A DNA stretch of 64,000 nucleotides, from the NCBI RefSeq assembly GCF_013408745.1, contig NZ_JACCBJ010000001.1, positions 2,976,001 to 3,040,000 on the forward strand, in the 5' to 3' direction. The notes beneath the pieces are model-generated. The model saw only the letters and a list, made by a program, of their open reading frames with translations. It was not told the origin of the DNA and did no database searches. This DNA is from Leifsonia soli. GTDB taxonomy: Bacteria > Actinomycetota > Actinomycetes > Actinomycetales > Microbacteriaceae. This document shows, one piece after another, positions 1-64,000 of this stretch (its first letter is position 1; the number at the start of each line of letters is the position of its first letter). A program made the position numbers and the translations under genes.

Positions 1-426
1 CGGGTCGTCGACCGACACGATCTGGCCGGTGAGCAGCCCGAACTTGTTCGCACTGCGGCCGGGATAGAGGGCCAGCGCCAGGATGCCGAGGCCCAGGCCG
101 AAGGGCATCAGCACGGCGATGATCGAGTTGCGGTCGCGCGCCTTCGCGCCGAGCAGGCCGATCAGCACGGCCGCGACCAGCGATCCGGCGAGCGAACCCG
201 CCACGACGTTGACGCCGAACAGGAGGGCGATCGCCGCGCCGGCGAAGGAGAGCTCGCTGATGCCGTGCACCGCGAACGCCATGTCGCGCTGCATGACGAA
301 GACGCCGATCAGACCGCCGACGATGCCGAGGACGGCTCCGGCGAAGATGGAGTTCTTCACCAGCAGGAGCAGCTCGCCGTAGTCGGTGAAGTCGAACAGC
401 TGCTGCCAGAGATCCAGGTGCATCAT
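1..426 (-). CDS. metal (zinc/manganese) ABC transporter permease, partial
   Basis: This is the N-terminal 142 residues of an ABC-3 family membrane permease for Zn2+ or Mn2+ uptake; the rest lies beyond the left window edge. Hydrophobic segments are visible around residues 15-45, 50-70, 75-95 and 103-122, with a short charged loop (AKARDRNS) between, as in ZnuB/MntB proteins. The start was chosen at the ATG that overlaps the stop of the upstream ATPase gene as ATGA, so the two are translationally coupled. It completes a binding protein, ATPase and permease operon. The metal cannot be read from this gene, but the Zur-like operator in front of the operon favours zinc. Confidence 0.85.
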   Translation of the reverse strand, partial: MMHLDLWQQLFDFTDYGELLLLVKNSIFAGAVLGIVGGLIGVFVMQRDMAFAVHGISELSFAGAAIALLFGVNVVAGSLAGSLVAAVLIGLLGAKARDRNSIIAVLMPFGLGLGILALALYPGRSANKFGLLTGQIVSVDDP

Positions 427-1283
427 GCGGCCGGCTCCGGGTGCTCTGCGCGGGTGTGGATGTGGGGGTCGTGCGTCTCGGCGTCGGGGATGCCGACGAC
501 GACGATCCGCCCGCGACTGCGGATGACGTCCACCGGCGTCCCGTACAGGTCCGTCAGCACCTCGCTGCGCAGCACCTCGTCGGGGGTGCCGGTGCGGAAG
601 CGGCCGCCGGCCAGGTAGAGGACGCGGTCGACCATCCCGAGCACCGGGTTGACGTCGTGGGTCACGAAGACGACGGCGCTCCCGTGTTCGCGGCGGCGAC
701 GGTCGATGAGCTCGCTCACGCCGCGCTGGTGCTGCAGGTCGAGCGACAGCAGCGGTTCGTCGCAGAGCAGGAGCGCCGGGTCGCCCGCGAGCGCCTGCGC
801 GACGCGCAGCCGCTGCTGCTCGCCGCCGGACAGCGAGCCGACGGCCGTGTCCGCATAGCGGCGAGCGCCGACGGAGTCGATGAGCCGGTCGACCTGCTCC
901 CGGTCGGAGCGCCGGGGGAGCGGGAGGCCCCAGCGGTGCCCGTTGACGCCGAGGGCGACGAGGTCGCGGGCGCGCATGGGTGTTCCGGCGGGGATGAGCT
1001 TCTGCTGGGGGATGTAGCCGATGCGGCGGTCGCCGCGGCGCACGGGGTGGCCTTCGAACGCGATCTCGCCGCTGTCGAGGCGCTGCTGCCCGAGGATCGT
1101 CCGCAGCAGGCTCGTCTTGCCCGAGCCGTTCGGCCCGAGCACGGCGACGAACTCGCCCGCGTGCACGTCGAGGTCGAGCCCGCTCCACAGCGTGCGGTCG
1201 CCGAAGCCGAGGGACGCATCGCGCAGGCGCAGCACCACATCCCTGGCGTCGGGGACGGGCACGCGTTCGAGCGGTTCGGTCAT
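423..1283 (-). CDS. metal ABC transporter ATP-binding protein (ZnuC-like)
   Basis: A 286-residue cytoplasmic ATPase that powers metal import with the adjacent permease and lipoprotein. Walker A GPNGSGKT is at residues 50-57, the Q-loop near 93, signature LSGGEQQ at 151-157, Walker B LLLCDEP at 171-177 and the switch histidine (VTHD) at 209. The frame continues 15 codons further upstream, but the ATG chosen here overlaps the stop of the binding-protein gene as ATGA, and it overlaps the permease start in the same way at its 3' end. Length and motif order are typical of manganese/zinc/iron ABC ATPases. Confidence 0.92.
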   Translation of the reverse strand: MTEPLERVPVPDARDVVLRLRDASLGFGDRTLWSGLDLDVHAGEFVAVLGPNGSGKTSLLRTILGQQRLDSGEIAFEGHPVRRGDRRIGYIPQQKLIPAGTPMRARDLVALGVNGHRWGLPLPRRSDREQVDRLIDSVGARRYADTAVGSLSGGEQQRLRVAQALAGDPALLLCDEPLLSLDLQHQRGVSELIDRRRREHGSAVVFVTHDVNPVLGMVDRVLYLAGGRFRTGTPDEVLRSEVLTDLYGTPVDVIRSRGRIVVVGIPDAETHDPHIHTRAEHPEPAA

Positions 1284-2182
1284 TTCGCCAGCGCGTCCTT
1301 CACGGCGTCCAGGTTGCCGCGCATCCACTCGATGTAGTGCGTTCCTGCGGGGAGGGTCTCGGTGACCGGCACCACGGGGATGCCCGCGGCCTTCGCGGCG
1401 GACAGCACCTTCTCGGTCTCGGCGCCGGTGGTCTGCTCGTTGTAGGCGAGGAGCTTCACCTCGTGACCGCTGAACAGCTGGAGGGTGTCCTTCAGCACGA
1501 CCGGGGAGACGTCGGTCTCCTCCTCGATCGCCGCGCTGAACTTCTCGGGCGTCTTGTTGACGAGCCCGATGGCGTCGAGCAGGTAGAGCGGCACGGGCTC
1601 GGTGATGGCGACGCCCTCACCGGCGTACGACGCCTTCAGGTCGGCTTCCGTCGCCTCGAGGGCGGAGACCTTCTCGGTGAAGGCAGCGGCGTTCTTCTCG
1701 AAGGTCGCCTTCTTCGACGGGTCGGCGGCGCCCAGGGCGTCGGCGAGCGCGCCGGCGAAGGTCGAGACGGTCGGGAAGTCGTACCAGACGTGCTCGTTGA
1801 GCTCGCCGCCGACGGGCTTCTTGCCCGACAGGTCGACGACGTTCAGAACCTTCACGTCGCTGTTCTTCGCGCCCTTCACGAGGGTCTGCATGTAGTCGTC
1901 GTAGCCTCCGCCGTTCTCGATGACGACGTCGGCTTTGGAGACGGCGAGCTGGTTCTGCGCGCTGGCCTCGAACGAGTGCGGATCCTGGGCCGGGTCGGTC
2001 ATGAGGGAGGTGACGTGAACGGCGTCGCCGCCGATGGTGGTGGCGATGTCGCCGTACACGTCGGTGCTGGCGACGACGCGAAGGGTGCCGTCGTCGGACC
2101 CCGCCGACGACGAGGAGCAGCCGGCCAGGGTCAGGGCGATGGCGGCCGCGGTGAGAGCGGAGACGAGGGAACGCGTCTTCAT
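1280..2182 (-). CDS. metal ABC transporter substrate-binding lipoprotein (ZnuA-like)
   Basis: A 300-residue cluster A-I (SBP_bac_9/ZinT-ZnuA type) binding protein. The N-terminus is a lipoprotein signal with lipobox LAGC, acylated Cys at residue 22, followed by a Ser-rich linker. Family metal-ligand regions DPHSFE and NEHVWYD are present. It captures Zn2+ (or Mn2+) outside the membrane and hands it to the permease. First gene of a three-gene operon with 4-bp overlaps throughout. A promoter overlapping a Zur-like palindrome lies about 70-100 bp upstream, so the operon is probably repressed when zinc is plentiful. Confidence 0.92.
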   Translation of the reverse strand: MKTRSLVSALTAAAIALTLAGCSSSSAGSDDGTLRVVASTDVYGDIATTIGGDAVHVTSLMTDPAQDPHSFEASAQNQLAVSKADVVIENGGGYDDYMQTLVKGAKNSDVKVLNVVDLSGKKPVGGELNEHVWYDFPTVSTFAGALADALGAADPSKKATFEKNAAAFTEKVSALEATEADLKASYAGEGVAITEPVPLYLLDAIGLVNKTPEKFSAAIEEETDVSPVVLKDTLQLFSGHEVKLLAYNEQTTGAETEKVLSAAKAAGIPVVPVTETLPAGTHYIEWMRGNLDAVKDALAK

Positions 2183-2248
2183 GGATGAGCCTGTCTAAGT
2201 CGCGAACGACGTCGAGAAGTGGATGCCCGCGGTCGCGGGCACCGGCTC

Positions 2249-2278
2249 AGGCTACGGCTTATTGAAAATGATTGTCAA
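2249..2278 (-). promoter_or_regulatory. promoter of the metal-uptake operon
   Basis: On the minus strand a -35 TTGACA (2278-2273) and a -10 TAGCCT (2254-2249) are separated by 18 bp. The element reads towards the lipoprotein gene and overlaps the Zur-like palindrome. Inferred from sequence only. Confidence 0.55.
2261..2278. promoter_or_regulatory. Zur-type operator
   Basis: The plus-strand core TGAAAATGATTGTCA is an imperfect palindrome that fits the actinobacterial Zur box (TGAAAATGATTTTCA-like). It covers the -35 hexamer of the metal-uptake promoter and starts only a few bases beyond the bkdC stop codon. Zur with bound zinc would block transcription. Confidence 0.65.
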
Positions 2279-2280
2279 AT

Positions 2281-3732
2281 TCAATCGAGGAGGAGCGCCG
2301 GCTCCTCGATGATCGACGCGACGTCGGCCAGGAAGCGCGACGCCACGTCGCCATCCACGACCCGGTGATCGAACGAGGCGCCCAGCGTGGTGACGTAGCG
2401 GGGACGCACCTCGCCGTCGACGACCCACGGCTTCTGCTTGATCGTGCCGAGGGCGACGATGCCGACCTCGCCGGGGTTCAGGATGGGCGTGCCGGTGTCC
2501 ATCCCGAACACGCCGATGTTCGTGATGGTGATGGTTCCGCCGCTCATGTCGGCCGGCGGCGTCTTGCCGTCGCGGGCCGTCAGGGTCAGCTGCTCGAGGG
2601 CGCGCGCCAGCTCGAGCAGGGTCATGCCCTGCGCCTCCTTGATGTTCGGCACGATGAGCCCCCGCGGGGTCGCCGCGGCGATTCCGAGGTTCACGTAGTG
2701 GCGGACGATGATCTCCTCGTCCGTCCACGCCGAGTTCACGGTGGGGTTGCGGCGCACGGCCCAGATGATCGCCTTCGCCATGATCAGCAGCGGCGACACC
2801 TTGACGCCGGCGAAGTCGGCCGAGTTCTTGAGGCGCTTGACGAACTCCATGGTGCGGGTCGCATCCACGTCGACGAACAGGCTCACGTGCGGAGCGCTGA
2901 ACGCGCTCGAGGTCATGGCGTTGGCGATCGCCTTGCGGACGCCCTTGACGGGGATGCGCTCCTCGCGGTCGTTCGGCCACTCCGGCGTCTGGATGTTGCG
3001 GAACACGGTGACCTGCGACGCCTCGCGCAGCACGTCGTCGCGGGTGACGTCGCCGACCGGGCCCGTCGGCGTGACGACGGTGATGTCGACGCCCAGGTCT
3101 TTGGCGAGCTTGCGAACGGGGGGCTTGGCGATGACCGGGCCGCCGGCGTGCGGCACCGAAGCGGTGTGCGCCGAAGCGGTGTGCGCCGGGGCGGCGGGCG
3201 CAGGCGCGGCGGGCGCCTGCTGTGTGGCCGGCGCGGCGGGAGCGGCCGCCGCCGGGGCGGGCGCGGCGGGTGCCGGCTGCTGCGCGACCGAGCCCGAGAA
3301 CGACACAGGGATCGACGCCGTCCCCGGGTGCGAGACCCGGCGGCGGCGACTGGTCCCGTGGCCGGCGGATCCGTAGCCGACCAGGACGGCGCCCGGCTTC
3401 GGCTCGTCCTCGTGGGAGACGCTCGCGGCGGTGTCGGCCGCGACCTCTTCGGCGGGCTCCGGCTCGCGCGCGGGGGGTTCGACCGGCTCGCCGCCGGCCG
3501 TGACGGTGAAGATCGGGGTGCCGACCTCGACGGTCTGGCCCTCCGAGACGAGGAGTTCGCCGACCGTTCCCTCGAACGGGGACGGCAGCTCGACGAGCGA
3601 CTTCGCAGTCTCGATCTCGACGATCACCTGGTTGACCGCGACCTGCTCGCCCGGGGTCACCTTCCACGAGACGATCTCCGCCTCGGTCAGGCCCTCGCCC
3701 ACATCGGGCAGGAGGAACTGGGACTCGCTCAT
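2281..3732 (-). CDS. bkdC: branched-chain 2-oxoacid dehydrogenase E2 (lipoamide acyltransferase)
   Basis: A 483-residue E2 core subunit that transfers acyl groups to CoA in oxidation of branched-chain 2-oxoacids. A single lipoyl domain occupies residues 1-80 with Lys44 in ETAKS. An Ala/Pro-rich linker (about 110-240) contains a short HTAS repeat, and is followed by the E1/E3-binding domain ([11 protein letters not shown] to DVLREA). The C-terminal catalytic domain ends with DHRVVDGDV (His456). The start has a purine-rich ribosome site (AGAGAAG) just upstream; the frame continues further 5' but only through the antisense of bkdB. Last gene of the Pat-bkdA-bkdB-bkdC operon, and its stop abuts the Zur operator of the next operon. 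Confidence 0.93.
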
Positions 3733-3791
3733 GTGCGACTTCTCTCTGTCAGTCTCTCGGCGGGCTCTGCCGCCGGTGGATGCGCCGGGCG

Positions 3792-5129
3792 TCAGTAGGC
3801 GAGCGCCCGGTCGACGGCCTCGAGGATGCGGTCGGCGTCGGGGAGGTAGATCTCCTCGAGCTTCGCCGGCGGGAAGGGGACATCGAAGCCGGAGACGCGG
3901 AGAATGGGCGCCTCCAGCGAGTAGAACGCCTTCTCGGCCACCGTCGCCGCGACCTCGGAGCCTACCGAGACGTTGCTCGGCGCCTCCTGGGCGACGATGA
4001 GCCGGCCGGTCTTCTGCACGGATGCGATCACCGGACCGTAGTCGACGGGGGAGAGCGAGCGGAGGTCGACGACCTCGAGGCTGCGGCCCTCCTCCGCGGC
4101 GAGCTCCGCTGCGCGCAGGGCGACGCTCACCATGCCGGCCCACGCCACGATGGTCGCGTCGGTCCCGGTGCGGACGACCCGGCTGGCGTGCAGCGGCGTC
4201 GGGTTCTCGACGACGTCGACCTCGCCCTTCGGCCAGTAGCGGCTCATCGGCTCGAAGAAGACGACGGGGTCGTCCGAACGGATCGCCTCCTGGATCATCC
4301 AGTACGCGTCATGCGGCGTCGACGGTGCGACGACCCGCAGGCCGGCGGTATGCGCGAAGTAGGCCTCCGGCGCCTCCTGGTGGTGCTCGACGGCTCCGAT
4401 GTGACCGCCGTGGGGGATGCGGATGACGACCGGGAACGGGATCCGTCCGCTGTGGCGGTTGGTCATCTTGGCGAGCTGCGTCGTGATCTGGTCGAAGCCG
4501 GGGAAGACGAAGCCGTTGAACTGGATCTCGACCACCGGACGGTACCCGCGCATCGCGAGACCGATCGCCGTTCCGATGATGCCCGCCTCGGCGAGAGGGG
4601 TGTCCATCACCCGCTGCGGCCCGAACTCCTTCTGCAGGCCCTCCGTCACGCGGAACACGCCGCCCAGCGGGCCGATGTCCTCGCCCATCAGGATGACGCG
4701 CGGGTCGTCGGCCAGCGCCCGGCGCAGACCGGCGTTGAGCGCCTTGACCATCGGAAGGGACTGGATGCGCGGCTCGGGGGCCGCATCCGCGGCGGGCTCG
4801 GACTCCGCGACCGCCGGACCGGCGTGCTCGGCCTCGGCCGCCGCCTCTCCGACCTCGGCAGAGGCCTGCAGGTCGGCCTGCGCGGTCTCCTGCCGGGCGT
4901 CCTCGTCGTCGTCGATCACGAACTCGCGCGTCCACTCCTGCTCGGCGACGTGCTCCTCGAGCACGCGCGAGCCGGGGTCGCTCTCCACGATCTCGACGAC
5001 ATCGATCGCCTGCGTGTCGAGCGATGCGCCGTCGACGGACCCGTCGCCCTCGCGCGTCCCGGCCTGGTCACCCGGGCTCTCGATCAGCTCGGCCTCGACG
5101 TACTCCGCCTCGCTCCTCACGTCGCTCAT
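3792..5129 (-). CDS. bkdB: branched-chain 2-oxoacid dehydrogenase E1 beta, with acidic N-terminal extension
   Basis: A 445-residue protein. Residues 121-445 are a complete E1 beta subunit ([35 protein letters not shown]), which pairs with E1 alpha to bind thiamine diphosphate and decarboxylate branched 2-oxoacids. Residues 1-120 form an unusual Glu/Asp/Ala-rich extension not found in ordinary E1 beta (about 325-340 residues). The start is supported because its ATG overlaps the bkdA stop as ATGA, so the extension is likely translated. It looks disordered and may mediate complex assembly, which is an inference. Confidence 0.9.
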
Positions 5130-6265
5130 GCGTCACCTCCGAACGATGCCTCGTACTCCTCGAGCCACCGTCGCTGCTCGTCCGTCACGGGATGCGGCTC
5201 ACTGTAGACGTGCTGGAACATCGACGCGACAGAGGGAGGCGTCAGTTCGAGCGTGCGCCTCCGGATGTCGGCGGCGAGGTCGGCCGCCTCCTCGTCCGCG
5301 CTGTCGAAGAAGCCCTGCCCGACACCCTGCTCCTCGAGGAACACGCGGAAGCGCCGGATCGGGTCGCGCTCGGCCCAGGAGGCCAGCTCCTCGTCGGTGC
5401 GGTACTTGCTGGGGTCGTCGCTGGAGGTGTGCGCGCCCATCCGGTACGTCAGCGCCTCGATCATGCTGGGACCCTCGCCGTTCCTGGCGTCGTCGAGGTG
5501 CTTGGCGGTCACCGCGTAGGCCGCGAGGACGTCGTTGCCGTCGATCTGGACGCCGGGGATGCCGAAGCCGCTCGAGCGCAGGTAGAGCGGGGTGCGCGAC
5601 TGGGTGCTCACCGGCACCGAGATCGCCCAGTGGTTGTTCTGCAGGAAGAACACCTGCGGGGTCTGGTAGCTCGCGGCGAAGACGTACGCCTCGTTGACAT
5701 CGCCCTGGCTCGTGGCTCCGTCGCCGAAGTACACGATGGACGCCTCGTCCTTCGACGGGTCGCCCGTGCCGACCTTGCCGTCGAGCTTCATGCCCATGGC
5801 GTAGCCGGTGGCGTGCAGGGTCTGCGAGCCGATGACCAGCGTGTAGAGGTGGAAGTTGCCGACGGCCGGGTCGGTCGGGTCCCACCCGCCGTGCGTCGTG
5901 CCGCGGAGGAGTCCGATGATCCCGATCGGGTCGATGCCCCGGACCATGCCGACCACGTGCTCGCGGTAGGAGGGGAAGAGGTGGTCCTGCGGCTTCGCGG
6001 CATGCGCGGAGCCGACCTGGGCGCCCTCCTGGCCCTGGCTGGGCACCCAGAGCCCGAGCTGCCCTTGCCGCTGCAGGTTCGCCGCCTCATGGTCGAACGC
6101 GCGAACGCGCACCATGTCGCGGTAGAAGCGGCGGTAGTCGTTCTCGTCGAGCCGCTCCAGGTAGGGGAGGTATTCGGCCGACGTCTCGCTCGGCTGGAAA
6201 CGGCCGTCAGCGGTCAGCAGCTGGACGGTGTTCGCCGGGCGCGGGATCTCGTTCGTCGCAACCAC
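5126..6265 (-). CDS. bkdA: branched-chain 2-oxoacid dehydrogenase E1 alpha
   Basis: A 379-residue E1 alpha subunit. The thiamine-diphosphate/Mg2+ motif runs from GDG (residues 181-183) to NN (210-211), and the phosphorylation-loop-like segment YRMGAHTSSDDPS is present. With bkdB and bkdC it converts branched-chain 2-oxoacids to acyl-CoAs, which supply iso/anteiso fatty-acid primers in actinobacteria. GTG start, four bases after the stop of the aminotransferase gene, so the two are co-transcribed. Confidence 0.92.
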   Translation of the reverse strand: MVATNEIPRPANTVQLLTADGRFQPSETSAEYLPYLERLDENDYRRFYRDMVRVRAFDHEAANLQRQGQLGLWVPSQGQEGAQVGSAHAAKPQDHLFPSYREHVVGMVRGIDPIGIIGLLRGTTHGGWDPTDPAVGNFHLYTLVIGSQTLHATGYAMGMKLDGKVGTGDPSKDEASIVYFGDGATSQGDVNEAYVFAASYQTPQVFFLQNNHWAISVPVSTQSRTPLYLRSSGFGIPGVQIDGNDVLAAYAVTAKHLDDARNGEGPSMIEALTYRMGAHTSSDDPSKYRTDEELASWAERDPIRRFRVFLEEQGVGQGFFDSADEEAADLAADIRRRTLELTPPSVASMFQHVYSEPHPVTDEQRRWLEEYEASFGGDA

Positions 6266-6269
6266 CTGT

Positions 6270-7379
6270 CTAACCTAACCGCTTGCCGGGGTGCCCATTT
6301 GGTAGGTTCCGCACAAGATCGCCCGCGACCTGCAGGAGTTTGTCCACAGATTCCTCCTCGCCGACGCTGATGCGGATGCCCTCCGGCGGGAAGGCGCGGA
6401 CCGTGAGACCTGCGTCGAAGAAGGCGTCGTTCGCCTCGACGGTCTGCTCGCCCGTCGCGAGCCAGACGAAGTTACCCTGCGCCTCCGGAACCGCCCAGCC
6501 CTGTTCGAGCAGCGCGTCGCGGAGCCGGTCGCGGCGCATCGCCAGGCGGGCGACGCGCTCCATGAGCTCATCCTCCGCGTCGATGGAGGCGAGGGCCGCG
6601 ACGCGGGATGCGTCCGTCACCGAGAGCGGGATGGCGGCGGAGCGGGCCGCATCCAGCACCGCCTGCGGACCGACGGCGTAGCCGATGCGCAGTGCCGCGA
6701 GCCCGTATGCCTTCGAGAAGGTGCGCAGCACGACGAGGTTGGGGTAGCGCGAGAGCAGGGGGATGCCGTCGACGGCCGCGTCGTCGGTGACGAACTCGTA
6801 GTAGGCCTCGTCGAGGAGCACCAGCAGGTCGGAGGGCACGCGTTCCATGAACGCCTCGAAATCGGCGGTGGTCACGATGGTGCCGGTGGGGTTGTTGGGC
6901 GTGCAGACGATCACGACGCGCGTGCGGTCGGTGATCGCGGCGGCCATCGCATCCAGGTCGTGGCTGCCGTCCGGACGGTTGGGCACCTGCACGCTCGTCG
7001 CGCCCGCGACGGTCACGAGCCCGGGGTAGGCCTCGAAGGAGCGCCAGGAGTACACGACCTCGTCGCCGACGCCGGCCGCAGCGGAGATCAGCTGCGACAG
7101 CAGCGCGACCGAGCCGCTGCCGAGGTGGACCTGGCCGACGCCGACGCCGTGCCGCTCGGCGAGGCGCTCGCGCAGGTCGGCGCCGCCGGCGTTCGGGTAC
7201 CGGTTCAGGTCGCGCAGAGTCGCCGCGACCGCCTCGACGACCGAGGGCAGGGGCGGGAAGGGGTTCTCGTTGCTCGACAGCTTGAATCCGTCCGCCGGTG
7301 CCGGGCGGCCCTGCTTGTAGGCGGGCACCGCGACGATCTCGGGCCGTAGTCTCACGCCGAGCGTGTCATCCGAACTCAC
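6270..7379 (-). CDS. pat: aromatic amino acid / histidinol-phosphate-type aminotransferase (Pat/HisC2)
   Basis: A 369-residue class II PLP aminotransferase. Visible motifs are SSNENPF near residue 36, PNNPTG at 161-166, LLDEAYYEF near 188 and the PLP-lysine segment TFSKAYG with Lys223. Length and sequence fit the Pat/HisC2 group, which transaminates phenylpyruvate and related acids, rather than a histidine-operon HisC, and no his genes are nearby. It is first in the operon with bkdABC, which suggests coupling of amino-acid transamination to 2-oxoacid oxidation. GTG start; no strong ribosome site is seen. Confidence 0.82.
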
Positions 7380-7481
7380 AGACCCAACTTAGCCGCGCCC
7401 GCATACCGCTGGAGGAATTCCCGGGATCCCGTGGACGACGCACCCCTGTACCGCGGACCCGGTCACTGGAAGGATGGCGTC

Positions 7482-7868
7482 ATGCGATTCCTGCTCAGAC
7501 TGATCGTCAACGCCCTCGCCCTCTGGCTCACGACGCTGATCGTCAGCGGTGTGAGCGTGCACCCGTACGCTCCGGACACCACCGCGACGGTGCTGACCTA
7601 CCTGCTCATCGCGCTCATCTTCGGCCTGGTGAACGCGATCGTCGGCACGGTCATCCGGGTGGTCGCGTTCCCGCTGTACATCCTCACGCTGGGGCTCATC
7701 TCGCTGCTCGTGAACGCGTTCCTGCTGTTCATCGTGTCGTGGATCAGCGATGCCATGGGGTTCGGTCTCCACATCGACGGCTTCTGGTGGGGCGTGCTCG
7801 GTGCGCTCGTCCTCGGCATCATCGCGTGGCTGCTCGGGCTGCTGATCCGGCCCGCCCGGCGCGACTGA
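7482..7868 (+). CDS. YvlD-type phage-holin-like (PF04020) membrane protein
   Basis: A 128-residue integral membrane protein with about four helices (residues 5-25, 36-55, 60-80, 95-120) and little outside them. It fits the small membrane family named after phage holin IV but found on bacterial chromosomes (YvlD type). No lysis module is near, so a phage origin is not implied. Ribosome site GGAAGG lies directly before the ATG. Lies between the divergent pat operon and purB. Confidence 0.75.
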   Translation: MRFLLRLIVNALALWLTTLIVSGVSVHPYAPDTTATVLTYLLIALIFGLVNAIVGTVIRVVAFPLYILTLGLISLLVNAFLLFIVSWISDAMGFGLHIDGFWWGVLGALVLGIIAWLLGLLIRPARRD

Positions 7869-7937
7869 CGTCCTCGGCCGCCGCGCGCGTGCGGGAGAAT
7901 GGTGGGGTACCCGCCGCCTGATCCCGCGAGGAGCACC

Positions 7938-9317
7938 ATGTCCGCCCTGCCTCCCCAGCCGCTCAGCCCCCTCGACGGCCGTTACCGGTCCGCCGTGCTC
8001 GGCCTCGGCGACCACCTGTCGGAGGCCGGCCTCAACCGCGCGCGCGTGCAGGTCGAGGTCGACTGGCTGATCTACCTGACCGAGCACCGGATGTTCGGCT
8101 CCTCGCCGCTGACCGGCGAGCAGAAGGCGGCGCTCCGGGCGCTCGCGGACGACTTCGGACAGCCGGAGATCGACCGGCTCGCCGAGCTGGAGGCGACGAC
8201 CAGGCACGACGTGAAGGCGGTCGAGTACCTCGTGCGCGAGCGACTGCACGCGCTCGGCCTCGACCACATCGCCGAGCTCACGCACTTCGCGGCGACCAGC
8301 GAGGACATCAACAACCTCTCCTACGCCCTCACCGTGAGCGCGGCCGTGCGCGAGTCGTGGCTTCCGAAGTTCCGCGCGGTCATCGGCGAGCTCCGCGCGC
8401 AGGCGAAGCAGTACCGCGACGACGCGATGCTCGCCCGCACGCACGGGCAGCCGGCGACGCCGACCACCATGGGCAAGGAACTGGCGGTCTTCGTGCACCG
8501 CCTCGAGCGCGTGCGCGAGCAGATCGAGGGCGGTGTGCACCTCGGCAAGTTCAGCGGAGCGACGGGCACCTTCGCCGCTCACCTCGTCGCCGACCCGGAT
8601 GCCGACTGGCCCCGCATCTCGCGCGAGTTCGTCGAGAGCCTCGGCCTGGACTGGAACCCGCTGACCACGCAGATCGAGTCGCACGACTGGCAGGCGGAGC
8701 TGTATTCGCGCATCTCGCACGCCAACCGCATCCTGCACAACCTGTGCACCGACATCTGGACGTACATCTCGCTCGGCTACTTCCGGCAGGTCCCGGAGCC
8801 GGGAGCGACCGGGTCGTCGACGATGCCGCACAAGGTGAACCCGATCCGGTTCGAGAACGCCGAAGCCAACCTGGAGCTCTCCAGCGCCGTGCTCGACTCG
8901 CTGGCCGCGACGCTCGTCACCAGCCGCCTGCAGCGCGACCTCACCGACTCGACCACGCAGCGCAACATCGGCGTCGGTCTGGGCCACTCCCTCCTCGCCC
9001 TCGACAACATCGAGCGCGGGCTCGGCCAGATCGCGATCGACCGGCAGGCTCTCGCGGACGACCTCGACGCCAACTGGGAGGTGCTCGCGGAGGCCATCCA
9101 GACGGTGATCCGTGCCGAGGTCACCGCCGGCCGCTCGACCATCACCGACCCGTACGCGCTGCTGAAGGAGCTGACGCGCGGCAAGCGCGTCGACCACGCG
9201 GCGCTGACCGAGTTCGTGAACGGGCTCGAGATCGGCCAGGCCGCGAAGAACCGGCTCCTGGCGCTCACGCCGGCCGGCTACATCGGCCTCGCCTCGGAGC
9301 TGGTCGACTACCTGTAG
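7938..9317 (+). CDS. purB: adenylosuccinate lyase
   Basis: A 459-residue fumarase/aspartase superfamily enzyme of purine synthesis. It cleaves SAICAR to AICAR and adenylosuccinate to AMP, releasing fumarate. The N-terminus LSPLDGRY and the signature SSTMPHKVNP near residue 291 are those of the E. coli-like PurB subgroup; HGQPATPTTMGKE near residue 172 carries the active-site histidine. The ATG follows the ribosome site GAGGAG; the frame is open 13 codons further upstream without a ribosome site. Stand-alone gene. Confidence 0.95.
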   Translation: MSALPPQPLSPLDGRYRSAVLGLGDHLSEAGLNRARVQVEVDWLIYLTEHRMFGSSPLTGEQKAALRALADDFGQPEIDRLAELEATTRHDVKAVEYLVRERLHALGLDHIAELTHFAATSEDINNLSYALTVSAAVRESWLPKFRAVIGELRAQAKQYRDDAMLARTHGQPATPTTMGKELAVFVHRLERVREQIEGGVHLGKFSGATGTFAAHLVADPDADWPRISREFVESLGLDWNPLTTQIESHDWQAELYSRISHANRILHNLCTDIWTYISLGYFRQVPEPGATGSSTMPHKVNPIRFENAEANLELSSAVLDSLAATLVTSRLQRDLTDSTTQRNIGVGLGHSLLALDNIERGLGQIAIDRQALADDLDANWEVLAEAIQTVIRAEVTAGRSTITDPYALLKELTRGKRVDHAALTEFVNGLEIGQAAKNRLLALTPAGYIGLASELVDYL

Positions 9318-9329
9318 GCGTCGCGGAGG

Positions 9330-9659
9330 TCAGTGACCGCGGGGGCGGTCGTCGCCCTCCGCGCGGGCCTGCGCCTTGGCGCGGGCTTCCGCATCCTGCT
9401 CGTGGATGTCCTCCACCTCGGCCTCGGTCGGCTTGAAGGCGAGGGCGAACAGCGCGAGCAGGACGACCGTGACGATGAAGGTGACGCCGAGGCCGACTCC
9501 CGCGAGCACGAACTCCCGCGTCGCGACCAGCACGATGAGGCCGACGAAGACGGCGAGCCCGGCGGAGATGCCGAGAAGCTCGACGGGCAGGAAGCGGTCG
9601 CGGCGGGTCGGCTGAAGTCCCTGGTTCACTTTCGGGTCCTTGTCACTGCGCCGGCTCAC
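9330..9659 (-). CDS. small two-helix membrane protein, unknown function
   Basis: A 109-residue protein. A basic, polar N-terminus (about 30 residues) is followed by two hydrophobic helices (about 33-52 and 57-80) and a charged Glu/Asp/Arg tail with alternating Ala. The start was set at a GTG that overlaps the stop of the upstream gene as GTGA and has GGAGAG eight bases before it. No functional motif is recognised. It probably works with the DUF308-like neighbour. Confidence 0.6.
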   Translation of the reverse strand: MSRRSDKDPKVNQGLQPTRRDRFLPVELLGISAGLAVFVGLIVLVATREFVLAGVGLGVTFIVTVVLLALFALAFKPTEAEVEDIHEQDAEARAKAQARAEGDDRPRGH

Positions 9660-10258
9660 GATCCGCTCTCCGATCCGTGCGACGGGGTCCGATCGCGTGC
9701 GGCGCCTCGAAGCGTCGCTGCGCCGATCCCCTGGAAGACGCCGACGATGACGGCCCACGCGCCGAACAGCCCGATCGCGAGCACCGCATCGGCGGGGGCG
9801 AACAGCAGGACGAGGGCGAGCACGGCGGTGAGGGCGCCGGTGATGAGCCAGTCGCGGGCGGCGGCGTCACGGCCGCGTTCGCGGACGCCGTTGTAGAGCT
9901 CGAGGATGCCGGTCAGCGCCGCCCACACGGTGACGAGGTACAGGAAGAGACCCAGCCCCGAGGACGACAGCGCGAGGGCGAGAACTCCGGCGATCACGCC
10001 GATCGCCCCCTGAACGGCGAACAGGACGCGGGTGATGCGGCGCCCGGCCAGAAGGGCGCTCAGCACACCGGTCGCCAGCCCGTCGACGATGGCGAAGGCC
10101 CCGAAGACGATGAGCCCGAACGTCGCCGTGTGCGCATCCCGCGTGAACGTGATGACCGCTGCGGCGGCCAGGGCCACGACGGCGCGGACGGCGGGGACGA
10201 CCCAGTACCGGCTGTGCGCGTGGATGTCGGAATGCTGGGCAGGGACGGCGGTAGCCAC
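9656..10258 (-). CDS. DUF308/HdeD-like multi-pass membrane protein
   Basis: A 200-residue protein with about six hydrophobic helices, paired in the pattern of HdeD/DUF308 proteins. A His-containing N-terminus precedes the first helix and a polar tail follows the last. HdeD of E. coli is linked to acid resistance, but the function of actinobacterial members is not established. It overlaps the next gene by 4 bp and is probably transcribed with it. Divergent from the Pr6Pr protein gene, with about 96 bp between starts. Confidence 0.65.
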   Translation of the reverse strand: MATAVPAQHSDIHAHSRYWVVPAVRAVVALAAAAVITFTRDAHTATFGLIVFGAFAIVDGLATGVLSALLAGRRITRVLFAVQGAIGVIAGVLALALSSSGLGLFLYLVTVWAALTGILELYNGVRERGRDAAARDWLITGALTAVLALVLLFAPADAVLAIGLFGAWAVIVGVFQGIGAATLRGAARDRTPSHGSESGS

Positions 10259-10354
10259 GGAGGCCCTCTTTCATACGGGATTCGCCAACCATTCTAGTCG
10301 GCGCGTTCCTGCGCGTTCGCCCACCGACGGCCGCCCGCTCGCTACGATCGCGGC

Positions 10355-11059
10355 ATGCGGATCGGTTTCGCGGTTCTCCGCGCGGTGTTCTTCCTTCTCA
10401 CTCTGGCTGCGGTCGTCGTCCAGCTCGCGACCAGCATCCGATCCATCGGCGACCGGGGCGGGAACATCGCCGGCCTGGTTGCGAACTTCTTCAGCTTCTT
10501 CACGATCGACTCGAATGTGCTGGGCGTCGTCGTGCTCGGCATCGGCGCCGTGCTGCTGGTGGTGCGCACCGGGGACGACCCCGGATGGTTCACCGGGCTG
10601 CGCGCCGCCTCCGTCACCTACCTCGTCACGACCGGCGTCGTCTACAACCTGCTGCTGCGCAACATCTCGCTCGCGCAGGGCACGACCGTCGGCTGGTCGA
10701 ACGAGGTGCTGCACGTGATCGCGCCCGCCTATCTCCTGATCGACTGGCTGTTCGCCCCCGGCCGCTCGCCGCTGCGGCTGCGCGCCGTATGGGGGATCGC
10801 CGTCTTCCCGATCGTCTGGGCGCTGTACACGCTGATCCGCGCACCGTTCGCCGCCGAGCCGGTCACGGGCACGTCTCCGTGGTACCCGTACCCGTTCCTC
10901 AATCCGCACACGAGCCAGAACGGCTACCTGTCCGTCGCCTTCTACGTGGTGTTGATCGCGGTCGTGATCCTGGCCGCCGGATACGGCGTCGTCTGGATCT
11001 CACGCCGCTGGCGAGGCGCCCGGCCCCTGCCCGACGCGGCGGCTGCCGCCGAGGCGTGA
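10355..11059 (+). CDS. Pr6Pr-family membrane protein
   Basis: A 234-residue integral membrane protein with about six helices. Sequences such as FFSFFTIDSN in helix 2-3, NEVLHVIAP in the middle and PYPFLNP before the last helix match the Pr6Pr (FAR-17a/AIG1-like) family common in Actinobacteria. Eukaryotic relatives hydrolyse fatty-acid esters of hydroxy fatty acids with Thr and His residues; the His in LHVIAP is kept here, but activity in bacteria is unproven. Single gene. Confidence 0.7.
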   Translation: MRIGFAVLRAVFFLLTLAAVVVQLATSIRSIGDRGGNIAGLVANFFSFFTIDSNVLGVVVLGIGAVLLVVRTGDDPGWFTGLRAASVTYLVTTGVVYNLLLRNISLAQGTTVGWSNEVLHVIAPAYLLIDWLFAPGRSPLRLRAVWGIAVFPIVWALYTLIRAPFAAEPVTGTSPWYPYPFLNPHTSQNGYLSVAFYVVLIAVVILAAGYGVVWISRRWRGARPLPDAAAAAEA

Positions 11060-11080
11060 GCGCCCCGCTGTCGGCGGAGG

Positions 11081-11590
11081 TCAGCCGATCGCGGGCCGCG
11101 GATCCGGCTCTTCTGCGCGCGCCCAGAACACGACCGCGGCGAGCGCGCCGACCGCGAGCAGGAACGCGCCCGTCGGCGTCACCGTGTCCGGGACACCGTG
11201 CTGGACGAGAACCGCCGAGACGATGCCCGCGAGTGCGCCGCATCCCGCGACCACCGCGAATGCGATCGAGATGCCGCGGGCGGCGCCGCCCAGGACGACC
11301 CCCCGGACCAGCAGGCCGGCAGCGCCGATCAGCCACAGCGCGGCGACGGGGAAAGCGAGCAGCAGCCCCACCGGGTCACGCAGCAGAACCCCGGGCGTCG
11401 CGTAGATCAGGGATGCCGCAAGCACGAGCACCAGCCCCAGGCCCGCGAACCCGGCGAGTCGCGCCGCCTCGGTCCGCAGCCGGACGAGCGGCGCCAGCAG
11501 CGCGGGCCAGGTGAACGCGAGCGCGAACGCGACGAATGCGAGCGCGACACTGCCCGCGCCCTGCAGCACCGGGAGGAGGATGCCGATCAT
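11081..11590 (-). CDS. hypothetical multi-pass membrane protein
   Basis: A 169-residue protein with about five hydrophobic helices separated by short loops, and an acidic tail EEPDPRPAIG. No conserved motif is recognised. Convergent with the Pr6Pr gene and divergent from the aquaporin gene. Codon use and GC match the neighbours. It could be a small channel or a family of unknown function. Confidence 0.5.
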   Translation of the reverse strand: MIGILLPVLQGAGSVALAFVAFALAFTWPALLAPLVRLRTEAARLAGFAGLGLVLVLAASLIYATPGVLLRDPVGLLLAFPVAALWLIGAAGLLVRGVVLGGAARGISIAFAVVAGCGALAGIVSAVLVQHGVPDTVTPTGAFLLAVGALAAVVFWARAEEPDPRPAIG

Positions 11591-11734
11591 GCGTCAAGTG
11601 AACGCCATCGGCGCCGATCGCGCGTCCTCCTGGAGGATGATCCGGTGACGTCGGCACGTCTTCCGACGGTCGTCGTAACGCGGTGATGGCCCCGCCGGAT
11701 ACGGTCACGGTGATCCGCGATCGAGGGGACTCCG

Positions 11735-12547
11735 ATGAACACGAGCACGCGAACAACGACCGGCGCCCCGGCGTCGCGGAAGGCGTCGTACGCCAGGTAC
11801 CTCGCGGAGGCCGCCGGAACCTTCGTCCTCGTCTTCGGCGTCGTCGGCACCGCCGTCCTCGACGCAGGCGCGACGAACGTGCACGGGGCCGGTGTCGGCT
11901 TCCTCGGAGTCGCGCTGGCGCTGGGGCTCAGCGTCCTGGCCGGCGCGTACGCCTTCGGCCCGGTCTCGGGCGGGCATTTCAATCCGGCGGTGACGATCGG
12001 TCTCGCGCTCTCCGGACGCTTCTCCTGGAAGCTCGCGCCCGGCTACGTCGGCGCGCAGATCGTCGGAGGCCTGCTCGCGTCGAGCCTGCTCGTGGGAGTG
12101 GCCGCCGGCGGTCCGAGCGGATTCGCCGCCGCATCCCGCGCGGCCGGCTTCGCCTCCACCGGATGGGGTCCGCTGTCACCCGGCGGATACAGCTGGTGGG
12201 CGGCGTTCCTCATCGAGGTCGTGACCACCGCCGTCCTCACCGCCGTGGTCCTCCTGGTGACTGGTGACGAGCGGAATCCTGCGGTGGCTCCGGTCGCGAT
12301 CGGCTTCACGCTGACGGTGGTCGCGCTGGTGGCGATCCCGGTGTCGAACGGCTCCTTCAACCCGGCTCGCTCGATCGCGACGGCGGTCTACGGCGGCCCG
12401 ACAGCGCTCGGAGAGCTGTGGCTGTCGATCGTCGCTCCCCTTCTCGGGGCGGCCGTGGTCGGCGGATGCGCGGCTCTGGCGCGCCGATCCGCCGGCGCGA
12501 CCGCGGCTCGGGTGCGCAGCGCGGCGGATCTTCCGATCGCCGACTGA
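11735..12547 (+). CDS. aquaporin-family (MIP) channel
   Basis: A 270-residue channel protein with six membrane helices. The two half-helix NPA boxes are GGHFNPAVT (about residues 79-87) and GSFNPARS (about 206-213), the defining signature of water/glycerol channels. The short loop and small residues after the second NPA resemble AqpZ rather than glycerol facilitators, so water transport is likelier. The ATG follows a GAGGGG ribosome site. Single gene. Confidence 0.88.
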   Translation: MNTSTRTTTGAPASRKASYARYLAEAAGTFVLVFGVVGTAVLDAGATNVHGAGVGFLGVALALGLSVLAGAYAFGPVSGGHFNPAVTIGLALSGRFSWKLAPGYVGAQIVGGLLASSLLVGVAAGGPSGFAAASRAAGFASTGWGPLSPGGYSWWAAFLIEVVTTAVLTAVVLLVTGDERNPAVAPVAIGFTLTVVALVAIPVSNGSFNPARSIATAVYGGPTALGELWLSIVAPLLGAAVVGGCAALARRSAGATAARVRSAADLPIAD

Positions 12548-12559
12548 CGGCGCGCCGTT

Positions 12560-12580
12560 CACGCCCCGGCCCCGGGCGTG
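12560..12580 (+). terminator. possible terminator hairpin after the aquaporin gene
   Basis: Arms CACGCCC and GGGCGTG with a 7-base loop, 13 bp after the stop codon. No T-run follows, so efficiency is uncertain. Confidence 0.4.
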
Positions 12581-12596
12581 GTCGGGTCCCGCCGTG

Positions 12597-12622
12597 TATT
12601 ATTTCGAACTTGAAAGAACTTG
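12597..12622 (+). promoter_or_regulatory. AT-rich promoter region with GAACTTG direct repeat
   Basis: A TATTAT -10-like hexamer (12597-12602) is followed by two copies of GAACTTG (12606-12612 and 12616-12622) spaced one helical turn apart. The repeats are a plausible autoregulatory site of the downstream XRE regulator. Inferred only. Confidence 0.35.
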
Positions 12623-12643
12623 CTTTTTTCGAGAGGGGCCCCT

Positions 12644-13450
12644 GTGGTCACGCGTGCGTCGGCACTGGGCGAGTATCTTCGCGCCCGCCGGGCCGTGACC
12701 CCGCCCGAGTCCCTCGGCATCGTCCGGGCGTCGAACCGCAAGGTCTCCGGCCTCCGAAGGAGTGAGGTGGCGGCCGCCGCCGGCGTCAGCGAGAACTACT
12801 ACCTGCGGCTGGAACAGGGGAGGGACCAGCGCCCGTCCGAACAGGTGCTCAGCGCCCTCGGCCGCGCCCTTCGACTCGACCACTTCGCGATGGACTACCT
12901 GTTCCGGATCGCGTACGCCGAAGATTCTCCAGCGAACCCCGTCACGGGCCCGGACGAGAGCCTTCTCGCACTGCTCGACCACTGGAAGCACACCGCCGCG
13001 TACATCACGGACGGCAACCACGACATCGTCGCCTCCAACGTCCTCGCCCGCCGCATCGGCCGAGGGCTCCTCGATGTCGGGCAGAACAACGTGGTGAGCT
13101 TCTTCCTCGACCGCTCGCGCGCGGGCGCCGACGATGACGAGGAGTCCGCGATCCACCTGGCCGCTGCTCTCCGTTTCCACAGCCACCCGCTCGACCCCCG
13201 CCTCCATCAGGTCGTCGACGAGTTGTCCGCGCTGAGCCCTGTCTTCGCCCGGGTCTGGCCGCGACACGATGCGTGGCCACTGGCCGACGGCGTCACGCAG
13301 GCTTCCTTCGACGGCTTCGGTGTCGTCGACCTCACCTTTCAGAATCTCGAGATCCCCGGCCGCCCCGGGTATGTCCTAACGACGACCTTCGCTCCGCCGA
13401 ACACCCCGGGTGCGGCCGTGCTCGCCTACCTCGCGGCCCAGCCGGACTAG
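12644..13450 (+). CDS. XRE-family regulator with MmyB-like ligand-binding domain
   Basis: A 268-residue regulator. Residues 5-80 form a helix-turn-helix (GLRRSEVAAAAGVSENYYLRLEQ) of the type that reads GLRREEVA...YY.RLEQGR. Residues about 95-265 are an MmyB-like PAS-type ligand-binding domain (YITDGNHDIVASNVLAR). Such proteins usually control a neighbouring oxidoreductase or transporter, but no dedicated target is adjacent here. A TTG lies 24 bp upstream in frame, but the GTG used here has GAGAGGGG five bases before it. One of four MmyB-domain proteins within 6.5 kb. Confidence 0.82.
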   Translation: MVTRASALGEYLRARRAVTPPESLGIVRASNRKVSGLRRSEVAAAAGVSENYYLRLEQGRDQRPSEQVLSALGRALRLDHFAMDYLFRIAYAEDSPANPVTGPDESLLALLDHWKHTAAYITDGNHDIVASNVLARRIGRGLLDVGQNNVVSFFLDRSRAGADDDEESAIHLAAALRFHSHPLDPRLHQVVDELSALSPVFARVWPRHDAWPLADGVTQASFDGFGVVDLTFQNLEIPGRPGYVLTTTFAPPNTPGAAVLAYLAAQPD

Positions 13451-13564
13451 GGGCTCGCTGAGGGCGACGACGGCGGTCTCGCACCTCAGGAATCGACAAC
13501 CGAGTCCGCGACCGATGTAATGGAACCTGCATTCCAGAATTATTTCCCACCCGAATGGAGCGTC

Positions 13565-14545
13565 ATGCCACGATCGACCGACGATCAGAAGCGGCCCCGG
13601 GTGGGGATCCTCGTGTTCGACGGCGTGAAGATGCTCGATCTGGTGGGCCCCGCCGAGGTGTTCCATGAAGCATCGCAGCGCTCCGCCGGGTACGACATCG
13701 TCCTCATCTCGGTCTCGGGCGCGGACGTGACCTCCTCGATGGGCGTGCGCGTCGGCGTCCATGCCTCGGTCGCGGCGATCGAGGAGCTCGACACCCTCGT
13801 CGTGCCGGGGTCCGAGAACGCGCCGGAGGTGTTCACCGACGACGTCCTCGACGCGGTCCGCACCTTGGCCGACCGCTCCCGCCGCGTGGCATCGATCTGC
13901 ACCGCCGCGTTCGCCGTCGCGGCGGTGGGCCTCCTCGACGGGCGCAGGACGACGACGCATTGGAAGTTCGCCGACACGCTTCAAGCCGCCTTCCCCGAGA
14001 TCGCCGTCGAGAAGGACGCGATCTTCGTTCAGGACGGCAGGTTCCACAGCTCCGCCGGCGTCGCCGCGGGAATCGACCTCGCGCTGGCCCTGCTCGAGCA
14101 GGACTACGGATCGGATGTCGCGCGAAGCGTCGCGCAGCTGCTGCTGGTCTACATGAAGCGGTCCGGATCGCAATCGCAGTTCTCCGCATCGCTCGCCGGC
14201 AACCCGGCACGATCGCCGATCTCCCGATCGGTCACCGAGTACGTCCACGCGAACCCGACCCGGCCGCACTCCGTCCGCGAACTCGCCTCCCACGTGAACG
14301 TCAGCCCCCGGCACCTGACGAGGATCATGCGCGAGGAGCTGGATGCGACGCCGAGCGAGTACGTCGGCTCGATCCGCCTCGACCTCGCGGTGAGCGAGCT
14401 GGAGTCGGGGACGTCCGTGGCGGGGGCGGCCGCGGCCACCGGGTACAGCTCGCCCGTGTCGTTCCGCCGGGCGTTCGTGCGGCGGTTCGGCATCACGCCG
14501 TCCGAGTATCAGCGGAGATTCCGCACCAGCCGACCGGTCGCCTAG
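13565..14545 (+). CDS. GlxA-family AraC regulator with DJ-1/PfpI domain
   Basis: A 326-residue regulator. Residues 10-180 form a DJ-1/PfpI (GATase-1-like) sensing domain with the cysteine of SICTAAFAVAA near residue 112 and the family motif TTHWKFAD. Residues 220-320 hold the two AraC helix-turn-helix units (VRELASHVNVSPRHLTR and GYSSPVSFRRAF). This architecture is typical of GlxA regulators, many of which respond to amines or quaternary ammonium compounds. The frame opens 15 codons earlier, but the ATG used has a GGAG site. The neighbouring target is not obvious. Confidence 0.88.
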   Translation: MPRSTDDQKRPRVGILVFDGVKMLDLVGPAEVFHEASQRSAGYDIVLISVSGADVTSSMGVRVGVHASVAAIEELDTLVVPGSENAPEVFTDDVLDAVRTLADRSRRVASICTAAFAVAAVGLLDGRRTTTHWKFADTLQAAFPEIAVEKDAIFVQDGRFHSSAGVAAGIDLALALLEQDYGSDVARSVAQLLLVYMKRSGSQSQFSASLAGNPARSPISRSVTEYVHANPTRPHSVRELASHVNVSPRHLTRIMREELDATPSEYVGSIRLDLAVSELESGTSVAGAAAATGYSSPVSFRRAFVRRFGITPSEYQRRFRTSRPVA

Positions 14546-14613
14546 GTCCGGTGGCGGAGGGTGTGGATACGAGAGCCACGTTCCCGCCGACGCCGACGCC
14601 GTAGATTCGGAGC

Positions 14614-15162
14614 ATGTACGCCAGCGACGGCACGGCCACGGACGACAGCACGCGGGAGCCGCTTCTCGCCTTCTGGGACAGCGTTCCCGCCCTCCTCTGC
14701 GACCGCCGGCTCACCGTGCTGGACTCGACCCCGTTGGCCCGGGCGTTGTCGCCGGCGTTCGTCGGCGGGGTGAATCTCGCACGCTTCTCCTTCCTCTCGC
14801 CCGAGCGGCGCGCCGACCATCCGCGGTGGCGGGAGATGTCGCGAGTGGTCGCAGGGCTGCTGAGGGAGTCGCTCGATCAGCACGACGAGGATCGGTCGTC
14901 GCAGCGGATCATCGGCGAACTGTCGGCGAAATCGCGGGAGTTCTCCGAGATCTGGGCCGGCCCCGAGGCCGATCCCCGCACCTCCGGTCTCATCGAGTTC
15001 GAGGACACAGCGGCCGGGGACATCCGGACCGCATTCAACGTCCTGCGCGTGCCCGGTTACGAGGACGATGCCATCATCGTCTTCGCGCCGGTGGACAGCG
15101 CATCGATCGCCGGCATCGCCCGATTGAGGGAGGCGCTCTCGACGCCGCCGGCGACGGCCTGA
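14614..15162 (+). CDS. stand-alone MmyB-like ligand-binding domain protein (no HTH)
   Basis: A 182-residue protein that aligns over its whole length with the ligand-binding half of XRE/MmyB regulators: LLAFWDSVPALLCDRRLTVL, then ALSPAFVGGVNLARFSF, then LRESLDQHDEDRSSQRIIGEL and a final LRVPGYED segment. There is no DNA-binding domain before it, and the start (GGAG site) follows an intergenic gap. It may be a ligand sink, a partner of the full-length regulators, or an enzyme-like relic. Its last 106 bp overlap the 3' end of the convergent XRE gene. Confidence 0.7.
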   Translation: MYASDGTATDDSTREPLLAFWDSVPALLCDRRLTVLDSTPLARALSPAFVGGVNLARFSFLSPERRADHPRWREMSRVVAGLLRESLDQHDEDRSSQRIIGELSAKSREFSEIWAGPEADPRTSGLIEFEDTAAGDIRTAFNVLRVPGYEDDAIIVFAPVDSASIAGIARLREALSTPPATA

Positions 15163-16022
15163 GCTCGGGGCGGCAGCGCCGCGAGATAGGCGATCGCCTG
15201 AGCTGCGGCGGAGCCCGGGTCACCGAAGAACATCGTGATGAACTGCCCCCCGCTTCGCGGCACCTCCAAGGTCTGCCACCGGAAGTCGACCCAGCCGAGC
15301 GGCGCGACGAAGGCTCTCTTCACCCCCGAGACGTACGGCTTGGCATCGTGCTCCGCCCACACCGTGCGGAAGAACTGGTGCCGGGCCGACAGCGCACCGA
15401 CGATCTCCTGCAGCTGAGGGTCGTCGGGATCGCCGTGGTAGCGCATCGCGGCGATCATCTCGCGAAGCGTGCCCTCCCATTCCGTGATGATCTCCACATC
15501 CTCGGCGTTCGCCGGATCGCTGTTCGCCCGGTAGACGGCGTAGCTCTCGAACGAGGTGATCAGCATGTTCGTCCCCGGCACGAGCACGCCGGAGCCGAGA
15601 CCGTCGACCAGCGGGTTCGCCGCCAGGATGTTCTGGTTCGCATCCGTGACGTACGCCGGTGTGTGGCTCCACTGCGCGAGGAGCTGGGCGACGCCGCGAC
15701 TGACGCTGCCGTCGTGCGGGACGCGACGGACGAAGGGACGCGGACGCGCAAGACGGACCAGGTACTGGAAGCTGTCCTCGTCCAGGAGGAGCGCGCGGGC
15801 GAGCGCGGACAGCACCTGCTCCGACGGCCTTCGGTCCCGCCCCTGCTCGATCCGCAGGTAGTAGTCGGGACTCATCCCGGCGAGCTCGGCCACTTCCTCG
15901 CGACGCAGACCGGGCACGCGGCGGCCGGGAAGGACTTCGAGGCCGACCTGGTGCGGCTGCACCTGCTCTCGTCGTGCGCGCAGGTATTCGCCGAGTGGTG
16001 TGGTGTTGCGCGCGACGCCCAT
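15057..16022 (-). CDS. XRE-family regulator with MmyB-like ligand-binding domain
   Basis: A 321-residue regulator. HTH residues 5-85 include GLRREEVAELAGMSPDYYLRIEQ; the ligand-binding domain spans about 100-285 and ends in AIAYLAALPP. A further 35 residues of low similarity follow before the stop, and these are read antisense to the end of the convergent stand-alone MmyB gene. The start chosen has AAGGGG eight bases upstream; the open frame continues 13 codons earlier without a ribosome site. The next gene in the same direction is the MFS pump upstream, so a joint transcript is possible. Confidence 0.8.
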   Translation of the reverse strand: MGVARNTTPLGEYLRARREQVQPHQVGLEVLPGRRVPGLRREEVAELAGMSPDYYLRIEQGRDRRPSEQVLSALARALLLDEDSFQYLVRLARPRPFVRRVPHDGSVSRGVAQLLAQWSHTPAYVTDANQNILAANPLVDGLGSGVLVPGTNMLITSFESYAVYRANSDPANAEDVEIITEWEGTLREMIAAMRYHGDPDDPQLQEIVGALSARHQFFRTVWAEHDAKPYVSGVKRAFVAPLGWVDFRWQTLEVPRSGGQFITMFFGDPGSAAAQAIAYLAALPPRAQAVAGGVESASLNRAMPAIDALSTGAKTMMASSS

Positions 16023-16144
16023 CCGTTCGTCCCCTTGAGAGCTTCGGACACTGATCCGCACTCATTCTCGGGCGAACGCCCGCACAGGCGTGAGCGCGGA
16101 TCGGGACATCGGTGGCGACGTTTAGGACATCTCGACCGTCGCCC

Positions 16145-17398
16145 TCACCGCTGACCCGTCGCCGCGCGCCGGACCCGCGGAGCCCTGCGCCGCATGATGG
16201 CGCCGGCGAGCGTCGTCGCGACGAGCACGATCGCGATGAACACGAGCAGCACGGCGGTCGGCGTGGCGAACGAGAGCGCGGCGCCGACGAGGAGGACCGG
16301 GATCGCGAGACCCGCGTACGCGATCAGGAAGATGAGCGCGAGCGTCTCGCCCTTCCTGGCCGGATCCGCGACGGACGTGGCCGTCATGACGGCACCCTTG
16401 AACAGCAGTCCGACGCCCAGGCCGGCGACCGCCCCGCCGACGATGAAGACGCCGAGCGCGGGAACCACAGCGCCGGCGGCGACGACGAGCAGGCCCGCGC
16501 CGCACGCGCCGATCGCGATCCCGAACTGCGTGCGGACCGGCAGCGGAGCGAGCAGGAGCTGTCCTGCTGCGGCTGCGGCGAAGACGACGAAGGACGTCGC
16601 GCCGGCGAGCAGATGGTCGGGCGCCAGGAACGTGGAGACCAGGAACGTCGGCGCGAGCGAGGTGAAGAGCCCGAGGACGGCGAACCCGGAGAAAGCGCCG
16701 AAGGCGGCCACGAGGAACGGGGCGCGCGCACCCGGGGGGACCGACAGCCGTTGCGGACGGTACCGAGGTGCTTCCTCCGGGATCTCCACCGTCTCCGGCA
16801 CCAGCAGCACGGCGAGCGCGGCGACGATCAGGACGACCATGAAGACGAGATGGGGAAGCATGAGCGGGGCGGGCAGGAACTCGGCGAAGATCCCGCCGAT
16901 CAGCGGTCCGAGAGAGAGCCCGCCGAGATTCGCAGCGCCGGACACGGACGCCGCGATCACCGCGTTCTCCTGCGGACGCGCCACCGAGCGCAGCTCGCCG
17001 AGGTGAGCGGTCGCGGTGGCGGTGAGGATGCCGATGCTGACCCCGTTGACGAAGCGGGCGGCGATCAGCCCGGGGACCTCGGTCCACATCAGGAACATCA
17101 GCGCCGAGACGGCGGAGATGAGCACGGCGATGACCAGAACGCGACGCCGCCCCAGCCAGTCGCTGACGTGGCCGGCCACGTAGAGCGACACGATGACGCC
17201 GACGGCGTACGCGGCGAAGATCGCCGTGATCACGAACGGAGGGAAGCCGTCGCGCTGCTGGTACAGCGGGTACAGCGGCGTGGGGACCGTCGAGTACGCC
17301 ATGACCAGGAGGAACGTGACCGCCACGACCCAGAATCCGGCGCCGTGGCGGATGCGGGGCCTGCGTCGCGCCGGACGGAGGTCGAGTTCTCCCGTCAT
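16145..17398 (-). CDS. MFS transporter (drug efflux type)
   Basis: A 417-residue major facilitator with 12 predicted helices. The loop 2-3 signature VSDWLGRRRVLV and the helix-4 segment RFVNGVSIGILTATATAHLGEL fit sugar- or drug-proton antiporters of the Bcr/YdhP kind. The charged tail (RRRAPRVRRA) is cytoplasmic. Its ATG overlaps the stop of the PucR-type regulator as ATGA, so regulator and pump form one operon and the regulator probably controls this export. The substrate cannot be told. Confidence 0.85.
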   Translation of the reverse strand: MTGELDLRPARRRPRIRHGAGFWVVAVTFLLVMAYSTVPTPLYPLYQQRDGFPPFVITAIFAAYAVGVIVSLYVAGHVSDWLGRRRVLVIAVLISAVSALMFLMWTEVPGLIAARFVNGVSIGILTATATAHLGELRSVARPQENAVIAASVSGAANLGGLSLGPLIGGIFAEFLPAPLMLPHLVFMVVLIVAALAVLLVPETVEIPEEAPRYRPQRLSVPPGARAPFLVAAFGAFSGFAVLGLFTSLAPTFLVSTFLAPDHLLAGATSFVVFAAAAAGQLLLAPLPVRTQFGIAIGACGAGLLVVAAGAVVPALGVFIVGGAVAGLGVGLLFKGAVMTATSVADPARKGETLALIFLIAYAGLAIPVLLVGAALSFATPTAVLLVFIAIVLVATTLAGAIMRRRAPRVRRAATGQR

Positions 17399-18279
17399 GC
17401 CCGACCGGTCGCTCTCCAGTAGCGCAGGAGCTTCAGGCAGATGTGCAGCGCGCTCCGGCTCATCCCGTCGTTGAGCGCCGCCCGCACGGCGTCGGGGAGG
17501 TTGTCCAGCCGGTAGTAGAGGGTCGTGCGATGGATGTGGAGCTGCTCGCACGCATCCCGGACCCGGCCGCAGGTGTCGAGGAAGGTCTCGACCGTCTCCA
17601 GCTGGACGTCGTTGCCGTGCTCCCAGAGCTGGAGGGCCGCCGGAGAGAACATGCCGACGTGGGAACCGTCCGCGTCGATCGAGTCGAGGAGCACCCACGC
17701 TCCGAGCTGAGAGATGTCGGCGACGCCTGCCAGGTGCGGGAGCCACGCCACGATCTCCGCGGCGCGCCTGGCCTGTTCGGCGGAGACGGAGAGGTCCTCA
17801 TCCTTCCGGTCGAGGCGGGCGGTGCCGATGCCGTGCACATGCAGGCCGCGCGCTGCGGCCTCCCGCATGATCCGGTCGCTCGCGATGCCGGGCTCCCCGC
17901 CGTAGCGGTCGGGCAGGACCGCCCGCCCGACGAAGTACAGCAGGTCGTCCCTATGGCCGACGAAGGTCAGGTCGACCGACTTGACCGCCGCCATGTGCCG
18001 CCCGAAGGCGAGCCGGTCGAGCGCATCCGCCTTCTGGTCGACCGCGACCGCACGCACGATGGTCGCCTCTCCGCGCTCGAGCCAGCGGCGCGAGATGGCC
18101 TGCGCGAACGCCCGGCGCCGCACGGCCGGGTCGTCGGCCAGCAGCCGGAGCATCACCGCGTCGTGCGACGGGTCCTCGGCGACGGCCGAGTGCTGGGCGG
18201 AGGGGAAGGGCCGGTCGTCCTCGCCGGCGAGCCGGAGGGTTCCGAGCTGTTCCTGAGGCGTGTCCATAGAGCCGATCAT
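17395..18279 (-). CDS. PucR/CdaR-type transcriptional regulator
   Basis: A 294-residue cytoplasmic protein whose last 60 residues match the PucR C-terminal helix-turn-helix: TVETFLDTCGRVRDACEQLH, then IHRTTLYYRLDNL. The middle part (about 100-225) looks like the variable sensory region of CdaR/PucR proteins. The start is uncertain: the ATG used has GGAG 12 bases upstream and another in-frame ATG lies four codons later; the open frame runs much further 5' over the divergent promoter. It overlaps the MFS gene by 4 bp. Confidence 0.72.
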   Translation of the reverse strand: MIGSMDTPQEQLGTLRLAGEDDRPFPSAQHSAVAEDPSHDAVMLRLLADDPAVRRRAFAQAISRRWLERGEATIVRAVAVDQKADALDRLAFGRHMAAVKSVDLTFVGHRDDLLYFVGRAVLPDRYGGEPGIASDRIMREAAARGLHVHGIGTARLDRKDEDLSVSAEQARRAAEIVAWLPHLAGVADISQLGAWVLLDSIDADGSHVGMFSPAALQLWEHGNDVQLETVETFLDTCGRVRDACEQLHIHRTTLYYRLDNLPDAVRAALNDGMSRSALHICLKLLRYWRATGRA

Positions 18280-18451
18280 TATGGATTCGCGTCTCCACTT
18301 GGCTGGCCCGCTGTCACCCTCCCAACCCGGGCGGACTTCTCGGACGCGCCGTGTTCGGCGCCGTTTCCGGCGGCGAAGAGCCCTGCTGGAGGGGGAAGGT
18401 GACCCTAGCGGCCCCAGTCTCGTCGGGCGGGTCTTCGCTATCGTGACGGCC

Positions 18452-18994
18452 ATGACCGTCGACGGACAGCAGACTCCTGTGCCGCAGGACATCCGCGAGA
18501 TGATCGAGTCGTGGCCCGGCATCCCGGCGTTCGTGCGGGACCGGTATCTGACGGTCCTGTTCTCGAACGATCTCGCGAAGGCCGTGTCCCCGGCCTTCCA
18601 CGACGGGGTGAACCTGGCGCGCTCCACCTTCCTCGACTCCGACGTGCTGGTTACCAACCCCGGCCAGGACGCCATCGTCGAGCATGTCACCGGGACGTTG
18701 CGCGACTCGCTGAACCGGCACGAGTCGGACGACGGGTTCGAACGGATCGTCAGCGAGCTCGGAGCCAAGAGCAGCGCGTTCGCCGCCGCGTGGGCCCGCG
18801 AGGACGCCCCGGACGCGGCCGATTCGTTCCCCTTCACGCCCGATGTGGTGGGGCGGATGACGCTCGCCTACCAGCAGCTGAACATCCCCGGCTTCTTCGA
18901 TCTGACCCTGGTCGTCTGGCGGCCGGTCGACGAGAACTCGCGCATGGCGCTGGCGCGGCTGTCCGAGATCGCCTCGGGGGCGGCGGAAGCCTGA
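18452..18994 (+). CDS. stand-alone MmyB-like ligand-binding domain protein (no HTH)
   Basis: A 180-residue second copy of the HTH-less MmyB domain, clearly related to the 182-residue protein upstream: shared pattern IPAFVRDRYLTVLFSN, AVSPAFHDGVNLARSTF, LRDSLNRHE and LNIPGF. There is an open frame before it, but that part has no similarity and lies in the divergent promoter of the PucR gene, so the ATG following GTGACGGCC is used. Function unknown; it may bind the same kind of fatty-acid-like or aromatic ligand thought to bind MmyB domains. Confidence 0.68.
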   Translation: MTVDGQQTPVPQDIREMIESWPGIPAFVRDRYLTVLFSNDLAKAVSPAFHDGVNLARSTFLDSDVLVTNPGQDAIVEHVTGTLRDSLNRHESDDGFERIVSELGAKSSAFAAAWAREDAPDAADSFPFTPDVVGRMTLAYQQLNIPGFFDLTLVVWRPVDENSRMALARLSEIASGAAEA

Positions 18995-19031
18995 TCCCTC
19001 CCGTTGGGCCGCGAACCGCTCGGACCCGGGC

Positions 19032-19634
19032 TCAGGCAGCGGCCAGCAGGGAGCTCATCCTGCTGGAGGTCCGTGCGATCGTGTGCAGCTTGTCCGTGGA
19101 CGCGCCCGTCCGGCTCAGCTGGATGAGCCCCTGCGAGACGAGGACGATGTGGGCGCTCAGGGACGCCCCTTCGTCGTCGGGGACCGCGAGCTCGCCGTCG
19201 GAGACGCCCTGGAGGACGCGGGCCCGCACGATCTCTTCCAGCGCGCTGAGGGTCCGGCTGCCGATGTCGACCACTTCGGGATGACGCGAGCCGAGCTCGG
19301 TGATGCTGTTCAGCATGAGGCACCCGCGTCGATCGGGGTGGATGGTGCAGTCGGCGATGATCGCATCCAGATAGTTCGCGACGGCGTCCTCGAAGGTGCC
19401 GCGGTGAGCGCCGACCACCGAATCCACCATCCGGACCCGGCCCTCGCAGTATCGGCCGAAGACCGCGAGGAAGAGGCCGAGCTTGCTCCCGTAGGCGCCG
19501 TAGATGCTGCCGTTCCCCAGCCCGGACAGGCGGCCGATGTCCTCCACGCGTGTCGCCGCGTACCCGGTGGTCCAGAAGATCTCCTGGGCGCAGTCCAGCA
19601 GCTGCTCCTCGTCGAAGCTCCGTGGCCTGCCCAT
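19032..19634 (-). CDS. TetR-family transcriptional repressor
   Basis: A 200-residue repressor. The N-terminal HTH is clear (MGRPRSFDEEQLLDCAQEIF, then GYAATRVEDIGRLSGLGNGSIYGAYGSKLGLF). The C-terminal ligand domain contains RGCLMLNSITELG, the CLM.N pattern of the AcrR/TetR_C_16-like group often seen in YxaF/LmrA regulators. A perfect inverted repeat lies 16 bp before its start. It is divergent from the small HicA-like gene, which it may control. Confidence 0.85.
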   Translation of the reverse strand: MGRPRSFDEEQLLDCAQEIFWTTGYAATRVEDIGRLSGLGNGSIYGAYGSKLGLFLAVFGRYCEGRVRMVDSVVGAHRGTFEDAVANYLDAIIADCTIHPDRRGCLMLNSITELGSRHPEVVDIGSRTLSALEEIVRARVLQGVSDGELAVPDDEGASLSAHIVLVSQGLIQLSRTGASTDKLHTIARTSSRMSSLLAAA

Positions 19635-19649
19635 AACGGTCCACGCTAC

Positions 19650-19669
19650 TGCTTCACACGGATGAAGCA
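19650..19669. promoter_or_regulatory. TetR operator palindrome
   Basis: TGCTTCA (19650-19656) and TGAAGCA (19663-19669) form a perfect 7-bp inverted repeat with a 6-bp centre. It is placed in the divergent region, 16 bp upstream of the tetR-type start codon, as expected for autoregulation. Confidence 0.6.
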
Positions 19670-19773
19670 AACAATCCGCGACACCGCCGGTCGGCCACGT
19701 TGCTACAAGGTGAGGGTGCGCCGGGCGGAGCCCCCGGTTATCGTGACGACGCACCCGACCGAAAGGACCCGTC

Positions 19774-20058
19774 ATGACCGACCTCACGCCCGCGCACCTC
19801 AGCGAGCACCACCGCACCACCCTGGAGCAGATCGAGCGTCACCCCACCTCGCACAACATCGAGTGGCACGACGTCCTCGCCCTGCTCGACGAGGCCGGCG
19901 CTGTCCGTGAGGAGCACGACGGAAAGTACATCGTGAAGCTGGGGGAGGAGCGCCTGGTGATCAGCCGACCGCGTCACAAGGACATCGACGAGCAGCTGGT
20001 GGTCGATCTGCGCCATCTCTTCACGGCGGCCGGATACCTGCCCACCTCGCGCGCGTAG
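19774..20058 (+). CDS. small protein with HicA-like fold pattern, unknown function
   Basis: A 94-residue protein starting after a good ribosome site (GAAAGGA). After a polar N-terminus with several His (about 1-25) the sequence shows helix (IEWHDVLALLDEAG), strands (REEHDGKYIVKL, ERLVISRP) and helix (VVDLRHLFTAAGY). The order helix-strand-strand-strand-helix and the spacing resemble HicA mRNA interferases. However, the catalytic Gly-Ser-His turn is Gly-Lys-Tyr here, so a toxin is doubtful. No HicB antitoxin is adjacent. The family resemblance is inference. Confidence 0.55.
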   Translation: MTDLTPAHLSEHHRTTLEQIERHPTSHNIEWHDVLALLDEAGAVREEHDGKYIVKLGEERLVISRPRHKDIDEQLVVDLRHLFTAAGYLPTSRA

Positions 20059-20062
20059 CGGC

Positions 20063-21199
20063 TCAGCGGAGCGCCCGGGCCAGCGGCAGCGAGTCGCCGA
20101 GGCGCTGCCCGTACTGCGCGATCGACCGCCCCACCGGGAGGCGCTGCGCCTGATACCGGTCCAATGCCTCCGGCACGGGGAGGCGGTCGAGCAGCGCGGC
20201 GAGCGCGAGGGCGTCTCCGGCCGCCTTCGCCGCTCCCATCGCCGTGTGCGGGCGGACGACGACAGCGGCGTCACCCAGCAGCGCGACGCGATGCCGGGCC
20301 ATGGCGGACGGCACATAGTCGACGATGGCCTGCAGGAAGGGCTGCGGCTCGGCTTCGACCGCCTCCGCGAACTCCGGCGGCAGCTCCGCCCTCGCGTCCG
20401 CGCGAAGCTGCTCGCGCAGGGCCTCCGGCAGTTCCCCGGGCGCGAGCGACAGGCTGCCGACGGGGCGCCCGATGCCGTCCATGAGCCCGGCGAGGTCGGC
20501 GGCGGAGAGCGGGCGGTACCAGACCCAGTTGTAGCGGCGCTCTCCCGGCGCCAGCTCGCCGCCGGCACCGGGGACGAGGTAGCCGAGCATGTGGGCTCCC
20601 GGCGCCGTGAAGAATGCGAAGCGTCCCAGCAGGGTGCCGGCTGCCCGGCCGGTGAGCGCCTGCTCCGGGATCAGCCCCCGCCAGGTGACGTAGCCGACGT
20701 ACCTGTTGCCCCTGTCGTCGGGGACGACCGCCCGGCGCGTCACGGATCGCAGGCCGTCTGCTCCCACGACGAGGTCGAAGAACCGCCGCTCGCCGCTGTT
20801 CAGCTCCACCTCCGCGCTGACGTCGGTCGAGCGGACGGCGCGCACGGCGTGGTCGAGACGGTAGGCGTCCGCCGGGATCAGGTCGCGCAGCACCTCGTAG
20901 AGGTAGTCCCACGACAGCTGCATCTGCGGCGTGGGATCGCGGGACAGGATGCCTCCCGCGCGGTCCAGGGTGATGCGCTCCTCGGCGACGACGCCGACAC
21001 GCGATGCATCCGCCCGCCCCACGCGCTGCAACAGGGTGAGCAGCTCCTGCTGGGCGACGAGACCGGCGCCGCGGCGGGCGAGCCCGTGGCGGGAGCGCTC
21101 CAGGACGGTCACCCTGTGACCGCTCTGCGTCAGCAGCGCTGCGGCGAACAGGCCACCGATGGACCCGCCGACGACGCCGATCTCCAGCTTCTCGACCAT
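20063..21199 (-). CDS. FAD-dependent aromatic-ring monooxygenase
   Basis: A 378-residue class A flavoprotein monooxygenase. Residues 6-20 carry the dinucleotide fold [25 protein letters not shown] near 170 and [22 protein letters not shown] near 320 are the other FAD motifs. The sequence resembles 2,6-dihydroxypyridine 3-monooxygenase-like enzymes more than p-hydroxybenzoate hydroxylase. It uses NAD(P)H and O2 to hydroxylate an aromatic ring; the substrate is unknown. The frame is open 37 codons upstream, overlapping the divergent dyp gene's leader; the ATG used removes this. Confidence 0.85.
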
Positions 21200-21333
21200 A
21201 GGGATGAGGCTAGGGGCGCCCCGCGCGGCCCGGTTCCTACATCGGATGGAAAGCCGCGGGAAGCCTCTGGGTGGGGCCGGCCGGGTCACCTTCGATGCGA
21301 TCCGGCGCACCTAGACTCCCCAGCGGAGGTCCG

Positions 21334-22389
21334 ATGGCAGAGCAAGCAGGGGCGACGGGGAATCGACGCGTGCCCATCGATGCGCAGCAGGTGGATGCAC
21401 CGCTGACGCAGACCGCGGTGTTCCTGGTGGTGACGGTGACGGACGCACCAGACGCCATCGCGACGATCCGGTCGGTGCTCGCCGACGTCTCCGGCTTGAT
21501 CAAGACCGTGGCGTTCCGCGACCTCGGGGCGAACCTCACCTGCACCGTCGGTGTCGGCGCGGCGGTGTGGACGGACCTCACGGGGATGCCGTCGCCTCGC
21601 GAGCTGCGCCCGTTCCTCCCTGTCGAAGGAGCCCGCCACACCGCACCGGCGACGCCCGGCGACCTGTTGTTCCACATCCGCTCCGATCGGCGGGATCTGT
21701 GCTTCGAGTTCGAGCGGCTGCTGCTCAGCGGGCTCGGGGACGCGGTGACCGTCGCCGATGAGACCGTCGGCTTCCGCTATTTCGACGTCCGGGATCTGCT
21801 GGGTTTCGTGGACGGCACCGCCAATCCCGTCGGGCCGGCGTTGCCGGAGTCCACGCTCGTCGGCGACGAGGACCCGGATGTCGCCGGGGGAAGTTATGTC
21901 GTCGTCCAGAAGTACCTGCACCCGATCGCCGCGTGGCAGTCGCTGACGACGGAGCAGCAGGAGGCGATCATCGGGCGCACGAAGGCGGACAACGTCGAGC
22001 TGGATGACGCCGCCACCGGCCAGAAGTCGCACAAGACGCTCGCCACCATCGTCGACGCGGAGGGCGTCGAGCACGACATCCTCCGGGACAACATGCCCTT
22101 CGGCAGTCCGGGATCCGACCAGTTCGGCACCTACTTCATCGGGTACTGCCGCAACCTCTGGGTCATCCAGCAGATGCTCGAGCGCATGTTCATCGGCGAT
22201 CCTCCTGGGCTCCACGACCGCCTGCTCGATTTCTCGTCGGCCGTGACAGGAAGCGCCTTCTTCGTGCCGTCCGCCGAGATCCTCGACGGGCTCGACGACG
22301 TTCCGGCGGCCGTCCCGCCGGCGCAGCCGGCATCATCCACGCCGGCCGGGACGACGGACGGCTCGCTCGGACTCGGCGCGCTCCGTTGA
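21334..22389 (+). CDS. DyP-type peroxidase, encapsulin cargo
   Basis: A 351-residue haem peroxidase of the DyP family. The GXXDG motif is GFVDGT at residues 157-162 (catalytic Asp160); the haem-ligand His is in KSHKTL at 233, and the distal Arg lies in ILRDNMPFG. It oxidises dyes and phenolics with H2O2. After residue 320 an Ala/Pro/Ser-rich linker leads to the C-terminal tail DGSLGLGALR, which matches the peptide that loads cargo into family 1 encapsulins. The encapsulin gene starts 21 bp downstream. The ATG used follows GCGGAGG. Confidence 0.93.
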   Translation: MAEQAGATGNRRVPIDAQQVDAPLTQTAVFLVVTVTDAPDAIATIRSVLADVSGLIKTVAFRDLGANLTCTVGVGAAVWTDLTGMPSPRELRPFLPVEGARHTAPATPGDLLFHIRSDRRDLCFEFERLLLSGLGDAVTVADETVGFRYFDVRDLLGFVDGTANPVGPALPESTLVGDEDPDVAGGSYVVVQKYLHPIAAWQSLTTEQQEAIIGRTKADNVELDDAATGQKSHKTLATIVDAEGVEHDILRDNMPFGSPGSDQFGTYFIGYCRNLWVIQQMLERMFIGDPPGLHDRLLDFSSAVTGSAFFVPSAEILDGLDDVPAAVPPAQPASSTPAGTTDGSLGLGALR

Positions 22390-22410
22390 CGCAGTGAAAG
22401 GGAAGATGAC

Positions 22411-23211
22411 ATGAACCACCTGTTCCGCGACCTGGCGCCGATCACCGACGGCACCTGGACGATGCTCGACGACGAAGCGCGCGCCCGGCTGGCTCCGGCG
22501 CTCGGCGGCCGCAGGCTCGTCGACTTCGTCGGCCCCCTGGGCTGGGAGCACTCGGCCACCTCGACGGGCCGGGTCGGAGGCGTCGTCGACACGGCGGACG
22601 GGGCCGTGATCGCGCGCTCGCGTGCCGTGCTCCCGCTCGCCGAGGTCCGTGCGGAGTTCACCCTCTCGCGAGCGGAGCTCGATGCCGCCGCACGGGGCGC
22701 GATCGACGTCGACCTCTCGTCCTTGGACAGGGCGGCCGCGCAGCTGGCCACCGTCGAGAACTCGGCCATCTTCAACGGCTGGGAGGCGGTCGGCTTCGAC
22801 GGGATCATCCCGTCCAGTCCGGCCGCCCCGCTGGTCCGATCGGACGACCCGCGCCGGCTCGCCGAGCAGGTCGCGGCGGCCGCGGCGCAGCTGAAGCGCG
22901 CGGGCGTCGACGGCCCGTACGGACTGGCCGTCGACTCCGACACCTGGATCAACGTCGTCGGCGGCAGCGATCAGGGCGGAAGCCCTCTCTACAAGCACCT
23001 CGAGACGCTCCTCGGCGGACCCGTCGTCTGGGCGCCGGGGGTGGATGGGGCGGTGGTCGTCAGCCTCCGGGGCGGCGACTACGTCTTCGAGTCGGGACAG
23101 GACATCGCCATCGGCTACGCCCACCACACGGGCGACGAGGTGTTCCTGTACCTCGAGGAGACCTTCAGCTTCCGGGTGGCGACGCCGGAAGCGGCCGCGG
23201 CGATCGGCTGA
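22411..23211 (+). CDS. family 1 encapsulin nanocompartment shell protein
   Basis: A 266-residue HK97-fold shell protein. Typical features are the N-terminal MNHLFRDLAPIT (helix that holds the cargo peptide), FVGPLGWEHSATSTGR, the E-loop region near 60-85, and NGWEAVGFDGII before the P-domain helices. Length equals that of known DyP-type encapsulins. It assembles a roughly 60-subunit shell in the cytoplasm, here enclosing the adjacent DyP peroxidase, and serves in oxidative stress. The ribosome site GAAAGGGAAG precedes the ATG. Co-transcribed with the peroxidase gene. Confidence 0.94.
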   Translation: MNHLFRDLAPITDGTWTMLDDEARARLAPALGGRRLVDFVGPLGWEHSATSTGRVGGVVDTADGAVIARSRAVLPLAEVRAEFTLSRAELDAAARGAIDVDLSSLDRAAAQLATVENSAIFNGWEAVGFDGIIPSSPAAPLVRSDDPRRLAEQVAAAAAQLKRAGVDGPYGLAVDSDTWINVVGGSDQGGSPLYKHLETLLGGPVVWAPGVDGAVVVSLRGGDYVFESGQDIAIGYAHHTGDEVFLYLEETFSFRVATPEAAAAIG

Positions 23212-23259
23212 GCCTCACGCCGGGCCGCTCCAGGCGGACGGAAGCGTCGTTCGGGACTC

Positions 23260-24576
23260 TCAGCCCCGCGGCGCCTTCACCCCGAGCAGCTCCTTCGTCA
23301 CCCGGAACGTCTCGGGCGAGACGAGGGCGACGACGGACGAGATCACGGAGACGGCAGCGCACAGCAGGATCGCCGGCGCCCAGTTCGCGCCGTTCGCACC
23401 GATGCCCTGGGCGATCGCCGGAGCGAAGCCGGACAGGAGGATCCCTAGCATCAGCGCGACGGCCATCCCGGTGTACCGGCAGGCTGCCGGGAACTGCTCC
23501 GGGTACCAGGTCGCTCCGACCGTGATCGGTATGGCGTAGAAGACGCCGATCCCGAGGATCCCGGACAGGTAGACCAACGGGATGTTGTCCGCGTCGATGG
23601 CGACGAACAGGAGCGCGATGAACACCGTCGCGCCGATGGAGCCGACGATGAACAGGCTCCGACGTCCGAACCGGTCGGAGAGCCATCCGGCGATCGGCGA
23701 CATCACCATCGCGGCGAGGTTGCCCAGCGAGACCACCGCCAGCATCACCGCGCTCGGGATTCCGTGCTGCGAGCCGTAGGAGAGGGCGAACACGTTGAAG
23801 ATGGTGCCGACGACGTTGATCGTGCTCAGCAGCAGGACCCGCAGGGTCGTGCGCCAGTGGTCCTTCAGCAGGACGGCGATGGGCAGACGGGCCCGTTCTC
23901 CCTCGGTGCGCATCGTGGTGAACGTCTCCGGCTCCTCCAGCTTGCGGCGGAGGAGGGAGGCGATGACCGTGAAGACGCCGCTCGCCAGGAACGGGATGCG
24001 CCATCCCCAGCTGTAGAGGGCGCTCTCCGGGAGCAGAGCGATCGGGATGAAGACGAGGCTCCCCAGCGCGATCCCGAACTGCATCCCGCTCATGGTGAAG
24101 CTCGTGTAGTAGGCGCGACGCCCGTCCGGGGCGTGCTCGACGGTCAGCGACGTCGACCCCGGCGACTCTCCGCCCGCGGACAACCCCTGCACCAGGCGCA
24201 GGAGCACCAGGAGGGCCGGGGCCGCCCAGCCGATGGCGTCGAACGTGGGGAGGAGTCCGATCAGGAAGGTCGCGACGCCCATCAGGGCGATCGTGAGGAT
24301 GAGCGCGCGCCGGCGTCCGAAGCGGTCTCCGATGTGCCCCCACAGCACCGCGCCGAAGGGGCGGACGATGTAGGCCACTCCGAAGGTGGCGATCGACAGG
24401 AGCGTGGCCGACGCCCCGGATTCGGGGAAGAAGAGCCGCCCGAAGATGAGCGCGGACGCGGATCCGTAGATGAGGAAGTCGTAGTACTCGAGGGCGCTGC
24501 CGAAGAAGCCGGAGAGCGCGGCGCGACGGACTTTCGTCCGCGTGCCGACAGATTCCGAGTGGACGATGGTGGACAT
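23260..24576 (-). CDS. MHS-family (ProP/ShiA-type) proton symporter
   Basis: A 438-residue MFS protein with 12 helices. GSALEYYDFLIYGSASALIF at the first helix, RPFGAVLWGHIGDRFGRRR in loop 2-3 and RLVQGLSAGGESPGS in helix 4 define the metabolite:H+ symporter group, which takes up organic acids or zwitterions. It lies 31 bp after the VOC-protein gene and both are preceded by MarR-like operators, so uptake and turnover of one aromatic or acidic substrate is likely. Substrate unknown. The open frame extends upstream only as antisense-like reading across the VOC gene. Confidence 0.87.
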   Translation of the reverse strand: MSTIVHSESVGTRTKVRRAALSGFFGSALEYYDFLIYGSASALIFGRLFFPESGASATLLSIATFGVAYIVRPFGAVLWGHIGDRFGRRRALILTIALMGVATFLIGLLPTFDAIGWAAPALLVLLRLVQGLSAGGESPGSTSLTVEHAPDGRRAYYTSFTMSGMQFGIALGSLVFIPIALLPESALYSWGWRIPFLASGVFTVIASLLRRKLEEPETFTTMRTEGERARLPIAVLLKDHWRTTLRVLLLSTINVVGTIFNVFALSYGSQHGIPSAVMLAVVSLGNLAAMVMSPIAGWLSDRFGRRSLFIVGSIGATVFIALLFVAIDADNIPLVYLSGILGIGVFYAIPITVGATWYPEQFPAACRYTGMAVALMLGILLSGFAPAIAQGIGANGANWAPAILLCAAVSVISSVVALVSPETFRVTKELLGVKAPRG

Positions 24577-24607
24577 GTTGTCTCCGATACGGGTGAGGTG
24601 ACGCCGT

Positions 24608-25300
24608 CTACAGGGTGATGGGTGCGAGCCGGATGACCTGAGGCCCGGCCGTCGAGTCGAAGCCGACGGCGTAGAGGCCGTCGGCGAGACCGTTGAACTG
24701 GATGTCGATCCCGAGTTCCGCAGGGTCGATGTCACCGAGCCACTCGCGGAGCGACGCTTCGTCGCCGCCGAGTTCGAGCGAGGTGACCCCGAGGCCCCGG
24801 ACGTCGCCGGTGCCGGGCTGGGCGGGGAGGGTGCTGGAGTGGGTGTCGAGGTCGGCCACGTAGTAGATGTTCGGCTTGCCGAGCAGCCACGACCCGAGGA
24901 AGTCGGGAGCGTGCGCCGCCTTTCCGCGCTTCTGGCGAGGAACCATGACCTCCTTGCCTCCGGCGATCCCGGTCGCCACCTCCACACCGCGGTGGGCCGC
25001 GAAGCGTGCGATCTCATCGAGGTCGTCGCTGCGGAGGCACAGTCCGGCGAAGCAGTCGCCCGCGGCGGTCTGCCGCTCGAGTTCGAGGGCGAGCGGCTTC
25101 CTCTCGGCGATCATCGTGTGGTCGACGATGCTCTCGATCTCGAGGTAGACGCCTCCACCGAGGGAGATGATCTTCTGGCCGAGTCCCAGCCCGGGGAAGT
25201 AGCCGCCGTCGGCGCTGCCGATGCCGGTCATCCTGCTCAGTTCGATGGTCGTGCGGTACAGGTTGTCGGACCAGATGGCTATGTGGTCGAGTGCGATCAT
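24608..25300 (-). CDS. VOC-superfamily (glyoxalase-like) protein
   Basis: A 230-residue protein with the VOC beta-alpha-beta pattern: LDHIAIWSDNL at the N-terminus, YLEIESI near 50 and a second half with LGVTSLELGG. It fits the Glyoxalase-like (PF13468-type) group. The metal ligands His5 and Glu54 are plausible, and others are not clear. The reaction is unknown; such proteins include dioxygenases and isomerases. First gene of an operon with the MHS transporter and downstream of a MarR gene. Confidence 0.68.
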   Translation of the reverse strand: MIALDHIAIWSDNLYRTTIELSRMTGIGSADGGYFPGLGLGQKIISLGGGVYLEIESIVDHTMIAERKPLALELERQTAAGDCFAGLCLRSDDLDEIARFAAHRGVEVATGIAGGKEVMVPRQKRGKAAHAPDFLGSWLLGKPNIYYVADLDTHSSTLPAQPGTGDVRGLGVTSLELGGDEASLREWLGDIDPAELGIDIQFNGLADGLYAVGFDSTAGPQVIRLAPITL

Positions 25301-25391
25301 GCGCGCTCCTTCGTAGGCCGGAAGCCGTCGGTCCGGGTGCGGAGCCGCTGTCGCGTGCGCGTCAGGCTTCTTCGCCTCGACCTTCGACTTA

Positions 25392-25457
25392 TTACAAATT
25401 CGAAGATAATGCGGTCACGTTACCAGAAAACGCGCCGGTTGTTTCAAATTTGTAAAA
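25392..25457. promoter_or_regulatory. two MarR-type operators before the VOC-MHS operon
   Basis: TTACAAATTCGAA (25392-25404) and TTTCAAATTTGTAA (25442-25455) are inverted with respect to one another, 37 bp apart, in a markedly AT-rich stretch. They lie between the end of the MarR gene and the start of the VOC gene, where they would block the operon promoter. Inferred from symmetry. Confidence 0.55.
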
Positions 25458-25483
25458 CCCGGGGATCCAGCGATCCGGCCGCG

Positions 25484-25969
25484 CTACGGAGCGAGGTCCT
25501 CCGGGATGAGGCCGCCGGTCTCCTCCCCGCGCAGATGCAGCTGAAGCGCGCCCAGGATGCGGTGGGCCTGCTCGACCTGCTCCCGGGTCAGCGGGGCGAT
25601 CGACGCCTCGACGATCATGTCGTTCTGAGCCTGCGAGACCTCGCGGAGGAGGGCCCGGCCCTGCTCGGTGATGCGCGCGAGCACGCCGCGCTCGTCCCCG
25701 GGGGCGATGACCCGCTCCGCCAGCCCGGCCTTCTCCAGCTGGGCGAGCTGGTAGGTCAGCCCGCTGGGGGTGCTGACGAGCTTCTTCGCCAGCTCTGTCA
25801 TGCGCAGCTCGCCGCCGGCGTTGCGCAGACGGATCAGGACCTCGTACTGGGTGTACTTGATGCCGGTGTGCTCGCGCGTCGCGCGATCCGCTCTCCGCTC
25901 GAGCAGCTTGCCGACGTCGATGAGCCGTTCGAACACGGCCAGCTCGATGGAATCGACCAACTCAGCCAT
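25484..25969 (-). CDS. MarR-family regulator
   Basis: A 161-residue winged-helix regulator. KYTQYEVLIRLRNAGGELRM, TELAKKLVSTPSGLTYQLAQL (recognition helix) and ERVIAPGDERGVLARITEQG (wing, DxR) are the MarR signature. It probably controls the VOC-MHS operon directly downstream on the same strand through the paired operators. The ATG used begins MAELVDS; an in-frame GTG is immediately before it. A much longer open frame upstream lies antisense to the cNMP-flavoprotein gene and is not real. Confidence 0.87.
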   Translation of the reverse strand: MAELVDSIELAVFERLIDVGKLLERRADRATREHTGIKYTQYEVLIRLRNAGGELRMTELAKKLVSTPSGLTYQLAQLEKAGLAERVIAPGDERGVLARITEQGRALLREVSQAQNDMIVEASIAPLTREQVEQAHRILGALQLHLRGEETGGLIPEDLAP

Positions 25970-26073
25970 CACGATCCCCTGTCCCACGACGCATGCCGAT
26001 GCTCGCCTGCCTTCCGACCGCGACAATGCTATCGACCGGTCGTGGGAGACGCAGCCGAGCCCGGGCTTCCAAG

Positions 26074-26116
26074 GTTCGCAGGCTTCCGACGTTCGCAGGC
26101 TTCCGACGTTCGCAGG
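26074..26116. repeat. 17-bp tandem direct repeat
   Basis: GTTCGCAGGCTTCCGAC occurs at 26074-26090 and 26091-26107, and its first nine bases again at 26108-26116. The repeat lies directly before the cNMP-flavoprotein gene, and the truncated copy supplies a weak AGG site for an in-frame ATG at 26117. Confidence 0.85.
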
Positions 26117-26152
26117 ATGTCGCGGGCCTTCGCGCGACCTAAGCTCTGCGGC

Positions 26153-27856
26153 GTGGACTCCGAAGGCGACCGTCAGCAGGAGGTCTTCCGCGCTCCGGCG
26201 GGAACCGCGGCCAACCCGGTGCTGACGCCGGCCGAGATGGCGGGGATCGCGGCGCTCGGTCTGACGCACTCCTTCCGCGCGGGCGAGTACCTCTTCCAGG
26301 CCGGCGACGCCGACATCGACTTCTTCGTGATCGAGGAGGGGGAGGTCGACGTCGTCCAAGAGGCGACCGCCGACTCTCCGGAGCGGGTGGTGTCGCGCTG
26401 GCAGGCCGGTGAGTTCCTGGGCGAGCTGAACATGCTCAACGGCCAGCGTTCGCTGCTCAGCGCGCGCATGATCCGGCCGGGCCTGGTCCGGCGCATCCCT
26501 CTCGCTTCGCTCAGGCGCCGCATGGCGGCCGACCATGCCATCGCCGATACGCTCCTGTCCGCGTTCCGCGCCAGACGGCGCCTCCTGATGAGCACCGCGG
26601 ACATGACGCTTCAGATCGTCGGCGTCGAGGGGTCGCCGGATGCGATGGCCCTTCGCCGCTACGTGGCCCGGATGGAGCTTCCGCACCGCTGGGTGGACGC
26701 ACGGACGGAGGCGGGCCGCTCTGCGCTGCAGGTGTGCGGAGTGGTGGAGGACGAGCTCCCGGTCGTCATCACCCGTGGGGGCGTGCACCGCCGGGCGGCC
26801 CCGGCGCAGCTCGCGGAAGCTCTCGGGCTCTCCTTCCGCGCCCGAGGCGGTGCCGGCAGCCGCTTCGACCTGGTGGTGATCGGGGCGGGGCCCGCCGGGC
26901 TCGCCGCCGGGATCTACGGGGCCTCGGAGGGCCTGTCGACGCTGGTGCTGGATGAGCTCGCTCCCGGCGGCCAGGCGGCCTCGAGCTCGCGCATCGAGAA
27001 CTACCTCGGGTTCCCCGACGGCCTCTCCGGTGCCGACCTCACCGAGCTGGCCGCGCTGCAGGCTCTGAAGTTCGGTGTGCGGTTCTCGGCGCCGACCCGA
27101 GTGATCGCGCTGTCGACCGGATCGGATGCCGTACGGATCGAGCTCGACAGCGGGGATGCCGTGCACGCGGGGGCCGTGATCGTCGCAACGGGCGCACAGT
27201 ATCGGCGCCTTCCGCTCGACCGGTGGGCCGAGTTCGAGGGAGGAAGCATCTTCTTCGCCGCGACCGAGCTGGAGGCCCGCTCCTGCGGAGCTCGGCCCGT
27301 CGCCGTCGTGGGCGGCGCGAACTCGGCCGGGCAGGCCGCTCTCTTCCTCGCCGATCAGGGCAGTCGCGTCCACCTCATCGTCCGGGGGCCGTCGGTCCGC
27401 GCGGAGATGTCCGCGTACCTCGTGGACCGCGTGCTCGGCCATCCCCGGATCGACGTCCTCACCTCCACGCAGGTGACCCGCCTGCACGGACGCTCACAGC
27501 TGGACGCCATGACGGTGACAACGGCGGACGGCGGGTCGCAACGGATCGATGCGGCCGGCTTGTTCTGCTTCATCGGCGCGCACCCGGGCACGGAATGGAT
27601 CTCGGCCGCGGAACGCGACGACAGCGGCTTCCTGCTCACCGACGCCGACATCCCGGCCGTCGGCCCTGCTTGGCAGGCTCTGAACCGCCGGCCGCTCCCA
27701 TTCGAGACGAGCCTGCCGCGCGTCTTCGCCGCGGGCGACGTACGCCACGGCTCGATGAAGCGGGTCGCGGCAGCGGTCGGGGAGGGATCGAGCGCCGTCG
27801 CCTCCGTGCACCGTGTCCTGGCACGGGATGCGGTCGCACCTTCTGGACAAAAGTAG
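26153..27856 (+). CDS. cyclic-nucleotide-binding-domain thioredoxin-reductase-like flavoprotein
   Basis: A 567-residue fusion. Residues about 20-145 form a cNMP-binding (Crp-like) beta-roll with GEYLFQAGD and GEFLGELNMLNGQ. Residues about 150-220 are a short thioredoxin-like segment. Residues 235-560 are a FAD/NADPH thioredoxin-reductase fold: VVIGAGPAGLAAG, then VAVVGGANSAGQAA, then FAAGDVRHGS. The redox CxxC of true thioredoxin reductases is missing (ATELEARSC in its place). The start is uncertain: GTG 26153 is used, with an in-frame ATG at 26117 as alternative. Electron acceptor unknown; probably redox signalling. Confidence 0.82.
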   Translation: MDSEGDRQQEVFRAPAGTAANPVLTPAEMAGIAALGLTHSFRAGEYLFQAGDADIDFFVIEEGEVDVVQEATADSPERVVSRWQAGEFLGELNMLNGQRSLLSARMIRPGLVRRIPLASLRRRMAADHAIADTLLSAFRARRRLLMSTADMTLQIVGVEGSPDAMALRRYVARMELPHRWVDARTEAGRSALQVCGVVEDELPVVITRGGVHRRAAPAQLAEALGLSFRARGGAGSRFDLVVIGAGPAGLAAGIYGASEGLSTLVLDELAPGGQAASSSRIENYLGFPDGLSGADLTELAALQALKFGVRFSAPTRVIALSTGSDAVRIELDSGDAVHAGAVIVATGAQYRRLPLDRWAEFEGGSIFFAATELEARSCGARPVAVVGGANSAGQAALFLADQGSRVHLIVRGPSVRAEMSAYLVDRVLGHPRIDVLTSTQVTRLHGRSQLDAMTVTTADGGSQRIDAAGLFCFIGAHPGTEWISAAERDDSGFLLTDADIPAVGPAWQALNRRPLPFETSLPRVFAAGDVRHGSMKRVAAAVGEGSSAVASVHRVLARDAVAPSGQK

Positions 27857-27967
27857 GACCCCGAACGAGGGGTGCGAGCCGTAGTGTGAGAACGCTCTCC
27901 GCTATCGCCACGAGCATCCACACCGTCGCCCCGCGCATCCCGGTGCGACATGAACCGGAGGTCGAAC

Positions 27968-28804
27968 ATGCCCTTTGTGACCACAGAAGACGGCGCCGAA
28001 ATCTACTACAAGGACTGGGGCAGCCACGACGCCCAGCCCATCATGTTCCACCACGGCTGGCCCCTGTCCGCCGATGACTGGGACGCCCAGATGCTCTACT
28101 TCCTCGGGAAGGGCTTCCGCGTGATCGCCAGCGACCGCCGCGGCCACGGCCGCTCGACGCAGATCAGCACCGGGCACGACATGGACCACTACGCCAGCGA
28201 CGCCTCGGCCGTCGTCGAGCACCTCGACCTGCGCAACGCCATCCACATCGGGCACTCGACCGGTGGCGGTCAGGTCGCGCGCTACGTCGCGAAGTACGGA
28301 GAGCCCCAGGGCCGCGTCGCGAAGGCCGTGCTGGTCTCGTCGGTGCCCCCGCTGATGGTGCAGACCGAGGCCAACCCGGAGGGAACCCCGATCTCGGTGT
28401 TCGACGGCTTCCGTGCGGCGCTGGCCGCGAACCGTGCCGAGTTCTTCCAGGCCGTGGCGTCCGGCCCGTTCTACGGTTTCAACCGTCCGGGTGTCACCGT
28501 TTCGGAGCCCGTGGTCGCCAACTGGTGGCGTCAGGGGATGATGGGCAGCGCCCTCGCCCACTACGAGGGCATCAAGGCCTTCTCCGAGACCGACCAGACG
28601 GAGGACCTGAAGGCGATCTCGGTGCCGGTGCTGGTCACGCAGGGCGACGACGACCAGATCGTCCCCTACAAGGACGCGTCGATCAAGCAGGCCGAGCTCC
28701 TGCAGAACGCGACCTTGAAGATCTACGAGGGCTACCCGCACGGAATGCTGACGACGCACGCCGACGTCATCAACCCCGACATCCTCGCCTTCATCCAGCA
28801 GTAA
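27968..28804 (+). CDS. alpha/beta hydrolase, non-haem chloroperoxidase type
   Basis: A 278-residue alpha/beta hydrolase of the cofactor-free haloperoxidase/arylesterase group. The nucleophile elbow is GHSTGGG (Ser near residue 99), the acid is in QGDDDQIVPY and the histidine in YPHGM, completing a Ser-Asp-His triad. FHHGWPLSADDWD forms the oxyanion region. These enzymes hydrolyse esters and can form peracids. The ATG follows GGAGG seven bases upstream. It follows the cNMP flavoprotein gene in the same direction at 111 bp, so an operon is possible but not certain. Confidence 0.88.
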   Translation: MPFVTTEDGAEIYYKDWGSHDAQPIMFHHGWPLSADDWDAQMLYFLGKGFRVIASDRRGHGRSTQISTGHDMDHYASDASAVVEHLDLRNAIHIGHSTGGGQVARYVAKYGEPQGRVAKAVLVSSVPPLMVQTEANPEGTPISVFDGFRAALAANRAEFFQAVASGPFYGFNRPGVTVSEPVVANWWRQGMMGSALAHYEGIKAFSETDQTEDLKAISVPVLVTQGDDDQIVPYKDASIKQAELLQNATLKIYEGYPHGMLTTHADVINPDILAFIQQ

Positions 28805-28824
28805 CCCGGCTCACGCATTCGCCG

Positions 28825-28857
28825 ACGGCGCACCCAGGGTCTCCCGGGGTGCGCCGT
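28825..28857. terminator. bidirectional-type terminator hairpin
   Basis: Perfect 11-bp arms ACGGCGCACCC and GGGTGCGCCGT enclose an inner GGG-TCT-CCC hairpin. It sits between the convergent hydrolase and peptidase genes. There is no T-run, as is common in high-GC actinobacteria. Confidence 0.65.
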
Positions 28858-28869
28858 TGGCGTTCGCCG

Positions 28870-29595
28870 TCACGCGCCGATCGTCGAGACCAGCACGCCG
28901 CCCTCGATCGGCAGCGCCCGCCAGACGCTGCCCGCGCCTTCGACCCGGAGCGCGCCGTCGCCCACGATCAGGGCCGTGCGCTCGTCGATGCCGAGCCCGC
29001 CCGCGATCAGCCCGGATTCGACGGCCGCGACCAGCCGGGACAGCATGCCGCGCTGGGCGACATGCACGTCGATGGCCACATCGACGAGACCGATTCCGGT
29101 CTCGATCTGAAGCTCCTCGCCCGCTTCGTCGGGGTCTTCGGGGGACACGACCACACCGCCGATGCGCGAGCCGCCGCCGAGCGAGCCCTCCGCCGCAACC
29201 ATCGCACCGGCTGAGACGCCGAGGTAGGGCACGCCGCCGGAGACCTGCCGGCGCAACTCACCGAACACCGGTTCGAGCCCGGCGCGCACCTCCTCGACGA
29301 TGCCGCCCCCCACCGCGATGCCGTCGACATCGGCGATCGCGCCGAGCTCGATCGGCTCCCCGGCCCGCCCGGCGGTCAGGAGCAGCTCGATCGTGGTCCC
29401 CGCCGCCGCCTCGACCAGGAGCTCGCCGAGCGCCGCCGCCTTCTCCTCGGCCTCGGGATGCAGGGAGATCACCGCGATCCGCGGCCGCGTGCGCCCCGCC
29501 TCCGTCGCTCGCAGCGACGCCTCGGCGACGAACGGCGCGTAGAGCGGGGCATCAGCGATCGTGGTCGCGCCGCCGCCGATGAGGTGCACGCTCAC
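28870..29595 (-). CDS. peptidase S51 / cyanophycinase-like protein
   Basis: A 241-residue class I glutamine-amidotransferase-like hydrolase. The nucleophile segment is GVSAGAM (Ser near residue 129), and AVGGGIVEEV and DVHVAQRGMLSRL match the cyanophycinase/dipeptidase E family; the latter contains the acid/histidine region. It probably cleaves dipeptides with an acidic first residue. GTG start. No cyanophycin synthetase is present in the window, so a storage-polymer role is not supported. Confidence 0.75.
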   Translation of the reverse strand: MSVHLIGGGATTIADAPLYAPFVAEASLRATEAGRTRPRIAVISLHPEAEEKAAALGELLVEAAAGTTIELLLTAGRAGEPIELGAIADVDGIAVGGGIVEEVRAGLEPVFGELRRQVSGGVPYLGVSAGAMVAAEGSLGGGSRIGGVVVSPEDPDEAGEELQIETGIGLVDVAIDVHVAQRGMLSRLVAAVESGLIAGGLGIDERTALIVGDGALRVEGAGSVWRALPIEGGVLVSTIGA

Positions 29596-29713
29596 GCCGC
29601 ACCCTCCCCGGCTGCGATCGGATGCAACGGGGCCGCGTCGTGCGCATCGAAGATCATCGGAAAAGGCTACCCGAGCCGGAATCGGGCGGATGACCGGTGG
29701 TTCCCGGCGCGGT

Positions 29714-30052
29714 TCAGGAAGCTGCCGCGTCCGCCACCGGTTCAGGGGCGCCGTCGAGGCCGGTCTGGGTGAGTCCGACCAGCTGGGCCCGTCCGATGAT
29801 GTGCGGTCTCAGGCGTAGCCCGATGATCGCGGGGGTCACATCGGCGGTCACCTCGAGACTAGGGACGTCGAGGGCGCTGAGGGTGTAGACGTACCGGTGC
29901 GGCCCGCTCCCGGCCGGCGGGGCAGCGCCGATGAAGACATCCGTTCCGTACTCGTTCCGCCGGCGGGTTGCTCCGGCAGGAAGCAGGGCGTCGTCGGTGC
30001 CCGCTCCTCGAGGAAGTCTCGTCGGCGAGGGTGGTGGCGAAGCTCAGCTACC
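29714..30052 (-). pseudogene. 3' remnant of a PEBP (YbhB/YbcL, Raf-kinase-inhibitor-like) gene
   Basis: Reading the minus strand to the stop at 29714-29716 gives about 100 residues with the C-terminal half of PEBP proteins: LPAGATRRRNEYG, then APPAGSGPHRYVYTLSALDV and TPAIIGLRLRPHIIGRAQL. The N-terminal 60-70 residues, with the first ligand-binding motif, are missing. Around 29990-30060 the match breaks across frames and stops are met. There is no start codon or ribosome site. The gene seems truncated at the boundary with the low-GC orphan gene. Upstream limit approximate. Confidence 0.6.
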
Positions 30053-30076
30053 TGCGCGCTGAGACGCCGATCCCGC

Positions 30077-30652
30077 TCAGCTTGTTGGCCTACCCATGGC
30101 GTACGTCAACGAGTGAATTCGTGACGCTATTTCGTCCGACGAGTATGACCGGAGGCTCGGCTTGATCGGCGTGAGGACGATCGCGGCTAACTCGCCAAGG
30201 CGCTTGATCTTCAACGCGGGTCGAGTCACGACGCCCAGCCTTGATGTGGCAACCTCCAACTCGAGCACGCCTGCGAGTGGAATCAAGGTCAGTAACCGAG
30301 GGTCACCGATGCCGACGAACAGTCGGATCCCCGCCGCGCCGACATCGACCACCGCGTAACGGACTCCGGAAAGCGTGGACAGGTCAACGCCCAGGCGAGT
30401 CCACTGATCGTCCGTTACGGCGACGAGCAGCTGTTCGTGCGCCGGATTGGCTGCACGGACCTTGGCAACCATCCTTCGGAGGCTTACGGCTAGTGCGAGA
30501 TACACGAGAACCGCCACCACCGCCACGGAAGCGACACCCCACAAATAAGGTCGCCACCGGCCGATTTGCGGTGCCGCGATCATCGACGCAACCGTCATCA
30601 CAAGACCGATTCCGACGAGGGCGTAGACAACTATTCGCGGTCGAAGACTCAC
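30077..30652 (-). CDS. hypothetical two-helix membrane protein, lower GC
   Basis: A 191-residue protein with two N-terminal membrane helices (about 8-28 and 36-57) and a soluble C-terminal domain of about 130 residues that looks alpha/beta, with no motif recognised. The DNA is visibly poorer in GC than its neighbours and has mixed third positions, so it may have been acquired. Directly next to the broken PEBP gene. The 270 bp between it and dnaB show no gene. Confidence 0.5.
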   Translation of the reverse strand: MSLRPRIVVYALVGIGLVMTVASMIAAPQIGRWRPYLWGVASVAVVAVLVYLALAVSLRRMVAKVRAANPAHEQLLVAVTDDQWTRLGVDLSTLSGVRYAVVDVGAAGIRLFVGIGDPRLLTLIPLAGVLELEVATSRLGVVTRPALKIKRLGELAAIVLTPIKPSLRSYSSDEIASRIHSLTYAMGRPTS

Positions 30653-30922
30653 TGGTTACCGCCCCACTGGTTAGTCCGGGGCCTTAGGCCCGAAAGCTAC
30701 AAACATGCCGCCGAGACAGCCCGTCCCCGTGACGAAGGCCGAACAGTTGATAGCCGTCGACGCTCCCGAGGCTACAATCGGAACGATCTTCACCTGTCCG
30801 TCGAGGGCGTTGCCTTAGCTTGAGAAGACGGGCGGAGCTGCTGCACCGTTCGTCCCTTGCCAGCATCGGTCAACATTCAGGCGGATTTGCCAATTTCGGC
30901 GCGGAGCCTACAGACAGTCGGA

Positions 30923-32296
30923 TCAGATCGGGGCCATGTCGGTGAAGCGTGAGTACATGCCCTGGAAGGCGACCGTCACCGTTCGCGTGGGGCCGTTGCG
31001 GTGCTTGGCGACGATGAGGTCGGCCTCGCCGGCGCGGGGGTTGTCCTTCTCGTAGGCGGACTCGCGGTGCAGCAGGATGACGACGTCGGCGTCCTGCTCG
31101 ATCGAGCCGGACTCGCGGAGGTCGCTCAGGGCGGGGAGCTTGTCCGCGCGCTGCTCGGGACCACGGTTCAGCTGCGACAGGGCGATGACCGGCACCTGGA
31201 GCTCCTTGGCGAGGAGCTTGAGGGCACGCGAGAACTCGCTGACCTCCTGCTGACGGCTCTCGACGCGCTTGCCGCTGGTCATGAGCTGCAGGTAGTCGAT
31301 GATCACCATCTTGAGGCCGACGCGCTGCTTGAGGCGGCGGCACTTGGCGCGGATCTCGACCAGGGTCATGTTCGGGCTGTCGTCGATGTACAGCGGAGCG
31401 TCGTTGATGCGGCCGCGGGTGGAGGCGATGGTCGTCCAGTCGCGGTTGTCGACCGTTCCCTTGCGCATGTTCTGGAGCGGGACGGTCGCCTCGGCCGAGA
31501 GGAGGCGCATGGCGATCTCGCTTCGGCCCATCTCGAGCGAGAAGAAGATGGTGGGCATGTCGTGCTTGATCGCCGCGGCGCGGGCGAAGTCGAGCGCGAG
31601 CGTCGACTTTCCGAGCGCGGGTCGCGCGGCGACGATGACCATCTGGCCGGGGTGGAGCCCGTTGGTCAGCTCGTCCAGCTCGGCGAAGCCGGTCGGAACG
31701 CCGGTCATCGAGCCGTCCTTGTGCTTCGCCGCCTCGATCTCGTCGATCGCGACGGTGACCGCCTCGGTCAGCGGGACGTAGTCCTCGGTCTCCTGGGTGC
31801 CGGTGACGGAGTAGATCTCGGCCTGCGCGTTGTTGACGAGGTCGAGCACCTCGCCCTCGGCCTTGTAGCCCATCTGCGTGATGCGCGTGCCGGCCTCGAC
31901 GAGCCGGCGGAGCAGCGCCTTCTCACCGACGATGTTGGCGTAGTAGCCCGCGTTGGCCGCGGTCGGGACGAGGCTGGTCAGGGTGTGGAGGTACTCGGCG
32001 CCCCCGGCGCGGGAGAGCTCGCCGATCTTGGTCAGCTCGTCGGTGACCGTGATGACGTCGGTCGGCTCTCCGTGCGAGTAGAGCGCCAGGATCGCGTCGT
32101 AGATGATCTCGTGCTTGGGGATGTAGAAGTCGGTGCCGCGGATGACCTCGACGACGTCGGCGACGGCATCCTTGCTGAGCAGCATGCCGCCGAGGGCGCT
32201 CTGCTCGGCGAGGAGATCGTGCGGCGGAGTGCGCTCCGGGGAGCGGGTGTCACCCTGGTCACGACCGTCGGCGAGACCGATATGGGCGATCGACAC
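30923..32296 (-). CDS. dnaB: replicative DNA helicase
   Basis: A 457-residue hexameric 5'-3' helicase that unwinds the fork. The N-terminal primase-interaction domain (HDLLAEQSALGGMLLSKDAV) is followed by the RecA-like domain with Walker A ARPALGKSTL, Walker B MVIIDYLQLM and the C-terminal SIEQDADVVILLHR and KHRNGPT. It is a normal-length protein without an intein, which some actinobacterial DnaB proteins carry. GTG start with GAGGAG upstream; a far longer open frame upstream is chance. A region of DnaA-box-like repeats precedes it. Confidence 0.95.
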   Translation of the reverse strand: MSIAHIGLADGRDQGDTRSPERTPPHDLLAEQSALGGMLLSKDAVADVVEVIRGTDFYIPKHEIIYDAILALYSHGEPTDVITVTDELTKIGELSRAGGAEYLHTLTSLVPTAANAGYYANIVGEKALLRRLVEAGTRITQMGYKAEGEVLDLVNNAQAEIYSVTGTQETEDYVPLTEAVTVAIDEIEAAKHKDGSMTGVPTGFAELDELTNGLHPGQMVIVAARPALGKSTLALDFARAAAIKHDMPTIFFSLEMGRSEIAMRLLSAEATVPLQNMRKGTVDNRDWTTIASTRGRINDAPLYIDDSPNMTLVEIRAKCRRLKQRVGLKMVIIDYLQLMTSGKRVESRQQEVSEFSRALKLLAKELQVPVIALSQLNRGPEQRADKLPALSDLRESGSIEQDADVVILLHRESAYEKDNPRAGEADLIVAKHRNGPTRTVTVAFQGMYSRFTDMAPI

Positions 32297-32486
32297 ATTC
32301 ACTCCTCTACTGGTCAGGTGCCTCCGGGCACGACGAGGCCGTCGCGGGCTCGTCCAGCGCTTCCGCGTGGACGCGTTCCCTCGGGTCGATTGTCGGGACG
32401 ACCTCCGACATTTGCCGCTCTTCGCGGCTGTCGTCCGTCGACGTCGATCAACCCTACGAAGCCCCGTCCACGCCCACAACTCAGCC

Positions 32487-32685
32487 TGTGGATAAAACTG
32501 GGGAGAATGTGGGCGAAACGCCGTAGAGCGTGTGTAAAAGGTGTGTGGAACTCTGTGGAGAAAGAAGAACTTCGGTGGAGTAAAGTCCACCTGATCTGCT
32601 CTTTTAGTTTCCCCAGCCTGTGTGTAAAAACTTCCTTGAACCCTGTGTTCAAGCTTGCTCGCATTGCGACCGAACCTGTGTACAG
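32487..32685. promoter_or_regulatory. cluster of DnaA-box-like repeats upstream of dnaB
   Basis: One perfect box TGTGGATAA is at 32487-32495 and a one-mismatch box TGTGGAGAA at 32554-32562. Looser same-strand relatives follow: TGTGTAAAA 32531, TGTGGAACT 32544, TGTGTGTAA 32619, TGTGTTCAA 32644 and TGTGTACAG 32677. The 462-bp gap 32297-32758 holds this region plus the terminator of rplI and shows no gene. It could be a DnaA-controlled dnaB promoter or a DnaA-titration site. Confidence 0.5.
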
Positions 32686-32712
32686 AACTGAGGAAATCAG
32701 CCTTAACCAGAG

Positions 32713-32740
32713 GTAGCGGCGGGCCTTCGCCCGCCGCTAC
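32713..32740 (-). terminator. terminator hairpin after rplI
   Basis: Perfect 12-bp arms GTAGCGGCGGGC and GCCCGCCGCTAC with a 4-base loop, 18 bp beyond the rplI stop. No strong U-run follows. It separates the ribosomal-protein operon from dnaB. Confidence 0.65.
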
Positions 32741-32758
32741 ACTTCTGCTTCGTCGCGC

Positions 32759-33211
32759 CTACTTGGCAGCGACCACCTGGAGGCTGATGACGGCCGAGAG
32801 GTCGTCGTGCAGCCGCACGGTCGCCTCGTGGTCGCCGACGACCTTGATGGGGTTCGGAAGCTCGATCTTGCGCTTGTCGAGCTCGCCGATGCCGGCCGCC
32901 TTGACGGCGTCCGCGACATCGCCGGTCTTGACCGAACCGAACAGACGGCCCTCGCGGCCCGCCTTGACGGTCAGCTTGACCTTGGTCGCCTCGAGCTTGG
33001 CCTTGAGGTCCTGGGCCTGCTCGACGGTGTGCAGCTCGCGGGCGGCACGGGCCGCCTTGATCTGCTCGACCTGCTTCTCGCCACCACGGGACCACGCGAT
33101 CGCGAAGCCCTGCGGGACGAGGTAGTTGCGCGCGTAGCCGTTCTTGACGTCGACGACGTCACCGGCAGAGCCGAGGCCGGTGACCTCGTGCGTGAGAATA
33201 ACCTTCGACAT
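32759..33211 (-). CDS. rplI: 50S ribosomal protein L9
   Basis: A 150-residue L9: [32 protein letters not shown] is the N-terminal signature domain, followed by the long connecting helix and the C-terminal RNA-binding domain ([16 protein letters not shown]). It binds 23S rRNA and affects translational fidelity. Last gene of rpsF-ssb-rpsR-rplI, 11 bp after rpsR, and followed by a strong hairpin. Confidence 0.97.
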
Positions 33212-33222
33212 GTCGTTGCTCC

Positions 33223-33486
33223 TTAGCGGCCAGAGCCGGCGTAGGGGAGGAGCGCCATCTCGCGCGCGTTCTTGACCGCGCGGGCGATGAGGCGCTGCTC
33301 CTGGACGGAGACACCGGTGATGCGACGGGCGCGGATCTTTCCACGCTCCGAGATGAACTTACGCAGGGTGGCGACGTCCTTGTAATCGATGACGCCGACG
33401 CGAACGGACTTCGCGGGGGCGGCGTTCTTGCCGTCCTTGCCCTTGCGGATCGGCTTGCGGCGGTCGCCGCTCGACTTTCCAGCCAT
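33223..33486 (-). CDS. rpsR: 30S ribosomal protein S18
   Basis: An 87-residue S18, with [19 protein letters not shown] and [28 protein letters not shown]. The basic N-terminus ([18 protein letters not shown]) is longer than in E. coli but usual in actinobacteria. No Cys4 zinc motif is visible, so this is the zinc-independent-type or common C-minus form. It binds S6 in the platform of the 30S subunit. Located between ssb and rplI. Confidence 0.96.
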
Positions 33487-33567
33487 GGTTTCCTTTGCTT
33501 TCCGCCCGGCCCGGCCTCCGGCCGGCGGGCTGATGATGTGTGCCCCTCTGCGGAGGAGCGAGTCTCG

Positions 33568-34080
33568 TTAGAAGGGGGTCTCGTCGTTGTAGGAGCCCGG
33601 AGTGTTCCAGACATCCGCACCGGCGGAGGGGTCCGCCGGAGCCGATGCGGCCCACGGCTCCTCGACAGCAGGCGCACCGCCGCCGAAGCCACCCGCGCTT
33701 CGTCCGCCTCCGGACGACTGCGTGCGGGTGATCTGAGCGGTGGCGTAGCGCAGCGACGGGCCGATCTCGTCGATCTCGAGCTCGATGCTGGTGCGCTTCT
33801 CGCCTTCCTTCGTCTCGTAGGAGCGCTGCTTGAGGCGGCCCTGCGCGATGACGCGCGACCCCTTGGTCAGCGAACCCGCGACGTGCTCCGCGAACTCGCG
33901 CCAGACGCTGGCGCGGAGGAACAGAGCCTCACCGTCCTTCCACTCGTTCGCCTGACGGTCGAACGTGCGGGGGGTGGACGCGATGGTGAAGTTGGCGACA
34001 GCCAGCCCGTTCTGCGTGTAGCGCAGCTCGGGATCGGCGGTGAGGTTCCCCACCACGGTGATGACGGTCTCGCCGGCCAT
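33568..34080 (-). CDS. ssb: single-stranded DNA-binding protein
   Basis: A 170-residue SSB. The OB fold covers residues 1-110 ([19 protein letters not shown], then [14 protein letters not shown], then LKQRSYET). A Gly-rich linker leads to the acidic tip DETPF, which docks partner replication proteins. The frame is open 20 codons upstream, but the ATG used follows the rpsF stop by four bases and gives the standard N-terminus. It protects ssDNA in replication and repair. Confidence 0.96.
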
Positions 34081-34084
34081 GGGA

Positions 34085-34456
34085 CTAGGCGCCGGCCTTC
34101 TCGGAGGTGGCAGCCTTGCGGGCGGCCTTCTCGTCGGCACGCTTCTGAGCGGCGGCGACCTGAGCGATCGCCTCCTCTGCGCGGAGGACCTTGGTGCGCA
34201 TGACGGCCTCGCTGAGCTTCAGCTGGCGGTCGAGCTCCTTGGTCGTGTCGCCCTCAGCGGTGAGCTGGACGACGGCGTAGATGCCCTCGGACTTCTTGTT
34301 GATCTCGTAAGCCAGGCGACGACGTCCCCAGATGTCGACGTTGTCGATCGTTCCACCGTCGTTACGGACGACGTTGAGGAACTTGTCAAGGCTCGGAGCC
34401 ACGGTGCGCTCATCGATCTCGGGATCGAGGATGACCATCAACTCGTACTGATGCAT
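34085..34456 (-). CDS. rpsF: 30S ribosomal protein S6
   Basis: A 123-residue S6 ([21 protein letters not shown], then [20 protein letters not shown]) with an Ala/Lys-rich tail. It pairs with S18. First gene of the operon; the ribosome site AGGAGGTGGG is unusually strong and lies nine bases before the ATG, ruling out the longer upstream frame. The 277 bp up to cca contain its promoter (not pinpointed) and two TGTGGACGG motifs. Confidence 0.96.
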
Positions 34457-34733
34457 GACTAACCCACCTCCTCTGGTCTCAGCGGCTGCAGACGTTCTGC
34501 AGCAGGAGGGTGTCATAGACGCGCCCAGGGCAGGACTCTGCCCGGGCAACTTCCCTAGCGTAACGGATGCGGGTGCGGGGCGCCAGCCGGCGGTGATCTC
34601 GGTCATGCCTCCACCCTCGCCGGACCGTCGCATCCACGGGCCTAGGAGGCTGGATCTGTGGACGGTCCTGAGACCGGACGACCTGTGGACGGAATCGCTC
34701 AGACCGCGGGGGAGCGGGCACCCGGGCGCCGGC

Positions 34734-36158
34734 TCAGCGGCTCTCCCACCAGGTGAGGAGCCGCCGCGTGGCCTCCTCTTCGCCCAGAGGACCTTCGTCC
34801 AGCCGGAGCTCGAGGAGGAACCGCATCGCCTGACCCACGTCTCGGCCCGGGCGGATGCCGAGGATGCTCATCACCTGCTCGCCGTTCAGATCGGGACGGA
34901 CCGCATCCATCTCCTCCTGCTCGCGGAGCTCGCGGATGCGCGTCTCGAGATCGTCGTAGGCGAAGCCCAGACGGTCCGCCTTCCGCCGGTTCCGCGTCGT
35001 GACGTCGGCCCGCGTGAGCATGTGCAGCCGCTCGAGCTCCGGGCCCGCGTCGCGGACGTACCGGCGCACCGCCGAGTCGGTCCAGTGCGCGTCGGCGTAG
35101 CCGAAGAACCGCAGGTGCAGCTCGATCAGCCGGGCGACGGAGTCGATGGTCGACTTGTCGAACCGCAGGGCGGTCAGCCGCTTCTTCGCGAGCTTCGCGC
35201 CGACCAGGTCGTGATGGTAGAAGCTGACGGCACCGCCCGGCTCGAAGCGCCGGGTCGCGGGCTTGCCGATGTCGTGGAGGATGGCCGCCAGCCGCAGCAC
35301 CAGATCGGGCGCCTCGCCGGGATGCCGCTCCTTCTCATATCCGATCGCCTGGTCCAGCACGGTGAGGCTGTGCTGGTACACGTCCTTGTGGTGGTGGTGC
35401 TCGTCGGCTTCGAGCCGGAGCGCGGGGATCTCGGGGATCACCTCATCCGCCAGGCCGGTCTCGACGAGGAGTTCGAGCCCGCGGCGCGGTTCGTCGGCCA
35501 TCAGCAGCTTGCTCAGTTCGTCCCGCACCCGCTCGGCGCTGACGATCTCGATCCGGTCGGCCATCGACGACATGGCCTCACGGGTGGCCTCATCGACCGT
35601 GAAGCCCAGCTGAGCGGTGAAGCGCGCTGCGCGCATCATCCGCAGCGGGTCGTCGCCGAAGGAGATCTGGGGGCTGCTCGGCGTGGTGATCACCCCGGCG
35701 ATGAGGTCCTCCACGCCGCTGGACGGATCCACCAGCCGCACTTCCGGCAACCGGAGCGCCAGGGCGTTGACGGTGAAGTCCCGGCGCATGAGGTCGCCCT
35801 CGAGGGTGTCGCCGAACTCCACCTCGGGCTTGCGGGTGGTGCCGTCGTAGCTGTCGCTGCGGTACGTGGTGATCTCCACGGTGTCGTCACCGAGTCGCGC
35901 GCCGATCGTTCCGTACTTGCGGCCGACGTCCCAGACCGCGTCGGCGATGGGCGCGACCACCCGCGCGATGTCGTCGGGCCGGGCGTCCGTCGTGAAGTCG
36001 AGGTCGTGCACAGCACGGCCGAGCAGGGCATCACGGACGGGCCCCCCGACCAGGGCCAGCTCATGCCCCGCGGCTTGGAACGCGTCGGCGAGACGGGCGA
36101 CCGACGGCGTGCGCGCGAGGTCGCCGAGACGTTCGAGTGATTCGGCGACGCTCTGCAT
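34734..36158 (-). CDS. cca: CCA tRNA nucleotidyltransferase
   Basis: A 474-residue class II nucleotidyltransferase that adds or repairs the 3' CCA of tRNA. The N-terminal catalytic motif is [12 protein letters not shown] followed by [10 protein letters not shown] (metal-binding carboxylates near residues 53-55), then [11 protein letters not shown] and [17 protein letters not shown]-terminal HD domain contains [23 protein letters not shown] precedes it. The ATG used gives the standard N-terminus; upstream open frame is chance. Divergent from the DUF6049 gene. Confidence 0.93.
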
Positions 36159-36253
36159 GGTGCCCCAGTTTAACGGCCCCGCTCGCCGGCCTCTCAGCGG
36201 GCGGCCTCTACAATCGACCACATGGAGGCCGAGTCGGGATCGCGCGTCGACGC

Positions 36254-38545
36254 ATGACGGCAACCTCCCCCACCCTCCGAAGGGGTGCGTCGCTCCGCGC
36301 CCGTCTGCGCGTGGCGTCGGCGGCGCTCGCCGTCGGGGCGCTCGCCGTCCTCGCCGGCGTGGTGCACCCGTCGGGGGCCGCGGTCGCAGCCGGACCGACA
36401 CGGGCGGCGGCCGGTGCAGCGCTGACCGCATCCATCACGGCCGACGACGCGGGAGTCCTGACACCCGGCAAGGACCTGGGAGTGTCGGTCACGGTGTCCA
36501 ATCCGACGGACACCGCTTTCGAGTCGGGAACCGTGTCCCTCTGGGTCGACCCCGCAGCGCAGAACGATCGCTCCGCGCTCGCCTCCTGGCTGTCCTCGAC
36601 GGACCCCGTCTCTGGAGCCGTCGACCTCGGCACCGCGCAGCTGAACACGCTGGAACCAGGATCGAGCGCCGTCGTTCGCGTCAGCGCGCCGGCCGCCTCC
36701 CTCCCGTTCGCCGGACGGACGACCTCTGCGGTCTTCGGGATCGGCGCAACGGTGGATGCCGGATCGTCGGACACCACGGCACGCGGCTCGGTCGTCTGGT
36801 ACCCGGGCGGCACCGCCAAGCAGGCGAGCGTCAACGTCGCGCTCCCGATCGTGACCCCGTCCGGCACGAACGGCATCATCCCGGCCGACGATCTGGCGAC
36901 CTACACGGCTCCCAACGGCATCCTCACGCGTGAGCTCGACGGCCTGTCGGGCCACACCACCGTCACGGTCGGCATCGACCCGATGATCATCGCCTCGATC
37001 CGGGTGCTCGGCAACGCCGCCCCGGCGAGCGCCGTCGACTGGCTCGGGCGCCTCGCCGACCTGCCCAACGAAACCTTCTCGCTGGGTTACGGTGATGCCG
37101 ACCCGGCCGGGCAGATCCAGGCGGGCCTCCCGGCACCGCTGCAGCCGACCTCGCTCGCCTATGCGATCGACCCGAAGAACTTCACGCCGGCGCCGACGCC
37201 CGTGGGCGAGCCGGCCACCGCATCGCCCACCCCCGCTCCGAAGACCTCGTCCACGACCCCCAGCCCCACCCCGACGACCACCCCCGGGCCCGTCCTGCCG
37301 ACGATGGATGAGCTGCTGGCCTGGGACTACACCCTCACCGGCGTCGCCTGGCCGGGCGACAAGACGGTGCGTCGAGCCGACCTTCCGCCTCTCGCGGCCG
37401 CCGGTCTGAAGACCACCATCGTGTCGGGCAGCAACACCAACGCCGCCGACCTCGGCACCACTCCGAACGCGACTCTGAGCTCCGGCGACACCCGCATCCT
37501 GGCCTCCGACCAGCCGCTCAGCGACGCTCTGCGGCAGGCGATCTCGGCGCCGAGCGACGTCGCGTGGAACTCCGCCATGTCGAAGGTGAACGCCCAACTC
37601 GAACTCATCGCGCAGGAATCGGGCGACGCACGCCGCCTCCTCGTCGCCCTCGACCGTTCCTGGCCGTCGAGCGGAACCCAGTTCGAACGAACACTCAACG
37701 CCCTGTTCTCCTCGCCGTGGTCGGCCCCTGCCTCCTTCCGTTCCGTCGCGGGCGCACCGCAGACCTCCGGCTTCGACCTGGTCGACGCGCCGGAGAGCGC
37801 CGATCGCATCACCGACATCAGCGCTCTCGTCCAGGACGAAGGCGCACTGGGGCAGTTCGCCACCGTGCTCGACGACCCGACGACGCTGACCGGCCGCACG
37901 CGCTCCGATCTGCTCGCCGTCCTCGCGGTCTCGTGGCTGAACCCGCGGACCGATTGGAACGCGGCCGTCGCGAAAGAGCGGGCGGCGACGACCAAGACGC
38001 TTCACTCCATCCGCATCCTGCCGACCGAGAACGTCAACCTCGTGAGCGCGCAAGGATCCATCCCCTTCACGGTCAGCAACGGGCTCACCGACGAAGCCGT
38101 GACCATCGTGCTGTCGGCCGCACCGTCGAACGGCCGGCTCGAGGTCGATCAGTCGACCACGAAGCGAATCGTGAAGGACTCGCGCGCGACCGTCCTCATC
38201 CCCGTCAAGGCGAAGGTCGGGAACGGCCAGGTCGTGCTGTCGCTGCATCTGTACAGCCCCACCGGCGTCCCGATCGGCGACCCCACCTCGGTGACGGTGG
38301 ATGTGCACGCCGACTGGGAGGGCATCGGCGCGCTGATCTTCGGCATCCTGCTGGTGCTGCTCTTCGGTTTCGGGATCGTCCGCAACATCCTGCGTCGCCG
38401 GTCGAAGCGCGCGGAGGACGCCGCCGATGGGGCCGCCGATGCGGCCGGCTCGGAAGCGCCCGCCGAGAGCGACACGGATGTAACCAGGTCAGAGGGTTCA
38501 GATGGCTCCAGTACGCCGTCCCCGGAGGAGCGGCCCGGTGGCTAG
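36254..38545 (+). CDS. DUF6049 cell-envelope protein
   Basis: A 763-residue secreted or membrane-anchored protein. A basic N-terminus and a hydrophobic helix (about residues 18-45) act as signal. The large extracellular part includes a Pro/Thr/Ser-rich linker near 310-345, and a single C-terminal helix (IGALIFGILLVLLFGFGIV) is followed by a basic, then acidic tail. Position before murJ and length are those of the DUF6049 family conserved in actinobacteria, thought to act in envelope biogenesis; its molecular role is unknown. The last codons overlap the start of murJ. Confidence 0.8.
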   Translation: MTATSPTLRRGASLRARLRVASAALAVGALAVLAGVVHPSGAAVAAGPTRAAAGAALTASITADDAGVLTPGKDLGVSVTVSNPTDTAFESGTVSLWVDPAAQNDRSALASWLSSTDPVSGAVDLGTAQLNTLEPGSSAVVRVSAPAASLPFAGRTTSAVFGIGATVDAGSSDTTARGSVVWYPGGTAKQASVNVALPIVTPSGTNGIIPADDLATYTAPNGILTRELDGLSGHTTVTVGIDPMIIASIRVLGNAAPASAVDWLGRLADLPNETFSLGYGDADPAGQIQAGLPAPLQPTSLAYAIDPKNFTPAPTPVGEPATASPTPAPKTSSTTPSPTPTTTPGPVLPTMDELLAWDYTLTGVAWPGDKTVRRADLPPLAAAGLKTTIVSGSNTNAADLGTTPNATLSSGDTRILASDQPLSDALRQAISAPSDVAWNSAMSKVNAQLELIAQESGDARRLLVALDRSWPSSGTQFERTLNALFSSPWSAPASFRSVAGAPQTSGFDLVDAPESADRITDISALVQDEGALGQFATVLDDPTTLTGRTRSDLLAVLAVSWLNPRTDWNAAVAKERAATTKTLHSIRILPTENVNLVSAQGSIPFTVSNGLTDEAVTIVLSAAPSNGRLEVDQSTTKRIVKDSRATVLIPVKAKVGNGQVVLSLHLYSPTGVPIGDPTSVTVDVHADWEGIGALIFGILLVLLFGFGIVRNILRRRSKRAEDAADGAADAAGSEAPAESDTDVTRSEGSDGSSTPSPEERPGG

Positions 38546-40145
38546 CATCGGCCGCGCGAGTGCGCTGCTCGCCTCCGGCACCCTGGTGTCGCGCCTCCTC
38601 GGCTTCGCGAAGGCGTGGCTGCTGGTGCAGGCGATCGGCGCGATCAGCTTCGCCGCCAACGCCTACGGCACGGCGACGTACGTGCCGAACAGCATCTACG
38701 CGATCATCGCGCAGGGCATCCTCAACGCGATCCTCGTGCCGCAGATCGTCCGTGCTTCTGTCAACACCGACGGCGGTCGCGCGTACATCAACAAGCTCGT
38801 GACCCTCGGGATGGTCGTGTTCGCGGCCGTCGCCGTCGTCGCAACCTTCCTCGCCCCCGTCCTGGTGTCCATCGCCGGCGTCCGCGGCTCCCAGGCGGAG
38901 CTGGCCACCGCCTTCGCGTACTGGTCGCTGCCGCAGATCTTCTTCCTCGGCCTGTACACACTGCTGGGAGAGGTGCTGAACGCGCGCAAGTCGTTCGGTC
39001 CATTCACCTGGGCACCCGTCGTCAACAACGTGATCGCGATCGTGCTGCTCGGCGCGTTCATCCTCGCCTTCGGCACCTCGGCGTCGGGGAACCACGACAG
39101 CGGCTGGACCTTCGGGATGATCGCTCTCCTCGCCGGCGGCGCCACGCTCGGCGTCGCGGTGCAGGCGCTCATCCTCTTCGTCTTCTGGCGGCGGATCGGG
39201 CTGCGCTTCCGGTTCGACTTCGGCTGGCGCGGGGTGAATCTCGGCTCGGCGGGAAAGGCCGCGGGGTGGACGTTCGCCATGCTGATCGTCACCCAGCTGG
39301 CCGGGCTGGTCGAGGCGAACGTGTCGAACTCCGGCGGCGCCGCCTACGCGGGCCTCTTCGTCATGCAGAACGCCTGGCTGATCTTCATGCTCCCGCACGG
39401 CATCATCGCCGTCTCGATCGTGACCGCGTACTACACGCGGATGGCCGAGCACGCGCATCGAGGCGCCACGGCCGACTTCCGCGACGACTTCTCGTCAGCG
39501 GCACGGTCGATCATGTTCCTCATCGTCTTCTCGTCCGCCGCCCTGATCGTCACGGCCTTCCCGATCGCGCGGGTCTTCACGACCGACTACCAGGCCATGG
39601 GACTCGTGCTCATCGCCTACCTGATCGGGCTCGTGCCCTTCTCGCTCGTCTTCATGGCCCAGCGCGCCTTCTACTCGCTGGGCGACACGCGCACACCCTT
39701 CTTCTTCACGCTCGCGCAGGCCGGTGTCATCGTCTTCGGCGTACTGCTGTGCTTCCTCGTCCCGCCCGTGAGCCGTGCAGCCGCCGTCGCCCTCGTCGTC
39801 TCGTTCGCCGGCCTCGTCCAGGCGGTGCTGGCGTTCGCCCTCCTTCGCCGTCGCACCGGGGGAGTGGATGGGGCGCGCATCCTCGGCTCGCTGTGGCGCT
39901 TCGTCCTCGCCGCCCTCGCGGCCATCGCGGCAGGCGCCGGCTTCCTGATCATCCTCGGCGGTGTCGAGCAGGGCGCCTTCCCGGTGAGCGGCCCGATCGC
40001 GGCGGTCATCGCCACGGCGGTCGTCGGCGTCGTGATGCTGATCGTCTACGTCGGCTTCCTCGGGATGCTGCGATCCCCCGACCTCGAGGCCGGTCTCGCA
40101 CCCATCCTGAACCGCGCCGGAGGGCGTTCTCGCGCGCCCAGGTGA
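38538..40145 (+). CDS. murJ: lipid II flippase MurJ (MviN)
   Basis: A 535-residue polytopic protein with about 14 helices, MATE-like/MVF fold, that moves lipid II across the membrane for peptidoglycan synthesis. Recognisable are ASALLASGTLVSRLLGFAKA at the N-terminus, NAILVPQIV, GEVLNARKSFGPF and the PFSLVFMAQRAFYSLGDTRTP loop. The start is a choice: GTG 38538 has GGAGGAG seven bases upstream and overlaps DUF6049 by 8 bp; ATG 38502 with AGAGGG would add 12 residues. No C-terminal pseudokinase domain as in mycobacteria. Confidence 0.9.
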   Translation: MASIGRASALLASGTLVSRLLGFAKAWLLVQAIGAISFAANAYGTATYVPNSIYAIIAQGILNAILVPQIVRASVNTDGGRAYINKLVTLGMVVFAAVAVVATFLAPVLVSIAGVRGSQAELATAFAYWSLPQIFFLGLYTLLGEVLNARKSFGPFTWAPVVNNVIAIVLLGAFILAFGTSASGNHDSGWTFGMIALLAGGATLGVAVQALILFVFWRRIGLRFRFDFGWRGVNLGSAGKAAGWTFAMLIVTQLAGLVEANVSNSGGAAYAGLFVMQNAWLIFMLPHGIIAVSIVTAYYTRMAEHAHRGATADFRDDFSSAARSIMFLIVFSSAALIVTAFPIARVFTTDYQAMGLVLIAYLIGLVPFSLVFMAQRAFYSLGDTRTPFFFTLAQAGVIVFGVLLCFLVPPVSRAAAVALVVSFAGLVQAVLAFALLRRRTGGVDGARILGSLWRFVLAALAAIAAGAGFLIILGGVEQGAFPVSGPIAAVIATAVVGVVMLIVYVGFLGMLRSPDLEAGLAPILNRAGGRSRAPR

Positions 40146-40229
40146 CACGGAATAGCATCCGCCTAGGATGTGTTCTACAGGTCGACGCCTCCAGACGAAG
40201 GTGTCGCGATCAGGTCAAGGAGTTCCGCC

Positions 40230-41216
40230 GTGCGGCAGATCATCATCATCGGTTCCGGCCCTGCCGGTTACACCGCGGCCATCTACGCGGCCCGCGCCAA
40301 CCTGAAGCCGCTGCTGATCGCCTCCTCTGTCGAGGCCGGCGGCGAGCTGATGAACACCACTGAGGTCGAGAACTTCCCGGGCTTCCCGGAGGCCGTGATG
40401 GGCCCTGACCTCATGTTCAAGATGCAGGCGCAGGCCGAGAAGTTCGGAACCGAGATCGTCCTCGACGACGTCGTCTCCGTCGACCTGACCGGCGAGGTCA
40501 AGCGCGTCACGCTCGGCTCCGGCGCCGTTCACGAGGCTCTCGCCGTGATCTTCGCGACGGGCTCCGCGTACCGCAAGCTCGGCCTGGAGGACGAAGAGCG
40601 CCTCTCCGGCCACGGCGTCTCCTGGTGCGCCACCTGCGACGGCTTCTTCTTCCGTCAGCGCACGATCGCGGTCGTCGGCGGCGGCGACTCGGCGATGGAG
40701 GAGGCCACCTTCCTCACCCGCTTCGCCGACAAGGTCTACATCATCCACCGCCGCGACTCCCTGCGTGCCTCCAAGATCATGCAGGAGCGCGCGTTCGCCA
40801 ACGACAAGATCGAGTTCATCTGGAACACCGAGGTCGTCGGCATCGGCGGCGACGAGCAGGTGCAGGATGTGAAGCTCCGCAACCTCGTCACCGGCGAGGA
40901 GAGCGAGCTGCAGCTGCACGGCCTGTTCATCGCGATCGGCAACGACCCCCGCGTCCACCTGGTGCACGGTCAGCTGGACCTGACCGCCGAGGGTACGATC
41001 GCGGTCGACGGGCGGAGCTCGAAGACCAACCTGCCCGGGGTTTTCGCCGCGGGCGACGTCATCGACCCGACCTACCGCCAGGCGGTCACCGCCGCCGCGT
41101 CCGGAACGGTGGCCGCGCTCGACGCGGAGCACTACCTGACGACGCTTCCCCAGAACTTGCTCGACAGCGCAGCGGATGGCGCGTCGGGCGATCTCGAACT
41201 CACGACCACCGCATAA
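40230..41216 (+). CDS. trxB: thioredoxin-disulfide reductase
   Basis: A 328-residue low-molecular-weight thioredoxin reductase. FAD motif IIIGSGPAGYTAAIYAARA, redox-active WCATCDG (Cys pair near residues 135-138), NADPH motif VVGGGDSAMEEA and FAAGDVID are all present. It passes electrons from NADPH to thioredoxin, encoded 14 bp downstream. GTG start preceded by AAGGAG; the open frame 20 codons earlier lacks a ribosome site. Confidence 0.96.
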   Translation: MRQIIIIGSGPAGYTAAIYAARANLKPLLIASSVEAGGELMNTTEVENFPGFPEAVMGPDLMFKMQAQAEKFGTEIVLDDVVSVDLTGEVKRVTLGSGAVHEALAVIFATGSAYRKLGLEDEERLSGHGVSWCATCDGFFFRQRTIAVVGGGDSAMEEATFLTRFADKVYIIHRRDSLRASKIMQERAFANDKIEFIWNTEVVGIGGDEQVQDVKLRNLVTGEESELQLHGLFIAIGNDPRVHLVHGQLDLTAEGTIAVDGRSSKTNLPGVFAAGDVIDPTYRQAVTAAASGTVAALDAEHYLTTLPQNLLDSAADGASGDLELTTTA

Positions 41217-41230
41217 GGAGATACAAGAAA

Positions 41231-41557
41231 ATGTCAGCAGCACGTTCGGTCACGGACGCCAGCTTCGAGCAGGACGTCCTCAACAGCGAGAAGACCATTC
41301 TGGTGGACTTCTGGGCTGAGTGGTGCGGCCCGTGTCGCGCCGTCGGCCCCATCCTCGACCAGATCGCCTCCGAGCACGCCGACAAGATCGAGATCGTCAA
41401 GCTCAACGTCGACGAGAACCCGCAGACCGCTGCGAAGTACCAGATCACCTCCATCCCCGCGATGAAGGTCTACCAGGGTGGCGAGGTCGTCAAGACCGTC
41501 ATCGGCGCGAAGCCGAAGCCCGCCCTCGAGGCCGACCTGGCCGCCTACCTCGCGTAG
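41231..41557 (+). CDS. trxA: thioredoxin
   Basis: A 108-residue thioredoxin with the active site WAEWCGPCR and the cis-proline segment TSIPAMKVY. It reduces protein disulfides and is recycled by the adjacent reductase. A textbook AAGGAG site is nine bases before the ATG. The gene ends 19 bp before a strong intrinsic terminator. Too similar in codon use to its neighbours to suggest transfer. Confidence 0.97.
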   Translation: MSAARSVTDASFEQDVLNSEKTILVDFWAEWCGPCRAVGPILDQIASEHADKIEIVKLNVDENPQTAAKYQITSIPAMKVYQGGEVVKTVIGAKPKPALEADLAAYLA

Positions 41558-41575
41558 CGCGACCCGTCCTCTTCA

Positions 41576-41613
41576 GACCCGTCCGGCGCTCACCCGCCGG
41601 GCGGGTCTTTTTC
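41576..41613 (+). terminator. Rho-independent terminator after trxA
   Basis: A 13-bp stem (GACCCGTCCGGCG with CGCCGGGCGGGTC, one G-U pair) is followed by TTTTT. Ends the trxB-trxA transcript. Confidence 0.85.
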
Positions 41614-41693
41614 GTACCCGTGAGCGCACCGATTTTCTTCGCGGTGCGTCGCCCCCATAGCATGGCTCAACGGCAGAGAAACGGAACTCACAC

Positions 41694-43019
41694 GTGATCG
41701 AACACGGCACCCCGCCTCAGCGGGGCAACAATCTGGACCCGTGGTATCACCACTACGCACAGCGTACGAGCGGCCTCGCCGCCAGTGAGGTCCGAGCCCT
41801 GTTCGCCGTCGCCAGCCGCCCCGAGGTGGTCTCGCTGGCCGGCGGCATGCCGTTCGTCTCCGCCCTGCCGCAGGACCTGGTGGTCGGCGCGATGGACCGC
41901 GTCATGCGTGAGCAGGGAGCTGTCGCCCTCCAGTACGGCTCGGGACAGGGCGTTCCGGCCCTCCGTGAGCAGATCCTCGACGTCATGGCGCTCGAAGGCA
42001 TCAGCGGAAGCGCCGACGACGTGGTCATCACCACCGGTTCGCAGCACGCGCTGGAGCTGTTCAGCAAGCTCTTCATCGATCCGGGCGACGTCGTGCTCGC
42101 CGAGGGTCCGAGCTATGTGACCGCGATGGTCATCTTCAAGTCGTACCAGGCCGAGGTCGATCATGTGCCGATGGATGCGCACGGCCTCGTCCCCGAGGCG
42201 CTGCGCGAGCACATCGCGCGGCTGAAGGCGGCCGGGCGTCGTGTGAAGTTCCTCTACACGGTCCCGACGTTCCATAACCCCGCCGGCGTGACGTCGACCT
42301 GGGAGCGGCGGCTCGAGATCCTCGAGATCGCTCGGGAGAACGACATCCTCGTGCTGGAGGACAACCCGTACGGGCTCCTGTACTTCGACGAGAAGCCGCC
42401 CGCGGCCATGCGTTCGGTGGAGAAGGACGGCGTCGTCTACCTCGGAACATTCTCCAAGACACTCGCCCCCGGATTCCGTGTGGGCTGGGCGTTGGCGCCG
42501 CACGCCATCCGCGAGAAGCTCATCCTCGCCAACGAGGCGGCGATCCTCAGCCCGAGCTCGTTCAGTCAGCTGGTCATCTCCGAGTACCTGCAGGATGCCG
42601 ACTGGCGGGCGCAGATCGACACCTTCCGCGGCGTGTACCGGGAGCGCAAGGAAGCCATGATCTCGGCGTTGAACGAGCACCTGCCCGAGCTCAGCTGGAC
42701 CGATCCCGCCGGCGGGTTCTACGTCTGGGTCACTCTCCCTCCGCATCTCGACTCGAAGGCGATGCTCCCGCGTGCCGTGACCGAGCTCGTTGCGTACACA
42801 CCGGGAACCGCGTTCTACGCCGACGGTTCAGGCGCCCAGAACATCCGGCTGTCGTTCTGCTACCCGACTCCCGAGAACATCCGGGTGGGCGTGCGCCGCC
42901 TCGCGAACGTCATCGGCGGGGAGCAGGATCTGCTCGACACCTTCGCCGGCACCGGCCCGTTGGACGCCTCCCAGCGCCGGAGCAGGACGAGCGCGAACCC
43001 TCCCACCGATCTGCGCTAG
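41694..43019 (+). CDS. PLP-dependent aminotransferase (MocR/2-aminoadipate type, no HTH)
   Basis: A 441-residue fold-type I aminotransferase. VSLAGGMPF, the central YTVPTFHNPAGV, LEDNPYGLLY and the PLP-lysine segment GTFSKTLAPGFRVGW are as in LysN/2-aminoadipate and MocR-type enzymes; the N-terminal DNA-binding domain of MocR is absent. It probably transaminates an amino acid with an aromatic or long side chain. GTG start. It lies directly before ddl (14 bp), a neighbourhood that would suit cell-wall amino-acid supply, which is unproven. Confidence 0.83.
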   Translation: MIEHGTPPQRGNNLDPWYHHYAQRTSGLAASEVRALFAVASRPEVVSLAGGMPFVSALPQDLVVGAMDRVMREQGAVALQYGSGQGVPALREQILDVMALEGISGSADDVVITTGSQHALELFSKLFIDPGDVVLAEGPSYVTAMVIFKSYQAEVDHVPMDAHGLVPEALREHIARLKAAGRRVKFLYTVPTFHNPAGVTSTWERRLEILEIARENDILVLEDNPYGLLYFDEKPPAAMRSVEKDGVVYLGTFSKTLAPGFRVGWALAPHAIREKLILANEAAILSPSSFSQLVISEYLQDADWRAQIDTFRGVYRERKEAMISALNEHLPELSWTDPAGGFYVWVTLPPHLDSKAMLPRAVTELVAYTPGTAFYADGSGAQNIRLSFCYPTPENIRVGVRRLANVIGGEQDLLDTFAGTGPLDASQRRSRTSANPPTDLR

Positions 43020-43033
43020 AGAAAGACCTGATC

Positions 43034-43990
43034 ATGGCCGAAAAAGAAGCACTGAATGTCGTCGTTCTCGCCGGTGGGATCTCGCACGAGCGCGACGTCT
43101 CCCTGCGCACCGGTCGGAGGGTGGCAGACGGCTTGAACGCCCTAGGCCACGCGGTGACGGTACGCGACCCCGACGCCTCGCTGCTCGCCTTCCTCGAAGA
43201 GTCGGCACCGGATGTCGTCTGGCCGGCACTGCACGGCGCCAGCGGCGAAGACGGAGCGCTGCGTGGCCTGCTGGAGATCACCGGGGTGCCGTTCGTCGGG
43301 TCGCGCGCAGACGCATCCCGGCTCGCCTGGTCGAAGCCGACCGCCAAGACGATCGTGTCGCGGGCGGGTGTCGCGACCCCGGATTCGGTGACCCTGCCGC
43401 AGGAGACCTTCCGCGAGCTCGGTGCGAGCAGCGTGCTGGCCACCGTCCTCGACGGACTGGGCCTCCCGCTGGTCGTGAAGCCCGCCCAGGGCGGATCCGC
43501 TCAGGGTGTCACCATCGTGACCACCGCCGACGAGCTTCCTCGCGCCATGGTCGATGCGTACACGTACGGCGACGTCGCGCTCATCGAACGCAAGGTGGAC
43601 GGCGTCGAGGTCTCGGTCGCGGTGGTGGATGTCGGCGACGGCCCTCAGGCGCTTCCCGCTGTCGAGATCGAACCCGTGGACGGCGTGTACTCCTTCGACG
43701 CCCGGTACAACGCGGGGGAGACCCGGTTCTATGTTCCCGCGCGCCTCGATGAGCTGGTGTCGACGGCGGTTGAGGACGCCGCCCGCACGGCCCACGAAGC
43801 GCTGGGCCTGCGGCATCTCTCCCGCATCGACCTGATCGTCGACGATGCAGGAACTCCGTGGTTCCTGGAGGCGAACGTGCTGCCCGGACTCACCGAGACG
43901 TCCATCATGCCGCAGGCGATCACCGCCTCCGGCCGCGAGCCCGCAGACGTCTACGCGGCATTGGCCGTCGCGGCCATCGCCGACGCCTGA
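43034..43990 (+). CDS. ddl: D-alanine--D-alanine ligase
   Basis: A 318-residue ATP-grasp ligase that makes D-Ala-D-Ala for peptidoglycan. VVVLAGGISHERDVSLRTG is the family N-terminus; ALHGASGEDGALRG, PLVVKPAQGGSAQGV and the metal site FLEANVLPGLTETSIMP follow. It is at the short end for Ddl but all active-site segments are seen. Convergent with parB, with only nine bases between stop codons. Confidence 0.88.
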   Translation: MAEKEALNVVVLAGGISHERDVSLRTGRRVADGLNALGHAVTVRDPDASLLAFLEESAPDVVWPALHGASGEDGALRGLLEITGVPFVGSRADASRLAWSKPTAKTIVSRAGVATPDSVTLPQETFRELGASSVLATVLDGLGLPLVVKPAQGGSAQGVTIVTTADELPRAMVDAYTYGDVALIERKVDGVEVSVAVVDVGDGPQALPAVEIEPVDGVYSFDARYNAGETRFYVPARLDELVSTAVEDAARTAHEALGLRHLSRIDLIVDDAGTPWFLEANVLPGLTETSIMPQAITASGREPADVYAALAVAAIADA

Positions 43991-43999
43991 CGGGGACGG

Positions 44000-44971
44000 T
44001 CAGCTGTAGCTGGGCTGTCCGAGCTCGTCGAGGATCCGGTTGAGATCCTGAATGGTGGCGAAGTCCACCACGATCTGGCCCTTGCGTGCGCCGAGAGAGA
44101 TCTTGACCCGTGTATTCAGCCGATCTCCAAGCTGACCAGCAATTTCATCGAGATGACCTCGGTGCCGGCCCGCTGTCGCCTTGGTGCGCGGGGGCTTCGG
44201 CGTCTTGCTCGCCGCGGCCTCGGCAGCGCGCACGGAGAGGTCTTCGTTGACGATCTTGTCGGCGAGGCGGATCATCGCCTCCTGGTCGTCGCCGAGCGAC
44301 AGGATCGCCCGCGCGTGTCCTGCGCTCAGCACACCTGCAGCCACCCTGGCCTGCACCGACGCCGGCAGCTTGAGGAGCCGGATGGTATTGGTGATCTGCG
44401 GACGCGACCGTCCGATCCTGGTGGCGAGCTCCTCCTGAGTGATGCCGAAGTCGGCGAGGAGCTGCTGGTAAGCGGAAGCCTCCTCCAGTGGGTTGAGCTG
44501 GCTCCGGTGGAGGTTCTCCAGCAGCGCGTCGCGCAGCATGTCCTCGTCTGCCGTGTCCTTCACGACCGCGGGGATCGTGTCCAGCCCGAGTTCCTTTGTG
44601 GCGCGCAGACGGCGCTCCCCCATGATCAGTTCGTAGCGGCCCGGCTCGTCGGGAAGGGGGCGCACGACGACCGGCTGGAGCACGCCCACCTCGCGGATGC
44701 TCGCGATCAGCTCGTCGAGGGCGTCGCGGTCGAACTCGGTGCGCGGCTGGACGCGGTTCGGCACGATGTCGGCGGGGGAGAGGCTGGCGAGCCGAGCTCC
44801 CGGAACCGCGACCAGATCGTCCTCTCGCTCGGCGAGTGCCACGGCCGAGCGCGCCGTCGCCGCTCCCGCATTGCTGTCGGGGAAGAAGACGTCGACGGGA
44901 CGAGCGGACTGATCGCTGGTCGGGATGAGGGCGCCGATTCCTCGGCCCAGTCCGGTGCGCTTCGCTGCCAT
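44000..44971 (-). CDS. parB: chromosome-partitioning protein ParB
   Basis: A 323-residue CTP-dependent clamp that loads at parS and spreads. The CTP-binding motif region contains MGERRLRATKELG and ENLHRSQLNPLEEA; the HTH follows at TQEELATRIGRSRPQITNTIRLL. The C-terminal dimerisation domain ends in QDLNRILDELGQ. The N-terminal segment starts MAAKRTGLGRGIGALI, which contacts ParA. Its ATG overlaps the parA stop (TAATG). The extraordinary number of parS sites next door are its expected targets. Confidence 0.95.
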   Translation of the reverse strand: MAAKRTGLGRGIGALIPTSDQSARPVDVFFPDSNAGAATARSAVALAEREDDLVAVPGARLASLSPADIVPNRVQPRTEFDRDALDELIASIREVGVLQPVVVRPLPDEPGRYELIMGERRLRATKELGLDTIPAVVKDTADEDMLRDALLENLHRSQLNPLEEASAYQQLLADFGITQEELATRIGRSRPQITNTIRLLKLPASVQARVAAGVLSAGHARAILSLGDDQEAMIRLADKIVNEDLSVRAAEAAASKTPKPPRTKATAGRHRGHLDEIAGQLGDRLNTRVKISLGARKGQIVVDFATIQDLNRILDELGQPSYS

Positions 44972-45921
44972 TAGCGGGGTACTCCTCTTCGTGCGATCTC
45001 GGCGGCCGCCTCCATGTAGGAGAGCGAGCCACTGGAGTTGGTGTCGTAGCTGATGACGCTCTGTCCGTAGCTCGGCGCTTCGGAGATCCGGACCGAGCGA
45101 GGGATGATCGTGTCGAGCACTTCGTTGGGGAAGTGCTCGCGAACATCCGCGGCGACCTGATGGGCGAGGTTCGTGCGGGAGTCGTACATCGTGAGCAGGA
45201 TCGTGGAGACCTGGAGCTTGGGGTTCAGGTGCCGTTCGATCAGCTGGATGTTCTTCAGCAGCTGACTCAGGCCTTCGAGGGCGTAGTACTCGCACTGGAT
45301 CGGAATGAGGACCTCGCTCGCGGCGACGAACGCGTTGATCGTGAGGAGCCCGAGCGACGGCGGGCAGTCGATGAGCACGTAGTCGATGTCGTACTCGTCG
45401 AGGAAGCGGCTGAGGGCGCGCGACAGTCGCTGTTCGCGCGCCACCATGGAGACCAGCTCGATCTCGGCACCGGCGAGATCGATGGTAGCCGGGACCACGA
45501 AGAGCCCGTCGAACTCCGGGCTCTTCTGAATCACTTCGTCGAGCTCGCGGTCATTCACCACCACGTCGTAGACGCTAGGAGTGCCCTCGCGATGCTCGAC
45601 ACTCAAAGCGGTCGACGCGTTGCCCTGCGGGTCGAGGTCGATCACGAGCACCCGCGCTCCCGACTTGGCGAGCGCCGCGCTGAGGTTGACCACGGTGGTC
45701 GTCTTCCCGACGCCACCCTTCTGATTGGAGATCGTGAAGATCCGCGTCTGCGAAGGAAGGGGGAGCGTAGTGGATGCGATCACCTGGCGACGGCGGGCCA
45801 GTTCTTGAATCTCCTGCGCCAGCGGTGTGCCCGCGTCGAAGCTGTCATCCGTCGTGTCGGCATCCGTCACGCTGTCGATCTCACCTACTCCGCCGTGTTC
45901 ATCCTGATGGGGTTGTTTCAC
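44971..45921 (-). CDS. parA: chromosome-partitioning ATPase ParA (Soj)
   Basis: A 316-residue deviant Walker ATPase that moves ParB-parS complexes over the nucleoid. ISNQKGGVGKTTTVVNLSAA is the Walker A region, LDPQGNASTAL and IDCPPSLGLLTINA the A' and B boxes. An acidic tail of about 45 residues precedes the ATPase. The start used is GTG 45921, which is inside a perfect parS and has GAGG six bases upstream; an in-frame GTG 18 codons later is an alternative that would leave parS outside the gene. The start location implies ParB autoregulation. Confidence 0.94.
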   Translation of the reverse strand: MKQPHQDEHGGVGEIDSVTDADTTDDSFDAGTPLAQEIQELARRRQVIASTTLPLPSQTRIFTISNQKGGVGKTTTVVNLSAALAKSGARVLVIDLDPQGNASTALSVEHREGTPSVYDVVVNDRELDEVIQKSPEFDGLFVVPATIDLAGAEIELVSMVAREQRLSRALSRFLDEYDIDYVLIDCPPSLGLLTINAFVAASEVLIPIQCEYYALEGLSQLLKNIQLIERHLNPKLQVSTILLTMYDSRTNLAHQVAADVREHFPNEVLDTIIPRSVRISEAPSYGQSVISYDTNSSGSLSYMEAAAEIARRGVPR

Positions 45922-45928
45922 GTGAAAC
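45915..45928. promoter_or_regulatory. parS site 1 (perfect), over the parA start
   Basis: GTTTCACGTGAAAC, the perfect 14-bp palindromic core of bacterial parS. The parA GTG start codon lies within it. Confidence 0.92.
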
Positions 45929-46095
45929 CTCGTCGCTTTGTGGTGCTCCGCACCGGCTTTCGGCTGGCCGTCGGCACACCCTCAGCGCACCCGTGAACAA
46001 CTCTAACTCGGATGTCCGACGCTTACCGCGCGCCGCGCAACCTGTGGAGAAGTGCGACCCCGAGGATCACCGCAGGCTCGGTCCTCCAGGCCGCC

Positions 46096-46109
46096 GATTC
46101 ACGTGAAAC
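46096..46109. promoter_or_regulatory. parS-like site 2 (one mismatch)
   Basis: GATTCACGTGAAAC, one change from the perfect core. Outside the tandem array. Confidence 0.7.
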
Positions 46110-46195
46110 GGTGGTCGTCGCGGCCTCGCCCCTGACGCGACGTTGTCATGCCGAAGCCCTTCATGGCACAAACGTGCACACGGCACTCTGGGCCG

Positions 46196-46209
46196 ACTTC
46201 ACGTGAAGC
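46196..46209. promoter_or_regulatory. parS-like site 3 (degenerate)
   Basis: ACTTCACGTGAAGC. The central CTTCACGTGAAG is still a perfect palindrome, but three positions differ from the parS core. Confidence 0.45.
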
Positions 46210-46494
46210 CAAGGCACGCGGACCGGCGGTATGACAAGGGAGGGGACCCCGCCTGATCCAGCCGCAGGGCACAGGTCGGGGAGCACCCGAGCATTGTTGG
46301 TGTTCGGGACTACAGGCCGTCGTTCCGCGCAAGGGTAGGGTACGCGGACGTACGCGGCCGGCCGTGTGGCCAGGGCCACAGATTCACAGCGATACGCTCA
46401 GCAACGGCGTCTGCAGGTGCAGCACTCCATCGGATCGCAACCCGCAGCAGAGCGGACAGGGCCACCGGTTGCGTATTCTCGGCACAAGGCCGAC

Positions 46495-46508
46495 GTTTCA
46501 CGTGAAAC
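46495..46508. promoter_or_regulatory. parS site 4 (perfect), array unit 1
   Basis: Perfect GTTTCACGTGAAAC in the first tandem unit, 84 bp from that unit's CTGCAGGTGCAG motif. Confidence 0.92.
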
Positions 46509-46653
46509 TGACCGCGTACGGCTCGGCGCTGTGCCCGGAGGCGGGTCGGTGAAATCCGATCCGCCACGACGCCTGCAGGTGCAGCACGCCGCTGCACCTA
46601 GACCGGCACGGGGAGCGGACCGACCGGCTGCGTCTGGGAGGCCGGGGGTCTCC

Positions 46654-46667
46654 GTTTCACGTGAAAC
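46654..46667. promoter_or_regulatory. parS site 5 (perfect), array unit 2
   Basis: Perfect core, 159 bp after the previous one, followed by CCCAGGACGTACGA. Confidence 0.92.
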
Positions 46668-46815
46668 CCAGGACGTACGAGCCAGCGGTGCGCCCTGAAA
46701 CGGGTCGGTGCAATCCGACCGCGACGACGTCTGCAAGTGCAGCACTCCCCGGACTCCAACCAGCAGGGGAGAGGGCCCCACCCGCGGATCGCGTGTTCCA
46801 GCGCCGCACGCCGAC

Positions 46816-46829
46816 GTTTCACGTGAAAC
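46816..46829. promoter_or_regulatory. parS site 6 (perfect), array unit 3
   Basis: Perfect core, 162 bp after the previous one, followed by CCCAGCTCGTACGACC. Confidence 0.92.
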
Positions 46830-46978
46830 CCAGCTCGTACGACCCAGCGGTGCGCCCTGAGACGGGTCGCTGCAATCCGCTCAGCAACGACGTCTACAGG
46901 TGAAGAACTCCCCGGACTCCAACCAGCAGGGGAGAGAGCCCCACCCGCGGATCGCGTCTTCCAGCGCCGCACGCCGAC

Positions 46979-46992
46979 GTTTCACGTGAAAC
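46979..46992. promoter_or_regulatory. parS site 7 (perfect), array unit 4
   Basis: Perfect core, 163 bp after the previous one, in a unit nearly identical to unit 3. Confidence 0.92.
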
Positions 46993-47135
46993 CCAGCACG
47001 TACGACCCAGCGGTGCGCCCTGAGACGGGTCGCTGCAATCCGCTCAGCAACGACGTCTGCAGGTGCAGCGCTCCTGGACTCGAACCGGCCGGGAGCGGAC
47101 CCGACCGACCGCGTCTTCCAGCGCCGGACGCCGAC

Positions 47136-47149
47136 GCTTCACGTGCAAC
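47136..47149. promoter_or_regulatory. parS-like site 8 (two mismatches), array unit 5
   Basis: GCTTCACGTGCAAC, 157 bp after the previous site. Flanks are those of the array, so this is a mutated copy. Confidence 0.6.
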
Positions 47150-47285
47150 CCAGCACGTACGACCCAGCGGTGCGCCCTGAGACGGGTCGCTGCAATCCGC
47201 TCTGCAGGTGCAGCGCTCCCCGGACTCCAACCGGCAGGAAGCGGGCGCGACCGACGGATCGCGTCTTCCAGCGCCGGACGCCGAC

Positions 47286-47299
47286 GTCCCACGTGAAAC
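47286..47299. promoter_or_regulatory. parS-like site 9 (two mismatches), array unit 6
   Basis: GTCCCACGTGAAAC, 150 bp after the previous site; one half-site is intact. Confidence 0.6.
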
Positions 47300-47446
47300 C
47301 CAGCACGTACGGCCGGGCGGTGCGCCAAGAGGTTCGTCCTGATCTGCGCACCCCGGAAGCGTCTCCGGGAACGAGGCTCTGCCTCACGTCAACCGGCAGG
47401 GGAGCGGTCCGAGCGACCGATCGCGCATCCAGGATCGGCGGCGGAC

Positions 47447-47460
47447 GTTTCACGTGAAAC
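47447..47460. promoter_or_regulatory. parS site 10 (perfect), array unit 7
   Basis: Perfect core, 161 bp after the previous site, in the most diverged unit; the core is kept while the flanks have drifted. Confidence 0.92.
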
Positions 47461-47959
47461 CCAGGACGTGCGGCCAGCCGTTTACCGCGGGAGGTGATAC
47501 GGCCCGGTCCGATCCGATCAAGACGACTTCTGCAGCTTCAGTACTTCGCTCGGCCCGACACCACGTCCGTCCGTGAGGCCACCCACGCTTCCGGACGCGT
47601 CCGCCGGCCCAGCGCCCAGTATCGGTACGCCGCATGGCAGCTCTATCGCCGCCAGACCGCTACCGCCATCGCATGTCGTACGGAATCGGCTCTCTGTTGT
47701 CCCGAACCGCTCGGTCCGCACGACTCATCCGCGGGGGCGGCAGAGCCCGATGTTGCAGGATCGGGCTCGCGAGCCAAAACGTCAATCGCGAACGTCTGAT
47801 TCGTGGGTCCGCCCGATGGCACCCGTGCCTAGTGACGGGGAGAACTCATGGTGCCGCACCAACGTGAGCCCCAACCGACCTCCGACAGACGCCGGCGCGC
47901 AACCGTGGAGGTGGCCCCAGCGAGGAGCAGAGTGCACGCGGACCCTCCACATGGAGACC

Positions 47960-47973
47960 GTTTCACGTGAAAC
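47960..47973. promoter_or_regulatory. parS site 11 (perfect)
   Basis: Perfect core outside the tandem array, in sequence unrelated to the repeat. Confidence 0.92.
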
Positions 47974-48162
47974 ACTGCCCGAACGCCTCCGGGATCGGAA
48001 TTCCGGAGCGGGGATCCTGCGGTGCACCATGCTCGCGCACATCCCGGTCGATTGCCAAATGCAGCGGTCGCTCCACATCTGCGTGCAGACCGCACCACCT
48101 GACGGCCACCGGGTCCTGGGCGGGCAAACCCGGGGGAGACGCGGGCGAACCGCGAACCCGAC

Positions 48163-48176
48163 GTTTCACGTGAAAC
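48163..48176. promoter_or_regulatory. parS site 12 (perfect)
   Basis: Perfect core, 203 bp from site 11. The preceding CCGAC resembles the array flank. Confidence 0.92.
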
Positions 48177-48440
48177 AGGACCACATTGTGCGGCACCATT
48201 CCGGGCGCGACGATCGGTACGCCTGACGAGTCGCCTCTGTCGGGGCCCTGTTTGTCGCGCGAGTCCGTCGCATGAACGGGCCCTACAGACCTTCCGGTTC
48301 CGATACAGCGCTTCGGCACCATGCGAAAGCAGAAAGTGTCCGATGCCTAGTGCAGGACTCGAGCCGGCAGTCCCATAGTTCGCCGCGCCCTCAGTGAGCA
48401 GATGTTGCAGCGTCTACGTTCGACGCCGATCGATGCGATA

Positions 48441-48454
48441 GTTTCACGTGAAAC
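48441..48454. promoter_or_regulatory. parS site 13 (perfect)
   Basis: Perfect core, 278 bp from site 12, no array flank. Confidence 0.92.
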
Positions 48455-49269
48455 CTTGTCCATCGTGAGGCCGGCCAGCGGCGGCACCCCCTCGTGGATG
48501 CCCGCTTCAACGGCCCCCCCAGAGCCCAACCAGCACGGCAGTCTCGCAGTGCGCGCGCGCCGCGCCCCGTTGATTCACCCTCAATGCTCTTCCCTCTGAT
48601 CGGACCACGGGCTCACAACACCGAATCTCAGCGTCTCGACGTCAGCGATGCGGAGAACCAGACGACACCGGATAGGGGAGGGGGAACGCATCCATACGCC
48701 CAGCATGAGAGCGGCGGGAACTCGGTTCACACACGCCATCGCGAGACGACGGATCGACATCCCACTGTCTTGAACCCGAGGGCCGGACGACCAATCGAAT
48801 GGACCACGCCGAGCTTGGTCACCCGGCGCGAGTCACGCCCGCACCGATGATCATCTCGTCAAGGCCTGCCGCCGTGATCTCGTACCTACCGGAGAGAGAC
48901 CGCGGTGCGTGACTCCAACTTCGTTGATGACCCCTTGGCCGAAGGTGCTCGGTCGATACCGACAGACCACAGCCTGTCACAACCGCGACACGGGTTCTCG
49001 GGTCAATCCCGACCAACGAGCCCTGATCTCCATTCAGACCATCCACCCCGCGATAGTCGTGATACCCGTGATGGCCCGTGACCCACCACATGCGAAGCCC
49101 GAGGTCACATGGAGCGATCCAGGGCTCGGAATCAGCCCCATCCGACACCACATCGTGCAAAACCGGAGCGTCCGAGGAGGCGGAGCGAGGCGCACGATGG
49201 CTCTCAGACAACGGAAGCACGCGCTTCGGATGCCACAGAGCGATCCTCAGCCGCATTGGACGGAGTGCG

Positions 49270-49896
49270 TCAGCGGACGCGAGCGCGTATGACCCGGGTG
49301 ACTTCCGCCAGAACGCCCTCGCCGAGGGTCAGAACCTCGATATCGCTCACCTTGTACTTCCTGATTTCCTTGGCCGCCGCCTCGACCTCGGCTGGCGCGC
49401 CCGCGCCCTTCATCAGAACGAGCTCACCGCCGTCCCGGAGCAGGGGAGCCGTCAGGGGGAGGAGCTTGCGGAAGGCACTGACCGCGCGCGCCGTCACCTG
49501 ATCCAGAGGCGCGTCGATGCGCACGTCCTCCGCCCGGGCCCGCAGCACTGTCACGTTCTCAAGGCCCAGTTCGGTGACTTGCTCGTTGAGCCACGCAATC
49601 CGGCGCTCCATCGGCTCGATCAGAACGAACGACACGTCGGGTCGTGCGATCGCGAGGACGAGCCCGGGAAGGCCGGCTCCGCTGCCGACATCACCCACTC
49701 GCCCAGGTCGGAGGAGGGGAGCAACGATGGCGCAATTCAGGATGTGCCGAGACCACAAGCGGGGGAGCTCGAGCGGACCGATAAGTCCGCGCTCTTCACC
49801 CTGGTCCGCGAGGTTCTGAGTGAATCGACGCGCGAGTTCAATACGGTCACCGAAGAGGGCGGCCGCCGCCTCCGGTTCCTGCTCGACGTCGCTCAC
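49270..49896 (-). CDS. rsmG: 16S rRNA (guanine527-N7)-methyltransferase
   Basis: A 208-residue SAM-dependent methyltransferase (GidB) that modifies G527 of 16S rRNA; its loss gives low-level streptomycin resistance in other species. Motif I is VGDVGSGAGLPGLVLAI, followed by FVLIEPMERRIAWLNEQV and ARAEDVRID, ending with the C-terminal GGELVLMKG. GTG start directly after a perfect parS. No classical ribosome site is visible, so it may rely on coupling with khpB, 14 bp upstream. Confidence 0.93.
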   Translation of the reverse strand: MSDVEQEPEAAAALFGDRIELARRFTQNLADQGEERGLIGPLELPRLWSRHILNCAIVAPLLRPGRVGDVGSGAGLPGLVLAIARPDVSFVLIEPMERRIAWLNEQVTELGLENVTVLRARAEDVRIDAPLDQVTARAVSAFRKLLPLTAPLLRDGGELVLMKGAGAPAEVEAAAKEIRKYKVSDIEVLTLGEGVLAEVTRVIRARVR

Positions 49897-49897
49897 A

Positions 49898-49911
49898 GTT
49901 TCACGTGAAAC
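49898..49911. promoter_or_regulatory. parS site 14 (perfect), between khpB and rsmG
   Basis: Perfect core that fills the whole gap between two genes: its last base is part of the khpB stop codon and it ends one base before the rsmG GTG start. Confidence 0.92.
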
Positions 49912-50468
49912 TAGCTCGCCGTGATGACCGTGTAACGATCGCGACCCTCGCCCCGCGAGGTCGAGACGTAGCCACGCTCCGACACCACGTCATGAACAAG
50001 CTTGCGCTCGTAGGAGGACATCGGCGGGAGAGCGGCCTCGGCCGCGCCCTCGTCGAGACGCTCGATCGCGCGGTCGACCAATCGGGCCAGCTCGGCCTGG
50101 CGAGCATCGCGGGATCCCGCGATGTCCAGGATGAGTCGGGAGTACCCGCCGGTCTGGTTCTGCACGGCGAGGCGAGTCAGCTCCTGCAGTGCGGCGACCG
50201 TGTCGGCATTCGCCAACAGAGAAAGATTCGATGCGTCGTCATCCGTGTTCACGGAGATGTAGGCACGCCCATTGCGGGTGTCGATGTCGATGTCACCGTC
50301 GATGTCGGCGATGTCGAGCAGTTCCTCGATGTAGTCGGCAGCGATGTCGCCTTCGCGATCGAGATCGGCAGCGGTCGGTTCGGCCGTCTCGGCCGCCACG
50401 GCGGTGTCGTCCGCAGCCACGTCGGTGAGGTCGGCGGGCTCGGGGGAGGAGGTCTGCACGTCGGTCAT
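49911..50468 (-). CDS. khpB: KH/R3H-domain RNA-binding protein KhpB (Jag)
   Basis: A 185-residue RNA-binding protein. An acidic, Ala/Asp-rich N-terminus (about 1-40) is followed by a KH-like domain (about 45-110; VNTDDDASNLSLLANADTVAALQEL) and an R3H domain (about 120-180; ARQAELARLVDRA, MSSYERKLVHDVV). It forms the conserved yidC-khpB pair and acts in RNA and cell-division control in Gram-positives. It starts 16 bp after the yidC stop. Its stop codon shares one base with parS site 14. Confidence 0.9.
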   Translation of the reverse strand: MTDVQTSSPEPADLTDVAADDTAVAAETAEPTAADLDREGDIAADYIEELLDIADIDGDIDIDTRNGRAYISVNTDDDASNLSLLANADTVAALQELTRLAVQNQTGGYSRLILDIAGSRDARQAELARLVDRAIERLDEGAAEAALPPMSSYERKLVHDVVSERGYVSTSRGEGRDRYTVITAS

Positions 50469-50484
50469 CGGTTGAAGATCCTAA

Positions 50485-51450
50485 CTACTTTCCGGCCTGC
50501 TTCTTCGCGCGCGCCTTGCTCACCGGCTGCACGCGCTGCGGCTGCTGCTTCTTCGGCTGCTCCTCGACGGTCAGCACCGTGGCGCCGTCCTCCTGAACGA
50601 GCTTGCCCTTCTTCGCCAGGCGTGCCTCGCGCGCCTTCGCCGCATCCGAGCCCGGGGTCGGCATGTTGCGGATGACGAGGAACTGCTGGCCCATGGTCCA
50701 GAGGTTCGAGGTCAGCCAGTAGAACATGACACCGAGCGGGAAGGCGAAGCCGGAGAAGAGGAAGACGAACGGGAGCAGGTACAGCAGGATGCGCTGCTGC
50801 TTGAACTGCGGGCTCGCCTTGGTCTCCGGCGACATGTTCTTGGAGACGATCTGCAGCTGCGTCAGGAACTGCGAGCCCGTCATCAGCACGACCATAACGG
50901 CTGCTATGACCATCACGGCGACCTGCGGCGGGTGGGCGTTCATCGCGCCCTGGAAGCTCTGGTGGAGGGGCGCGACGCCGAACAGCGTGGCGTTTCCGAA
51001 CTGCTGCGCGAGCGTCTCGTTCAGCGGACCCACGCCGGCGTGGCCGCTCTGAGCTCCGTTCAGCACCTGGAACAGGGAGAAGAACACGGGCATCTGCAGC
51101 AGCAGCGGCAGGCACGAGCTCAGCGGGTTCGTGCCGGTCTTCTTGTAGAGGTCCATCGTCTCTCGCGACATGGCCTCGCGAGAGAACTGATCCTTCTTGC
51201 CCTTGTACTTGTCCTGGATCTTCTTCAGCTGCGGCGCGATCTCCAGCATCCGTCGCTGGTTCTTGATCTGACGCACGAAGATCGGGATCAGGGCGGCACG
51301 AACGACGACCGTCAGACCGACGATCGCCAGCACCCAGGTGATGCCCGCCGCCGGGTCGAGACCCATCTGCGTAAACAGCCAGTGGAAGGCGACGAGGATC
51401 AGCTCCACGACCCATTTGATGGGCCAGAGGATGGTACCGATGATGTCCAT
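50485..51450 (-). CDS. yidC: membrane protein insertase YidC
   Basis: A 321-residue insertase that places proteins into the membrane with or without SecYEG. Five core helices are visible, starting with WVVELILVAFHWLF. The hydrophilic-groove Arg is in VVRAALIPIFVRQIK, the coiled C1 loop is IKNQRRMLEIAPQLKKIQDK, and PLLLQMPVFFSLFQVL is conserved. The basic tail (KARAKKQAGK) binds ribosomes. No N-terminal lipobox. Nine bases after the yidD stop. Confidence 0.95.
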   Translation of the reverse strand: MDIIGTILWPIKWVVELILVAFHWLFTQMGLDPAAGITWVLAIVGLTVVVRAALIPIFVRQIKNQRRMLEIAPQLKKIQDKYKGKKDQFSREAMSRETMDLYKKTGTNPLSSCLPLLLQMPVFFSLFQVLNGAQSGHAGVGPLNETLAQQFGNATLFGVAPLHQSFQGAMNAHPPQVAVMVIAAVMVVLMTGSQFLTQLQIVSKNMSPETKASPQFKQQRILLYLLPFVFLFSGFAFPLGVMFYWLTSNLWTMGQQFLVIRNMPTPGSDAAKAREARLAKKGKLVQEDGATVLTVEEQPKKQQPQRVQPVSKARAKKQAGK

Positions 51451-51459
51451 GAGTTGTTG

Positions 51460-51789
51460 CTAGGCCCTTCGCTGACTGATGACGCTGCCGTGGCTGGTGG
51501 CCACGACGAATCCGAATGGGGTCACCCGATACCGCGGCTTCTTCGCCGGGGGGACGTCGTCGACCCCGCCGGCCGCCCACGGGTGGCACCGGGCGATGCG
51601 CCGGATGCCGAGGAACGAGCCCACCACCACGCCGTGCAGCTGGATGGCCTGCAGCGCGTAGGCCGAGCACGAGGGGTAGTAGCGGCAGACATCGCCGTAG
51701 AGAGGGGAGATCACGGCGCGGTACGCGCGCAGCACCAGCACCGCGGCATTGCGCGGTGCGAGGAGCACTGCTGCGAGCGCGGTGTTCAT
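51460..51789 (-). CDS. yidD: membrane protein insertion efficiency factor YidD
   Basis: A 109-residue member of the YidD family with the signature ISPLYGDVCRYYPSCSAYALQAIQLHG (shown in parts: SPLYGDVCRYYPSCS, YALQAIQLHG), including the conserved Cys residues, and CHPWAAGGVDDVP. It associates with the inner face of the membrane and helps YidC. ATG overlaps the rnpA stop as ATGA. A C-terminal extension of about 20 residues is usual in actinobacteria. Confidence 0.93.
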   Translation of the reverse strand: MNTALAAVLLAPRNAAVLVLRAYRAVISPLYGDVCRYYPSCSAYALQAIQLHGVVVGSFLGIRRIARCHPWAAGGVDDVPPAKKPRYRVTPFGFVVATSHGSVISQRRA

Positions 51790-52172
51790 GAACGGACGCT
51801 GCCCTTACTGAGATGACTGCGGCTGGTGAAACGGGACGAGGCCCGTGAGAGCTCTTCGTGCAGGCTAGCCCACGGCGCTTGAACGGAGGCTGGCAATGCG
51901 CGCACGACCACGTCGACTCCGGCAGGATCGCCCGGATTCGATGTGTACCGCGGGAGCAGATCGTACGCAGCCGCCTTGAGCCGCCGACGGATCCGGTTCC
52001 GCATCACCGCATTGCCGACCGTCTTGCTCACGATAAAGCCGAATCGCACCACATCGGAGTCCGGATTCGAGCGGATGTACGTGACGGTGGACGCTCCTGT
52101 GAAGCGCGCACCGCGTCGTACGGTCGCCCGGTAGTCCGCCCCCCGCGTGATGCGATTGGCTTTCGCGAGCAC
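51786..52172 (-). CDS. rnpA: ribonuclease P protein component
   Basis: A 128-residue basic protein that binds the M1 RNA and helps mature tRNA 5' ends. The RNR signature is in GNAVMRNRIRRRLKAA, and MLAKANRITRGADYRATVRRG with FGFIVSKTVGNA are family hallmarks. GTG start. Ten bases after rpmH and overlapping yidD by 3-4 bp, as in almost all bacteria. Confidence 0.94.
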   Translation of the reverse strand: MLAKANRITRGADYRATVRRGARFTGASTVTYIRSNPDSDVVRFGFIVSKTVGNAVMRNRIRRRLKAAAYDLLPRYTSNPGDPAGVDVVVRALPASVQAPWASLHEELSRASSRFTSRSHLSKGSVRS

Positions 52173-52181
52173 CGGAAGCGG

Positions 52182-52319
52182 TTACGCCGAGAGCTTCTCG
52201 CGGCCCTTGCGGCGGCGAGCGGAGAGGATGGCGCGACCCGCACGGGTGCGCATGCGGAGGCGGAAGCCGTGGGTCTTCGCGCGCTTGCGGTTGTTCGGCT
52301 GGAAAGTTCTCTTGCTCAT
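52182..52319 (-). CDS. rpmH: 50S ribosomal protein L34
   Basis: A 45-residue highly basic protein ([20 protein letters not shown], then [18 protein letters not shown]), the complete L34. First gene of rpmH-rnpA-yidD-yidC-khpB-rsmG. Open frame upstream is chance, because the standard N-terminus begins here. A minus-strand promoter with -10 TAACTT lies about 70 bp upstream. Confidence 0.97.
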
Positions 52320-52387
52320 ATCTATCTCCGTGGTGGTCTCTTCACAGGCCTGTGCTGAGAGAAAGGGCCAGCACGGGGAGGCCAGGA

Positions 52388-52421
52388 AAGTTACAGGGCA
52401 GCCGAAATGGCCGCAAGTCAA
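52388..52421 (-). promoter_or_regulatory. candidate rpmH promoter
   Basis: Minus-strand -10 TAACTT (52393-52388) with TTGCGG (52416-52411) 17 bp upstream, and an overlapping better hexamer TTGACT (52421-52416) at a longer spacing. Inferred. Confidence 0.4.
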
Positions 52422-52555
52422 CTGATTAAAACTACGGCCTCGGACCGGATGAGGTCAAACCGATCGAGTCAAATCCATTGATTATGCACGGGATTGGCAG
52501 GGAACCGATGCCCGACGCGCCGTCGTATGCCGCCGATCGGATTTGATCGGCCTTC

Positions 52556-52649
52556 TGTGGACAAGTTACCGTGAGGTCGAAAGTTATCCCCAGGCCATGC
52601 CAATTCTGGCCGGAGATCGCTACGGTATTGCTCACACAGCGGTGGATAA
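52556..52649. promoter_or_regulatory. DnaA boxes upstream of dnaA
   Basis: TGTGGACAA (52556-52564, reverse of TTGTCCACA), TTATCCCCA (52584-52592) and GGTGGATAA (52641-52649) match or nearly match DnaA boxes. They occupy the 447-bp rpmH-dnaA gap, which is otherwise promoter DNA. DnaA probably regulates its own gene here, and this may be the upstream part of a two-part origin. Confidence 0.65.
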
Positions 52650-52766
52650 CTCTGTGAATACCCACCGGCGGCATCCGAAGCCGCCAACCCGACGAGAGTC
52701 ACCGGGGGTCGACTCGTCCCCTCGTCGGGCTGACGGCATCCGCAACACAGACGAAGACGGGGAACA

Positions 52767-54197
52767 ATGGCAGGCGGCGAAGAGTCCATAGCTGCGGCAT
52801 GGCAGGACGTGCTCGGGAAGCTCGAGACCGACGACCGGATCACCCCGCAGCTGTACGGGTTCCTCAGCCTGGTCGAGCCCAAGGGCATCATGGCCGGCAC
52901 CTTCTACCTGGAGGTGCCCAACGAGTTCACCCGCGGGATGATCGAGCAGCGCAGCCGCGTTCCCCTCCTTCACGCGATCGGTTCTCTCGACGACACCCTC
53001 GAGGTCAACACCTTCGCAATCGTCGTCAACCCGGAGATCCAGCAGGACACCATGGCCGGCCCTGCGCCGGAGATGGAGTCCGCCGCCGCGTATGTCGAGC
53101 AACCCGCTCAGGTGGTGTCGACGCCGACGGAGATCACGGCGCCCCCACGCGGCGGCGACACCCGGCTGAACGCCAAGTACAGCTTCGACAACTTCGTCAT
53201 CGGCCAGTCCAACCGGTTCGCCCACGCGGCCGCGGTGGCCGTGGCCGAGGCGCCGGCCAAGGCGTACAACCCGCTCTTCATCTACGGCGACTCCGGTCTC
53301 GGCAAGACCCACCTCCTCCACGCCATCGGTCATTACGCGATGAGCCTGTACCCGGGCATCCGCGTCCGATACGTGTCGTCCGAGGAGTTCACCAACGACT
53401 TCATCAACTCCATCGCGAACAACCGCGGCTCGTCCTTCCAGGCGCGGTACCGCAACATCGACATCCTGCTGATCGACGACATCCAGTTCCTGCAGAGGGC
53501 GGTCGAGACGCAGGAGGCGTTCTTCCACACCTTCAACACCCTCCACGACCACAACAAGCAGGTGGTCATCACCTCCGATCTGCCGCCCAAGCACCTCACC
53601 GGGTTCGAAGACCGGATGCGCTCCCGCTTCGAGTGGGGTCTGATCACCGACGTCCAGGTGCCCGACCTCGAGACGCGCATCGCGATCCTCCGCAAGAAGG
53701 CGCAGAGCGAGAAGATCCAGGTGCCGGACGACATCCTCGAGTTCATGGCGTCGAAGGTGTCGAGCAACATCCGCGAGCTGGAGGGGACGCTGATCCGCGT
53801 CACCGCATTCGCGAGCCTCAACCGAACCCCGGTCGACATGCCCCTGGTGCAGACCGTCCTCAAGGATCTGATCACGCTCGACGACGACAACGTGATCGCG
53901 CCGACCGACATCATCACCAACACGGCCGAGTACTTCAAGCTCACCGTCGACGACCTCTACGGCTCCAGCCGGTCGCAGGCGGTCGCCACGGCACGCCAGA
54001 TCGCCATGTACCTGTGTCGTGAGCTGACGAATCTGTCCCTGCCCAAGATCGGCCAGCTGTTCGGCGGGCGTGACCACACCACCGTCATGTACGCGAACAA
54101 GAAGATCAGCGAGCTCATGAAGGAGCGCCGCTCGATCTACAACCAGGTCACCGAGCTCACGAGCCGGATCAAGCAGAACCACCGCTACGGCAAGTAG
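52767..54197 (+). CDS. dnaA: chromosomal replication initiator DnaA
   Basis: A 476-residue AAA+ initiator. Domain I is residues 1-85, a short Ala/Pro/Thr linker about 95-125, and the AAA+ domain about 130-350 with Walker A YGDSGLGKTH and Walker B ILLIDDIQFL. The DNA-binding domain ends with GGRDHTTVMYANKKI. After Walker B the sequence is QRAVETQ where E. coli has ANKERSQ, so the two ssDNA-contact positions Lys243 and Arg245 are Ala and Glu. The ATG follows GACGGGGAAC. DnaA binds the boxes on both sides of its gene. Confidence 0.97.
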   Translation: MAGGEESIAAAWQDVLGKLETDDRITPQLYGFLSLVEPKGIMAGTFYLEVPNEFTRGMIEQRSRVPLLHAIGSLDDTLEVNTFAIVVNPEIQQDTMAGPAPEMESAAAYVEQPAQVVSTPTEITAPPRGGDTRLNAKYSFDNFVIGQSNRFAHAAAVAVAEAPAKAYNPLFIYGDSGLGKTHLLHAIGHYAMSLYPGIRVRYVSSEEFTNDFINSIANNRGSSFQARYRNIDILLIDDIQFLQRAVETQEAFFHTFNTLHDHNKQVVITSDLPPKHLTGFEDRMRSRFEWGLITDVQVPDLETRIAILRKKAQSEKIQVPDDILEFMASKVSSNIRELEGTLIRVTAFASLNRTPVDMPLVQTVLKDLITLDDDNVIAPTDIITNTAEYFKLTVDDLYGSSRSQAVATARQIAMYLCRELTNLSLPKIGQLFGGRDHTTVMYANKKISELMKERRSIYNQVTELTSRIKQNHRYGK

Positions 54198-54610
54198 CGA
54201 CGCGCCCTTGTAGCGCAGAACTTATCCACATATCCATCCCCAGAGTGGGGACAGTGCGTTATTAACACTTGTGGATAACTTGTGGAGAGCCTCCGGAGAA
54301 CCACACGTTTAATGGGGACGGCGATCCGCATGCTGTGCAAAGGGACCGCTCGGTCACATCGCGGCCGATCGTTGTGAACACCCGGATTCCTCAGGTCATC
54401 AACAAGTCACCGTGGTGTAGTTCCCAGTGATCGCGCGGCCTCAACAGAGTTATCCACATTTTCCACAGCGGTTAACACGATTACTCCTTAACTCTTTTCA
54501 ATGAGGGCAGACGACAACCTCAAGGGCTCAGGGGGCGACCGCTTCCCCGTCACAACCCAGGCGCTAGGATTTGTGACGTCCGTGACCGTCAAGCCGACAG
54601 AGGTGACTTC
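54198..54610. other. chromosomal replication origin oriC
   Basis: The 413-bp dnaA-dnaN gap has three perfect DnaA boxes: TTATCCACA at 54222-54230 and 54450-54458, and the reverse TGTGGATAA at 54270-54278. A one-mismatch box TTTTCCACA is at 54459-54467, plus looser TGTGGAGAG near 54281. The AT-rich stretch 54472-54506 (TTAACACGATTACTCCTTAA) is the likely unwinding element. The dnaN promoter must lie in the last 100 bp. Confidence 0.9.
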
Positions 54611-55756
54611 GTGAAGTTCCAAGCCAATCGGGATGTGTTCAGCGAGGCTGTCTCCTTCGCGGTGAAGCTCCTGCCGCAGCGGACGACTCTGCCCATCCTG
54701 AGCGGTGTCCTCATCGAGACGACGGACAACGGACTCCAGCTGTCGTCCTTCGACTACGAGGTGTCAGCCCAGACCGAGATCTCCGCGGAGGTCGAGGAGC
54801 CCGGACGTGTCCTGGTCTCCGGCCGCCTCCTCGCCGAGATCGCGTCGAAGCTCCCGAACGCCCCCGTGCAGTTCTCGACAGAGGACTCGAAGATCGTGGT
54901 CCGGGCCGGTTCGGCCAACTTCACCCTGCTGTCCATGCCCGTCGAGGAATACCCGAGCATCCCGCAGGTCGGCGGCGAGGCCGGCCTCGTGCCTGCGGAG
55001 GAATTCGCCGAAGCCGTCGCGCAGGTGGGCGTCGCCGCCTCCCGCGACGACGTGACTCCCGTGATCACGGGCGTGCAGCTCGAAGTCGGAGACAACACCC
55101 TGGGCCTCGTCGCCACCGACCGTTACCGGGTTGCCGTCCGCGAGATCGACTGGGACAACGGCACCACTGCGGGCGAGCCGGTCACGGCCCTCGTCCCGGC
55201 GCGGACACTGACCGAGATCGGCAAGACGTTCGGGCACAGCGGCACCGTGTCCATCTCGATCACCAACCGCGACGACCGCGAGCTGATCGCGTTCACGGCG
55301 GACAGGAAGACCGTCACGTCGCTGCTGATCAAGGGCAACTTCCCGCCCGTGCGCCGCCTCTTCCCGGAGCAGGTGGACAACTACGCGGTGATGAACACCG
55401 CAGAGCTCATCGAGGCGACCCGGCGCGTCGCCCTCGTCCTCGAGCGCGAGGCCGCGCTCCGCTACACCTTCACCGCCGACGGGCTGACGCTGGAAGCGAT
55501 CGGGTCCGAGCAGGCGCAAGCATCCGAGAGCATCGACGCTCTTCTCACTGGCCAGGAGACGGTGGTTTCATTGAAGCCGCAGTTCCTGCTCGATGGTCTC
55601 GGTGCGGTGCACTCGGAATTCGTGCGCATCTCGTTCACCAAGACCGAGAACCCCAACAAGCCGGGCCCTGTGCTCATCACGAGCCAGACGTCCAAGGATC
55701 AGGCAGGCGCGGACTCGTACAAGTACCTGCTCCAGCCCAACCTGCTCCTGCGCTAG
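54611..55756 (+). CDS. dnaN: DNA polymerase III beta sliding clamp
   Basis: A 381-residue clamp with three repeated domains: MKFQANRDVFSEAVSFAVKL, ARTLTEIGKTFGHSG in the middle and the C-terminal YKYLLQPNLLLR. It encircles DNA and tethers polymerase and repair proteins. GTG start follows oriC directly. The family's C-terminal partner pocket segment (YLLQP) is nearly PVR/PMR-free as in other actinobacteria. Confidence 0.96.
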   Translation: MKFQANRDVFSEAVSFAVKLLPQRTTLPILSGVLIETTDNGLQLSSFDYEVSAQTEISAEVEEPGRVLVSGRLLAEIASKLPNAPVQFSTEDSKIVVRAGSANFTLLSMPVEEYPSIPQVGGEAGLVPAEEFAEAVAQVGVAASRDDVTPVITGVQLEVGDNTLGLVATDRYRVAVREIDWDNGTTAGEPVTALVPARTLTEIGKTFGHSGTVSISITNRDDRELIAFTADRKTVTSLLIKGNFPPVRRLFPEQVDNYAVMNTAELIEATRRVALVLEREAALRYTFTADGLTLEAIGSEQAQASESIDALLTGQETVVSLKPQFLLDGLGAVHSEFVRISFTKTENPNKPGPVLITSQTSKDQAGADSYKYLLQPNLLLR

Positions 55757-55796
55757 ATCCCGGCGCCGCAGATAGCGAAGGAAGAGAAGGACAATC

Positions 55797-56684
55797 ATGC
55801 ACATCGGCCTCATCGGCCTCGGACGCATGGGCAACAACATGCGCGCCCGGCTCGAGAAGAACGGCATCGACGTCACCGGATACGACACGAACCCCGAGGT
55901 CTCTGACGTCGCGACCGTGGCCGACCTCGTCGCGGCGCTCCCGGCGCCGCGCACCGTCTGGGTCATGGTGCCCGCCGGCGAGATCACCGACTCCGTGATC
56001 CGCGAGCTCGAACCGCTGCTCGAGAAGGGCGACCTCGTCATCGACGGCGGCAACTCCAAGTTCACGGAGGACTTCAAGCACGCCGAGCTGCTCGCTCCGC
56101 GCGGTGTCGACTTCATGGATGCCGGGGTCTCCGGCGGCATCTGGGGTCTCGAGAACGGCTACGGTCTCATGGTCGGCGGTTCGGCCGAGCAGGTCGCGCG
56201 GGTCATGCCGGTCTTCGACGCGCTGCGACCGGAAGGTCCGCGCGACGAAGGCTTCGTCCACGTGGGCGAGGTCGGCGCCGGCCACTACGCGAAGATGGTG
56301 CACAACGGCATCGAGTACGCGCTGATGCAGGCCTACGCCGAGGGATACGAGCTCCTCGACACGCGCAAGGACATCATCAAGGACGTCACCGGCACCTTCA
56401 AGGCCTGGCAGCGCGGGACGGTCGTCCGCTCGTGGCTGCTCGACCTGCTGGTCCGCGCTCTGGAGCAGGATCCGGAGTTCGAGCACATCGAGGGCTACGT
56501 GCAGGACTCGGGCGAGGGTCGCTGGACGGTGGAGGAGGCGCTCAACAACGCCGTCCCCGTCCCCACGATCAGCGCATCGATCTTCGCGCGCTTCGTCTCG
56601 CGCCAGGAGGACTCGCCCGCCATGAAGGCGGTCGCGGCCCTGCGGAACCAGTTCGGCGGGCACGCCGTGAAGGCCGTCGACTGA
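55797..56684 (+). CDS. gnd: 6-phosphogluconate dehydrogenase (decarboxylating)
   Basis: A 295-residue short-type 6PGDH that oxidises 6-phosphogluconate to ribulose 5-phosphate and CO2. GLIGLGRMGNNMRARL is the cofactor fold, DGGNSKFTEDFK and DAGVSGGIWGLENGYGLMVGG the substrate loop, and VGAGHYAKMVHNGIEYA carries the catalytic Lys. Its length matches the NAD-type short enzymes rather than the 470-residue NADP form. Location between dnaN and recF is the usual actinobacterial order; ribosome site AGGAAGAGAAGG. Confidence 0.95.
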   Translation: MHIGLIGLGRMGNNMRARLEKNGIDVTGYDTNPEVSDVATVADLVAALPAPRTVWVMVPAGEITDSVIRELEPLLEKGDLVIDGGNSKFTEDFKHAELLAPRGVDFMDAGVSGGIWGLENGYGLMVGGSAEQVARVMPVFDALRPEGPRDEGFVHVGEVGAGHYAKMVHNGIEYALMQAYAEGYELLDTRKDIIKDVTGTFKAWQRGTVVRSWLLDLLVRALEQDPEFEHIEGYVQDSGEGRWTVEEALNNAVPVPTISASIFARFVSRQEDSPAMKAVAALRNQFGGHAVKAVD

Positions 56685-56718
56685 GGCGCGGACCGAAACC
56701 GCGTGAACTGAAAACTCT

Positions 56719-57885
56719 GTGCGTGTCACACACCTCTCCCTGACCGACTTCCGCAACTACCGCACCGCGGAAGTGCCGTTCGCGGCCGGCGCGAACCTGT
56801 TCGTCGGCCGCAACGGCCAGGGGAAGACCAACCTCGTCGAATCGCTCGGCTACCTGAGCACCCTCGGGTCGCATCGGGTGTCGAGCGATCAGGCGATGAT
56901 CCGGAAGGATGCGGACGCCGCGATCGTCCGCGCAAGGATCCAGCACGACGGCCGGGAACTCCTGGTCGAGGTGCAGCTCAATCGCAGCACGCCGAACCGG
57001 GCTCAGGTGAACCGGTCAGCGATCAAGCCGCGCGAGTTACCGCGGTACTTCTCCAGCGTGCTGTTCGCTCCGGAGGACCTCGCGCTGGTGCGCGGCGAGC
57101 CGGGGATCCGCCGGCGGTTCCTCGATCAGCTGCTCATTCAGCGCAACCCGCGCTTCTCCGCCGTGATCGCCGATTACGAGCGTGTTCTGAAGCAGCGGAA
57201 CACCCTGCTGAAGTCGGCGAGAGCGTCCCGCGTCCGGGAGGATCAGCTCGGCACCCTCGAGATCTGGGACGACCGGCTCGTCCAGCTCGGATCCGAGCTG
57301 ATGGATGCGCGTCTCGACCTGGTCGCGCGTCTCAGCGATCCGCTCGTCGCGGCCTACCGGTCCGTCGCCGGCGACGATCACCACCCGCGGCTCATCCCGC
57401 AGCTCACCATCCACGGCGCGCAGGTCGATGACGAGGACAGCGCGGCGGAGGACGATGTGACCGGCTCAGCCGGTGTCGCGACCCCGGAGGCGTTCCGCCG
57501 GGCTCTCGCGGCGGTGCGCAGGAAAGAGCTCGACCGCGGTCTCACCCTCGTCGGGCCGCACCGCGACGACGTGCTGTTCGAACTCAACGCTCTTCCCGCG
57601 AAGGGGTATGCCAGCCACGGAGAGTCGTGGTCCTTCGCCCTCGCCCTCAAGCTGGCGTCGGCGGAGCTGCTCCGCCAGGAGTCGACGACCGGCGACCCCG
57701 TGCTCATCCTCGACGACGTCTTCGCGGAACTCGACCAGGCTCGGCGACGGATGCTGGCAACCGCCGTGGCCGGTTACGAACAGGTGCTCATCACCGCGGC
57801 CGTGTACGACGACGTGCCCGACGAACTCACGGCGCACACCGTCCGCATCGAGGCCGGCGCGATCATGGAGACCCCCGATGCCTGA
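56719..57885 (+). CDS. recF: DNA replication and repair protein RecF
   Basis: A 388-residue SMC-like ATPase that loads RecA at gaps. MRVTHLSLTDFRNYRTAEV, Walker A FVGRNGQGKTNLVE, signature-like LKLASAELLR and Walker B DPVLILDDVFAELDQARRR are in place. GTG start 34 bp after gnd. A somewhat acidic insert is seen near 237-250 (DDEDSAAEDD). Overlaps dciA by 8 bp. Confidence 0.95.
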   Translation: MRVTHLSLTDFRNYRTAEVPFAAGANLFVGRNGQGKTNLVESLGYLSTLGSHRVSSDQAMIRKDADAAIVRARIQHDGRELLVEVQLNRSTPNRAQVNRSAIKPRELPRYFSSVLFAPEDLALVRGEPGIRRRFLDQLLIQRNPRFSAVIADYERVLKQRNTLLKSARASRVREDQLGTLEIWDDRLVQLGSELMDARLDLVARLSDPLVAAYRSVAGDDHHPRLIPQLTIHGAQVDDEDSAAEDDVTGSAGVATPEAFRRALAAVRRKELDRGLTLVGPHRDDVLFELNALPAKGYASHGESWSFALALKLASAELLRQESTTGDPVLILDDVFAELDQARRRMLATAVAGYEQVLITAAVYDDVPDELTAHTVRIEAGAIMETPDA

Positions 57886-58387
57886 TCGCACATCCCGCGT
57901 CGCGCCCGGCGAGAGCGAGGCTTCCGCCGTCTACCTGCGGCTGAAAGCGTTGTTCACGGGAACGACCTCCCGGAGCCGTCGCGGTCCCCGGCGCGAGGAG
58001 AGCACCACCGGAAGTCAGCCCTTCGGCTCCGGGCGCGATCCACGCGGCGTCGGAGACGTGGTCGATGCGCTCGCGGCGCAGCTCGGCTGGACCTCCGCCC
58101 TCGCGAAGTCCGACCTGCTCGACGGATGGCGTGAGCTGGCCGGCGAGGAGACCGCGAAGCATGCCGAACCGGACCAGATCACGGACGGTGTGCTGGTGGT
58201 CCGGTGCGAGTCGACGGCGTGGGCGACGCAGCTTCGGATGATGCGCTCCGAACTGCTCGCACGGATCGCGGAGCGATTCCCCGAGGCCGGCATCGAGTCG
58301 ATCCGTTTTCAGGGGCCGGACGCCCCCTCCTGGAAAAGAGGTCCCAGGTCGATTCCAGGGCGTGGCCCGCGCGATACTTACGGCTGA
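57878..58387 (+). CDS. dciA: DUF721/DciA-family helicase-loading factor
   Basis: A 169-residue protein with the DUF721 core at about residues 60-145: VGDVVDALAAQLGWTSALAKSDLLDGWRELAG, split here as VVDALAAQLGW and LLDGWRELAGEE, then LVVRCESTAWATQLRMM. DciA binds replicative helicase in bacteria that lack DnaC/DnaI loaders, fitting the dnaB in this window. The N-terminal part is basic and poorly structured. ATG within the end of recF (8-bp overlap). Confidence 0.88.
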   Translation: MPDRTSRVAPGESEASAVYLRLKALFTGTTSRSRRGPRREESTTGSQPFGSGRDPRGVGDVVDALAAQLGWTSALAKSDLLDGWRELAGEETAKHAEPDQITDGVLVVRCESTAWATQLRMMRSELLARIAERFPEAGIESIRFQGPDAPSWKRGPRSIPGRGPRDTYG

Positions 58388-58504
58388 GAGCACAAAAGAG
58401 GTCGCCCTGGCACGGAAAATGCCTCAGACGGCCGTTTTCGGGCAATTCGCCGCCCGGCTCTTGGTAGAATGGAACGTCACTGTTGAGTGCGGTCAGGAGC
58501 CTAA

Positions 58505-60511
<2,007 letters not shown>

Positions 60512-60558
60512 TGCTCCGGCATGGGTGAACGACGAGGAATCACGAGGAAGAGAAGACT

Positions 60559-63111
60559 GTGACGGACGAAGAGAACGTGTCGGGCGAGAGCGGAGCCGGC
60601 TTCGGCATCCACGGCAGGATCGACCAGGTCGACCTGCAGTCGGAGATGCAGCGGTCGTACCTCGACTACGCCATGTCGGTCATCATCGGGCGTGCGCTGC
60701 CTGAGGTGCGCGACGGGCTCAAGCCGGTGCACCGCCGCGTCATCTACGCGATGTTCGACGGCGGGTACCGGCCGGACAAGGCGTTCTCGAAGTGCGCTCG
60801 CGTCGTCGGCGACGTGATGGGTCAATTCCACCCGCACGGCGACTCCGCGATCTACGACGCCCTGGTGCGACTCGTCCAGCCGTGGAGCCTGCGCTACCCG
60901 CTGGCCCTCGGCCAGGGCAACTTCGGCTCCCCGGGCAACGACGGCGCAGCCGCCCCGCGGTACACCGAGACGAAGATGGCCCCGCTCGCGCTGGAGATGG
61001 TGCGCGACATCGACGAGGAGACCGTCGACTTCCAGGACAACTACGACGGGCGCACCCAGGAGCCGGCCGTCCTGCCGAGCCGCTTCCCGAACCTGCTCGT
61101 CAACGGCTCCGTCGGCATCGCGGTCGGCATGGCCACGAACATCCCGCCGCACAACCTGCGCGAGGTGGCGGACGGCGCGCTCTGGCACCTGCAGCATCCC
61201 GAGGCCTCTCGCGAGGAGCTGCTCGAGGAGCTCATCAAGCGGATCAAGGGACCGGACTTCCCGACCGGCGCGCAGATCCTGGGCGTCAAGGGCATCCACG
61301 ACGCCTACCGCACCGGACGCGGCTCGATCACGATGCGTGCCGTCGTCACGATCGAGGAGATCCAGGGCCGGGTCTGCCTCGTCGTCACCGAGCTGCCGTA
61401 CCAGGTGAACCCGGACAATCTGGCGATCAAGATCGCGGACCTGGTCAAGGAGGGCCGCATCGGCGGTATCGCCGACATCCGCGACGAGACCTCCGGACGC
61501 ACCGGCCAGCGCCTGGTGATCGTGCTGAAGCGCGACGCCGTCGCGAAGGTCGTGCTGAACAACCTGTACAAGCACACGCAGCTGCAGGAGAACTTCGGCG
61601 CGAACATGCTCGCGATCGTCGACAACGTGCCTCGCACGCTGGCCCTCGATGGATTCATCACCGCGTGGGTGGACCACCAGATCGAGGTCATCGTCCGGCG
61701 GACGCAGTACCGCCTGCGCAAGGCCGAGGAGCGCGCGCACATCCTGCGCGGCTACCTCAAGGCCCTCGACGCGCTCGACGAGGTCATCGCGCTCATCCGC
61801 CGCTCGCCAACGGTCGACGACGCACGCGAGGGACTGAAGACCCTGCTCGACGTCGACGACGTCCAGGCGGATGCGATCCTCGCGATGCAGCTCCGCCGCC
61901 TGGCCGCCCTCGAGCGGCAGAGGATCGTGGACGAGGCGGATGCGATCGAGAAGCAGATCGCCGAGTTCCACGCGATCCTCGACGACCCGGCGCGTCAGCG
62001 TTCGATCGTCAGCGAGGAGCTGACCGAGATCGTCGACCGCTTCGGCGACGACCGGCGCACCGAGATCATGTTCGGCTACGACGGCGACATGAGCGTCGAA
62101 GACCTCATCCCCGAAGAGGAGATGGTGGTCACCGTCACGCGCGGCGGCTACATCAAGCGGACGCGGAGCGACAACTACCGCAGCCAGCACCGCGGCGGAA
62201 AGGGCGTGAAGGGGGCGCAGCTGCGCGGCGAGGACGTGGTCGACCACTTCTTCGTGACCACGACGCACCACTGGCTCCTCTTCTTCACGAACAAGGGGCG
62301 CGTGTACCGCGCCAAGGCGTACGAAGTGCAGGAGGCCGGCCGCGACGCCAAGGGCCAGCACGTCGCCAACCTGCTCGCCATGCAGCCGGATGAGGAGATC
62401 GCCGAGATCCTCGACATCCGCGACTACCAGGCGGCCAAGTACCTGGTGCTCGCGACCCGCGACGGCCTGATCAAGAAGACCGCCCTCGAGGAGTACGACA
62501 CCAACCGCACCGGCGGGATCATCGCGATCAAGCTGCGCGAGGACGACGAGCTCGTCTCCGCACTCCTGGTCGAAGAGGACTCCGACCTGTTGCTCGTCTC
62601 CCGCAAGGGCATGTCGATCCGCTTCACGGCGTCCGACGAGGCGCTCCGACCGATGGGCCGGTCGACCTCGGGCGTCATCGGCATGCACTTCCGCGGCGAC
62701 GACAGCCTGCTCGACGCGTCGGTCGTCTCCGACGAGGGCTACGTCTTCGTCGTCACCGAGGGCGGGTACGCCAAGCGCACCGCAGCAGACCAGTACCGCC
62801 TGCAGAACCGCGGCGGTCTGGGCATCAAGGTGGCCAAACTCAGCGACGACCGGGGCGACCTGGTGGGTGCCCTCATCGTGGGCGAAGACGACGAGGTCCT
62901 TGTGGTTCTTGCCAGCGGCAAGGTGGTACGCTCTGCCGTGGCCGAGGTACCAGCCAAGGGCCGCGACACCATGGGTGTCGTCTTCGCACGTTTCGCCGAG
63001 TCGGACAAGATCATCGCACTGGCGAAGAACACCGAGCGTGATCTCGAATCCTCCCTTCCCGCGGAGGACGCCGAGGCCGTCGGGAAGGATGAAACCGTAG
63101 ATGAGCAGTAG
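60559..63111 (+). CDS. gyrA: DNA gyrase subunit A
   Basis: An 850-residue subunit with cleavage Tyr135 in [11 protein letters not shown]. The quinolone-determining region reads [11 protein letters not shown] with Ser96 and Asp100, the residues of quinolone-susceptible enzymes. The C-terminal beta-pinwheel has the GyrA box-like [10 protein letters not shown] and further GG repeats. GTG start. The short acidic tail ends DETVDEQ. It overlaps the DUF3566 gene by 11 bp. Confidence 0.97.
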
Positions 63112-63514
63112 CGTCGCCGAGAAGTTGGCCAAGAAGTCGTCCCGTCGACCCGCATCCGCCAAGCAGGTGCGGCTGAAGCTGGTGTACATCGACTTCTGGT
63201 CGACCGTGAAGCTGTCGTTCCTCGCCGGGATCTGCCTCGCGATCATCGCGATCGTCGGCACGTTCCTCATCTGGACGGTGCTCGACCGCACGGGCATCTT
63301 CGACCAGATCAACAGCCTGTTCAAGGACATCTCGGGCGCCGGCGGCAGCGACCTCCGGTCCATCCTGGGGCTGGGTCAGGTGATGGGCTTCTCGCTCATC
63401 GTGGCCATCCTCGACATCGTCGTGGTGACCGCTCTGGGCGCCGTGTTCGCGCTGCTCTACAACCTCTCGGTGAAGATCACCGGCGGTCTGCTGGTCGGTT
63501 TCACCAACAACTGA
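63101..63514 (+). CDS. DUF3566 membrane protein
   Basis: A 137-residue protein: basic N-terminus (about 1-25), membrane helix about 40-62, a loop and a second helix about 92-120, ending in [31 protein letters not shown] and the position right after gyrA identify DUF3566, conserved in actinobacteria and suspected to act in cell envelope or division. Function unknown. It starts inside gyrA, so translation is coupled. Confidence 0.85.
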
Positions 63515-63531
63515 CCGATTTCGCAATGCTC

Positions 63532-63560
63532 GGGCAGATCGGGTAGTCTCGTATCTGCCC
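63532..63560 (+). other. inverted repeat before tRNA-Ile
   Basis: GGGCAGAT (63532-63539) and ATCTGCCC (63553-63560), perfect 8-bp arms, 13-base loop that contains TAGTCT. It may end the gyrA transcript or be part of the tRNA promoter/leader. Confidence 0.5.
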
Positions 63561-63564
63561 ATTC

Positions 63565-63641
63565 GGGGATATAGCTCAGGCGGTTAGAGCGCTTCGCTGA
63601 TAACGAAGAGGTCCGAGGTTCAAGTCCTCGTATCCCCACCA
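63565..63641 (+). tRNA. tRNA-Ile (GAT)
   Basis: A 77-base cloverleaf including encoded CCA. Acceptor GGGGATA pairs with TATCCCC; D-arm GCTC/GAGC; anticodon loop gives GAT at 63599-63601; T-arm GAGGTTCAAGTCCTC. In the usual place after gyrA. Confidence 0.97.
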
Positions 63642-63652
63642 TCACTTCTCAC

Positions 63653-63725
63653 GGGGCCTTAGCTCAGTTGGTAGAGCGCCTGCTTTGCAAGCAGGATGTC
63701 AGGAGTTCGAATCTCCTAGGCTCCA
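63653..63725 (+). tRNA. tRNA-Ala (TGC)
   Basis: A 73-base cloverleaf. Acceptor GGGGCCT pairs with AGGCTCC (one G-U); anticodon stem CCTGC/GCAGG with TGC at 63686-63688; T-arm AGGAGTTCGAATCTCCT. CCA is not encoded (followed by CCC), so it depends on the CCA-adding enzyme also present in this window. Eleven bases after tRNA-Ile. Confidence 0.97.
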
Positions 63726-63745
63726 CCCTTACGGGTGTCCGTGGT

Positions 63746-64000
63746 TCATTCCGGCGGCGGCACGATCGTCCGCGTCGGGAACGGGCTCGAGTACGAGACG
63801 CTCGTCGTCACGCTGCCGAGTGTTCCGACGCGGCCGCTGATCTGCTCCAGGTGCCGCATGGAGGTCGCCACCACCTTGAGGATGAAGCAGTCGTCTCCCG
63901 TGACGTGGTGTGCCTCCACCACCTCCGGCAGTTCCGCGAGCAGATCGTGCAGCGGCGTGTACTGGCTGCTGGGGTAGCGCAGCCGGAGGTAGGCGAGGAT
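63746..64000 (-). CDS. Lrp/AsnC-family regulator, C-terminal part
   Basis: The final 84 residues of a regulator, cut by the right window edge. The readable part is the RAM (ligand-binding) domain: PLHDLLAELPEVVEAHHVTG, then DCFILKVVATSMRHLEQIS and TSVSYSSPFPTRTI. The HTH part is outside. Its target and effector amino acid cannot be judged. Convergent with the tRNA genes. Confidence 0.8.
   Translation of the reverse strand: MLAYLRLRYPSSQYTPLHDLLAELPEVVEAHHVTGDDCFILKVVATSMRHLEQISGRVGTLGSVTTSVSYSSPFPTRTIVPPPE

Follow-up and report, generated by a model that had tools for sequence, protein, structure and literature searches.

The window, a stretch of 64,000 nucleotides from the 3.92-Mb Leifsonia soli genome, which is assembled as one contig, carries a chromosomal ParABS locus. 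Its traits are (i) parA and parB side by side, (ii) the consensus parS palindrome in ten exact copies, and (iii) nearness to the origin region, as judged by dnaA, whose distance is 2.9 kb to parS 14 and 6.9 kb to parS 1 (Table 1). The ParB protein is the sole HTH_ParB match in the genome, and the SMC-ScpAB partner is represented by a ScpA match over cut-off in the genome (both by profile search). The predicted parA start, the first GTG of the ORF, falls within parS 1. The conserved region upstream of it, which shares 0.86-0.90 identity with four relatives over the aligned part, is the probable parA promoter; a sigma-70 consensus was sought in this region without a match. Terminator and promoter scans gave results no better than shuffles, and the fold adjoining rsmG has a z of -0.54.

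Table 1. Genes, parS sites and other features of the ParABS locus in the window.
Feature	Position	Strand	Basis or remark
parB, 323 aa	44000..44971	-	Pfam ParB_N, HTH_ParB, ParB_C over cut-off; TIGR00180 over cut-off
parA, 316 aa, Walker ATPase	44971..45921	-	Pfam AAA_31 and CbiA
parS 1, exact	45915..45928	.	pattern scan; overlaps predicted parA start
conserved parA upstream region, probable promoter	45929..46071	-	alignment to relatives
hypervariable non-coding island interior, 3.1 kb	46072..49200	.	alignment to relatives; coding tests
parS-like 2, 1 mismatch	46096..46109	.	pattern scan
parS-like 3, 3 mismatches, weak	46196..46209	.	pattern scan
degenerate tandem array, one parS per unit	46395..47326	.	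period 163 bp, 5.9 copies, 79% matches
parS 4, exact	46495..46508	.	pattern scan
parS 5, exact	46654..46667	.	pattern scan
parS 6, exact	46816..46829	.	pattern scan
parS 7, exact	46979..46992	.	pattern scan
parS-like 8, 2 mismatches, decayed array copy	47136..47149	.	pattern scan, array alignment
parS-like 9, 2 mismatches, decayed array copy	47286..47299	.	pattern scan, array alignment
parS 10, exact, in the final array unit still recognisable	47447..47460	.	pattern scan, array alignment
parS 11, exact	47960..47973	.	pattern scan
parS 12, exact	48163..48176	.	pattern scan
parS 13, exact	48441..48454	.	pattern scan
rsmG, 208 aa	49270..49896	-	TIGR00138 over cut-off
parS 14, exact, jag-rsmG junction	49898..49911	.	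pattern scan
R3H-domain gene, presumably jag/khpB-like	49911..50468	-	Pfam
dnaA	52767..54197	+	TIGR00362 over cut-off

An earlier note on this DNA had counted fourteen sites, ten of them exact, within 4.0 kb, and all are present between 45915 and 49911. The four inexact sites carry one, two, two, and three mismatches, the last at 46196. No other match with up to three mismatches occurs in the 64-kb window, where shuffles give a mean of 1.07 and a maximum of 4. Genome-wide, the 14-mer with up to two mismatches is found at 15 places, 13 inside the cluster and two, with two mismatches each, outside it. All ten exact copies of the genome belong to the cluster, and a search for an equal or greater density elsewhere in the genome found nothing denser.

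The gap between parA and rsmG measures 3351 bp, in agreement with the 3.35-kb insertion of the earlier note; across 64 genera of the family, the median gap is 143.5 bp (all gap lengths are approximate figures, taken from the end of one protein hit to the next). By the tests used, this gap is gene-free: its longest ORF (217 aa) falls below the shuffle mean (271 aa), seven of its longer ORFs have no Pfam match and the gap no Rfam match at E<=1, and the codon-phase contrast is 0.25, compared with a mean of 0.19 and a maximum of 0.26 in shuffles and 0.60 in parA. A decayed gene or mobile element in the window gap was rejected, as all four tests came back blank. Among 18 gaps of the genus, the phase contrast exceeds all 60 shuffles in G001 (0.36), G012 (0.27), G019 (0.24), and G024 (0.25), and the ORF length exceeds all shuffles in G017 (480 aa); some of these relatives may have a gene in the gap, a signal not seen for the window.

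Seven successive sites (46495-47460) lie in a repeat of about 163 bp that the earlier note did not mention. As in satellite DNA, the units run head to tail with one binding site each; this holds for seven of the 14 sites only, parS 10 being carried by a further, more decayed unit. The copies match at only 79% and the closest pair is 95% identical, which speaks against an assembly artefact of a short repeat. Within the array, the parS columns are 0.918 identical and the other columns 0.695; differences from the consensus number 4/98 and 192/1080, respectively (Fisher p 1.7e-4, with related copies counted as independent). No 14-column window away from parS matched the parS value in a search of the repeat unit for a second conserved motif. 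In two of the seven copies, the parS itself is decayed.

A second satellite-like trait is the fast turnover of sequence between near relatives. The island interior has a coverage of 0.00 against two sister species and of 0.00-0.01 against four relatives, and at a looser cut-off just short patches align, mostly at parS. The flanking-gene DNA, by comparison, is 81-92% identical to the sister species (parA 0.89-0.90, rsmG 0.81), and identity reaches 0.96 in the region preceding dnaA. Some other genome pairs share more island DNA, such as G021 and G019 with 1065 bp. With exact parS masked and island ends trimmed, the 10-mers that recur in most of the 18 genus islands compared are parS-like words, found in up to 10/18 islands versus 0.1 in shuffles; a few other words, among them AGAATGGCTC (6/18) and CACTCCCCCG (6/18), likewise recur beyond shuffles, in 6/18 islands at most. 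Near-parS sites with one or two mismatches number 22 in 43.7 kb of genus islands; ten shuffles gave 0.0, and 161.7 kb of control DNA from the vicinity gave 0. An extended parS consensus was sought in the genus, and the flanks hold little information.

Compact parS clusters beside parAB are the habit of the genus and the family. All 28 genomes of the genus have 3-10 exact parS, the window being the richest, and in all 27 analysed loci every exact parS of the genome sits at parAB within 1.0-5.4 kb. The parA-rsmG gap ranges from 144 to 4318 bp: 18 of the 27 loci have long gaps (970-4318 bp) of mostly unalignable content, and nine have short gaps (144-169 bp) with 3-4 sites. The nine short-gap genomes cluster together in the tree with a local support of 0.736 only. 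Gap length and site number are positively correlated (Spearman 0.66, n=27, phylogeny ignored). A parS occupies the same position relative to parA, overlapping its predicted start, in 26/27 loci, and a site is found near the jag-rsmG junction in 20/27.

In the family, gap lengths were compared for 64 of the 76 genus representatives (G028-G103); outside the 64 stand G040, which lacks a RsmG match, G029, which was dropped, and ten with such a match, G036, G038, G051, G053, G054, G062, G069, G075, G083, and G087. A gap of at least 800 bp occurs in 16 of these 64 genera. The clusters sit in differing slots around parAB, namely parA-rsmG, rsmG-jag, and downstream of parB. Seven of 198 loci (G022, G258, G029, G248, L016, L021, L080) were dropped because they had no usable ParA or RsmG match. 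The family sample of 30 genomes comprises 28 picked for high parS counts (6-20) and two for none, so the figures on arrays, flank pairs, sites in genes, and g19 density and gap median are non-random. With that selection, another genus, g19, reaches 11-13 sites per ~4 kb; 2/504 exact parS lie inside parA, parB, or rsmG; and tandem arrays with at least two exact parS, of differing periods, occur in 11/191 loci, parS-bearing arrays recurring in six genera or more. Homology of the flanks exceeds the null in 10/101 adjacent parS pairs of the genus versus 4/685 random pairs, and no common flank is detectable in the other 91/101 pairs of the genus or in 242/259 of the count-selected family sample. 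Because most neighbouring pairs lack a detectable common flank, duplication is demonstrated for no more than some of the sites; older events could be concealed by fast decay.

Known systems resemble the window in part, from Myxococcus xanthus, which belongs to another phylum, to an actinobacterium. According to the available part of PMC8357415, most bacteria cluster parS within 5-40 kb. M. xanthus has 24 parS upstream of parAB and, like the window, holds many sites in one stretch near the origin, where ParB foci segregate; unlike in the window, its parABS locus lies ~30 kb from ori (excerpts of PMC3778016). The actinobacterium Corynebacterium glutamicum has ten consensus parS in one cluster, nine of them intergenic, that loads ParB and SMC. 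Its cluster occupies 35 kb and lies 73 kb away from oriC, whereas that of the window is 4.0 kb long, with dnaA 2.9-6.9 kb away, and the accessible text mentions no island or tandem array (PMC7083940). Two parS upstream of parAB appear in the available part of PMC6650430, and those of PMC5703909 and PMC7022226 offer one general mention of parS and general background only, respectively.

Among the matches listed, which may lack records close to the genome of the window, named contigs of Microbacterium, Agromyces, and Nesterenkonia (L014, L015, L017, L023, L024, L026, L059, L056) likewise hold 6-9 exact parS in ~4 kb by parAB, and the named Microbacterium and Agromyces loci have the same layout as the window. 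Agromyces humatus has a 51-bp parS-bearing tandem array with a unit different from that of the window, and in Nesterenkonia, unlike in the window, the sites lie mainly on the parB side. Literature searches listed no paper on these compact clusters. Plasmid partition centromeres such as pSM19035 parS, which is reportedly built of repeated ParB sites, also pack many such sites together; the window differs in its chromosomal parS motif, copies 150-163 bp apart, extra DNA in the repeats, and place on the main chromosome. A plasmid or chromid partition locus was rejected given the one-contig genome, the adjoining core genes dnaA, yidC, and rsmG, and the same locus genus-wide; the chromosomal motif and the single HTH_ParB protein likewise speak against a plasmid-like nature. 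From the earlier picture of a built-up, plasmid-like, exceptional centromere, the concentrated, built-up, gene-free stretch by parAB and dnaA is retained. Its exceptional density is not, in view of the genus-wide clusters, the g19 counts, and the long gaps of other genera.

The stretch is probably a non-coding ParB-loading platform, or centromere island, kept up by the birth and death of parS copies, and would as such add a new form to the chromosomal ParABS centromeres. One end would be set by the conserved parA upstream region and the parA-start parS, the other by the jag-rsmG parS, and between them a number of parS sites seems to be all that selection maintains. ParB, in the form of CTP clamps, would enter at many points along the 4 kb and then spread; the outcome would be a single strong focus pulled by ParA and a single point of entry for SMC-ScpAB in gene-free DNA. 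New sites may arise in part when units bearing a parS duplicate in tandem, as in the 163-bp array, and existing ones may disappear through point decay, with selection retaining parS as the intervening DNA drifts. ParB binding, SMC entry, any effect on segregation or benefit of many sites, and duplication as a main source are predicted here from sequence.

A requirement for ten sites is unproven, as nine of the 27 genus loci have 3-4 and the available part of PMC7083940 reports that one parS sustains wild-type-like growth in C. glutamicum. The latter also suits a neutral by-product, in which a tolerant parA-rsmG spacer grows and shrinks by slippage and duplication and extra parS hitch-hike while one or two matter. 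This reading, to which the range of gap lengths within a single genus, the decayed array copies, and the abundance of near-parS sites all lend weight, is nevertheless unlikely: no words recur more widely than parS-like ones among islands that for the most part cannot be aligned, the array parS are more constrained than their own flanks, and at least three exact sites are kept in 28/28 genomes of the genus.

Control of expression by ParB bound at the start of parA and at the jag-rsmG junction, with interior sites as silencing or roadblock elements, is favoured by the recurrence of these two positions in the genus, but it is improbable, since the interior sites are not near any identified gene start and differ widely in number among species. 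Least probable is the remnant of a mobile element or block of genes that landed between parA and rsmG, with parS arising or being captured inside it. Although the spacer is large for the family, the coding tests give it no support, its inverted pairs are mostly centred on parS itself (among 17 listed), its G+C resembles that of neighbouring DNA, and long, mostly unalignable gaps recur in two-thirds of the genus loci (18/27).

The centromere-island reading may tentatively be carried further, to a true fast-evolving centromere in the Microbacteriaceae: gene-free, rebuilt in each species by parS birth and death, shifting among the three slots around parAB, and working through site number and closeness, not descent, as a counterpart of centromeric satellites. 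This bears on parS number and spacing, since one site is enough in some bacteria and several are kept in many. The genus, whose clusters hold 3-10 sites, whose members have short or long gaps, and in which the DNA separating the sites is largely unalignable, is a natural experiment that lets one ask whether dense parS aids ParB focus formation, keeps ParB clamps off transcription, or prevents SMC collisions, which the available part of PMC8357415 raises as an issue with scattered sites. The genus further provides a bacterial example of turnover in centromere DNA among related species whose binding protein, ParB, stays 97% identical (window versus G021 and G019).

The parAB locus of Leifsonia soli holds fourteen parS or parS-like 14-mers, ten of them exact, as the earlier note had stated; a window search with up to three mismatches returns exactly 14 (1.07 in shuffled sequence), and the cluster is thus confirmed. 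Genome-wide, the search that note had proposed, with up to two mismatches, places 13 of 15 matches in this cluster, the two others lying ~148 kb and ~79 kb away, and all ten exact sites of the single-contig genome (3,917,147 bp) sit within it. The start of dnaA is 2.9 kb from the last site, parS 14. parB and parA, both on the minus strand, come first; next is a 3.35-kb stretch in which no gene was identified, and beyond it are rsmG, jag, and yidC.

Features of the parAB locus and their positions in the window
Feature	Position	Description
parS 1 to parS 14	45915-49911	exact or degenerate ParB sites, numbered along the window
parA start region	45910-45928	predicted GTG start inside parS 1, just after a purine-rich stretch
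Island interior	46072-49200	non-coding DNA inside the parA-rsmG gap
Tandem array	46395-47326	degenerate; period 163 bp, 5.9 copies, one parS in each unit

The same note described the sites correctly and overlooked the tandem array, beyond which one more decayed unit carries parS 10. Successive spacings from parS 4 to parS 10 are 159, 162, 163, 157, 150, and 161 bp. Identity between array copies is 0.918 in the parS columns versus 0.695 in the remaining columns, and departures from the array consensus number 4/98 in parS versus 192/1080 elsewhere; two of the seven array copies have a decayed parS.

That the 3.35 kb between parA and rsmG are gene-poor is borne out by ORF, codon-phase, Pfam, and Rfam tests, none of which points to coding in the window gap. 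The longest ORF there is 217 aa (shuffle mean 271), the codon-phase contrast reaches 0.25 (at most 0.26 in shuffles; parA 0.60), seven of the longer gap ORFs have no Pfam match, and the gap has no Rfam match. Among 18 gaps of the genus, four exceed their shuffles in phase contrast and one in ORF length.

At the edges of the gap, parS 1 includes the predicted GTG start of parA, and parS 14 sits where jag meets rsmG; these sites are kept in 26/27 and 20/27 genus loci, respectively. The purine-rich stretch preceding this predicted GTG, here and in relatives, could be the parA ribosome site. The predicted GTG inside parS in those 26 loci, after such a stretch, suggests that ParB may control parA. 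An alignment of eight genomes shows ~130 bp upstream of parA to be conserved in several relatives, and this segment is read as a putative parA promoter; a sigma-70 scan upstream of parA found no promoter.

Exact parS number 3 to 10 per genome across all 28 genus genomes, with L. soli highest, and in the 27 analysable loci every exact site of the genome falls within the parAB locus, over spans of 1.0 to 5.4 kb. Within Microbacteriaceae, 372/398 genomes have at least one exact parS and 12/398, this one included, have ten or more (counted by eye; two of the 12, G207 and G248, are fragmented assemblies). In a set of 64 genera represented by single genomes, the median parA-rsmG gap is 143.5 bp, 16 genera have gaps of at least 800 bp, and in 55 all exact sites of the genome lie within the fetched locus. 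By number of sites in ~4 kb the window ties fifth to eighth of 191 loci, 28 of which were picked for high parS counts; the denser loci all belong to one genus, g19 (G375 and G338, 13; G255, 12; G172, 11). Compact clusters are therefore a family habit. The cluster is a strong case, with the most sites in its genus, but it is not extreme.

Published work agrees: parS are mostly found grouped within 5-40 kb (PMC8357415), M. xanthus carries 24 of them upstream of parAB (PMC3778016), and the C. glutamicum cluster comprises ten sites over 35 kb (PMC7083940), whereas the ten exact sites here lie within ~4 kb. The accessible parts of work on parS in Microbacteriaceae and Microbacterium, including PMC4255298, yielded no description of these islands.

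Two genera, g15 and g29, lack exact parS in 5/6 and 11/12 genomes; parA and rsmG are side by side in examples of these (G041, G055) despite this absence, and their ParB may prefer another motif. A family of another class in the same phylum, f28 (loci L268-L293), includes six genomes of 2.8-4.0 Mb with 135 (G689), 114 (G548), 110 (G648), 53 (G731), 49 (G789), and 28 (G699) exact copies of GTTTCACGTGAAAC; nine other sampled f28 genomes have 3-14. Among the matches listed for G689 (96 of 135), sites are dispersed between 1 kb and 2.93 Mb, with at least 64 in the first 0.53 Mb and some pairs 34-49 bp apart; 17 of 26 sites read extend to ATGTTTCACGTGAAACAT. This scattered design is the opposite of the single island.

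The position of the clusters varies. The 504 exact sites in 114 loci are distributed among the parA-rsmG interval (259, start-codon sites included), rsmG-jag (126), downstream of parB (99), the insides of parA, parB, or rsmG (2), and positions at or beyond jag or in loci where jag was not found (18). In g19, five genomes (G255, G288, G172, G045, G375) have an rsmG-jag interval of 3.6-4.0 kb with 6-13 exact parS, and in two others (G338, G358) it is the parA-rsmG interval that is long (3577 and 4025 bp) and contains most of the sites. At least three sites are found downstream of parB in ten genomes. It follows that clusters have arisen in, or shifted to, different slots. Nine genomes of the L. 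soli genus with short gaps (144-169 bp) group in its tree with weak support (0.736), and the eighteen others have parA-rsmG gaps of 970-4318 bp; loci with longer gaps tend to have more parS (Spearman 0.66, p 1.7e-4, n=27, without phylogenetic correction).

In 11/191 loci, Tandem Repeats Finder detects arrays with at least two exact parS; five of these loci are in the genus and the others in five other numbered genera and Agromyces humatus. Their periods are 163 (window, G140), 287, 156, 279, 120, 82, 106, 151, 107, and 51 bp, and the same loci also give repeat rows of other periods. Flank homology above the null's 99.5th percentile links 10/101 neighbouring parS pairs in the genus (6/27 loci with any pair; random pairs 4/685) and 17/259 in the family sample (7/60 loci; random pairs 6/1516). 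Duplication is therefore one real source of parS copies, and most neighbouring pairs show no sign of it by this test.

The DNA between the sites turns over rapidly. ParB is 97.2% and 97.5% identical to that of the sister species G021 and G019, and DNA identity to both is 0.81-0.92 for parB, parA, rsmG, jag, and yidC and 0.96 upstream of dnaA. At E<=1e-5, coverage of the island interior is 0.00 against both, 0.00 against G018, and 0.01 against G024. At E<=1e-3 on both strands, the interior aligns only in patches of ~20-64 bp, mostly at parS, and the nearest relatives also align over ~130 bp at the parA end and ~55 bp at the rsmG end. Some islands are more alike, with 1065 bp shared by G021 and G019 and 807 bp by G001 and G012. 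With exact parS masked and island ends trimmed, the top shared 10-mers relative to shuffles are parS-like, occurring in up to 10 of 18 genus islands, and a few other 10-mers are common to 5-6 of 18. Near-parS sites number 22 in 43.7 kb of genus islands, 0 in ten shuffles, and 0 in control DNA from the vicinity (161.7 kb). Such a pattern is expected from parS copy gain and loss in otherwise free DNA. Separately, 4-5 of 22 family islands with gaps of 0.8-5 kb contain words resembling DnaA boxes (GTTATCCACA and its neighbours), for which shuffles predict 0-0.05.

In ParABS systems, parS is where ParB clamps are loaded; they then spread, stimulate ParA, and admit SMC-ScpAB. The L. soli genome encodes one HTH_ParB protein and ScpA. 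The island would be a platform, clear of genes, on which many ParB clamps are loaded over 4 kb, and such clustered loading would produce a single focus and a single point of entry for SMC. A benefit of ten sites rather than two is unproven, because relatives have only 3-4 and C. glutamicum with one parS grows like the wild type (PMC7083940). The earlier interpretation as a whole is partly supported. The island is a variant of the chromosomal ParABS centromere, and its new and interesting part is the fast sequence turnover of this centromere island.
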